Source of the DNA: Desulfocapsa sp.
GTDB lineage: Bacteria; Desulfobacterota; Desulfobulbia; Desulfobulbales; Desulfocapsaceae
Reading direction: 5' to 3'
Assembly (NCBI GenBank): GCA_013792135.1
Contig: VMSP01000115.1
Coordinates: 1 to 37,183 of the forward strand
DNA length: 37,183 nucleotides
Part shown: in pieces, positions 1 to 37,183 of the stretch
Numbering within the stretch: position 1 is the stretch's first letter
How the letters are laid out: the number at the start of each line of letters is the position of its first letter
Notes under the pieces: model-generated
What the model was told of the DNA's origin: nothing
Databases searched by the model: none
What the model saw: only the letters and a program-made list of their open reading frames with translations
Position numbers and translations under genes: made by a program

Positions 1-35
1 ACCAGATCGGAAAATCTTTTTATAAATTCTTTCAT
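1..35 (-). CDS. Partial CDS, N-terminus only, runs off left edge
   Basis: On the minus strand an AGGAGG-type ribosome binding site is followed after about six bases by an ATG at 35-33. The reading frame continues to the window edge as MKEFIKRFSDL. Only 11 full codons are visible, so the product cannot be named. The pattern of a basic amphipathic start followed by K/R-R-F-x-D resembles the N-terminus of PspA/IM30 proteins, but this is a guess from very few residues. The strong ribosome binding site is the main reason to call a gene. Confidence 0.5.
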   Translation of the reverse strand, partial: MKEFIKRFSDL

Positions 36-142
36 GAGCTGCCTCCTGTTGTATTGAAATTTGTGAGGATCTTTCATTATACAACAGTGGCGGCTCATAT
101 TGTTCGATCATTTGGGTTGCGGGCGGTTAGCCCGCTTTGGAA

Positions 143-523
143 TTATGAATTCTTTGGTCCTTTTTTGCTGGAAAATTGCAACAGCTTACCCTTCTTTTCT
201 ATTTTCTGCGGTGACAGGCATTGGGCGCAGCCTTTACAACTCTTGACCATACTCTGGATTCGTTGGATTAAGGTCGAACGACATTGAGGGCAGAGTTGAA
301 GGATGATCTCCTGGTAGATGTCATCAAGAAGCTCTTGTTCCTCCGCTGTTGCGATGTCAGCCAGGGCCTGAGCTATAATCTTGTCAGGGTATTTCAGCTC
401 AGATAGAGATTGGTCCTTGCTGGCAATAATTTCGGTACGGCAATGATAAAAGATATCTCCTTCTTGGATGGTTATGCCGCAGGAGTCACATGTACGGGTG
501 CTGATATCTGGTATGTCGGTCAT
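143..523 (-). CDS. Small zinc-ribbon-like hypothetical protein (126 aa)
   Basis: I do not recognise this protein as a named family. It has an N-terminal C-D-S-C pair near residues 13-16 and a C-P-Q-C pair near residues 78-81, an arrangement typical of a split zinc ribbon. A further C-K-G-C-A-Q-C cluster lies near residues 95-101, and the tail is basic. There is no signal peptide or membrane segment, so it is probably cytoplasmic. Its ATG overlaps the TGA of the upstream amidohydrolase gene as ATGA, so the two are very likely translationally coupled and co-transcribed. Function is unknown; metal binding is inferred from cysteine spacing only. Confidence 0.7.
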   Translation of the reverse strand: MTDIPDISTRTCDSCGITIQEGDIFYHCRTEIIASKDQSLSELKYPDKIIAQALADIATAEEQELLDDIYQEIILQLCPQCRSTLIQRIQSMVKSCKGCAQCLSPQKIEKKGKLLQFSSKKGPKNS

Positions 524-1305
524 AGAAGGAGCCTCTGAGCATTTTGTCCAAGAATGCTGTGTAAACGTTCTGTGTTAAGATTAAATTTTTCAAGTCGCTG
601 AATGGCGGCCAATTGATCATCCCAGGGTGAATCCGTACCAAAGAGAAGATAGTTGGCCGGATGATTGTTCAGCATCCTGGCGGATTGTTTGGGTGGAAGA
701 TAGGAGAGAGCAAAAGAGATTTCCATAAAAATTTCTTTACCGATAAGTATTTCTTCTACTTCTTCCCAGTTGTCCCAACCGCCAAAATGGGTGGTGATGA
801 GCCTGAGATCGGGGAACCGATTTTTAATCGTCAGAATCTGGGCGGGATCAGCCCGTCGTGTCCGCGGAAAGGCAATATCGTATCCACAATGGACAACCAG
901 AAGCATCCCTGTCTCTGACAAGGCCTCATAGAGGGGAGTGAGTCGCTCCTCGTCCAGGAAAAAATCTTGATAGTAAGGGTGCATCTTGATTCCACTAAAT
1001 CCCTCACTTTTGAGCCTGAAGACCCGGGCCACAGCATCGGTATCGGCCGGATGAATTGAGGGGAGCGGGATAAGACGCGGGGATTGGATAGCAGTAGACC
1101 ATGCAAGAATAGGTTCAAATTGGGCCGGGCGAGTGGCGATGGAACAGATAATGCTGGTATTGATTCCAGCCCGGTCCATGGAGGCTAGCAAAGAATCAAC
1201 TGTTCCCTGGGTATGGGCTGTAACCTTACCTTCTTTTGCAAGAGCTGGAATGGCTTTGGCGGCCACATTGTCAGGGAAGGCATGGGTGTGAAAGTCGATA
1301 ATCAT
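520..1305 (-). CDS. Amidohydrolase-2 family metal-dependent hydrolase (TIM barrel)
   Basis: The 261-residue protein carries the sequence pattern of the PF04909-type amidohydrolases. It has an N-terminal D-F-H-T-H metal motif at about residues 4-8, a K-M-H strand near residue 107, V-V-H-C-G near 136, T-T-H-F-G near 171 and a C-terminal F-G-T-D-S-P-W motif that supplies the last metal-binding Asp. The family includes decarboxylases and hydrolases acting on small aromatic or carboxylated substrates, so the substrate cannot be assigned here. No signal peptide is seen, which suggests a cytoplasmic location. The downstream zinc-ribbon gene overlaps its stop codon. The start is the first ATG of the frame; the ribosome binding site in front is weak. 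Confidence 0.85.
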   Translation of the reverse strand: MIIDFHTHAFPDNVAAKAIPALAKEGKVTAHTQGTVDSLLASMDRAGINTSIICSIATRPAQFEPILAWSTAIQSPRLIPLPSIHPADTDAVARVFRLKSEGFSGIKMHPYYQDFFLDEERLTPLYEALSETGMLLVVHCGYDIAFPRTRRADPAQILTIKNRFPDLRLITTHFGGWDNWEEVEEILIGKEIFMEISFALSYLPPKQSARMLNNHPANYLLFGTDSPWDDQLAAIQRLEKFNLNTERLHSILGQNAQRLLL

Positions 1306-1400
1306 AATCTGTCTTACTGAGTTGGAGGCACAAAAGTGTTGTTCAGGTCTTAACTACCATCTATACTGTCTGCATATCTCATTTGGCAAATTAATTATTC

Positions 1401-2243
1401 ATGACTGTAAAAGAGAGTATGATTTCTGTCCCTGGAAAACAGCAGCTCAACTGGAGAAGGGTTCTCCAATCTCCACTCTATGATGTCGGTCAGTTTATTC
1501 TGCTAATCATTCTTCTCTTCTGGTTTTTTGCCAATAGTTTTGAACAGATTGGCTACAACTGGTAATGGTTTCAAATTCCCCGCTATTTGTACACCTGTGA
1601 TGAGCGTGGTTTTGTCATCGGTCCTTTACTGTAGGGGCTGAAAGTAACGTTGCAGATATCAGCTGTCAGTATGATTCTGTCATTTTGGGTCGGATTGGTA
1701 ACAGCTTTACTGTGATTATCCAGTTCCACGGTGGCTCGGTCGGTGGCAAGGGTCTATCTTGAGGTGAGTCGTAATACGCCACTACTGATTCAGCTCTTTT
1801 TTATATATTTTGTTATGGGACCGATTCTGGGGATTGATCGCTTCTTTGCCGCAGTGCTGGCCCTAAGCCTTTTTGAAGGGGCCTATGTCTCTGAGATTAT
1901 TCGTTCCGGGATTATCTCAATTCAACGCGGTCAGTGGGAAGCGGCTTTCAGTATTGGTCTGAATCGCTGGTCTACCTATCGCTTGATCATCCTGCCGCAA
2001 GCCCTGCGTCGAATTCTGCCACCATTGACGAACCAGGCAATTTCGTTGATCAAGGATTCCTCTCTGGTCAGCGTAATTGCGATCTACGACCTGACCATGC
2101 AGGCCCAGGCCCTTATCTCTGAGACTTTTTTTACGTTTGAACTCTGGTTTGTAGTGGCACTTATGTATCTGGTGATAACTATGATTCTTTCATGTTGCGT
2201 TACGCTTCTGGAAAATAAGATGAAGCGGTCTAATTCTAATTGA
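1401..2243 (+). pseudogene. Polar amino-acid ABC transporter permease, HisM-type, with three in-frame nonsense codons
   Basis: Reading from ATG 1401 in one unbroken frame gives a complete HisM/GltJ-type inner-membrane permease. It has an N-terminal hydrophobic segment, then the family's NW-x-WF-x-IPRYL region, the V-x-L-E-V-x-R-N-T-P-L-L-I-Q segment and the cytoplasmic EAA loop (Q-W-E-A-A near 1932-1946). The frame is interrupted by TAA at 1563, TAG at 1632 and TGA at 1713, with no frameshift. By comparison with the family these replace Gln, Gln and Arg, so each can be explained by one C-to-T change (CAA, CAG, CGA). The 3' part from GTG 1731 remains open and could give a truncated protein. 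It is followed eight bases later by an intact binding-protein gene. Confidence 0.85.
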
Positions 2244-2250
2244 GGAGAAA

Positions 2251-3084
2251 ATGAAAAAAATAAAATGGATAACCTCATTGATGATCGGTGTATTAGTACT
2301 GCTTTCAAACCTTTCGACCTCTTATGCAGATAATCTACAGCAGGCACTCAACCGGGAATCTACTGTGGATAAGATAATGCGTAGCGGTATACTGCGTGTG
2401 GGCATGGACACCTTCCTTCCTTGGGCGGTGACAGGTAAGGATGGCAAGCTGGTGGGGTTTGAGATTGATGTTGCCACACGTCTGGCCGAAGACATGGGGG
2501 TAAAGGTGGAGTTTGTTCCTACCAAATGGGCTGGTATTATTCCGGCCCTGTTGATTGGCAAGTTTGATGTAATAATTGGCGGTATGGGCATTACCACCCA
2601 GCGGGCGCTCAAGGTAAATTTTACTCTTCCCTATGATTATTCAGGCATGGCGATTGTGGCCCATAAGAAAAAAGCTGCTGGTTTTCATTCTCTGGAGGAC
2701 TTTAACAAGGAGGAGGTGGAGATAGCCTGTAAGCTGGGGACAACTGCAGTGGCTGCGGCCAAAAAATATATCCCCAAAGCCAAATTACGCTTGTTTGATG
2801 ATGAGTCCCAGGCGTATCAGGAGCTGCGCAACGGAAATGTCCATGCTGTCGTGGGATCAGTTCCCAGGACGGCCTATGAGGCCCTGCAATATCCGGAAAC
2901 CATGTTTCTTCCCTTAAGCGCACCATTCACCAGAGAACCGATTGGTTTTGCCGTACGAAAGGGAGATTTTGATACCCTTACGTTTTTTAACAACTGGATT
3001 ACCATCGTCCAAAATGAGGGTTGGCTGGAAGAGCGACATCAATACTGGTTCGGGACCAGAGATTGGGCCCATCTGGCTGAATAG
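2251..3084 (+). CDS. Periplasmic polar amino-acid-binding protein of ABC transporter
   Basis: This is a 277-residue SBP_bac_3-type solute-binding protein. An N-terminal signal peptide (basic KKIK, hydrophobic core, cleavage near the A-D at residues 26-27) points to the periplasm. The typical features are visible: G-x-L-R-V-G-M at about 47-52, F-L-P-W, G-x-x-V-G-F-E-I-D-V-A near 66-76, and the domain-2 G-T-T-A segment near 164. A strong ribosome binding site (GAGGAGA) precedes ATG 2251. It sits between two damaged permease genes and no ATPase gene is nearby, so it is probably non-functional as a transporter component here, or serves permeases encoded elsewhere. The open frame itself shows no damage. 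Confidence 0.9.
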   Translation: MKKIKWITSLMIGVLVLLSNLSTSYADNLQQALNRESTVDKIMRSGILRVGMDTFLPWAVTGKDGKLVGFEIDVATRLAEDMGVKVEFVPTKWAGIIPALLIGKFDVIIGGMGITTQRALKVNFTLPYDYSGMAIVAHKKKAAGFHSLEDFNKEEVEIACKLGTTAVAAAKKYIPKAKLRLFDDESQAYQELRNGNVHAVVGSVPRTAYEALQYPETMFLPLSAPFTREPIGFAVRKGDFDTLTFFNNWITIVQNEGWLEERHQYWFGTRDWAHLAE

Positions 3085-3113
3085 TCGCTTTTAAATCGAT
3101 ATTTACGCTAATC

Positions 3114-4007
3114 ATGTATCATCACACCTCTCTTGTTGTGCGGAAATATTCTCCTTGAGACCGTGGTGAGCTGTGTTGTTCTGGCCTGTGTCACTGCGCT
3201 TGCGTATCGGATAACCGTTACCATACACTACCGCTTGAACTGGGGAGTTATTCCGCAGTATCTGTTCCATTATGATCCAGATCAGGGGAGGTGGGTAGCT
3301 AATATCCTGGTTACCGGGTTATGGACCACGATCAGGTTGAGCATCTGGTCCAGTCTGCTGGCGGCTGCTTTCGGTTTGTTCATGGGGGTCATGCGGACGA
3401 TGGATCGGCTTTTTTTCCGTCTTGTCAGCCTGAGTTATGTCGAGCTTATCCGTAATATTCCTCCATTGGTGCTGGTCTTTATCTTTTATTTTTTTGTCAG
3501 TGATCAGATTATGCCCATATTGGGAGTGGATGAATTTATTAGGGGACGGACACCAGTTGTACAGAAGTGGCTGGCAATTCTGGTTGCCTCTCCTGCTCTT
3601 TTTACCTCTTTTGTGTCAGGTGTTATTACTGTAGCCCTTTTTCAGGGGGCCTACATTGCCGAGATTGTTCGAGCTGGTATTCAGTCCCTGAAAAAGGGCA
3701 GTGGGAGGCTTCGGCCAGTCTGAGCCTTTCCTGGACCCAGCAGATGCGCCATATTATTCTTTCCCAAGCGGCGAGGCGGGTATTGCCACCTTTGGCGAAT
3801 GAATTTATTAACACCATAAAATATTCATCCATTGTTTCAGTTATTTCCATCCAGGAGCTCACCTTTCAAGGTCTGCAGGTGATGGCAGCAACCCAGGCCA
3901 CCATTGAGGTGTGGATTACCATCAGTGCGATCTATTTTTTTCTCTGTTTTTGTGTCTCACTTGCGGTACATAGATTAGAGAAATACATGGCCCGTACCGG
4001 TACTTGA
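3114..4007 (+). pseudogene. Polar amino-acid ABC transporter permease, frameshifted
   Basis: The second permease of the operon is split. The first frame (from about 3133) runs through three membrane segments to E-I-V-R-A-G-I-Q-S-L-K-K-G and then ends at 3723 in nonsense. The family's EAA loop continues in the next frame as G-Q-W-E-A-S-A-S-L from about 3697, to a normal C-terminus at 4007. Loss of one G in the run at about 3696-3698 explains this. A second shift may lie near the N-terminus: the ATG at 3114 reads M-Y-H-H-T-S-L-V-V-R-K-Y and stops after two more codons, while the permease frame begins one base over. No ATPase gene follows. A sequencing error is possible for a single indel, but the neighbouring permease is also broken. 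Confidence 0.8.
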
Positions 4008-4227
4008 TTGTGGCTTGCAGAGAGGTCGTTATTGGCAGGTGAGTTAAGCGCTTCGTCTTGTGTTCCTGTTGAATTCCTGCTACATTTTATTCGATGGTGG
4101 GCCTTTTTTCCATTGGGGTCAGATTAATGAACTTTTTAGAAATATTTATGCTGAAAACGATAGGTGCCGTGTGTATTGGTGAAGTGGCAGCTGTAGTTGA
4201 TTGCATGTCCATGTAATAGGATTTTTC
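4008..4227. other. Intergenic region without recognised signal
   Basis: These 220 bases separate the broken transporter operon from the OleA-like gene. I looked for coding frames, sigma-54 motifs, tRNA and clear terminators and saw none. A promoter for the following gene is expected here but I cannot locate it with confidence. Confidence 0.5.
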
Positions 4228-5268
4228 ATGCGTTATTCACATGTGTGTCTCCACACTTTTGGGTATGTACTACCGCCCATAATGGTCAGTTCTGAAGACT
4301 TGGAACGACGACTGGCTCCGGTTTATGAACGCCTTAAATTGCCTGTAGGCAGGCTGGAGATGATGAGTGGGATCAGGGAAAGACGTTTCTGGAATCCAGG
4401 CACCAGGCCCAGCCAGGGAGCTGTCCTTGCCGGGCGACAGGTTATGGAGAAGGCTGATCTTGCCCCCGATCAGATAGAGTGTCTGATTTTTACTTCTGTC
4501 TCAAGGGATATGATGGAGCCGGCAACGGCCTCTTTTGTTCATAACAGCCTGGGATTGTCTGAGAATTGTCTGCTGTTTGATCTGTCCAATGCCTGCCTTG
4601 GTTTTCTTGATGGTATGGTTGTTCTGGCCAATATGATTGAATTGGGGCAGGTTAAAAACGGCTTAATCGTGGCTGGAGAAACCGCGGAGGATTTGGTGGA
4701 TTCGACCATAGAGGCCTTATTGGCGGACCGGACCCTAACCCGCAAGAGCATTAAACCAGCCTTTGCCTCTTTGACCATCGGTTCCGGATCAGTGGCCCTT
4801 TATATGTGTCGGGCAGAAAATGAGATCCAGCCCTTGCGTTTGAGTCATGCTGCCTGGCGGGCCAATACGACACATTCCACTCTCTGTCAGGGCAGTCAGA
4901 GGGGAAGTGCGACAACGCTGATGAACACCGATTCTGAAGAACTGCTGCATCGAGGGGTGGAGACGGCGCTTATGACCTGGCAGGCCTTTTCCACAGAACC
5001 AGGCTGGCAAGCTGCGGATATTGACAGGTTTTTTTGTCATCAGGTCGGTTCTGCCCATGCCAGATTGCTTTTTGATTCTTTGGGGCTGGAAGCGGAAAAG
5101 AATTTTGAGACCTTGGCCCTTCTGGGCAATGTGGGGTCAGTCTCGGCTCCCATTACGCTGGCCATGGCAATCGAACAGGATGCCTTTCAACCGGGCCAGA
5201 GGGGTGCACTTTTAGGAATTGGCAGTGGTATTAATTCACTGATGCTAGGTGTTGACTGGGGAAAGTGA
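4228..5268 (+). CDS. OleA-like 3-oxoacyl-ACP synthase III family protein (thiolase fold)
   Basis: This 346-residue protein (from ATG 4228, chosen over TTG 4201 because family members start near this point) has the FabH/OleA architecture. The catalytic triad is visible as Cys123 in N-A-C-L-G-F, His271 in C-H-Q-V-G and Asn301 in G-N-V-G-S. Several stretches (S-x-S-R-D-x-x-E-P-A-T-A near 89-101, N-A-C-L-G-F-L-D-G-M, and L-L-G-I-G-S-G-I-N near the end) look more like OleA than FabH. OleA condenses two fatty acyl-CoAs head to head in long-chain olefin synthesis. The partner genes oleB, oleC and oleD are not in the window, so the product made here is uncertain. Its stop region overlaps the open frame of the AMMECR1 gene, suggesting one operon. 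Confidence 0.75.
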   Translation: MRYSHVCLHTFGYVLPPIMVSSEDLERRLAPVYERLKLPVGRLEMMSGIRERRFWNPGTRPSQGAVLAGRQVMEKADLAPDQIECLIFTSVSRDMMEPATASFVHNSLGLSENCLLFDLSNACLGFLDGMVVLANMIELGQVKNGLIVAGETAEDLVDSTIEALLADRTLTRKSIKPAFASLTIGSGSVALYMCRAENEIQPLRLSHAAWRANTTHSTLCQGSQRGSATTLMNTDSEELLHRGVETALMTWQAFSTEPGWQAADIDRFFCHQVGSAHARLLFDSLGLEAEKNFETLALLGNVGSVSAPITLAMAIEQDAFQPGQRGALLGIGSGINSLMLGVDWGK

Positions 5269-5306
5269 AACGAGCAGGGGTGGGATTCCGCCAAAAAAGA
5301 GGGATT

Positions 5307-5891
5307 ATGCAAGATCATATAACCGAAGATCAAGGGCGCTTTTTACTCCGATTGGCCCGGGAAACTATTGCCGAGAAACTTGGTAAGCAGTTGGGAAAAA
5401 GGCGCGATGTTGTTGATCCTGCCCTGCAGGTTGAGTGTGGAACCTTTGTGACCTTAAAGATCGGTGGCCAATTGCGGGGGTGTATCGGTAATCTGGAGCC
5501 AGTGGGCTCAATCTATGAAAGTATACGGCGTAATGCCTTAAATGCCGCCTTTCATGATTCTCGGTTCCCGGAACTCACCGTTGAAGAGTTGGCCAAGGTG
5601 CATATTGATATCTCCATCCTCACTCGGCCGCAAGCCCTGACTTATCGTGATGGCGCCGATCTTATTGCCAGACTGCGTCCTGGTATTGACGGGGTGATTT
5701 TGAGATTAGGCCGCTATAGTGCTACATTTTTACCCCAGGTCTGGGAACAGCTGCCACTGGCTGAGGAGTTTTTAGCCCATCTTTGCCGGAAGGCAGGTCT
5801 GTCTGAAATGGCCTGGCACGCTTTGCATCCTGAGGTTGAGACTTACCAGGTCCAATGTTTTGAAGAAGGAAAACGAGATGAAAGAGGTTAA
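5307..5891 (+). CDS. AMMECR1-domain protein (AmmeMemoRadiSam system A-like)
   Basis: The 194-residue protein matches the AMMECR1 family throughout. It has F-V-T-L-K-I-G-G-Q-L-R-G-C-I-G-N-L at about 49-65, then A-A-F-H-D-S-R-F near 83-90, I-D-I-S-I-L-T near 104-110, D-G-V-I-L-R near 131-136, and the C-terminal F-L-P-Q-V-W-E-Q segment. The R-G-C-I-G motif is the family's hallmark. ATG 5307 is preferred over GTG 5265 because a GAGGG site stands just upstream and the family starts near here. In many bacteria this protein is encoded next to Memo-like and radical SAM partners; neither is present here. Biochemical function is not established. The next gene overlaps its 3' end by 14 bases. Confidence 0.9.
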   Translation: MQDHITEDQGRFLLRLARETIAEKLGKQLGKRRDVVDPALQVECGTFVTLKIGGQLRGCIGNLEPVGSIYESIRRNALNAAFHDSRFPELTVEELAKVHIDISILTRPQALTYRDGADLIARLRPGIDGVILRLGRYSATFLPQVWEQLPLAEEFLAHLCRKAGLSEMAWHALHPEVETYQVQCFEEGKRDERG

Positions 5892-6519
5892 GCTCACTCC
5901 GGATCTGGTCGGTAGGGTGCGGCAGATCTATGAGGAGATGGAAAAAGCGTATGATCAGGTGGCCACACTGTTGCAGTTCAGTTGTGACGGCTGCCCTGAT
6001 AACTGTTGTGATTCCTATTTCCAGCACCATACCTTTGTCGAATGGGGGTATCTCTGGCTGGGATTTCGTCAGCTTCCTGAATCGCAACAGGAGGAGATTC
6101 TGAAACGCAGTCGCCTGTACATTGATGCCTGTGAGCAAGCCCTGGCCAGGAATGAACGCCCCCAGGTCGTGTGTCCCTTGAATGAAAAGGGGCGTTGTTG
6201 CCTCTATGCCCATCGTCTCATGGTCTGCAGGACGCACGGGGTCCCGGCCACGATGCAGAGGCCTGATGGTCAGCGGCTGAATTTCCCCGGTTGTTTCCGA
6301 TGTCAGGAGCTGGTTAAGCAAACATTTGCCCATGAGTCAGAGGCACCACGTGCGGAGCGAACAAAATTATTGCGTAGTTTGGCAATGATGGAAAATGAAT
6401 TGATGGATGGAAAGAGGCATCTCTATCCCAGGATACAATTGACCATTGCCCAGATGTTGGTCAAGGGTCCACCCAGTATTGCTGTACCTTATTGTGAACG
6501 GGAGAATGTTGCTGACTAA
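5878..6519 (+). CDS. YkgJ-family cysteine-cluster protein (putative zinc/iron-binding)
   Basis: The 213-residue protein contains the YkgJ/PF03692-type cysteine arrangement: C-D-G-C-P-D-N-C-C near residues 39-47, then C-P-L near 101, R-C-C-L-Y near 110-114, V-C-R-T-H-G near 122-127, and C-F-R-C near 147-150. Such proteins are thought to bind iron or zinc; the exact role is not known. ATG 5878 is chosen because it follows a GAAGGAAAAC ribosome binding site and matches the family start; it overlaps the upstream AMMECR1 stop, implying translational coupling. No membrane segment or export signal is seen. Confidence 0.85.
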   Translation: MKEVKLTPDLVGRVRQIYEEMEKAYDQVATLLQFSCDGCPDNCCDSYFQHHTFVEWGYLWLGFRQLPESQQEEILKRSRLYIDACEQALARNERPQVVCPLNEKGRCCLYAHRLMVCRTHGVPATMQRPDGQRLNFPGCFRCQELVKQTFAHESEAPRAERTKLLRSLAMMENELMDGKRHLYPRIQLTIAQMLVKGPPSIAVPYCERENVAD

Positions 6520-6559
6520 AAGCTTGGACGCGGAAAAGGGTATTTCTTGTGAGAGGGTA

Positions 6560-6808
6560 TTAAAAGAGCATTTCCGAAAATCGTTGATGAAAGGCGGTGA
6601 GGTCTTCTTCGCATTCTCCGCAGATAAGCCTGACGGGGCCTAGAATCTGAGAGCTATCTTCTTCAGGGGTGAAACTTCCATCAGGGTTCTGGATATAATG
6701 AGTAGTGAGGATTACATTTTCAGCAACTTCAAAAAAATCTTCATCATTACCGCAAGATGGACAAGAGATCAGATTGACAGTTGCGGGACGATCTTTTTTA
6801 CTCTGCAT
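6560..6808 (-). CDS. Small zinc-ribbon hypothetical protein (82 aa)
   Basis: I do not recognise a named family. The 82 residues include C-P-S-C at about 16-19 and C-G-E-C at about 63-66, spaced as in a zinc ribbon, within an acidic, otherwise unremarkable sequence. It is convergent with the YkgJ-type gene, from which it is separated by 40 bases with no clear terminator. It lies downstream of the M23 peptidase on the same strand, separated by about 94 bases in the order M23 then this gene. A small metal-binding cytoplasmic protein is the most that can be said. Confidence 0.6.
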   Translation of the reverse strand: MQSKKDRPATVNLISCPSCGNDEDFFEVAENVILTTHYIQNPDGSFTPEEDSSQILGPVRLICGECEEDLTAFHQRFSEMLF

Positions 6809-6902
6809 AGTGTGTTAATAGTATTTGATGGATGACAGACTATCTTTGGCAGAAAGTGAGGGCAGGAGGATAATCCAACCTTTCTGTTAGAATAGATTTG
6901 TT

Positions 6903-7910
6903 TTAATTGATTGTAGAAGCAGTCGGTGAGATTTTCTTTTTAATTTTGACTATCACTGCACTGATTTTAGAAAAGGTACTTTGCAAGGATGTCTTTGAGG
7001 AGGGAGCGGAAACGATTTTGGAGAGATTTGCTGTTTGCATAAAGGCCACAGGATTGATTGGCTGTCCTTTCACGCAGAGTTCATAATGAAGGTGTGCGCC
7101 GGTTGATCGACCGCTGCTTCCAACTAGGCCGATAACCTGCCCTCGTTTAACCTTAATACCTTTTTTAACTTTAATTTCCTGAAGATGGGCGAAATGGGTG
7201 GTGAAACCGTTTCCATGTTGGATCTCAATAAAATTGCCGAAGTCCCCATTATAACTGGCTTGGATGATCGTACCATCTGCCGTGGCGAATATTTTTTCTC
7301 CACGTTTGGCTTGCATGTCCACTCCGGCATGAAAACCTTTTTTACCGTTGACCGGATCCTCTCTGTAGCCAAAAGGAGAGCTTATTGGGCCAGAAAGAGG
7401 ACGTCCTAAAGGGGTACGACGCAGGATGTCAAGATTCTTGTCGGTACGAAGAAGTAGATCTTCCTGCACGGATTCAGAGGGGATAAAAGGACCACCACTG
7501 TTTGCTGTGGTTTTGTGTTTTTTTATTTTCACCCCGATATTCTTCATGATATCTTCAATAAGTTGATTCCGCTTATGGAATTCAACCAGGGTTTTATTAA
7601 CCAACTCTTCTTTCTCTGCCTGAAACATCGCTGTTTGAGATGTGGTCTGGGAAAGAAGATCATCAATCCGGTCAGCGTAATTCCGACTTTCCTGCGTGCT
7701 CTCGATCAGCTTGAGACTCATGGCGGAAACTTGCGCATTCAGGTTACTGTTTTCAACGAAAAGACGAGTGGTAATGATGGCGCCAACAACAGCGGCACAG
7801 ATAAGGCCAACACTGAGAGCAAGGCCAAATTTAAGCTTTTTTCTAGAAAGAAGGATCGTTCGGGCCTTTTCTTTGGCCCCGGTAACGATGATATGGATAT
7901 GGTCACTCAT
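6903..7910 (-). CDS. Membrane-anchored M23 (LytM-type) peptidoglycan endopeptidase-like protein
   Basis: The 335-residue protein has a short cytoplasmic N-terminus, one membrane segment at about 28-50, a coiled-coil-like stretch at about 55-125 and an M23 domain at about 180-290. All expected zinc ligands are present: H194 and D198 in H-A-G-V-D, and H275 in the H-L-H motif (273-275). This argues for an active metallo-endopeptidase in the periplasm, unlike the degenerate EnvC/NlpD group. The coiled coil suggests an activator or partner-binding role in cell-wall growth or division. The C-terminus is a basic Ser/Lys-rich extension. It is transcribed divergently from uup. Confidence 0.9.
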   Translation of the reverse strand: MSDHIHIIVTGAKEKARTILLSRKKLKFGLALSVGLICAAVVGAIITTRLFVENSNLNAQVSAMSLKLIESTQESRNYADRIDDLLSQTTSQTAMFQAEKEELVNKTLVEFHKRNQLIEDIMKNIGVKIKKHKTTANSGGPFIPSESVQEDLLLRTDKNLDILRRTPLGRPLSGPISSPFGYREDPVNGKKGFHAGVDMQAKRGEKIFATADGTIIQASYNGDFGNFIEIQHGNGFTTHFAHLQEIKVKKGIKVKRGQVIGLVGSSGRSTGAHLHYELCVKGQPINPVAFMQTANLSKIVSAPSSKTSLQSTFSKISAVIVKIKKKISPTASTIN

Positions 7911-8133
7911 TGCGGTTTGTCCGGATTGATTGTATAAAAGAGCTTTGCGGCATATGAAAACTGTCGAGAATAGTTCTCTTTTGGTACAATTTTAACATTT
8001 ATCTGGATTGTTATAACCGCGGCTTTCGGAATAATCAATAAAAAATCCACCCTGTTCTTTCGTTGATGGCTTTTCCATCTCTTTAATCAAATTTGTTTAA
8101 CGCCTTCCGGGCGTGAACCAGCACTTATCTTTT
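7911..8133. promoter_or_regulatory. Divergent intergenic region between M23 gene and uup
   Basis: This 223-base AT-rich stretch must contain the promoters of two divergently transcribed genes. A small hairpin, ACGCC-TTCCG-GGCGT, lies at about 8100-8114, just before the uup start. No convincing -35/-10 pair or sigma-54 motif could be fixed by eye. Confidence 0.4.
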
Positions 8134-9981
8134 ATGGCACATCTTCTTAGTTGTAACTCCTTGAGTAAGTCTTTTGGTGCTCAAACCTTGTTTAAAAATA
8201 TTTCTCTTTCGATCAGTGATGGTGACCGGATTGGTCTTATCGGTCCTAATGGCAGCGGTAAATCAACGCTGCTCAAGATTATCTGCAATAAGATTGATGC
8301 CGATGAGGGAAAGATTCTGGCCCAGAGGCATGTACGTACCGCTTATCTGGATCAGGTGGATGTTTTTGAGGAGGAGAAGAGTGTCGCTGAAAATCTGCAA
8401 CTGGCTCTTTCCGGTCTCGATCTGGATGGAACTGAGCAGTATAATCGGGTCCATGCCCTGCTGAGCAGGGCCGAATTTGCTGATCCTGCTGTCCCTGTTC
8501 GCGTCTTGTCCGGTGGTTGGCGTAAACGCCTTTCCATCTGTCGTGCCCTTGTGGTGCGGCCTGACATCCTGGTCATGGATGAGCCGACCAATCATCTTGA
8601 CATCGAGGGGATCCTCTGGCTCGAAAAGATGCTGTGCAGTCCGTCTGCTGATGGGCCGTCGGCGGTCCTGCTGGTGAGTCATGACCGTCGTTTTCTGGAA
8701 AATACGGTCAGTCGGGTGGTGGAATTATCAGCTCTTTATCCCGAGGGCTCCTTTCAGGTGCAGGGGGCCTATGTTAAATTTCTCGAAGAGCGTGAAATCT
8801 TTCTAGGGCAGCAGCAACAGCAGGAAGAACGCTTGTCGAACAAGGTCCGCCGGGAGACCGAGTGGCTCCGGCGCGGGCCCAAGGCTCGGGCCACCAAAGC
8901 TCGATATCGCATTGATGAGGCGCACAAACTGCAGGATGAACTGGCGCAGGTCAAGACCCGCAATCGGTCTACATCAAGTGTGCAGATATCATTTGATGCG
9001 ACCGGTCGGAAAACAAAAAAACTCCTTGAGGCCCACGGAATTGCCAAGGGGCATGGCGGGAAGACACTGTTTTCCGGGCTCGATATGGTACTTTCTCCCG
9101 GCACCAGGCTTGGGCTGCTGGGAAGAAATGGCTGTGGCAAGTCCACACTGATGCAGCTTTTGGCAGCTGCTGGCAGTGGCGACGGGGCGGTCTTACCTGA
9201 TTGTGGAGAGATCGTTGTGGCCGATGGGGTCCGTATTGTCAGTTTTGATCAGCGGCGGGAAAAGATCAATCCTGCCGTGACCCTGCGTCGAGCCCTGGCC
9301 CCTGATGGAGATGCCATTGTCTGCCAGGGGCACTCCATGCATGTCATCTCATGGGCCAAACGTTTTCTCTTTCAGCCCGAACAACTGGAAACCCCGGTAG
9401 GCCAGCTCTCTGGTGGTGAGCAGGCCCGGATTCTTATTGCCGAACTGATGCGCCAGCCAGCAGACATCCTGCTTCTTGACGAACCTACTAATGATCTTGA
9501 TATCCCCTCTCTTGACGTACTTGAAGAGAGTCTCCTTGAATTTCCCGGGGCGCTGGTACTTGTGACCCATGATCGTTTTCTTCTTGATCGCGTCTGCGAC
9601 CAGGTGCTGGGTTTTGATGGGCGTGGAGGATTGGGATATTTTGCCGATTATGAGCAGTGGCTCTCAGCCCTGCAGGACAGTGGCAAGGAGACTGAAACAT
9701 CGCTGACAATTACGTCTGTTGCCGGCAACCAGGAAAAAAGGAAGAAGACGGGTAAACTCTCTTATCTTGATCAGCGGGAATATGACCAGATAGAAGAAAA
9801 GATCTTGCAGGCAGAGGAAGAGCAGGAACGGCTGCAGGCGCTTATGGATGCCCCGGAGACAGTCTCAGATCCTGAACGGCTGCATGAGTGCTGGACGGAG
9901 TTGCAGGAGGCGCAGGCCGGCGTGGCGCAACTCTATGAACGCTGGGATGTGCTGGAGGCCAAGAAAAACGGGAGCGAGTAA
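8134..9981 (+). CDS. uup: ABC-F family ATPase Uup
   Basis: The 615-residue protein contains two ABC ATPase domains in tandem. Domain 1 has Walker A G-P-N-G-S-G-K-S-T at about 37-45, signature L-S-G-G-W-R-K-R near 127-134 and Walker B V-M-D-E-P-T-N-H-L-D. Domain 2 has G-R-N-G-C-G-K-S-T, L-S-G-G-E-Q and L-L-L-D-E-P-T-N-D-L-D. A charged linker of the ABC-F type joins them. The C-terminal 90 residues form the acidic, coiled-coil Uup_C domain, which separates Uup from EttA and other ABC-F proteins. Uup is a soluble protein linked to ribosome function and DNA stability. The first signature is L-S-G-G-W rather than L-S-G-G-E, as often seen in Uup. ATG 8134 is preferred to GTG 8113. Confidence 0.9.
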   Translation: MAHLLSCNSLSKSFGAQTLFKNISLSISDGDRIGLIGPNGSGKSTLLKIICNKIDADEGKILAQRHVRTAYLDQVDVFEEEKSVAENLQLALSGLDLDGTEQYNRVHALLSRAEFADPAVPVRVLSGGWRKRLSICRALVVRPDILVMDEPTNHLDIEGILWLEKMLCSPSADGPSAVLLVSHDRRFLENTVSRVVELSALYPEGSFQVQGAYVKFLEEREIFLGQQQQQEERLSNKVRRETEWLRRGPKARATKARYRIDEAHKLQDELAQVKTRNRSTSSVQISFDATGRKTKKLLEAHGIAKGHGGKTLFSGLDMVLSPGTRLGLLGRNGCGKSTLMQLLAAAGSGDGAVLPDCGEIVVADGVRIVSFDQRREKINPAVTLRRALAPDGDAIVCQGHSMHVISWAKRFLFQPEQLETPVGQLSGGEQARILIAELMRQPADILLLDEPTNDLDIPSLDVLEESLLEFPGALVLVTHDRFLLDRVCDQVLGFDGRGGLGYFADYEQWLSALQDSGKETETSLTITSVAGNQEKRKKTGKLSYLDQREYDQIEEKILQAEEEQERLQALMDAPETVSDPERLHECWTELQEAQAGVAQLYERWDVLEAKKNGSE

Positions 9982-10089
9982 TTCTGGATTTGTAATGTAT
10001 AATGATTGATAGGAGATATGTTCACTTTTGTAATGTTACGCTTATAGCGTTTTGTTTTACTCATGGGGTGTTCCTTTATCGTTAGTGTG

Positions 10090-10842
10090 TGGCTGTCCAC
10101 ACCTTAACACACTGTCTGATTTTCTGGGGCCACCTCTACCTTGTCTTTGCCCGGAAACAAGTCATTACCCTGGTGGACAGCTGGTTTATGAAATGGCCGT
10201 ATCTTCAATGTATGCCGCAACTTGGCTTCCATGCAATTGGCCAGGTGAGAAGAGATACAGCCCTGTTTGGTGTTCCTGTTTTAACCGGCAGCGGGGTAAA
10301 CCAGGAACATCTGGCGACCAGTATGATGCCGAGGCGGTCAACGCATTACCGGAAATACGCGAAGGGGTCTTCCTGTGTGGAAAGTGGCAATGGGTGCGTT
10401 ACCGCAGTGCTGTTTGTCTGGCCAGATTAATGAAAGAGCGAAAAGTCCGGGCCATCTGGATGCAAGTTGAAGATGAAAACGGCGCCTTAAGTAAACAGCG
10501 CCTGAATCCGTCCACGTTAAGCGACTTATTGCCTCAACAGATTTTTGTCTATTATGGCCGCAGATGGTCAATCGAGGATCTTTTCAACCAGATGAAAAAC
10601 CGGTGGGGTTGGAAAGATGCCTGGCAACAGTCACGACTGGTTTTGCATCGCTGGACCCAGATTCTATCAATTGCCTATGCATCTCTCCTGTTGACAGAAT
10701 CTCCTGCATGGTCCAAAGTGATTGTATCTGCGAAAAATCATCAGACCAATCATGAGAAACAGTTCCTTGGTCGGACGACCGTTCCTGGCATGATCATGTT
10801 TCTGCAGGGCGCCACAGGGAGCTTGGGGAGTATTTTTTGCTG
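10090..10842 (+). pseudogene. Degenerate DDE transposase (IS4/IS701-like), frameshifted
   Basis: Two overlapping frames together resemble the C-terminal two thirds of a DDE transposase. The first frame, up to about 10280, reads V-I-T-L-V-D-S-W-F-M-K-W-P-Y-L and then G-F-H-A-I-G-Q-V-R-R-D-T-A-L-F. This is the usual strand carrying the second catalytic Asp, followed by the I-G-x-V-R motif. The second frame, from about 10320, has Y-Y-G-R-R-W-S-I-E-D-L-F-N-Q-M-K, the usual region of the catalytic Glu. The N-terminus is missing. The exact insertion-sequence family is uncertain. It is not functional as it stands. Confidence 0.65.
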
Positions 10843-10858
10843 AAAGAGTATCGACTAT

Positions 10859-11194
10859 GTGGTATCGAACTTTTTTCATCTCCTGCCTTTTGGTTTCAAA
10901 CAATAAGGTTCGGTAACGTTTTCGGTAAAACTTTGAGACACATAGTGCAAGGCTGCCCTCAGCTTCATTTGTGGCTGGATTAATTTTGTTGAGCAAAACC
11001 GACATCTGTTGCGCCCATTGCAGCTTATCTTGCTCCCAGTCCTTTTCCCCCTTCGTGCAGGTGATGGGGGCATTGCACCGCGCATGGGACTTGCCATATT
11101 TAAAGTAGGGATTCCAATGGGCATGACACAATACGCCATGAGACCGGGTCAGTATCCCTTGCCTTGCTTCCTTGCTTGGGGCATGTGGATACAA
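10859..11194 (-). pseudogene. IS66-type transposase fragment
   Basis: On the minus strand an internal piece of an IS66-family DDE domain can be read. It has G-V-L-C-H-A-H-W-N-P-Y-F-K-Y (family G-V-L-x-H-D-H-W-K-P-Y), then H-A-R-C-N-A, W-A-Q-Q-M-S-V-L-L and K-R-Y-R-T-L-L. The usual Asp of H-D-H-W is Ala here and the frame has no proper start or end. The piece is therefore an inactive remnant. Confidence 0.6.
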
Positions 11195-11220
11195 ATAAGT
11201 GATCTTATCAATTGAGGTAT

Positions 11221-11376
11221 TTGGTGGAGCCAGTGACGAACTCCTCCAATATTGATACGTTTTTCATCGACTTGAAGCAAGGATGCTATATAAGCTGCAT
11301 TATGGCCCTTGGTTAAAACACTCAAGACCATCAAAAGCCTCTTTGCAATGCCATTATCTGTAGATTTTAAACGCAT
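11221..11376 (-). pseudogene. Helix-turn-helix fragment, possible IS630-like transposase N-terminus
   Basis: About 50 residues in this frame resemble the N-terminal helix-turn-helix of IS630-type transposases: A-K-R-L-L-M-V-L, then H-N-A-A-Y-I-A-S-L-L-Q-V-D-E-K-R. The frame then runs into unrelated sequence overlapping the IS66 remnant. The fragment is short and the family call is weak. Confidence 0.4.
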
Positions 11377-11684
11377 CCATATTCACCGTTTATTGTTCAG
11401 AAAATTATACAAAGACCATGTCAAAAACTTTTTTATGTTGAAGGCATTTTTCAGGGTAAATAATAACGTTTTTTTGTTTTTTTCTTGAAATGCAATAACT
11501 CTTTTATGATAAAATCAATTATAGCATTATTTTCAATAAGCCGCAGTAAAGATACAATATCGCTATCAGCATGACACATGCAGTACAAGGAACCGTAACG
11601 AAAGAGTTTGAAATGCACGAGTTATTTTATAACGACTTATAAACTTGAAATTTGTTTTCATAAGACCAAAAAAAGAACCACTCA
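11377..11684. other. AT-rich leader region before the YfiR operon
   Basis: About 308 bases of AT-rich sequence without a gene. It includes poly-T runs near 11470-11485. It presumably contains the promoter of the five-gene sensory cluster. TTGAAA near 11487 followed by TATGAT/TAAAAT-like sequence is a possible sigma-70 promoter, but the spacing is not ideal. No palindromic operator stands out. Confidence 0.35.
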
Positions 11685-12308
11685 ATGCAACCTGGCAATA
11701 AAAAAAATCATGGTCCAAAGAGCTTCAAGCGAATACTTCTGCTCCTGGCGTTGACGGTCATACTTTTTCTGCCCCAGCTCTGTCTGGCAGCCATGGATGA
11801 GGGCCGAGTGCGGGCAGCAGTCATCTTTCATATCATAACCCTTACCCAATGGCCGGAACCGAAAATTCCCCCTGACCAGCCTCCCCACATCATCGTACTC
11901 GGGGAGGATCCAGAAGGCATTGCCACTATCCTTACCAACAAGTCACAGGACTCCACGACCGCTAATAAATCGATACTGCGCGTCACCTCGCTGCCCTCCC
12001 TAGATGAAGCCACCGTTTTTAACAACATGCTTGCCGACTGTCAGGTCCTCTATCTGACCCAAGACGGACTGCGATTTCTGCCACAAATCAGATCACTGGT
12101 ACACAAACGACCAATCCTGACTATTGGCGAGACAGAGGAGTTCTGTCAAAATGACACCGGCATGATCTGCCTCACCATAAAGGCCCAGAAACTTGCCATT
12201 CAGATCAATCATAAACTGACTTCGGGTATTGGTTTCCACTTCAGCGCCGAGTTGTTACGCCACACCGTCCTGATCGAAAATGGGGGGGCTCAGAATGCAC
12301 TTCCGTGA
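11685..12308 (+). CDS. YfiR-family periplasmic protein (DUF4154)
   Basis: The 207-residue protein has a signal peptide (basic start, hydrophobic core at about 17-33, cleavage after L-C-L-A-A near 36). It shows the DUF4154/YfiR pattern: V-R-A-A-V-I-F-H-I-I-x-L-T-Q-W-P near 43-57, G-E-D-P near 73, L-Y-L near 121 and G-I-G-F-H-F-S-A-E-L-L near 184-194. A Cys pair eight residues apart near 152-160 may correspond to a disulfide of YfiR. In Pseudomonas YfiR is a periplasmic regulator that restrains the YfiN diguanylate cyclase; here the partner is more likely the adjacent membrane kinase, whose gene overlaps this one by 14 bases. Confidence 0.85.
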   Translation: MQPGNKKNHGPKSFKRILLLLALTVILFLPQLCLAAMDEGRVRAAVIFHIITLTQWPEPKIPPDQPPHIIVLGEDPEGIATILTNKSQDSTTANKSILRVTSLPSLDEATVFNNMLADCQVLYLTQDGLRFLPQIRSLVHKRPILTIGETEEFCQNDTGMICLTIKAQKLAIQINHKLTSGIGFHFSAELLRHTVLIENGGAQNALP

Positions 12309-13779
12309 TTTCTCATTTCGGGCAAAAATCGTCAGTATCTGTCTGGGGGTAAGCGCTATTTCTCTCCTGCTCGCCGGTCTTACCCTCCTCTCCATTGATC
12401 AGGTCAACATGCGGGACACATTGCGGGATAAGCTGATCAACCAGGCGGAAATCATAGGCCAGAGCGCGGCCTCATCCCTTGTCTTTTACGATCTGGACTT
12501 TGCGGGCAAGCTCCTCTCCAGTCTTGGCGTTAATCCTCATATCCAGACCGCAGCTCTCTACTTCCAGGACGGCACACTCTTTGCCAGCTACACCAATCCA
12601 AAAATGGCAGATTTTGCACCACCCACCATGCCACCCCCAGATATAGCCAGGTTTACCTCAACGTTTTTAGAGGTATCCCGCCCCTGTCTTCTCAAGAATG
12701 AACAGGTTGGCATAATTTATCTACGTTCTGATCTTGCTGAAATCTCCAACCGTCTCCGTTTTTCGATTTTCATTTTCATCGCCGTATTTCTGCCTGCAAT
12801 CGGCGCGTCCTTGCTCCTCACATGGTGGGCGCAGCCGCTGATCATGCGGCCAGTCAACATTTTAACTGCTGCAGCAAGAGACGTTACTGAAAAAGGTGAT
12901 TACAGCCTGCGGGTTGATCAAAACAGCTCAGATGAACTGGGAATCCTAGCTAATACCTTTAACAAGATGCTGGATCAGATTCAACAGACCACTTCTCAGC
13001 TCACAAAAAGCGAGCTGGAACTGATCGAGCATCGCGATCATCTCGAGGAATTGGTAACCAAGCGGACAGCAGACCTGGAGATAGCCAATCAGGAGTTACG
13101 GGATTTCGCCTATATCGTTTCCCACGACCTCAAGGCCCCCCTGCGGGGCATCAATCAGCTTGCCACTTGGATCAGTGAAGATTATGGCTCCATTCTGGCG
13201 GAGGAAGGCCAGCAGCAACTTGCCCTGATGAGCGAGCGGGTCAAACGCATGCATGCCCTTATCGACGGCATCCTGCAATACTCACGAATTGGCCGGCTCC
13301 AGGAACAACGTCAGGGGGTCGATCTCAATGCGGTGGTAGCCGATACCATTAACCTGCTTGCCCCGCTATCACATATCCGCGTACGCATCGACGGCAAACT
13401 GCCGATTGTCTTTGCTGAACAGGTGCGGATGCAACAACTCTTTCAGAATCTTATCAGCAATGCCATTAAGTTCATGGATAAACCGCAGGGCAAAATTGTC
13501 ATATCGGCGACAACCAATCATGACAATCTCTGCCACATTACCGTTAGCGATAACGGCCCCGGCATTGAGGAAAAATATCATCAGAAGATTTTTCAGATTT
13601 TCCAGACCTTGGGCCCACATACCAACAATACAGACAGCACCGGTATTGGCCTGTCACTGGTTAAAAAGATTGTCGAACTGCACGGCGGCACCATTGAAGT
13701 CAAATCAGAGCCCGGCCGAGGCTGTCAATTTGTTTTCACCTTGAAAATCTACTCACCTGACAAAATGAGGAGCACGTGA
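12295..13779 (+). CDS. Membrane sensor histidine kinase with CHASE-like periplasmic domain and HAMP
   Basis: This 494-residue kinase has membrane segments at about 11-33 and 156-178. They flank a periplasmic domain resembling the CHASE8 type found with YfiR-like proteins. HAMP follows at about 180-232, then a coiled coil. The HisKA domain of the phytochrome/bacteriophytochrome style has H277 in V-S-H-D-L-K-A-P-L. The ATPase domain has N-L-I-S-N-A-I-K-F, D-N-G-P-G-I and the T-G-I-G-L-S-L box. All catalytic motifs are present. ATG 12295 is preferred over GTG 12280 because it follows a G-rich ribosome site. Its TGA overlaps the ATG of the following response regulator. Inference: it detects a signal relayed by the YfiR-like protein. 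Confidence 0.9.
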   Translation: MHFRDFSFRAKIVSICLGVSAISLLLAGLTLLSIDQVNMRDTLRDKLINQAEIIGQSAASSLVFYDLDFAGKLLSSLGVNPHIQTAALYFQDGTLFASYTNPKMADFAPPTMPPPDIARFTSTFLEVSRPCLLKNEQVGIIYLRSDLAEISNRLRFSIFIFIAVFLPAIGASLLLTWWAQPLIMRPVNILTAAARDVTEKGDYSLRVDQNSSDELGILANTFNKMLDQIQQTTSQLTKSELELIEHRDHLEELVTKRTADLEIANQELRDFAYIVSHDLKAPLRGINQLATWISEDYGSILAEEGQQQLALMSERVKRMHALIDGILQYSRIGRLQEQRQGVDLNAVVADTINLLAPLSHIRVRIDGKLPIVFAEQVRMQQLFQNLISNAIKFMDKPQGKIVISATTNHDNLCHITVSDNGPGIEEKYHQKIFQIFQTLGPHTNNTDSTGIGLSLVKKIVELHGGTIEVKSEPGRGCQFVFTLKIYSPDKMRST

Positions 13780-14210
13780 TGCATAACAACAAGACCATCC
13801 TGCTGGTTGAGGACGACGCCGTGGATGCCATGACTGTCCGCCGGGCCTTCAAAGACCTACAAATCAACAACCCTCTTCATCATGCTGAAAACGGTGAGCA
13901 GGCCCTGACCTGGTTGCGGGATCCCGCTATCAAACTCCCCTGCCTTATTCTGTTGGACATGAACATGCCGAGAATGAATGGGACTGAATTCCTGCGGGAG
14001 GCAAAGGCGGAGCCGTGTCTACGCAAGATTCCAGTGGTCGTGCTCACCACATCGGAAGAAGAACGTGACAGAGCCGAGAGCTTCAACCTCGGAGTGGCCG
14101 GTTATATGCTGAAACCCGTTGATTATAACCAGTTCATTGACGTGGTGCGCATCATTGACCTATACTGGACCTTGAGCAAACTTGCCCCCTGGAGTGCCCA
14201 TGATAAATGA
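13779..14210 (+). CDS. Single-domain response regulator (Rcp1-like receiver)
   Basis: This 143-residue protein is a stand-alone receiver domain. The acidic pocket is E11-D12-D13, the phosphoacceptor is D60 in L-I-L-L-D-M-N-M-P, T-T is near 90-91 and K is in M-L-K-P-V-D near 112. The sequence V-E-D-D-A-V-D-A and the long alpha4 region are typical of Rcp1-type regulators that pair with phytochrome-like kinases, matching the kinase type encoded just upstream. There is no output domain, so it likely works as a phosphate shuttle or by protein contact. The start overlaps the upstream stop (GTGATG with TGA), and the next gene overlaps its end by 11 bases. Confidence 0.92.
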   Translation: MHNNKTILLVEDDAVDAMTVRRAFKDLQINNPLHHAENGEQALTWLRDPAIKLPCLILLDMNMPRMNGTEFLREAKAEPCLRKIPVVVLTTSEEERDRAESFNLGVAGYMLKPVDYNQFIDVVRIIDLYWTLSKLAPWSAHDK

Positions 14211-16221
14211 TAAAAAAAATATCCTGCTGGTTGATGACGACCTGATAGACCGTTTGGCATTTGAACGTTATGCGAGAAAGACAGTTTTTCCGTATGGTTA
14301 TATGCTCGCCGGGTCAATCCGTGAGGCATTGCAGATACTGGAAACCCACGAATTCGACGCATTGGTGCTTGATTACATGCTGGGTGACGGCACGGCCTTT
14401 GACTTGATCAGCAAGGCAGGGCGAGCCGCTATCATTGTGGTGACCGGCCTGGGAGATGAAAAGGTGGCTGTTGCCGCCATGAAAGCCGGCGCTGCTGATT
14501 ATCTGGTCAAAGATACCCAGGGCGGATATCTGACCACCCTGCCATTAACCATTGATCGTGCTATCCGCAATAAGGAAAATGAGCGGGAGCTTGCTCTCTA
14601 CCGTGAAAATCTGGAATACCTGGTAGCTGAACGGACGATGGAGCTTGCGGCTGAGGTATTCCAGCACCAGCAGGCCGCAAAAGCGCTTCGGGACAGTCAA
14701 CGGAACTGGGAGCGTACCTTTAACGCCATTAACGATATTATCATTATTGTCGATTCGGACAGGATAATTATCAGAGCCAACCGAGCCGCAGCCAGTATAT
14801 TGAACCTTGCCACTCGTGATCTGGTCGGCAAGACATATCATGATTTTTTCCAGAACAATAAGAATGATCCTGCCGAATGTCCGGTGGAAAAATGTCTCAA
14901 CGAGGAACAGGGTTGTGCTGTTGAATTACAGTATGGAAAAGAAAGAATCCATCTTGTCAGCTGTTCGCCCGTCTTCACCAAAAAGGGGGGCATCGACGCT
15001 ATTGTGTTGGTGGGCAAAGATATCACCGAACAGAAACAGTTGGAGATTCAGCTTATTCAGGCCCAGAAGATGGAGGCCATTGGCGTCTTGGCTGGGGGTA
15101 TCTCCCATGATTTCAATAATATCCTGACAGGGATTCTTGGTTATTCGCAATTGGCCCTGAGGCAGTCAGAACCTGATTCCTTTATTTATAATGCGCTGGA
15201 AAACATCAATACGGCCGGCCTCAGAGCCCGTGACCTGGTAAAGCAGATCCTTGCCTTCAGCCGTAAAAGTTCTGAAACCAAGCAACTCCTGTTGGTGCAA
15301 TTGATAATCAAGGAATGTCTGACCCTGATACGTGCCACCATTCCCAGCACTGTCACCATCCGTCATGATATTGATCCGGATTGTGGGGTGATCATGGCCA
15401 GTCCGGTACAACTCCATCAGGTCCTGATGAATCTCTGCGCCAATGCCAGCCATGCCATGGAGGAAACAGGTGGCGAGCTTTTTATTTCTTTAAGGCAAGC
15501 GATCCTTACCAAACAACAGGAAAAACGGCTCAATCTTCCCGCTGGCCAGTATCTGCTTCTGGCTGTACGGGATACCGGAGCAGGGATTGACCCGGAGATT
15601 CTTTCCCGCATTTTTGAACCTTTTTTTACTACCAAAGGACTAGGGAAGGGAACTGGTATGGGGCTTTCCGTAGTCCACGGAATCATCAAGGAGTGTGGCG
15701 GAAATATTACTGTGGAGAGCAAAAAAGGAGCAGGTTCGCTTTTCCAGATTTTTCTGCCACTGTCCAACAGTAACGGACAAGAGGGTATTATAGCTGAAAC
15801 AGAATCTCTGCCTCTTCAAACCGGTTCAGGCCGGATCCTCTTTGTCGATGACGAGGAACAGATCAGACTTTTTGCAAAGACGATGCTTGAGGAACTGGGC
15901 TACAAGGTGACAACAGCGGAGGACGGCATGGAGGCATGGCGTATTTTTACAGCCAAACCGGAAGACTTTGATCTGGTGATCACCGATAAAACGATGCCGA
16001 GATTAAAAGGCTTGGCCCTGGCTGGTAAGATTCGAGCAGTGCGCACCGATCTTCCCATTATCCTCTGTTCCGGTGACCAGACCGGTATGATCCCCGCCAT
16101 GCTGGGGACCGTTGGAATTCAGAAATTTCTGACCAAACCCTTTGTTATTGGAGACCTGGCACAGGCCGTACACGAGGCCTTGGCCGAGGTACAGCCGCCA
16201 GCTGATTCCAACTCTACCTGA
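14200..16221 (+). CDS. Hybrid histidine kinase, REC-PAS-HisKA-HATPase-REC
   Basis: The 673-residue soluble protein starts with a receiver domain (D58 in L-V-L-D-Y-M), followed by a short coiled coil, a PAS domain at about 165-280, a HisKA domain with H303 in G-G-I-S-H-D-F-N-N, an ATPase domain with N-L-C-A-N-A, D-T-G-A-G-I and G-T-G-M-G-L-S, and a C-terminal receiver whose Asp lies in V-I-T-D-K-T-M-P near 595. It has no membrane segment. The PAS domain contains several Cys (P-x-E-C-P-V-E-K-C), so redox or cofactor sensing is possible but unproven. The N-terminal receiver could take phosphate from the upstream kinase, making a phosphorelay. ATG 14200 overlaps the preceding gene. Confidence 0.92.
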   Translation: MINDKKNILLVDDDLIDRLAFERYARKTVFPYGYMLAGSIREALQILETHEFDALVLDYMLGDGTAFDLISKAGRAAIIVVTGLGDEKVAVAAMKAGAADYLVKDTQGGYLTTLPLTIDRAIRNKENERELALYRENLEYLVAERTMELAAEVFQHQQAAKALRDSQRNWERTFNAINDIIIIVDSDRIIIRANRAAASILNLATRDLVGKTYHDFFQNNKNDPAECPVEKCLNEEQGCAVELQYGKERIHLVSCSPVFTKKGGIDAIVLVGKDITEQKQLEIQLIQAQKMEAIGVLAGGISHDFNNILTGILGYSQLALRQSEPDSFIYNALENINTAGLRARDLVKQILAFSRKSSETKQLLLVQLIIKECLTLIRATIPSTVTIRHDIDPDCGVIMASPVQLHQVLMNLCANASHAMEETGGELFISLRQAILTKQQEKRLNLPAGQYLLLAVRDTGAGIDPEILSRIFEPFFTTKGLGKGTGMGLSVVHGIIKECGGNITVESKKGAGSLFQIFLPLSNSNGQEGIIAETESLPLQTGSGRILFVDDEEQIRLFAKTMLEELGYKVTTAEDGMEAWRIFTAKPEDFDLVITDKTMPRLKGLALAGKIRAVRTDLPIILCSGDQTGMIPAMLGTVGIQKFLTKPFVIGDLAQAVHEALAEVQPPADSNST

Positions 16222-16360
16222 ATTCTCCATCGGTTGAGCGCCGAGGCTGTCGAGACGGGTGCAGAGGCAAGGCGGCAAGGCCGTATACCCGGGAGTAGTA
16301 TGAGGAACCGACAAAGATAGCATCTTGATTGAGAAACAAAAGAACAAGGAGAGTATTTTT
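16222..16360 (+). other. GC-rich, potentially structured leader before the TonB receptor
   Basis: About 140 bases separate the hybrid kinase from the receptor. Several complementary segments are visible: TCGGTT near 16230 can pair with AACCGA near 16307, CGGGT near 16256 with ACCCG near 16286, and GGC/GCC segments lie inside. The layout suggests a multi-branched fold. It does not show the boxes of a cobalamin or c-di-GMP-I riboswitch that I would recognise. It could be a structured leader or an intergenic repeat element. Confidence 0.3.
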
Positions 16361-18412
16361 ATGACCAGAATCTTTTTTTTATCACTCGTCACCCTGTTCC
16401 TGCCTTTCTGTGAGGCGTCTATAACCCTTGCAGATACCACAGAGGATGTTCAGGAGAATCCTTTTGCCATGTCTTTGGAACAATTGATGCAGGTGGAAAT
16501 CACCGGTGCCACTCTCACCGAAAAATCACTGAAGAATGTGCCTGCCGCAGTCACGGTTTTCACCCGGGAAGAGATCAGCCGTCTGGGTATGGATTACCTG
16601 CACGAACTGCTCAATCTGGTTCCCGGTTATCAAAGTCAGCGCTACTCTGATATGTCAACTGGTTCTAATTACAGCAGTCGTGGCCGCAGGCAGGGGGCAA
16701 ACAGCAGGGAGGTGTTGCTGCTTCTTGACGGCCGCCCCATGAATGATCCCCGCACCGGTGGTCCAATCAGCGGAAAGAGGTTACCATTGGGGCAAATTGA
16801 TCGGGTCGAGATAATACGCGGCCCGGGATCCGCCATCTACGGCTCCAATGCCTTCACTGGCGTCATCAATGTCATCACCATAAAAAATGAAAATAAGGCT
16901 GCCATCAGTGCCGGCACCGACAATCATCAGGAAGGAGAGCTTCACCTCTCGCATCAAAGCGGCGACTGGCATTCCCGGCTCTATGCTCATGGCGCATATG
17001 ACAGAGGCCAGGACTACACCGTCCATGATACCTTCAGCGCGTCATCGATCACGACCACTGATCCGTCCCAGGGCGGTGATATTGACCTGGCCATTGGCCA
17101 TAATAATACCTTGCTGAGCCTTTCCCACAGTCAGACTAACACCGATGATTTTTACACCTTTGAACTGCTTTCCAATGGATTTAACTCCAACAAAAGCCGT
17201 GACACCCTGCTCACCCTAGAGCAGTCCTGGAACTGGCATAAGGATCTCGCTACCCATCTGCTGATTGGCCATAGAGAGAGTGATGTCTGGTTCAATAGTC
17301 AGATTACCCAGGCAGGATCGCTGGTCCTGATCAGCGATCCGCCCAGCAGCGATCCTTTACTGGCACAAAGCATTGTCAAATCCAATGCGCAGTATCTGCA
17401 ATTTCACAATGACTGGACCCTGGACAAAAACAGCAGCATCCAGGGTGGTCTGGAATGGCGACACGAGGCAGAAACTGAGGCCCGAGCCTATAATAACTTT
17501 GATCTGGCCGAATTAACGGCACTCATGAATGGTGAAACTGCCTCTCCCGTCAGTTATTATGGTAATTTTGATCATTTTACCCAGATCGGCAGCGAAGAGG
17601 ACCGAAATGTGCTTGGCATATATGCCCAGTATCAACGACCATTGTGGCAACATGCGGAATTAACAATGGGGGCACGTTATGACAAGTACAGCGACATAAA
17701 TGGTATTTTGAGTCCCAGACTCGCTGTTGTGCAGCAACTTACAGCCATTCACACCCTGAAGCTGCTTTACGGAGAGGCCTTCCGCGCCCCGACTCTGGCC
17801 GAAACAGGCTTGTTGAACAATCCCCTGCAGGTCGGCAATCCCGATCTTGACCACGAAACCATCCAGACCTGGGATCTGATCTGGATGGCTCAATGGCAGA
17901 AACTGGGCCTCAATCTTGGCTGGCTTCACAACCGCATCAATAATCCCATTGCCCAAGAGATCGTAAATGGTATCAATACCTACACCAATCTGGACAAAAA
18001 AGAGACAAGCCAGGGGGTCGAGATGGAGGCCAATCTGCAGGTATCACCACAATGGCTACTCCGCGCCACCTTTACCCGTTTGACCGAACTGCCGGACAGC
18101 GCCTTTCGTGAGGCCGATACCCTGGGCTCGTTTATGATCAACTATGAAAAAAATGCGTGGAACTTCAATCTGGTCGGCATCTATCACAGTGAACGGGAAA
18201 TGCTCAGCGATAATACCCACCTGACACTCAACGATTATTGGCTACTGAACAGCAAGCTTCGTTACCGTTACAACAAAAACTGGCAATTTTTCGTCCAGGC
18301 AAAAAATCTTTTGGATGAAGAATACCAAACGACAGCGCAGGGTAATGGGCTGGTTGAAGGAATCGCAAACCGTGGGCGCGAACTCGGCGTTGGGGTGATC
18401 TGGAAGTTCTAA
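16361..18412 (+). CDS. TonB-dependent outer-membrane receptor
   Basis: The 683-residue protein has a signal peptide (ATG 16361 after a clear AAGGAG site; hydrophobic core near 4-22). A plug domain at about 45-165 carries V-P-A-A-V-T-V-F-T-R-E-E-I, L-L-L-L-D-G-R-P-M-N-D and the V-E-I-I-R-G-P-G-S-A-I-Y-G-S-N-A-F-x-G-V-I-N-V-I-T signature. A 22-stranded-type barrel follows and ends in aromatic Phe (V-I-W-K-F). The family imports siderophores, vitamin B12, or other ligands using TonB energy; the substrate cannot be told from sequence. Position after the YfiR-kinase-regulator-hybrid kinase genes suggests that these sense or control uptake of the same ligand, an arrangement I infer to be one functional unit. 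Confidence 0.92.
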   Translation: MTRIFFLSLVTLFLPFCEASITLADTTEDVQENPFAMSLEQLMQVEITGATLTEKSLKNVPAAVTVFTREEISRLGMDYLHELLNLVPGYQSQRYSDMSTGSNYSSRGRRQGANSREVLLLLDGRPMNDPRTGGPISGKRLPLGQIDRVEIIRGPGSAIYGSNAFTGVINVITIKNENKAAISAGTDNHQEGELHLSHQSGDWHSRLYAHGAYDRGQDYTVHDTFSASSITTTDPSQGGDIDLAIGHNNTLLSLSHSQTNTDDFYTFELLSNGFNSNKSRDTLLTLEQSWNWHKDLATHLLIGHRESDVWFNSQITQAGSLVLISDPPSSDPLLAQSIVKSNAQYLQFHNDWTLDKNSSIQGGLEWRHEAETEARAYNNFDLAELTALMNGETASPVSYYGNFDHFTQIGSEEDRNVLGIYAQYQRPLWQHAELTMGARYDKYSDINGILSPRLAVVQQLTAIHTLKLLYGEAFRAPTLAETGLLNNPLQVGNPDLDHETIQTWDLIWMAQWQKLGLNLGWLHNRINNPIAQEIVNGINTYTNLDKKETSQGVEMEANLQVSPQWLLRATFTRLTELPDSAFREADTLGSFMINYEKNAWNFNLVGIYHSEREMLSDNTHLTLNDYWLLNSKLRYRYNKNWQFFVQAKNLLDEEYQTTAQGNGLVEGIANRGRELGVGVIWKF

Positions 18413-18472
18413 TGGAAATATTTCCGTTGGCAGCTTGATATCAAGGCAATTACTCTCTACACCAGAAAGTAC

Positions 18473-19276
18473 ATGAATACAGAGACAAAAAATATCGGTT
18501 CCACGCGCGACTCGCTGGTACCACACTTCACGTTTACTGGAAAAATGAATACTTCAATTGACCCAATCCTGCTCATGGAAATTTTCCGACTGCGCTATGA
18601 GGTTTACTGCCTGGAATGCCAATTTCTAGACCCCCTCGACTATCCGGACGGTTTGGAGATAGACAGCTACGACCAACGCTCCTTCCACGTCGCATCACAC
18701 AACCTTGAGGGATTGCTGGTTGGTTCTATGCGTTTTGTCCTGGCAAAAGAAGGTCAAAAATTTCCCTTTGAAGAACACTGCTCGACATTTGACGACTTCA
18801 CCTTTCCGCCGCGTGAGCAGTGTGGTGAGGTGTCTCGTCTGGTAGTACGCAAGAGTTATCGGAGACGAGCTGGGGATTCACTCCAAGGTATGAGCAAAGG
18901 GTTTCAAGAACAGGGAAACGTCAGCAACATCGGGCAACCCGAGGGCAATGCAGAGAGCAACGACAACCAGCGGAGGAATAACAGCCCGCAGACCCTTATT
19001 GGCATGTACAGGGAAATCTATCGCTACAGTCGCCGAAACGGAGTTAATTACTGGTTCGTTGCAATGGAACGCAGTCTTGCACGCATACTTAATCGTATGG
19101 GTCTTCGTTTTATCCCCATAGGCCCGCAAACCGACTACTACGGCAAGGTCATACCGTATAGTGCCAACCTAGATGAAATGGAGGCCGATCTGCTCAAGGC
19201 CAATGCCTTTCTCGCCCACTGGTTCAAAGAAGATCCCGAAACACCATATGCCGCTGTTGGGGAAGAGCTGGAATAG
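18473..19276 (+). CDS. PEP-CTERM/exosortase-associated acyltransferase (GNAT-like, autoinducer-synthase fold)
   Basis: The 267-residue protein matches the TIGR03694-type family. It has F-R-L-R-Y-E-V-Y-C-L-E near 38-48, Y-P-D-G-L-E-I-D near 57-64, G-S-M-R-F-V-L near 84-90, G-E-V-S-R-L-V-V near 118-125, W-F-V-A-M-E-R-S-L near 196-204 and L-x-R-M-G-L-R-F-x-P-I-G-P near 210-222. These proteins accompany exosortase systems and are presumed N-acyltransferases; their substrate is not known. A polar, Gln/Asn/Gly-rich insertion at about 133-173 interrupts the domain. No exosortase, PEP-CTERM protein or other system gene is in the window, so it is either an orphan or acts with a locus elsewhere. Confidence 0.85.
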   Translation: MNTETKNIGSTRDSLVPHFTFTGKMNTSIDPILLMEIFRLRYEVYCLECQFLDPLDYPDGLEIDSYDQRSFHVASHNLEGLLVGSMRFVLAKEGQKFPFEEHCSTFDDFTFPPREQCGEVSRLVVRKSYRRRAGDSLQGMSKGFQEQGNVSNIGQPEGNAESNDNQRRNNSPQTLIGMYREIYRYSRRNGVNYWFVAMERSLARILNRMGLRFIPIGPQTDYYGKVIPYSANLDEMEADLLKANAFLAHWFKEDPETPYAAVGEELE

Positions 19277-19291
19277 CTTTGTCTCTGTCAG

Positions 19292-19330
19292 CACGGGGGG
19301 CGAACTTTGTGCTTGTGTCAATCCCCCGTG
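19292..19330. terminator. Inverted repeat between convergent genes, possible bidirectional terminator
   Basis: Perfect 8-base arms CACGGGGG (19292-19299) and CCCCCGTG (19323-19330) lie between the convergent acyltransferase and HIT genes. Flanking GTCTC/GAGAC may extend the stem. There is no T-run, so a role as terminator is suggested mainly by position. Confidence 0.4.
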
Positions 19331-19351
19331 AGACTTCTTGCATTTCTGCAA

Positions 19352-19696
19352 TCAGCCTGGTGGCCAGAGTAACTGACGGCCGCCAAGAATATGGAGGTGG
19401 ATGTGAAAGACGGTCTGGCCCGCAGCAGCACCATTGTTAAAGATCATCCGGTACCCATCAACGAGCCCGAGTTCCTTGGCAAGCCGTGCGCCTATGCGCA
19501 TCATCTTGCCCATGAGCTGCTCATCTTCGGTTTCCAGGAAGGCCGGACCAACAATGTGTTTTTTGGGGATGAGTAGAAAATGGACAGGTGCCTGGGGTGA
19601 GATATCCCGGAAAGCCAGAAACTCATCGTCTTCATAAAGTTTGTCCGCTGGGATATCTCCGGCAATTATCTTGCAGAAAAGACAGTGTTTATTCAT
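19352..19696 (-). CDS. HIT-family (HINT-like) nucleotide hydrolase
   Basis: The 114-residue protein has the histidine-triad motif H-I-H-L-H-I-L-G-G near residues 98-106 and the C-terminal G-G-R-Q-L-x-W-P-P-G tail typical of HINT proteins. It also carries C-x-F-C near 5-8 and the D-I-x-P-Q-A-P-V-H-F-L-x-I-P-K-K-H-I segment. HINT enzymes hydrolyse nucleoside phosphoramidates or aminoacyl-AMP; the true cellular substrate varies. It is a small cytoplasmic dimer by family knowledge. It is complete and of normal length. The gene lies 39 bases downstream of the SLOG-like gene on the same strand. Confidence 0.93.
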   Translation of the reverse strand: MNKHCLFCKIIAGDIPADKLYEDDEFLAFRDISPQAPVHFLLIPKKHIVGPAFLETEDEQLMGKMMRIGARLAKELGLVDGYRMIFNNGAAAGQTVFHIHLHILGGRQLLWPPG

Positions 19697-19735
19697 GATT
19701 TTTCTCTTTCAACATTAGGTCAAGAGGAAATGGAC

Positions 19736-20287
19736 TTATTGAGGGGTAAAAGAGTCCTCAAAAAGTTTTATGATGGCCTCACGGCCGGCATCACTGAGAT
19801 ACCTGGTGCCAGACCCTACAAATGTGTTGTATTCAATGATCGGGGTATCTGTCTGCCACTGGTTCTCTTTCCAGGTAAACCATTGTTTACGGGGTTGATC
19901 AAAGACGTGGAGGGGACGGTTGAACAGTTTGGCCAGTTCCACAGCCCAACCTGTACCGCCCTTTACTGAATTGTCTTCGAGGATGGTGCCAATGACAAAG
20001 ATCTGATGGCCGTTGTTGACCATATGAAAGATGGTTTGTAATACCTTTCTGATCTTGGAGGTCTCGTAATAGGTGCGGTTGAGCATCTTTGAGGCCAGCT
20101 CCATGCTGATGTCGCCTCGTTCCAGGTCCTGCTGGCTGAGATAGACGGCATTGTTTTCCCGATGCAGCTTGTGTCCTTCAAAGGTGTAGATAATCTCTTT
20201 TACGCCCCATTTTTCTGCCGTTTCACCAAATGTTGCCTCGGCCCCTTTCAGGCCACCACTGCAGAGGGTACAGGAATTCTGATCCAT
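19736..20287 (-). CDS. SLOG (circularly permuted YpsA)-like putative nucleotide-binding protein
   Basis: The 183-residue protein begins with C-T-L-C-S-G-G-L-K-G-A-E-A-T-F-G, resembling the S-G-G-A-x-G-A-D start of circularly permuted YpsA-type SLOG domains. It continues with I-F-V-I-G near 96-100 and G-G-T-G-W-A-V-E-L-A-K near 110-120, then P-L-H-V-F-D-Q near 125-131. SLOG domains are thought to bind nucleotide-derived ligands. The family call is from pattern recognition and is moderate. A strong AAGGAG site precedes the ATG. No membrane segment is seen. It may be co-transcribed with the HIT gene downstream, which would fit a nucleotide-related task, but that is inference. Confidence 0.65.
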   Translation of the reverse strand: MDQNSCTLCSGGLKGAEATFGETAEKWGVKEIIYTFEGHKLHRENNAVYLSQQDLERGDISMELASKMLNRTYYETSKIRKVLQTIFHMVNNGHQIFVIGTILEDNSVKGGTGWAVELAKLFNRPLHVFDQPRKQWFTWKENQWQTDTPIIEYNTFVGSGTRYLSDAGREAIIKLFEDSFTPQ

Positions 20288-20388
20288 ATATGTGCTCCTT
20301 ATTTATTAAGTATATTGGAAAGTTTCATGTTCAATTCTATACCACACCTGCATGCAAAGGCAAGTTTTGCCATGTTTTTTTCTTGTTG

Positions 20389-21372
20389 TCAGGTAGAGAT
20401 TTCTTTTTTCCTGCCTCGCAGGAAGACGCGGTGCGGAGCCGGATATCCTTCTACGGTAAGCGTCGGGGATCGTGGGTCGATAAAATCGCTGTACGATTCA
20501 AAGGTCATCCATTCAGTGGATCGTTGTTCTTCTGAGCTCATGGGGTGTTGGCAGAAGAGCTCCACCTCGTCAAAGCCCGCCTTTTCCATCCACAGCCGCA
20601 GGCAAAGGCCGGTGGGGATAAAATAGGTGCCGGGCACTTTGGCGTAGGTTTTGTCTGGAAAGAGGGCAATGGGCGCATCGCCAGGAATCGCCTGGGATTC
20701 CAGAAGCAGCGTGCCGCTTGGACGCAGCGATTGATAGATATCACGCAGTACATCAATGGGCGCGGCGCGGTGGTAGATGATACCCATGAGAAAGAGGACA
20801 TCAAAGCAATCAGGGAAAAGGGATAGATGCTCGACGCCGAGCAGGTCAATATGGAGTGCCTCCTGCCTGCCCATGCTGTTCAGGGCCTTGAAACAGTAAT
20901 AGTGCTGCATGGAGGGTTCCAGACCGAGGACCAGTTTAGGGCGATAGGGGGCCATACGGAACATGTAGTAGCCGTTGTTGCAGCCGATATCGGCGACAAT
21001 CTTGTTCTCCAGGTCGGGCAGCATCGGCAGCAAGCGCTGCCATTTGCGTTCACTCCGCCATTCGGCATCGATGTCGATGCCAAAGACTGAAAAAGGGCCT
21101 TTGCGCCAGGGCATGAAGGCGCGCATGGCAGCGTTGACTCGTGCCTGATCGTCAGCATTTAGTTCGTCGGGGTGGCCGATGATGACGGTATCACCGGTGC
21201 AGTCAACAGTTTTGGCAATAAAAGGGGCAAGCGATTCATAGGGCGTGCGATAGCGGAGAAAACCCTTTTTTTGTTGATTAACCCATTTCTGCCGTTCCTG
21301 GTGGAGGGAAAAAATCTCCTGACGGCGGGCGGTTTCCGGAAGCAGGGAAAGATAATCGATGGAAGAGGGCAT
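20389..21372 (-). CDS. cmoB: tRNA U34 carboxymethyltransferase CmoB
   Basis: From ATG 21372 the protein is 327 residues, close to the 323 of E. coli CmoB; an upstream in-frame ATG at 21420 would overlap cmoA by 43 bases and is less likely. Visible family segments include W-R-K-G-P-F-x-V-F-G-I-D-I-D-x-E-W-R-S-x-x-K-W, the SAM-site V-A-D-I-G-C-N-N-G-Y-Y-M-F-R-M, L-G-x-E-P-S, F-L-M-G-I-I-Y-H-R-x-A-P-I-D and G-T-L-L-L-E-S. CmoB transfers a carboxymethyl group from carboxy-S-adenosylmethionine to 5-hydroxyuridine at the wobble position of certain tRNAs. The gene follows cmoA by five bases, forming the usual pair. Confidence 0.95.
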   Translation of the reverse strand: MPSSIDYLSLLPETARRQEIFSLHQERQKWVNQQKKGFLRYRTPYESLAPFIAKTVDCTGDTVIIGHPDELNADDQARVNAAMRAFMPWRKGPFSVFGIDIDAEWRSERKWQRLLPMLPDLENKIVADIGCNNGYYMFRMAPYRPKLVLGLEPSMQHYYCFKALNSMGRQEALHIDLLGVEHLSLFPDCFDVLFLMGIIYHRAAPIDVLRDIYQSLRPSGTLLLESQAIPGDAPIALFPDKTYAKVPGTYFIPTGLCLRLWMEKAGFDEVELFCQHPMSSEEQRSTEWMTFESYSDFIDPRSPTLTVEGYPAPHRVFLRGRKKEIST

Positions 21373-21377
21373 CTGGT

Positions 21378-22115
21378 TCAACCCGGTTTGATGGCAATAA
21401 AGGAGACGAAATTGAACCATTGAAAGAAGGTCTCGACGTTTGTAAATCCGGCACCCAGAAGGAGCTCCCGGTTTTCTTCAATGGAAAAGGGGATCAGGAT
21501 ATTTTCCAGGGCCTCTCTTTTGTTGGCAATTTCAAGCTCTGAATAGCCGCGTTCCAGTTTGAACTGATGGTAGATGTCGATATATTTGCGGTTGAGCAGA
21601 GGATCGTGGGAAATCTTTTTTTCACTGAGGATCAGGAGGCCTCCGGGGCGCAGGTTATTGAAGAGTCTGTGGATGAACTCCTTGCGGCGCAGGGGGCGGA
21701 TGAACTGAAGAGTGTAGTTGAGGAGAAAGGCCCCAGTATCGGCCTGATCCAGATCGGTGATGTCCCGGGCAACAAAGGAGACCTTGTCCTGTTTGGAGAA
21801 CATTTCAGCCTTCAAGCGGGCCTTGTGGAGCATGGCAGGCGAGTTGTCGATTCCCTTGAATTGTAGTCCCTTCTCCGGCAACAGCCGGGCTAGTTGCAGC
21901 AGGGTGGTGCCGGTGGAGCAACCAAGATCAATGACCGTGTCATTCTGGTGGAGAAAGGTGTCGAGGAGTCGGGCCGTTCCTTTGATGACTTCCTGGTAAA
22001 AAGGAATGGAGCGGTCAAGCATGTCATCGAAGACTTGGGCGACCCGTTCGCTAAAGACAAAATCTTCCTGGACCTGGTTGATGGCGAAAAGGGTGTCTTT
22101 GCTAGTGGGTAACAT
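21378..22115 (-). CDS. cmoA: Carboxy-S-adenosyl-L-methionine synthase CmoA
   Basis: The 245-residue protein (E. coli CmoA is 247) shows F-V-F-S-E-R-V-A-x-V-F-D-D-M-L-x-R-S-I-P near 19-38, the SAM-binding V-I-D-L-G-C-S-T-G-T-T near 61-71, G-I-D-N-S-x-A-M near 88-95, and N-Y-T-L-Q-F-I near 133-139. CmoA makes carboxy-SAM from SAM and prephenate, the donor used by CmoB encoded directly downstream. Together they give uridine-5-oxyacetic acid at tRNA position 34. There is no clear ribosome site before ATG 22115, but no better start is available and the N-terminus matches the family. Confidence 0.95.
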   Translation of the reverse strand: MLPTSKDTLFAINQVQEDFVFSERVAQVFDDMLDRSIPFYQEVIKGTARLLDTFLHQNDTVIDLGCSTGTTLLQLARLLPEKGLQFKGIDNSPAMLHKARLKAEMFSKQDKVSFVARDITDLDQADTGAFLLNYTLQFIRPLRRKEFIHRLFNNLRPGGLLILSEKKISHDPLLNRKYIDIYHQFKLERGYSELEIANKREALENILIPFSIEENRELLLGAGFTNVETFFQWFNFVSFIAIKPG

Positions 22116-22411
22116 GGCGGCAATAGAGGAATCAGGACTGGGCTGAGGATTATGATGATTGATTTAGCGTAAAGACACTATATTATAACCCTTTAAAAAA
22201 TCCTGCTATTGTTTTATGCGAATTGAAAGGTGGTATGGGTTGCATCTCAAGTTATAGGCTATCGATGACAAGTCTCTTTCCCTGAATATTGCAAGGTTGG
22301 CAACGCCATTGGTGTGGCCCTGCTTGGTAAGGCATCTTCCACCCTTGTCATGTAACGGCGTGAAACTACCCGCCAATTGAGAAGGTTGGCCTTGCCAGCA
22401 GTTCAAATAAG
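22116..22411. other. Intergenic region with no recognised gene
   Basis: About 300 bases lie between cmoA and the terminator of the small membrane genes. A 76-codon minus frame exists (22206-22436), but it has no ribosome site, overlaps the terminator stem and shows no domain I can name. The promoter of cmoAB is expected near 22120-22200, which is AT-rich, but I cannot fix it. Confidence 0.5.
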
Positions 22412-22447
22412 GAACCCCCGACTGATGAAGTATCAAGTCGGGGGTTC
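22412..22447 (-). terminator. Rho-independent-type terminator after the small membrane genes
   Basis: Perfect 12-base arms at 22412-22423 and 22436-22447 (GAACCCCCGACT and its complement) form a G+C-rich stem. On the minus strand they are followed by CTTATTTG. It lies 22 bases after the stop of the gene ending at 22470. Confidence 0.8.
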
Positions 22448-22469
22448 GCCGTTTGGAGTTGGTATCATG

Positions 22470-22766
22470 TTATTTTCTTACCTGACTTCTTTTCTTCACC
22501 TTGTTAACATACTGGTAAAATGTTGGAAAAGCGACAAAAAAAGCCACACAGATCAGATATTCTATGCCTTTGATGTGGGTGTAGAAGTCAACCATTGTGT
22601 GCAAAGGTTTGATCATTCCTGTTGCTGCCATATATTGTCCTGCCAGCTCACTGACCGACCAGTTCAGGTAGGAAAGCGCATTTAACACTGCGGCACCGAC
22701 CCAGATGCACATGATAAAACCGGTTGCGAGGAGAATTTTTCCTGTTGTAAAATATCTGTTTTCCAT
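22470..22766 (-). CDS. Small two-helix membrane protein (98 aa), paralogue of gene at right edge
   Basis: I do not recognise a named family. The 98 residues form two likely membrane helices (about 8-32 and 66-86) joined by a loop with conserved-looking polar residues, and end in a basic tail. The C-terminal half, including H-I-K-G-I-E-Y-L-I-C-V-A-F-F-V-A-F-P, is almost identical to the partial protein at 37064-37183, so a family of such proteins is present in this genome. The ribosome site is CGAGGTAA. It follows the other small membrane gene by 120 bases containing a hairpin and is closed by a strong terminator. Position near the quinone module suggests a role in the respiratory membrane, which is inference. 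Confidence 0.75.
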   Translation of the reverse strand: MENRYFTTGKILLATGFIMCIWVGAAVLNALSYLNWSVSELAGQYMAATGMIKPLHTMVDFYTHIKGIEYLICVAFFVAFPTFYQYVNKVKKRSQVRK

Positions 22767-22822
22767 TTTATTACCTCGGGTAAGAGAGATAGAGAGAAAA
22801 TGAGGTGTTGCCCTCGGTGAGG

Positions 22823-22838
22823 AGAAGCTACGGCTTCT
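22823..22838 (-). other. Hairpin between the two small membrane genes
   Basis: AGAAGC-TACG-GCTTCT forms a perfect 6-base stem with a 4-base loop in the spacer. No T-run follows, so it is more likely a stability or processing element than a terminator. Confidence 0.35.
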
Positions 22839-22886
22839 TGTTCCCTTCTGGCCAATTCGATGATTATGTTATTTATTTACAACGAC

Positions 22887-23087
22887 TTAATTACCGGTGA
22901 AAGCTGTCATTAAGCTCTTCAATAAACCACCAAATCCGTAATTTATCAGACCGCTGATGATGCAGGCAAATCCCCCTCCGCCAACAAGTCCTGCCATGGC
23001 AAATCCGACCACTAATGCAAATTTTGAGGTTTCGTAACCGGCATTAATTTCTGTCTCCTTGTTAATTTGTACGTTTGTATTCTTCAC
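22887..23087 (-). CDS. Small glycine-rich membrane protein (66 aa)
   Basis: The start is GTG at 23087, fixed by an AAGGAG site six bases upstream. The 66-residue product has a polar N-terminus with many Asn/Glu/Lys, a hydrophobic, Gly-rich segment (about 24-50, with G-L-V-G-G-G-G-F) and a short amphipathic end. I cannot assign a family. It is the first gene after a sigma-54-like promoter at 23146, and is likely co-transcribed with the second small membrane gene. Small size and composition would suit an accessory subunit of a membrane complex or a stress-induced membrane peptide; there is no direct evidence for either. Confidence 0.65.
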   Translation of the reverse strand: MKNTNVQINKETEINAGYETSKFALVVGFAMAGLVGGGGFACIISGLINYGFGGLLKSLMTAFTGN

Positions 23088-23145
23088 GATGTTCTCCTTA
23101 TAGTGCTTATTTTTCGCTTTTTACGTCTTCTTTTGCCATCTATGA

Positions 23146-23161
23146 AGCATGAATGATGCCA
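23146..23161 (-). promoter_or_regulatory. Sigma-54-like promoter for the small membrane genes
   Basis: On the minus strand TGGCATCATTCATGCT keeps GG and GC twelve bases apart, as in TGGCACG-N4-TTGCA. The expected start site is about 50 bases upstream of GTG 23087. It overlaps one arm of an inverted repeat (TGATGCCA 23154-23161, TGGCATCA 23175-23182). Four positions deviate from the consensus, so it is weaker than the other two sites. Confidence 0.5.
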
Positions 23162-23331
23162 GTTGTTCAATTATTGGCATCAGGAATATGTTTGTTTCGT
23201 AACATGTTGATTATAAAAAATAAAATTTATGAAAAATCATTTTTGTGTTTTATTTGAGGCTTGCAACAGAAGTGAGGTGAGGACAGGGAGTCACGGCATA
23301 AGCGTAGTATTCAGAAAAAAGTATGTGGTGT

Positions 23332-23355
23332 GAACTCCACGAAAGTGTGGAGTTC
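23332..23355 (-). promoter_or_regulatory. Palindrome with CCAC-N6-GTGG core, possible activator site
   Basis: GAACTCCAC (23332-23340) and GTGGAGTTC (23347-23355) are perfect 9-base arms. The core CCACGAAAGTGTGG (23337-23350) resembles the cores at 31507 and 36811/36853. It is about 190 bases upstream of the sigma-54-like promoter at 23146, a usual enhancer distance. It could instead be the terminator of the kinase gene ending at 23429, although no T-run follows directly on the minus strand. Confidence 0.45.
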
Positions 23356-23428
23356 TTTTGTGGATAGGGGCAGGAAGACTGGTTACATCAGAATATGATA
23401 TGGGATGATGCAGAGGTGAAGGGCAGGT

Positions 23429-25435
23429 TCAACAGGGAAATATGATTGTGCAGATGTTTTGCTGCTCAGACCCTGATTCAACCTTCAGGTCACCACCAAA
23501 ATTCTGGAGAAACAGTCTACACTGTTGCAGTTGAGGCCAAGGCTCCGGGGTAGATCCGGAATGGTCTGTAGATTGCCAGGCCGTGCCATGGTCTTGCATG
23601 GTGATCAGGAGCTGGTTGTGGCCTGTCTGTTCGGTAAGAGTAGCGGCTATCTGAATCTGTTTTAGTTTATGGTTACCGGCAGGATATTTTGCTAAAATGC
23701 GGCTTCTGGCATTTTGTATTAAAGAAAGGATGACTAATTGGATGTCTTTACCATTTTTGGGAATTACAGGCAGGCCATGGGCGATTTTGATCTGTAGTGC
23801 AATCCCTTCTGTTTTTGTCTGTCCTTTAGTCAGGGTGATAATGGGTGCTATGATTTCCTGAACCGTGTATTGCCGATTTTCTTCGCTGTTGTCCCGGGCC
23901 AATTGCTGGAGCTCGACGGTTAGGCGAGAAACTTTTTTCTCTTCTGTCAGCAGCTTTTGCAGGAGTGTTGTTGACTCTGATAGCTGCCCCGGCTCATCTG
24001 TTAGATCCAACAAGGCCTGCGTATAGTTGATTGCGCCATTGGATAGGTCGGTGAGTTCATGGGCAAGGCCAGTGGTAAGGCTACCAAGTGTGGAGTAGCG
24101 GTATAGTCTGGACAGTGTTTCAATGGAGAGAGTGTTTGCTGGTAAGGAATTCAAATTAGAGGGAGCGTTATTTATCTTGTCATGGATAAGATGATTAAAA
24201 AAATATGAGAGCAGTGTCATCTCCCGGCTACTGAAACATTGATGGCCGTGATTGTAGAGGGTGATAATGGTAAGGATCTCGTTTGGTGATGGAACGGGAA
24301 ATGAGGCGCTGGAAAAAGTGTCATCAGAAAATGGCAGCAAGTTGCGTAATGATTCAGGAAGCGAAGAGGTGAAGAGGCGGGAGACAGTTGCGGTCTTTGT
24401 CTGCATTACTTTGCTTACGGAGTTACATAATCCTCCAGCGGTTTTACAATATTTGAGTAGATGATCAAGGATATCAAGACATCCTTCTTCACTTGTCGAT
24501 AGGCAACCACAGGCACTGACAGGTTGAGGCAGTTCTTTATCTTCGATGATGGTGCCGACCCAGACCAGACAATAATCAGCATTGACCTGGAGGACAGAGC
24601 AGATATCCTGCCACCGTTCTGTCGGTGATGTGGAATTTTTTTCAAGTGTTTCATAGAGGGCAATGGCGTTGCAGATCTGAGAGAGACGCAGATGCTCAGC
24701 AGCAAGGGTCGTAACGGTGTTGATAATTTCATGGACTGATACATCTAGGTTTGTTTTCTGATTTATTTGCGGATCTGTGTTTTTATCGTCGATGCTCCGT
24801 ACCTGGTGACCGAGTTGCAGAATAGGGTTGGTGATAGATCTGTTGATGAGAAAGAGTAGAGTGCTGACGACAAAGACAACAAGGGCCAGGCAGCCGACAA
24901 GTGTCTTGTGCAGACCGAGAAGCAGGGCCTGGGTGTAAGATGACAGGCCCTGGTGAAATTGGCTTACACGTCCGAACATTGAGCGGAGCAATGCTGTCAG
25001 GGTAGAAAGCTGTTCTGGTGATGGCGTATCGATGGTCTCTTGCACTGCGCGTAATTTTACTACCAGCCCAACCAGATCAATCTGACTGATAAATCCCTGC
25101 TTGAACTCCTCAGGAATCAGGATGTCATTTCGGATGAGAGTGATATCGGCCTCCAGTTCTTCGATTTCTCCAAGGATATCTTTGAACTGAATTTTTTTTT
25201 GGGTTATCAGAGTTTCATTAATATGTTCCTTGATGGTGCTGAACTCAAACAGCAGCTGTCTGCTGGCAGTGACCACCTGTTCGCAATGTTGATAAAGGAT
25301 ATATTGTTTGACACCTAAAATAGTCACCATTGTTAACAGAAAGATAGCAATACCGGTACTCGCTAGGAACATTGCTTTGAGAGGCAGTCTGAGAAGGAAT
25401 TGTTGGAATAAACCTGCCTTTTTTCCAGAGGTCAT
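23429..25435 (-). CDS. Membrane sensor kinase with degenerate ATPase domain (putative pseudokinase)
   Basis: The 668-residue protein (ATG 25435 after an AAGGA site) has a membrane segment at about 20-42, a helical periplasmic domain of about 130 residues, a second membrane segment near 173-195, a linker, a GAF-like domain at about 260-430, and a HisKA-like helix with H459 in G-L-A-H-E-L. The ATPase part keeps an N-box-like Q-N-A-R (N575) and D-H-G (D615, G617), but the F box and the G-x-G-L-G-L box are absent. The GAF and HisKA regions resemble those of the kinase at 34711, suggesting duplication. It lies 64 bases after the HybB-like gene, so it may sense the state of that respiratory module. 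Autokinase activity is doubtful. Confidence 0.8.
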   Translation of the reverse strand: MTSGKKAGLFQQFLLRLPLKAMFLASTGIAIFLLTMVTILGVKQYILYQHCEQVVTASRQLLFEFSTIKEHINETLITQKKIQFKDILGEIEELEADITLIRNDILIPEEFKQGFISQIDLVGLVVKLRAVQETIDTPSPEQLSTLTALLRSMFGRVSQFHQGLSSYTQALLLGLHKTLVGCLALVVFVVSTLLFLINRSITNPILQLGHQVRSIDDKNTDPQINQKTNLDVSVHEIINTVTTLAAEHLRLSQICNAIALYETLEKNSTSPTERWQDICSVLQVNADYCLVWVGTIIEDKELPQPVSACGCLSTSEEGCLDILDHLLKYCKTAGGLCNSVSKVMQTKTATVSRLFTSSLPESLRNLLPFSDDTFSSASFPVPSPNEILTIITLYNHGHQCFSSREMTLLSYFFNHLIHDKINNAPSNLNSLPANTLSIETLSRLYRYSTLGSLTTGLAHELTDLSNGAINYTQALLDLTDEPGQLSESTTLLQKLLTEEKKVSRLTVELQQLARDNSEENRQYTVQEIIAPIITLTKGQTKTEGIALQIKIAHGLPVIPKNGKDIQLVILSLIQNARSRILAKYPAGNHKLKQIQIAATLTEQTGHNQLLITMQDHGTAWQSTDHSGSTPEPWPQLQQCRLFLQNFGGDLKVESGSEQQNICTIIFPC

Positions 25436-25499
25436 GATTGCCATCCTTGTTTGATGATACAGCAAGGTCCCTGGTGAATCAGGAACCTTGCCGTTATTT

Positions 25500-26753
25500 T
25501 TACTTTTCTCCTTTCCAGCTATAAACTATCGGGAGACGGTAAACGATGAAACGGTAGGTTAGAAAATAAAGCGCGTAAATGGTGACTGTGATCCATACTT
25601 CTTTCCAGTGAGGAATCTCTGGATAGAGCTGCCAGTTATAGGCGATCATGGAGGTATTCAAGCGATTCCAGATAATACCAATAACACTGATAAAGGCTGC
25701 GAAACGAGCGAGGCTAGCCATGTTATTTCTGACTGCAAAGGCGAACATGAACATGGGCAAAACAACCCCGACTGCAAGTTCAAGCAGGTAATAACTACCC
25801 CAGCCGGTGAGCAGATAGGCCCATTCCTGATCATGAGCAATAGCGACTATCTTGATCACAAGGTAGGTGATCATGGCAAGGGAACACCCTTTGCCAAGTT
25901 TAATGGTAATATCGTCTAATGAGTTTTTGAATACATCATCACATCGCCAGCCGGCAAAATTTCTTATCAGGGTTGAGGAGACAATAACCATGGACAGACC
26001 TGCAAAGATCGATGAACAGAAAAAGTGGATCCATTGGAAATTGGTTGATAGCCAGAGCGGATGTATTTTTGCCGGCGCGTAGGTAAAGAGTGCCCCCAGC
26101 GCCCCCTGATGCAGGGTGGAAAGGATGATACCGGAAATGGTCAGTCCCAGCACCATTTTGCGGATGATGCGTTTTCCTTTGAGCCATCCTATCCATTCAA
26201 AAAAAGCAGGCAGGACTTCTGCGATCTGGACGGAAAGATAAGTGGCGACATGCCAGGCCACGAGGAAGAGGACTGCTGCCGGTCCCAGTGAGACAAACAT
26301 GGGATAGGGCAGGCGCCACCACATTCCTAAATCAACCTCGAGAAAGAGTACGGCAAAGAAATAGCCCAGCAGACCATTGAGCAGAGCCAGTCGTTCGATG
26401 GGATGGAAATCCTTGCGTCCAAAGAGTTCCACAGTTGTACCGAGCATAAAGCCGGAGGCGGAGAGCGGCACCATGCCAAAAAGACCAAAACCGAGAAAAA
26501 GCCCCCATGGATAATCATTAGAAGCATGGGTGACCGCGCCCAGTCCATAGATATAGCGCTGGAGGATAAGCGGGGCTCCGACGGCAAAGATGGCAATCAT
26601 CAGCCAGTTGATCGGATTGCGGAAAAATTGTTTAAAGTATTCCGGGCTGGAGAGTCCCAGCCACAGCTTTTCTTTTATGGTCCATTGTGTGCCGTCCGGT
26701 TTGATATGGTCGACAATGGGGATTTCAGGTCGTTGATGGGAAAAAAATCTCAT
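25500..26753 (-). CDS. NrfD/HybB-type quinone-interacting integral membrane protein
   Basis: The 417-residue protein has about ten hydrophobic segments and reads as a HybB-like member of the NrfD family. It has a short cytoplasmic start, W-G-L-F-L-G-F-G-L-F near 93-102, E-L-F-G-R-K-D-F-H-P-I-E-R near 118-130, T-L-H-Q-G-A-L-G near 215-222 and E-L-A-V-G-V-V-L-P near 330-338. Such subunits exchange electrons with menaquinone in complexes whose periplasmic side carries Fe-S and cytochrome subunits. The gene follows the HybA-like Fe-S protein by three bases and precedes the degenerate kinase. No hydrogenase subunits are nearby, so the periplasmic donor or acceptor is probably the cytochrome encoded first in the operon. 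Confidence 0.88.
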   Translation of the reverse strand: MRFFSHQRPEIPIVDHIKPDGTQWTIKEKLWLGLSSPEYFKQFFRNPINWLMIAIFAVGAPLILQRYIYGLGAVTHASNDYPWGLFLGFGLFGMVPLSASGFMLGTTVELFGRKDFHPIERLALLNGLLGYFFAVLFLEVDLGMWWRLPYPMFVSLGPAAVLFLVAWHVATYLSVQIAEVLPAFFEWIGWLKGKRIIRKMVLGLTISGIILSTLHQGALGALFTYAPAKIHPLWLSTNFQWIHFFCSSIFAGLSMVIVSSTLIRNFAGWRCDDVFKNSLDDITIKLGKGCSLAMITYLVIKIVAIAHDQEWAYLLTGWGSYYLLELAVGVVLPMFMFAFAVRNNMASLARFAAFISVIGIIWNRLNTSMIAYNWQLYPEIPHWKEVWITVTIYALYFLTYRFIVYRLPIVYSWKGEK

Positions 26754-26756
26754 TCT

Positions 26757-27686
26757 CTATTCCTCCTCGTGTGTATCTTCATTCTTGTTCTTCAGCCAAT
26801 CTTTCCGCGTTGCCAGGAGGTGAAATCCGGCAAAGAGGGCCGGCCAGATGGTCAGCACCATGGGAACGATACTGAGGAAGTCCTTGACTGAATTAAGAAT
26901 TGGTTCCTTGGGGACATGGGTGTCAAATCCAACCTGGTCAAAGGGGACGCTGGAGAGATACATCCAGGCTGTGCCGCCTACTTCATGTTCACCGTAGATA
27001 TGATCTTCATATTTATCGGGGGTCTCTCTAATCCGCTGACGGCCTATCTCGATCAGCTTATTACGTTTGCCGAAGGTCAGGGCTTCCTGGGGACAGGCCT
27101 CAACGCAGGCTGGAGGTCTTCCTTCCTTCAGGCGTGTATCGTAGCAGAAGATACATTTCATGATCCGCGGACTAAAGGAGCTGGAGTATTTGAAGGTGGG
27201 GATATAAAAAGGACAGGCGATCATGCAGGTACGACAGCCGACACAGACATTAGCGTTATAGATAACCGCACCTTCCGGGGTTTTGGTGTAGGCATTGACA
27301 AAACATGAGGTCAGACAGGCCGGCTCCTGACAATGGTTGCACTGTACTTTTTTGAACAGTGGGTGCTCCTGACCGGGGACGTCATAGCGGTTGACAATGG
27401 TGTAGCGGGTTTCGTCGGTTCGTCGTTTTTGGCCGTGAAGCATCTCGTCAAAGACGGAAAAGTCATCAAAGGGCTTTTCCGGTTGGGGAAGTTTTTGTTC
27501 TTCGTTGCAGGCGGCCTCGCAGCTTCGACAGCCGACACAACGGGTCAGATCGACGAGTACGCCCATACCATCCGGATAGCCTTCAAAGGTTGCTGCCTGG
27601 CTCTTTTTTTCTTGGAGCACGGTTGCGGCAACGGTTCCGGCAAGTCCGCCCTTGATAAACGTTCTGCGGCTTACAGTTGTTTTCAT
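26757..27686 (-). CDS. HybA-like periplasmic ferredoxin with four [4Fe-4S] motifs and C-terminal membrane anchor
   Basis: This 309-residue protein has a Tat signal (S-R-R-T-F-I-K-G at about 6-13), four cysteine clusters and a C-terminal membrane helix near 273-293. The clusters are C-V-G-C-R-S-C-E-A-A-C near 50-60, C-N-H-C-x4-C-L-T-S-C near 115-127, C-V-G-C-R-T-C-M-I-A-C-P near 148-159, and C-I-F-C followed by C-V-E-A-C-P near 178-200. This is the HybA arrangement: an exported Fe-S subunit that passes electrons between a periplasmic partner and the HybB-like quinone protein. Sixteen cluster cysteines are present, so four cubanes are expected. It sits between the cytochrome and HybB-like genes in one operon. 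Confidence 0.92.
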   Translation of the reverse strand: MKTTVSRRTFIKGGLAGTVAATVLQEKKSQAATFEGYPDGMGVLVDLTRCVGCRSCEAACNEEQKLPQPEKPFDDFSVFDEMLHGQKRRTDETRYTIVNRYDVPGQEHPLFKKVQCNHCQEPACLTSCFVNAYTKTPEGAVIYNANVCVGCRTCMIACPFYIPTFKYSSSFSPRIMKCIFCYDTRLKEGRPPACVEACPQEALTFGKRNKLIEIGRQRIRETPDKYEDHIYGEHEVGGTAWMYLSSVPFDQVGFDTHVPKEPILNSVKDFLSIVPMVLTIWPALFAGFHLLATRKDWLKNKNEDTHEEE

Positions 27687-27734
27687 TGCTGATTACCTCT
27701 TTTTTTGAACAATCTGAATCTGGAAAGATGCTTA

Positions 27735-28271
27735 TTAATGGCCACCGTGTTCACCGCCTGTGGTTTCAGTTGGGGCGTGTTGGCCGGTTTGAAACATCTT
27801 TTCCCCTGCCTCGGTCATGGTATGACAGTCCTGACAGCCGGTCGGCCCGCCCGTCTGCTGGTGACAGCCCACACAGTTGAGATGGTAGGCACCTTTCAAT
27901 CCCGGTTTGTCTATATGATAGAGTGAAGGGTTATCTCGTTTGCTCAAGTCTTCTTTGCTGAAGCGATCACTGCTGTGGCACTCCTGGCAGGAAACGGTAT
28001 TGGCCTCACCGCTTTTGGCGTGACAGCGGAGACAGTTGGTGTCGCTTACCTCTCCACCGGTGGTATGATGATGACACTGCACGCAGGCCGCAATTTCTGT
28101 GTGCATGGCGTGATTGAAATCAACTCCATTGTAGAGTCGGCTCAGGCTGTTGATTTCAACTGTTTCCGGTGCATCGGCAGCCTCCATGGCGTTTCCTGGT
28201 TGCGGCCAAAGCAGCACACTTCCAATGGCTAAGGCCAAAGTGGTGCGAAGTAATTTTTTTCTTATTCGCAT
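27735..28271 (-). CDS. Periplasmic five-heme cytochrome c (class III, c3/c7-like)
   Basis: The 178-residue protein has a signal peptide ending near G-N-A-M at 26-29 and five C-x-x-C-H heme sites at 63-67, 80-84, 95-99, 133-137 and 146-150. D-F-N-H-A-M-H at about 51-57 provides the usual distal His of class III cytochromes. The tail is His/Gly-rich, ending G-G-E-H-G-G-H. The protein probably shuttles electrons in the periplasm to or from the HybA/HybB-like module encoded next. A good AAAGGAGGA site precedes the ATG. It is 142 bases downstream of ftsH on the same strand, with only a small hairpin between, so read-through from ftsH is possible. Confidence 0.92.
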   Translation of the reverse strand: MRIRKKLLRTTLALAIGSVLLWPQPGNAMEAADAPETVEINSLSRLYNGVDFNHAMHTEIAACVQCHHHTTGGEVSDTNCLRCHAKSGEANTVSCQECHSSDRFSKEDLSKRDNPSLYHIDKPGLKGAYHLNCVGCHQQTGGPTGCQDCHTMTEAGEKMFQTGQHAPTETTGGEHGGH

Positions 28272-28413
28272 ACGTTTTCCTCCTTTAAAAAATTAGCGAA
28301 ACAAAGACTTATGGTAACGGCTCAGCTTGTTTAGACATGGAGTCTGTCCCTGAATACCTGTAGATGAAACATCTGCGCAGTTACGACTTGCGATATAAGT
28401 AATAAACTCAGCT

Positions 28414-30240
28414 CTAACTCGCCCCCTCCCTTTTTGATTTTAAAGATGCCTCAATTCCTTTTTGATTGAGATAGCAGTGATAGACGATGGACATTTCTTC
28501 GGCGTCTACGGTTTCATTGACAAGAAGCGCTTCTGCCAGTTTATGGAGCAATTTGTTATGATCCGACAGCAGCTGTTTTGTTTCCTCGTAGCATTCCTCA
28601 ATGGTTTTTTTGATTTCGTGGTCGATGGTCTGCGCGGTCTGCTCGCTGTATGGTTTAACCGAAGAACCGCCCCCCAGAAATCCGCCATGGCCCTGCATAT
28701 GGGCGACTGGGCCAATGGTCGGATTCATTCCCCATTCACAGATCAGGCGGGTGGCAATTTCGGTTGCCGTGAGGATATCGTTACTGGCGCCGGTGGTCAG
28801 TCTGCCGAATATCAGTTCTTCCGCAACCCGTCCTCCCATGAGAATCTTGATTCTGTTGATAATGTATTCATAGGAGTAGGTGTAGCGGTCGTCCAGCGGC
28901 AGTTGTTGCGTCAGGCCCAGAGCCCTGCCCCGAGGAATGATGGTTATCTTGTGGACCGGATCTGTTTCCGGAAGCACGGTGGCGATTATGGCGTGTCCTG
29001 CCTCATGATAGGCGGTCGTTCGACGGTCTTTTTCACTGATAACGACGCTCTTGCGGGCCAGACCCATGACTATCTTATCTTTGGCCTCTTCAAAATCCGG
29101 CAGAGTGACCGATTCCTTGTCGTGCCGGGCGGCAGTGAGCGCTGCTTCATTGACCAGATTGGCAATGTCCGCGCCGCTGAATCCGGGGATGCTTTTGGCG
29201 ATAACGGCCAGATTGATGCCTGTACTCATGACAATTTTTTTACTGTGGACTTCCAGGATCTTCAGTCTGCCCTTGGCATCCGGCAGGGATATGGTGACCT
29301 GGCGATCAAAACGACCAGGTCGAAGCAGTGCCGGATCAAGCATGTCAGGTCGGTTGGTGGCAGCAACCAGGATGACGGTCTCGTCAGAGGCAAATCCATC
29401 CATTTCCACGAGCAGGGCGTTCAGGGTCTGCTCTCTCTCATCGTTGGAACCGCTGGCATTGCCGCCACTGCGCTTGCCACCGATGGCATCGATCTCGTCG
29501 ATGAAAATAATGCAGGGGGCATTCTTCTTCGCTTCGGTGAAGAGCTCACGCACACGTGAGGCCCCGACACCGACAAACATCTCTACAAAATCAGAGCCGC
29601 CAATGGAGAAGAAGGGAACCGACGCCTCACCGGCAATGGCCTTGGCGAGCAGGGTTTTTCCGGTGCCGGGAGGGCCTTGCAGGAGTATTCCTTTGGGGAT
29701 ATGTCCTCCCAGTTTACTGAACTTCTCAGGATTTTTGAGTGAATCGACAATCTCGGTGAGTTCGCCTTGGGCCTCCTCAATGCCGGCCACATCGGCAAAG
29801 GTAATCTTGCTGACTCCGATGGGGAGCAGATGGGAGCTTTTTCCTTTACTGAATCCTGATCCCGAGGCTTTACCTGATTGGGTTCGGTTAAAGATCAGCC
29901 AGCCGCCAAGGATGAGGACGACGGGAATCATGGATTGGAGAAAGTTGCCAAGGCCTGGATCAGATGGGTCGGCGGTAATTTCAACGGATTTATTGATGAG
30001 CTGGGGCATCAGTCCCGGCACGTCTGGAGAGAAAGTGCTGAAACTGTTGCCTTTCTTGTTCTCGCCGGTGATTTCCCCGCCTCGGAGGTGAATCTTTTTT
30101 ATTTCCGACTTGTCAAGATCAGCAAGAAATGCGGTGTAGGTCATGGTTGGTGGAGTGGTTTCCCGCAACCAGACGTTATAGCCGACAACACCAAGGGTAG
30201 TGAGAAGAAGCATCAGTAATCCCATCTGTACGTTATTCAT
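28414..30240 (-). CDS. ftsH: ATP-dependent zinc metalloprotease FtsH
   Basis: The 608-residue protein has membrane segments at about 5-22 and 102-117 flanking a small periplasmic domain, then an AAA domain with Walker A G-P-P-G-T-G-K-T at 189-196, Walker B I-I-F-I-D-E-I-D at 244-251, the F-V-G-V-G pore motif near 222-226, the second region of homology ending R-P-G-R-F-D, and the protease site H-E-A-G-H at 412-416. All catalytic residues are present. FtsH degrades damaged or unassembled membrane proteins and some regulators. ATG 30240 shares one base with the stop of the upstream transposase-like gene (TAATG) and has a GGAGGA site. It may be a specialised copy rather than the housekeeping ftsH, as folP/tilS-type neighbours are absent. 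Confidence 0.95.
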
Positions 30241-31163
30241 TACGTCCTCCTTGCGATGATCTGGGTGGACACCAGTTCTCGATACGGTTTGGGCTTATTG
30301 GCCAGAACGCCTTCGAGCAGGAGATTGAAGATTGCTTCCAGATTTGGCAGCATGCCACTGTTGTTTCTGAAACAAAACTCATTCAGATAGAGTTGTAAGT
30401 GCTTCAGCGCCACTCCTCCCCGATGGACCTTGTTCAGCCAGATCTCAAAACCCTTGATAAGTTGTTCTGCTCGATGGGGATTATGGGTCGGTGAGTCGAC
30501 GACATAGAGATATCCTTCCTGATCAATTGTTCTGTAGGCGGGCAGCCCAGGGGCAAAGATAGAGCTTCCGGATGAGACGGCTGTTCTCAAAAATGCATTG
30601 ATTGCCGAGGGTTCCAGTCTTTCGATGGTGGCCATTCTGATTCTTCCGGTGATCCCTGCAGGAAGAATGGTCTCTGCAGCAGCAACGACCAGGGCCTGAT
30701 TGGGTTTTTCCCATGCCGGCAGAACAGGGGCGCATCCCAGTTCGACCAAACCATGGCAGGCGGTGTTGTCTGCTGTTCCCATGGCCATGCGTAATTTTTG
30801 TAACCATGTCCATGCGGTTTGATAACTGGAGATCTTGAGAAGACGTTGCAGGTTTTTGGCGCTGGTGTCAGTCTCATTTGCACAGAGCCACCAGATTGCA
30901 AGGAGCCATTTGGAAAGGGGTTTTTTGCTGCCATGCATTATTGTATTGGTGGTGATCGAGGATGGATGTCCGCAGTGTATGCAGATTATCGTACGGGAAG
31001 GAGGGAATTGCTGGTGTTGCCAATGGCAGTAAGGGCATTGGAAGCCTTGCGGCCAGCGTTTATGAAAAAGAAAAGCAAGGCAGATATCTTCATCACTGAA
31101 CCAGTTCGGAATCTGCTGTTCGTTCATAGGGAAGGTGTTTGTATGATTCAACGGCTCATTCAT
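30240..31163 (-). CDS. Domesticated IS1595/ISXO2-like transposase homologue lacking catalytic Asp residues
   Basis: The 307-residue protein follows the ISXO2 layout: a zinc ribbon with C43-x2-C46 and C61-x2-C64, then the K-x-x-L-S-K-W-L-L-A-I-W-W segment near 81-92, I-S-S-Y-Q-T-A-W-T-W-L-Q-K-L-R near 111-125, and a DDE-like domain to the end (K-H-L-Q-L-Y-L-N-E-F-x-F-R near 254-266). The first catalytic region, normally V-E-V-D-E, is V-E-L-G-C at 140-144. The second, normally T-D-G-W, is A-P-G-L at 204-207. Both Asp are thus lost while the frame is intact, which suggests retention for DNA binding rather than transposition. Its stop overlaps the start of ftsH, and a sigma-54-like promoter stands about 50 bases upstream. 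No insertion-sequence ends were found. Confidence 0.85.
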   Translation of the reverse strand: MNEPLNHTNTFPMNEQQIPNWFSDEDICLAFLFHKRWPQGFQCPYCHWQHQQFPPSRTIICIHCGHPSSITTNTIMHGSKKPLSKWLLAIWWLCANETDTSAKNLQRLLKISSYQTAWTWLQKLRMAMGTADNTACHGLVELGCAPVLPAWEKPNQALVVAAAETILPAGITGRIRMATIERLEPSAINAFLRTAVSSGSSIFAPGLPAYRTIDQEGYLYVVDSPTHNPHRAEQLIKGFEIWLNKVHRGGVALKHLQLYLNEFCFRNNSGMLPNLEAIFNLLLEGVLANKPKPYRELVSTQIIARRT

Positions 31164-31211
31164 TGTGTCACCAGTTCAAATTTACTGACTTATCCACTTT
31201 GATTAGAGTTA

Positions 31212-31228
31212 TTGCACATACGGTGCCA
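31212..31228 (-). promoter_or_regulatory. Sigma-54 promoter for the transposase-like/ftsH operon
   Basis: On the minus strand TGGCACCGTATGTGCAA matches TGGCACG-N4-TTGCA at all but two positions, with GG and GC correctly spaced. The predicted start of transcription near 31201 leaves a leader of about 38 bases before ATG 31163. An NtrC-type activator gene lies about 460 bases upstream. Confidence 0.75.
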
Positions 31229-31692
31229 TGTTTTGCTGGCTTTTCGTCTCTTCGGGGTAGTTCGTTGATATCTTATTGTATTTGTAGGGTAAATAAGTGA
31301 GGAGTCGTTCAGTTTCTCTTATGGTCTTCTTCTCTGGTTATCTGCATTGTGAACCGAGATGTAGAATAGTTAATATGCCGATATCTTGGAATAAACGTAC
31401 TGAAGTATTGTGTTGGAGTTTTGCTGGTGATGCAAAGAGAGGGAGGAGAAGAGGGGAGTGAAAAAGTGAAAAAGGAAAAATATTTTGCCACATATCTGTT
31501 GCAAAACCACGCTTGTGTGGCAACAGATATGTGGCTTTTACGAATTACGAATTCAGGCCTCGTAAAACCAACACGGAGCAACAAACACGAAAGTCAATAT
31601 CGACGAGGAAGCGTCAATAACATCTTCTCTATTCATGATCACAGAATAATGGCTTGCTCGCGCAAGATGAATAGTTACGATTCGTATAATTT
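31229..31692. other. Long regulatory intergenic region before the transposase-ftsH operon
   Basis: This stretch lies between the regulator gene and the sigma-54-like promoter. It contains a 16-base inverted repeat at 31487-31535 with a CCAC-N6-GTGG core, purine-rich sequence at 31430-31480 and AT-rich sequence elsewhere. Open frames across it are produced by the repeat and lack ribosome sites. It probably holds the terminator of the regulator gene and activator sites for the next operon. Confidence 0.5.
31487..31535. repeat. 16-base perfect inverted repeat enclosing a CCAC-N6-GTGG site
   Basis: GCCACATATCTGTTGC (31487-31502) is exactly complementary to 31520-31535. The loop carries CCACGCTTGTGTGG (31507-31520). 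Half-sites TGCCACA/TGTGGCA occur at 31486, 31516 and, as TGTGGC, at 31530. The centre is about 300 bases upstream of the sigma-54-like promoter at 31212, so it is a candidate enhancer for an NtrC-type activator. The left and right arms could also form a strong hairpin in RNA. Confidence 0.6.
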
Positions 31693-33510
31693 CTAATTCT
31701 CTGTAAGGGCATTCAGGTCGATATTGAGTTCTCGCACCTTGCGGTAGAGTGTGGAGCGATCCATACCCAGGAGGCGGGCCGCTTTTGCCTTGTTACCCCC
31801 GGCTTTACTGAGTGCGGCAAGTATTCGGTCGACGATGGGCATATGTTCAAGGGGGACTGCATAGTTCTTGACAGGTGTTGTCTCCATGTATGGGGTTTGC
31901 GTTATTATGCTGTGGCCAAATGGGGCCTGTTCCGGTCTGTAGGTGGTGAGCTCAAGGGGGAGATGTTCTGTCGATATGGTGGAGCCGTAGCAGAGGACGC
32001 AGGCCCGTTCGATGACATGTTCCAGCTCTCGGATATTCCCAGGCCAGGGATACGAGGAAAGGAGTTCTCTGGCCTGATCAGAAATGCCGCTCACGGTCTT
32101 GCCGATCAGGCCAGAAAATTTTTGGATAAAGTGGTTGGTTAGAAGGATAACATCATCCTGGCGTTCCCGCAGTGGAGGCAGGATGATATCGATAACGCGC
32201 AGGCGAAAGTAGAGGTCTTCGCGAAATCCCCCTTCCTGGACTTTCTTCTTCAGATCCACATTGGTGGCGCCAATGACCCTGACATCCACCTGAATCGGGG
32301 TGTCCCTACCGACTGGATAAAAGGTCTTTTCCTGGAGAAAGCGCAGCAGACGTAACTGCATCATCGGGGAAATATCGCCAATCTCGTCGAGAAAAAGGGT
32401 GCCGCCGTCGGCCTGGAGGATCCGGCCCATCCTGTCTTGATCAGCCCCGGTAAATGATCCTTTTTTGTGACCGAAGAGTTCACTTTCCAGGAGATTTTCG
32501 GGGATGGCCGTACAGTCAACCTTGATAAGCGGTCGATTTTTCCTGTGACTTTCAAGGTGCAGGGCCTCAGTCACCAGTTCCTTGCCGGTGCCGGACTCCC
32601 CGGTAACAAGAACAGTGGTGTCAACCCGGCCCACGTTTTCGATCATGGTATAGACGGTCTGCATGGCATCACTGGCCCCGATGATCCGGTGAAAGGTCGA
32701 TCGTCTACCGGACTGCAGTGGAATTTTATTGCTCATATCACGAACGACGATGACGATACCTTGAAACCCCCCCCTCCCATCTTCCAGCGGAGAGATGCAG
32801 ATGGAGAGAACCTTCTTCCGCTTGTCCGGGGTGGCGCATTCAATCCGATGTTCAGTGATTTCAATACCGGTGCGCAGGACTTTTTCGGCGTCATCTTTTA
32901 ACGAGCCGAGCTCATCGTTGCCGCAGCTGGAGATAAGATTTGCTCCTTCAACCAGTTGTGGCCGCAGTTCACGGAATAGAATCCTGGCAGCCGGGTTCAT
33001 ACGGAGAATGTTGAAGTCACGATCGGCAGTGAGAATGGCGTCGGTGACACTTCGAAAAATGGTTTCCAGAGAACTTCGGTATTGTTCCCGCTCCAGTTCT
33101 GCCCTTTTTTTTTCCTGTTCCAGTTTACGTTGTTGTAGAGCCAGTCGTGCGGTTCGAAGCAGGGTATCTTTTTCAACGGGTTTAGGGAGATAATCAAAGG
33201 CGCCCAGGCGTACGGCCTCGGCGGCTGTCTCCACATTGGGGTAGCCGGTGACCATAATAACCGGACAATCGAGTCCCAGTTCCCTGGTTCGTTTCAGCAG
33301 GTTGATTCCAGAGGCGCCTTCAAGGACGATATCACTGATGATCAGGTCAAATGGACGGCTGGTCAGGGCGGTGACCGCCTCTTCGAAGGTTGCGGCCATG
33401 ATGACCGGTGAATATCCCTGGCGCTTCAGGAAGATCTGAAAGGTGTGGCGCAAGCTCTCCTCATCGTCAACAACAAGAATTGCGGCGTTGTTCTCTTCAT
33501 ATTCAGGCAT
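31693..33510 (-). CDS. Sigma-54-dependent NtrC-type response regulator (REC-PAS-AAA-Fis)
   Basis: The 605-residue protein has a receiver domain with D60 in I-I-S-D-I-V, a PAS domain at about 145-260, a sigma-54 activator AAA domain with Walker A G-E-S-G-T-G-K at 304-310, the sigma-54-contacting loop G-S-F-T-G-A at 351-356 and Walker B G-G-T-L-F-L-D-E-I-G-D, and a C-terminal Fis-type helix-turn-helix (N-K-A-K-A-A-R-L-L-G-M-D-R-S-T-L-Y-R near 572-589). G-S-F-T-G-A differs from G-A-F-T-G-A by one residue, a known variant. It is encoded downstream of a kinase and a tandem-PAS protein on the same strand, which are the likely partners. Likely targets are the nearby sigma-54-like promoters. Confidence 0.92.
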   Translation of the reverse strand: MPEYEENNAAILVVDDEESLRHTFQIFLKRQGYSPVIMAATFEEAVTALTSRPFDLIISDIVLEGASGINLLKRTRELGLDCPVIMVTGYPNVETAAEAVRLGAFDYLPKPVEKDTLLRTARLALQQRKLEQEKKRAELEREQYRSSLETIFRSVTDAILTADRDFNILRMNPAARILFRELRPQLVEGANLISSCGNDELGSLKDDAEKVLRTGIEITEHRIECATPDKRKKVLSICISPLEDGRGGFQGIVIVVRDMSNKIPLQSGRRSTFHRIIGASDAMQTVYTMIENVGRVDTTVLVTGESGTGKELVTEALHLESHRKNRPLIKVDCTAIPENLLESELFGHKKGSFTGADQDRMGRILQADGGTLFLDEIGDISPMMQLRLLRFLQEKTFYPVGRDTPIQVDVRVIGATNVDLKKKVQEGGFREDLYFRLRVIDIILPPLRERQDDVILLTNHFIQKFSGLIGKTVSGISDQARELLSSYPWPGNIRELEHVIERACVLCYGSTISTEHLPLELTTYRPEQAPFGHSIITQTPYMETTPVKNYAVPLEHMPIVDRILAALSKAGGNKAKAARLLGMDRSTLYRKVRELNIDLNALTEN

Positions 33511-33602
33511 GGTATTTTCCTTAACAGGTTGATAACTCCTCAGGCTGTTGAGACTGTCGTCTGTTAGCTGAACCCTAAAGACGAAATAATCGGAGTTCTT
33601 TT

Positions 33603-34721
33603 TCAGGCAAATGTATTCAGGTCTCTAAAGACCACAACCGCCCCGGTAAGTTGTTGATTTTCCCGTATGGGAGTACTTACATATTCGACCGGGAAGGATT
33701 CACCGGTCTTGGTCCAGAAGATGTCATCCGATTTATAGTGAACAGAGCCGTCTTTGTAGGCCATGTATATAGGACATTCATCTACCTGATGAGTTGTACC
33801 GTCGGCATGGGTGTGATGGGCAAGATTGTGATGGGGCTTCCCGATCATTTCTTCAGGTTCCCAGCCCAGCATAATCGAGGCTGCTTTATTGCAAAAGGTG
33901 ACATTTCCCTGAGTATCCAACCCCACAATGCCGTCACCGGCTGAATTGACAATCAGCTCAAGCTGTTTCTTGAGTCTATTGCTTTCAGAAATATCCCGGA
34001 ATACCACAACAGCACCGGTAAGGATATCGTTTTCAACAATGGGAGTACTGGTATATTCTACAGGAAAACTGCTCCCTGATTTTGTCCAGAAAGATTCATC
34101 GGATTTATAGTGGACGGATCCATCGTTATAGCTCTTGTAAATTGGGCATTCGGTGATGGGATACTTGCTGCCGTCATTATGAGAGTGATGAACAAGATAG
34201 TGGTGTGAGTTGCCGACGAGATCCGCTCGTCGCCAGCCCAGTAAAGAGGAAGCTGTTTTGTTGATAAAGGTGACATTGCCATTGGTATCAATGCCGAATA
34301 TCCCCTCCCCAGCAGAATTAAGGATGATCTCAAGCCGTTTTTGCAGCTTTATACTGTCATTCTCCGCCTGGATACGTTCGGCAATTTCCCGGTTTAAAGA
34401 GCCGTTCACTACTGCCAGTTCAAACGTTCTTCGTTCCACGGTTTCTTCCAGGCTGGCCTGGGTTTCCAGGAGCGACATGGTACTTTCTGTAAGCAGTGCG
34501 CTTTTTTCCGCAAGGAGCTTGCTGTATTGTTTGCAACCCATTTGAATCAAGGCCAAGGTGGCAAGACAGAGCCCAGCCATAATGATAACAGCCCAAAGGG
34601 CGTACGGGAGCTGAAGGGATGATGTCTTGCTTGCCTGCAGTCTGTCAAGATAAAACAAGATCAGGGTACACCCGGAAAAAAGGATGGCTATACAAGAAAT
34701 AATTCGTGTTTTAGTTGTCAT
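33603..34721 (-). CDS. Membrane protein with two tandem near-duplicate PAS domains and no output domain
   Basis: From ATG 34721 (GAGGCGAG site, overlapping the kinase stop by 11 bases) the product has 372 residues. Membrane segments lie at about 5-26 and 37-60, separated by a very short periplasmic loop. A coiled coil occupies about 65-130. Two PAS domains follow at about 131-250 and 251-370. They are strikingly alike, both with an H-x-L-x-H-H-x-H-x-D-G motif, then E-C-P-I-Y, D-G-S-V-H-Y-K-S-D, F-W-T-K and F-P-V-E-Y-x-S-T-P-I. The His-rich and Cys positions might bind a cofactor or metal. There is no kinase, cyclase or DNA-binding domain. Placed between kinase and regulator genes, it may feed a signal into that pair. 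Confidence 0.85.
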   Translation of the reverse strand: MTTKTRIISCIAILFSGCTLILFYLDRLQASKTSSLQLPYALWAVIIMAGLCLATLALIQMGCKQYSKLLAEKSALLTESTMSLLETQASLEETVERRTFELAVVNGSLNREIAERIQAENDSIKLQKRLEIILNSAGEGIFGIDTNGNVTFINKTASSLLGWRRADLVGNSHHYLVHHSHNDGSKYPITECPIYKSYNDGSVHYKSDESFWTKSGSSFPVEYTSTPIVENDILTGAVVVFRDISESNRLKKQLELIVNSAGDGIVGLDTQGNVTFCNKAASIMLGWEPEEMIGKPHHNLAHHTHADGTTHQVDECPIYMAYKDGSVHYKSDDIFWTKTGESFPVEYVSTPIRENQQLTGAVVVFRDLNTFA

Positions 34722-36771
34722 TCTCGCCTCTAGTGGTCTCGGCAACAGGCAGGTCAATGATCACGGTAGTGGAATGGCCCAGTTCGCTGCTGATCCGGAG
34801 AAAACCATTATTCTCCAGTATAAGGCCATGGCTGATACTGAGTCCAAGTCCTGTTCCTTCGCCACTTGGTTTTGTTGAAAAAAAGGGATCAAACAGACGA
34901 TTCATGATGTCCTGCTCGATTCCTGTTCCCTGATCGGTGATGGTCAAGCGAATATACGATTTGTGTTTAAGGTTTATCTGCCCGCCTTCTATTGTTATCC
35001 GTTTGTTGGGATTTACCCCTGGATACCGATCATTCAAGGCATAGCGCGCATTGCTCAAAATATTCAACAGCACCTGCTGGATCTGTTGAGAGTTACACAT
35101 TATTAGCGGCAGGGTCTCCGGTATATTGAGCTCGAGGATGATGCTGTCTTTTTTTAGTTGATGATTAATCAGGTCAATACAGTTTATGATGATCTCCTGG
35201 AGAATCACCGGGGCTTGGGTATCTTCATTACGGCGGGCAAAGTCTAGGAGGTTGCTGACTATTCCAGCTATTCGTTTCCCTTCTTTGATGATGCGATGGA
35301 GGTTGTCTATGTTCTCGGAATTGTAGGGGTCGTCCAGGATTATCTGGGCATAATTGATGATGCCGTTAATGGGATTGTTGATTTCATGAGCGACACCCGC
35401 AGCCAGTTCGCCAACGGAGGCCAGTTGAGCCGCACGCATGGCCTCGGCCTTCATCTGTTCTTCTTCGGTGAGATCTCTGGCAATCAGCAGGGTGGCCTCC
35501 TGATGGCCTTCCGTTGGGGTGAGGGGGCTGAGCGTGATGAGATAATTTCCATTCAACCCCCTCAACGGCACTATATTAGTCATACTTTTTCTCATGCTGA
35601 TTTGTGTCTCTAAAGGGCAAACAGCGCCGGACGCCTTTCCGCAGTGGAGAATGTCACAAACCTTCTTGTTTATAACCTCCTCTCTGGTTTTACGGGCGGC
35701 AGCAAAGGTGGCCGGATTGGCATCGAGAATAATATTGTCACTGGAAACGATCAAGGCCGGATCCTGGATGGAGGTAAAGAGGTTTTCCCATTTTGCAATG
35801 GCTCGATTCAGTGCTAGATCAGCTTGTACCTTCTGGGTTACGTCTATACCCAAGAGAACCAGAGCGACCTGGCTCTCCTCGAAGTCAGGGAGGATGGAGG
35901 CGCGCCACTTGATAATTCTGTTCTCATTGCTTTTGGCTAAAAGCGTGGCCTGAAAACTCATATTATTACTGTTGCCTTGGAGCATTTCAGTGACCAGATG
36001 TTGGCATTGTTTAAAATCATCCGGGGATACCAGCACCTCAACCCAGTATTTGCCGTAGACTTCTTCCTGTGAATATCCAGTAATTTCTTCTGCCTTGGAA
36101 TTAAAGGAGAGTATATGCCCGCCGGGTGAAATTGAGACCATCAGGGCTTGGACGGTGTCAATAATCTCACGTTTTAAGTCACGCTCAAATTTAATGCTGT
36201 TGCTTATTTCCTGGCAGTAGAGGGCGCGTGAGATGTCGACAATGAGCAGGGATAGGAAATTGACCTCAGATTCTGTAAAAACATCGGCTTGGTCTGAGTA
36301 GATATTAATGACTCCATATTCGTGACATTTATAGAGCAATGGCCAGGAGGAGCAGGAGCGAACGCCGGTTATTGCAGCCATTTCTTGGAGAGCTGGAGAG
36401 TATTGGTTGGTTGTGATATCTTGAATGATGACCTGATTTCCGGGCAGGAGTGCGCAGGCAGCTGGGTTGCTCTCATTCATCTCCATTATTACCTGTTTGA
36501 TCAGGCGCAGACAAACGTCTTTTGGAATCCTTCCACACTTCAATGCTACGAGGGGCGTGATGCCGGTACCTACCGCATCTCTTTTGCCAGTCCACACCAG
36601 GCAGTACTCTTTTGTCTCGAGGATAATGTTGCAGCATTCCTCCAAAATAGAATAAAGGGTCTGATGTGTATCTTTCGTTGCATTGAGCTCGCTTATGGAG
36701 GTGAGCAGTTTATTGCGTTGTTCATGGTGTCGTAATAGATTAATTTCTTTTTGCCATTGGGTAACGGTCAT
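34711..36771 (-). CDS. Soluble sensor histidine kinase, GAF-PAS-PAS-HisKA-HATPase (NtrB-like)
   Basis: From ATG 36771 (AGGGAG site) the protein has 686 residues and no membrane segment. A GAF domain lies at about 30-190, PAS domains at about 205-315 and 325-435, and HisKA follows with H462 in G-V-A-H-E-I-N-N-P-I-N-G. The ATPase domain has N-I-L-S-N-A-R-Y-A, D-Q-G-T-G-I, F-D-P-F-F-S-T-K and G-T-G-L-G-L-S. All catalytic boxes are present. The second PAS domain has C-D-I-L-H-C-G-K and C-P-L-E, a Cys pattern seen in redox or metal-sensing PAS domains. The operon continues with the tandem-PAS protein and the NtrC-type regulator, its likely partner. An unusual inverted repeat occupies the leader. 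Confidence 0.92.
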   Translation of the reverse strand: MTVTQWQKEINLLRHHEQRNKLLTSISELNATKDTHQTLYSILEECCNIILETKEYCLVWTGKRDAVGTGITPLVALKCGRIPKDVCLRLIKQVIMEMNESNPAACALLPGNQVIIQDITTNQYSPALQEMAAITGVRSCSSWPLLYKCHEYGVINIYSDQADVFTESEVNFLSLLIVDISRALYCQEISNSIKFERDLKREIIDTVQALMVSISPGGHILSFNSKAEEITGYSQEEVYGKYWVEVLVSPDDFKQCQHLVTEMLQGNSNNMSFQATLLAKSNENRIIKWRASILPDFEESQVALVLLGIDVTQKVQADLALNRAIAKWENLFTSIQDPALIVSSDNIILDANPATFAAARKTREEVINKKVCDILHCGKASGAVCPLETQISMRKSMTNIVPLRGLNGNYLITLSPLTPTEGHQEATLLIARDLTEEEQMKAEAMRAAQLASVGELAAGVAHEINNPINGIINYAQIILDDPYNSENIDNLHRIIKEGKRIAGIVSNLLDFARRNEDTQAPVILQEIIINCIDLINHQLKKDSIILELNIPETLPLIMCNSQQIQQVLLNILSNARYALNDRYPGVNPNKRITIEGGQINLKHKSYIRLTITDQGTGIEQDIMNRLFDPFFSTKPSGEGTGLGLSISHGLILENNGFLRISSELGHSTTVIIDLPVAETTRGENDN

Positions 36772-36802
36772 GAAACACTCCCTGTATCTTTTTATGTACA
36801 AC

Positions 36803-36874
36803 GGTATATGCCACACTTGCGTGGTATAAAGTGTGGCAGTAATATAATATTACCACACAAGTGTGGCATATACC
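36803..36874. repeat. 24-base near-perfect inverted repeat in the kinase leader with CCAC-N6-GTGG sites
   Basis: Arms at 36803-36826 and 36851-36874 are complementary with a single mismatch, separated by 24 AT-rich bases. Each arm contains a core: CCACACTTGCGTGG (36811-36824) and CCACACAAGTGTGG (36853-36866). A further half-site TGTGGCA is at 36832-36838. The cores resemble those at 31507 and 23337. The repeat lies 32 bases upstream of the kinase ATG and downstream of the sigma-54-like promoter at 36902, so it could bind a regulator at DNA level or fold in the transcript. Confidence 0.7.
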
Positions 36875-36901
36875 AGTTGTTTTGGCAGTATGGATTTGGT
36901 A

Positions 36902-36918
36902 ATGCATCTATCGTGCCG
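36902..36918 (-). promoter_or_regulatory. Sigma-54-like promoter for the kinase operon
   Basis: On the minus strand CGGCACGATAGATGCAT agrees with TGGCACG-N4-TTGCA except for the first and twelfth positions, with correct GG-GC spacing. The predicted start near 36891 gives a leader of about 120 bases that includes the inverted repeat at 36803-36874. Confidence 0.6.
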
Positions 36919-37003
36919 GATTAACATCATAGAGAGAGGTAATGCTGTGGTGGAGTGGAGGACTTCCAGGAGGGTCGGTGATGTGGTAGAGCGGGTAATA
37001 GTA

Positions 37004-37048
37004 AACAAGGCCGGAAGATTTTTCACTGTCAGATCTTCCGGCCTTGTT
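37004..37048 (-). terminator. Strong hairpin terminator after the right-edge membrane gene
   Basis: Perfect 16-base arms at 37004-37019 and 37033-37048 (AACAAGGCCGGAAGAT and its complement) with a 13-base loop, followed on the minus strand by TTACTATTACCC. It starts 16 bases after the stop codon of the partial gene, so it likely ends that transcript. Confidence 0.8.
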
Positions 37049-37063
37049 AAAGAGAGTTGATTA

Positions 37064-37183
37064 TTATTTGGTGACTTTAACCTTTTTCTGTTCTTTGTTG
37101 ACGTAGGTGTAAAAAGCCGGAAAGGCGACAAAGAAGGCAACACAGATCAGATATTCAATGCCCTTGATGTGGGTGTAGAAATC
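37064..37183 (-). CDS. Partial small membrane protein, C-terminus, paralogue of 22470-22766
   Basis: The last 39 codons of a minus-strand gene enter from the right edge and end at TAA 37066-37064. They read D-F-Y-T-H-I-K-G-I-E-Y-L-I-C and continue with a membrane helix and a Lys-rich tail. The first 22 residues are identical to the corresponding part of the protein at 22470-22766, and the DNA is also very similar over the helix. The family is unknown to me. A strong terminator follows. This copy suggests that a second set of the small membrane genes lies just outside the window. Confidence 0.8.
   Translation of the reverse strand, partial: DFYTHIKGIEYLICVAFFVAFPAFYTYVNKEQKKVKVTK

Follow-up and report, generated by a model that had tools for sequence, protein, structure and literature searches.

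A Conserved Pseudo-Histidine Kinase of Desulfobulbales Predicted to Modulate the Kinase and Sigma-54 Regulator Encoded in Its Cluster

Introduction

What is the role of a full-length histidine kinase-like protein that lacks the F and G2 boxes of its ATPase part and is encoded in a respiratory operon? The question is raised by a gene of Desulfocapsa sp. located in a stretch of 37,183 nucleotides (contig VMSP01000115.1), which was analysed as a whole and is called the window here. According to the original prediction, made from the letters of the window, the protein could be a pseudokinase that modulates the intact kinase encoded at 34711 (HK2 below) or the regulator (RR54) in response to the quinone pool.

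Results

Parts of the Pseudokinase Gene

The gene and its parts lie on the minus strand as follows.

23429..25435 (-): gene of the pseudo-histidine kinase, with 668 aa when read from the ATG at 25435
24803..25387 (-): N-terminal membrane/sensor region, residues 17-211, common to all family members
24206..24610 (-): GAF-like region, spanning residues ~276-410
24425-24511 (-): five Cys in the GAF-like region, Cys309, 311, 319, 330 and 337
23876..24118 (-): DHp (HisKA-like) region, residues 440-520, with H459 at 24059-24061; HELTDLSNGAINYTQ
23432..23875 (-): degenerate ATPase-like region, residues 521-668, without F and G2 boxes

The open reading frame extends over 23429-25465 and an upstream TTG start at 25465 gives 678 aa, ten residues more; the numbering from the ATG yields H459, as in the original prediction. 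The opposite (plus) strand of 23429-25435 contains many stops. The phospho-acceptor His with an acidic neighbour, as expected of an active kinase, is present (H459-E460), and the residues at H+4 and H+5 are Asp463 and Leu. The predicted N-box-like Asn was also found (SLIQNARS), together with a remnant of the G1 box (QDHGTAW). Meanwhile, the F and G2 boxes are absent from the full-length frame of 668 aa, as predicted, and no alternative frame contains them; the set of N, G1, F and G2 boxes that characterizes an active HisKA/HATPase_c kinase is thus incomplete.

The membrane topology of the sensor, inferred by eye, is of the two-TM type. The PDB search with the sensor profile gave no credible homologue, and the AlphaFold2 model of the window protein and one orthologue was unusable (mean pLDDT 37.9). 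The Cys cluster of the GAF-like region (C-x-C, C, C, C) is seen in 10 of the 12 GAF-bearing members of the pseudokinase clade shown, the exceptions being L044, which does not have it, and L107, which lacks the first Cys. It is absent in seven readable family members outside the clade; three further rows of this comparison matched elsewhere and are uninformative. A redox or metal role for the cluster would be a guess.

The Loss of the ATPase Boxes Is Conserved

In the Pfam search, the full-length pseudokinase matched neither HisKA nor HATPase_c at E values up to 1. The C-terminal 155 aa alone scored 13.1 bits against HATPase_c (E 0.14), below the cut-off of 26.4. Matches to HATPase_c at E up to 1 were obtained for 8 of the 26 clade C-termini (best 0.0013; L095 is missing from this 26-row alignment) and for all 17 intact homologues (best 4.7e-23). 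The comparison of the clade C-termini with the 17 intact homologues by hhalign gave a probability of 99.5, and the PDB profile search with the C-terminal region led to kinase chains, LvrB, RetS and ZraS being among the best. The homology to intact catalytic domains thus persists at the profile level, which shows a common origin. A W-x5-C motif, nearly invariant in the clade, occupies the former position of the lid. Judged by its sequence, the pseudokinase is a histidine kinase from which the ATP lid has been lost.

The clade was taken from a quick tree, from which a 28th row, L089, was excluded as misplaced by its cut sensor. By motif reading, 27/27 members lack both the F box and the G2 box, so the degeneracy is conserved among orthologues; the His is lost in seven of the 27 members and the N-box Asn is kept in six. 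The dN/dS of the pseudokinase gene versus three orthologues is 0.24-0.28 overall and 0.16-0.46 by domain, with 0.16-0.21 in the DHp and 0.26-0.46 in the ATPase-like part. In the comparison with the orthologue L038, in which the ATPase-like part reaches 0.46, the overall value of 0.28 is the highest in the cluster. As seven neighbours have values of 0.06-0.19, constraint on the pseudokinase gene is the weakest among the genes compared. Nevertheless, by these ratios every domain of the pseudokinase is under purifying selection.

A sequencing error or a hidden frame was also considered and rejected: the orthologues lack the boxes too, and no frame of 22500-24300 has them. The absence of both boxes in all 27 clade members, together with the purifying selection, argues against an error. 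The protein has a kinase architecture whose dead catalytic part is itself conserved (27/27, dN/dS <1), as in a pseudo-histidine kinase of the RocA/FasC type.

Family Spread and Recurrent Decay

Matches to the pseudokinase at 1e-30 were found in 22 of 97 related genomes, its own included. The profile of the N-terminal sensor matched 148 of 257 genomes of Desulfobulbales, and the class-level search covered the same 257 genomes. In a sample of the phylum, 10 of 395 genomes matched, nine of them, the own genome included, in Desulfobulbales. One sensor-profile match lies outside the order (L225 in G407, E 4e-40) and was perhaps transferred.

We read 80 members, a selection from more than 150 places in the listed matches; left out were L039 (DNA the same as that of L038), L089 (sensor cut), and L094 and L101 (contig ends). 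By permissive motif rules, 18 members have the His and readable ATPase boxes, and 62 have lost the ATPase boxes, the His or both: five only the His, 30 only the boxes and 27 both. The degeneracy is thus recurrent across the family. On the quick sensor tree, where 29 of 80 forks are open, the fewest changes are five for the ATPase boxes and eight for the His (seven and eight with three excluded rows retained), the direction of change not being inferred. Asn stands in place of the His in all 17 short forms read, and several relatives have lost the GAF region. In L056, L057, L090 and L091 the ATPase boxes are intact and Asn replaces the phospho-acceptor His, which is the reverse of the window case.

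Gene Cluster and Control Elements

All genes of the cluster are codirectional, on the minus strand, from 36816 downward, in the order HK2, PAS protein, RR54, IS1595 transposase relative, FtsH, cytochrome c, HmcB, HmcC and pseudokinase, with the 66 aa protein last.

34711..36816 (-): HK2, intact GAF-PAS-PAS-HisKA-HATPase kinase; HEINNPINGIINYAQ
33603..34757 (-): protein without a kinase domain, containing two near-repeat PAS domains and adjoining HK2
31693..33510 (-): RR54, receiver-PAS-sigma-54 activator
31213..31228 (-): sigma-54-type promoter-like site TGGCAC-N5-GTGCA, ~50 bp before the IS1595-like ATG
30240..31163 (-): IS1595-transposase-like protein between RR54 and FtsH, first catalytic Asp absent
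28414..30240 (-): cluster-bound FtsH paralogue
27735..28271 (-): multihaem cytochrome c (class III type)
26757..27686 (-): HmcB-like Fe-S protein, 399.9 bits (curated HmcB cut-off 420)
25500..26753 (-): HmcC-like (NrfD-type) membrane protein, 352.6 bits (curated cut-off 550)
25436..25499 (-): intergenic stretch from hmcC to the sensor gene, containing a stable stem-loop
22887..23087 (-): 66 aa protein; many related loci contain relatives of it downstream of their sensor gene

Related genomes show the same gene order, some of them lacking the IS1595-like gene or the PAS protein, and the pseudokinase gene is a fixed part of this Desulfobulbales cluster. The HmcC-like gene lies directly upstream of the sensor gene in 55 loci. 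HK2 is upstream of RR54 in 14 of the 17 loci uncut by contig ends, either adjoining it or separated from it by the PAS protein; in the exceptions, RR54 is present without an adjoining HK2 (L200, L202) or neither is present (L201). No receiver domain was detected in HK2 with Pfam. The HmcB- and HmcC-like proteins score below the NCBIfam cut-offs of the equivalogs that define an Hmc complex.

The first Asp position of the IS1595-like protein, which we take to be catalytic, is occupied by a residue other than Asp in 21/21 cluster proteins aligned, and such a protein does not qualify as an active transposase; three IS1595 paralogues of the same genome retain this Asp. Among the loci read, the IS1595-like gene is confined to clusters with a degenerate sensor kinase. 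The literature search found no bacterial domesticated IS1595-type transposase among the matches listed.

A second cluster of the same genome (L009, G000:C92:26000-45900) contains HK2B, RR54B, small proteins, FtsH and a cytochrome, as well as NrfD-type and Fe-S proteins; these two and the cytochrome are named by resemblance. Its family member is a protein of 301 aa with Asn for the His and without the ATPase domain. Four FtsH-like matches at 1e-40 were found in the genome; one of the four is weaker, and two of them sit in the HK2/HK2B clusters.

The sigma-54-type site is the best one before the IS1595-like gene in all 19 loci with enough upstream DNA, where it agrees at 9-10 of 11 positions, in most loci in the form TGGCAC/T-N5-xTGCA. 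The control scan before FtsH in the same 19 loci gave 6-8 positions in 18 and nine in one. In the whole window, the consensus occurs at the level of chance, with 23 sites versus 22.27 expected at two mismatches and one versus 1.66 at one mismatch; the case for the site is its repeated position before the IS1595-like gene, tested against mononucleotide shuffles there.

For the hmcC-sensor gap, a z below -3 against dinucleotide shuffles was obtained in 39 of 55 loci. The same level was reached in 0 of 47 and 2 of 49 loci for two other gaps and in 7 of 25 for the FtsH-cytochrome gap; it should be noted that the control stretches can contain as many as 100 coding bases and thus differ in kind from the hmcC-sensor gap. 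The stem-loop recurs in position, its sequence not being evidently conserved when distant loci are compared, and may lower the expression of the sensor. The recurrent sigma-54-type site and the recurrent stem-loop fit a feedback role.

Recognition Positions of the DHp Helix

The resemblance to the 34711 kinase proposed in the original prediction holds for the HisKA/N-box part (32% over 177 aa, E 3e-18) and is weak for GAF (17% over 135 aa, E 5e-4). The best matches of the genome to the DHp/N-box part of the pseudokinase are HK2 and HK2B.

With H243 presumed to be the acceptor of EnvZ, its specificity residues fall on H+7, +8, +11, +12 and +14, and these positions were transferred to the present family. 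Residues N-G-N-Y-Q occupy them in helix 1 of the DHp in 72/80 members: 13/18 of the intact ones, 5/5 with only the His lost, 29/30 with only the ATPase boxes lost and 25/27 with both lost. In EnvZ, the residues are T250, R251, L254, A255 and E257, as given in the available part of the source (PMC2991266). Among 45 kinases of the genome with a readable H-box, which are part of its 75 PF00512 matches (61 over the cut-off), HK2 is the only one with all five positions; three others share three positions and 41 share two or fewer.

The fetched loci also contain 60 distinct strong-scoring kinases outside the family, 54 of them of the HE[IV]NNP type, and the five letters of these 54 are NGNYQ (29), TGNFQ (10, mainly cluster B), NGNFQ (6), NSNFQ (6), NGNLQ (2) and NTNFQ (1). 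The profile used for both kinase counts, in this genome and in the fetched loci, included HK2 and HK2B among its sequences and so favours HK2-like kinases. The letters common to the DHp of the pseudokinase and HK2 may partly reflect common ancestry.

Discussion

The comparisons above establish that the lid is dead, that the sensor and the recognition helix are retained, and that the gene is linked to a redox operon and to the genes of an intact kinase and a sigma-54 regulator. Since the kinase machinery is dead but the surface for regulator recognition is retained, the pseudokinase probably acts by steering the neighbouring active kinase and not by signalling alone. We infer that it modulates HK2-RR54. 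Namely, we assign a probability of about 0.6 to the reading that it is a conserved pseudo-histidine kinase with a non-catalytic output through the DHp, which modulates HK2-RR54 by pairing with HK2 or by docking RR54. The shared DHp positions and the common cluster lend indirect support to this part of the original prediction. Sensing of the quinone pool is an idea, the sole link being the HmcB/HmcC-like proteins encoded just upstream.

The pseudokinase would be a second, membrane-bound sensor of the HK2/RR54 circuit, with its output via the DHp helix bundle. HK2 would phosphorylate RR54, and RR54~P would drive the sigma-54-type promoter before the operon of the IS1595-like gene, ftsH, the cytochrome gene, hmcB, hmcC and the pseudokinase gene. 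The pseudokinase would then be made together with the Hmc-type redox module, perhaps at a lower level owing to the stem-loop. It would sense a periplasmic or membrane condition and, either paired with HK2 or docked to RR54, would alter the signalling of these two proteins. Its mode may be like that of RocA or FasC, H459 perhaps being phosphorylated in trans.

The protein might instead be a dedicated phosphatase, whose DHp removes the phosphate from RR54~P when the sensor is in one of its states and so provides negative feedback, HK2 being the kinase. For the window protein we regard this as unlikely. The DHp domains of EnvZ and NtrB are stated to be sufficient for phosphatase activity, and with CrdS H371A the half-life of CrdA~P is 2.6 min versus 53.5 min without CrdS, as given in the part of PMC3510030 available. 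CrdS requires Asn, or less well Thr, at H+4 for this activity, and the His-less members of our family (n=32) have exactly these residues there (Asn in 30, Thr in two). However, the window protein has Asp463 instead of the Thr or Asn of HisKA phosphatases, as do 13 of the 30 His-keeping members with a dead ATPase, the window protein included (16 of the other 29 have Asn), and CrdS N375D was without significant phosphatase activity in the same part of that source. The Leu at H+5 also speaks against this activity, as CrdS P376A showed a large loss (PMC3510030). Because of Asp463, phosphatase action was set aside as the main reading for the window protein; it fits many of the relatives. Our literature search of titles and abstract starts found no natural DHp-only phosphatase among the matches listed. 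In this genome, the retained H459-E460 and the Asp at H+4 make phosphatase action less likely than docking or than pairing in the manner of FasC/RocA. A His-based mode does not suit the whole clade, since the His is lost in 7/27.

For the His-less relatives, the DHp may act as a phosphatase. A broader and tentative reading, to which we give well under even odds, is an order-wide two-sensor circuit with one slot selected only for sensing and regulator recognition. Catalysis (ATPase, His or both) would have decayed repeatedly in this slot while the five recognition positions stayed fixed. The members with His replaced by Asn and with Asn kept at H+4 would be sensor-gated DHp-only phosphatases acting on the sigma-54 regulator, and the members keeping the His would be docking partners that HK2 phosphorylates in trans.

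A histidine phosphotransferase of the ChpT or Spo0B type, in which H459 accepts phosphate from a donor and hands it on to a regulator, be it RR54 or a different one, seems improbable to us. Spo0B and ChpT have a dead ATPase-like domain as well, and both H and E(H+1) are found in 30/30 ATPase-dead His-keeping members, a class defined by the His. Such a function calls for a conserved His, but the His kept as H459 in the window protein is lost in 7/27 clade members and replaced by Asn in 17/17 short forms, and no receiver domain that could feed such a relay was detected in HK2. A gene in decay, whose operon relies on HK2 while the sensor drifts away, would account for the recurrent loss of catalytic parts, the GAF region gone in several relatives and the highest dN/dS of the cluster, but it is very improbable given the open frames, a dN/dS well below 1, the place kept in many genomes and the fixed helix positions.

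The pseudo-histidine kinases in the literature compared are single cases. Here, one slot of one cluster decayed several times and in different ways, and the intact relatives, a partner kinase that is still intact and the operon presumed to be the target stand side by side as a natural experiment. The family can show which parts a histidine kinase still requires once its phosphate comes from another kinase; the heterodimer, docking and phosphatase models become directly testable. The results also point to a redox-control module of Desulfobulbales; the literature search found no study on this FtsH/Hmc-type cluster among the matches listed.

Comparison with Known Systems

Most of the nearest known systems are ones in which one kinase-like protein works with another. 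FasC and FasB of group A Streptococcus are likewise two kinase-like sensors with one regulator. FasC is described, in the available part of the source, as a proposed pseudokinase that needs its His, whose membrane and DHp parts suffice and which forms a heterodimer with FasB (PMC12675982). In contrast to FasC, many relatives of the present protein have lost the His, and the sensor is different, the regulator is of the sigma-54 type and the operon encodes a redox module. RocA of the same species also works via an intact kinase, CovS, and its own His is dispensable according to the portion available of PMC7028121. RocA has six putative TM segments, whereas here the sensor is of the two-TM type (by eye) and its gene accompanies that of the kinase and the operon presumed to be the target.

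In Pseudomonas, RetS is a kinase-like protein that modulates another kinase, GacS (PMC12675982, same part). RetS is among the best PDB profile matches of the pseudokinase C-terminus. It differs in having receiver domains and another sensor. DivL of Caulobacter, acting on CckA, is reportedly a kinase repurposed as an input sensor, as is proposed for the pseudokinase, and differs in that Tyr replaces the His. The Hmc complex of Desulfovibrio is similar in that HmcB- and HmcC-like proteins are encoded in the present cluster; here, they score below the curated cut-offs and FtsH, HK2 and RR54 are attached. The hmc operon carries the 16-haem HmcA, in place of which the present cluster has a small cytochrome.
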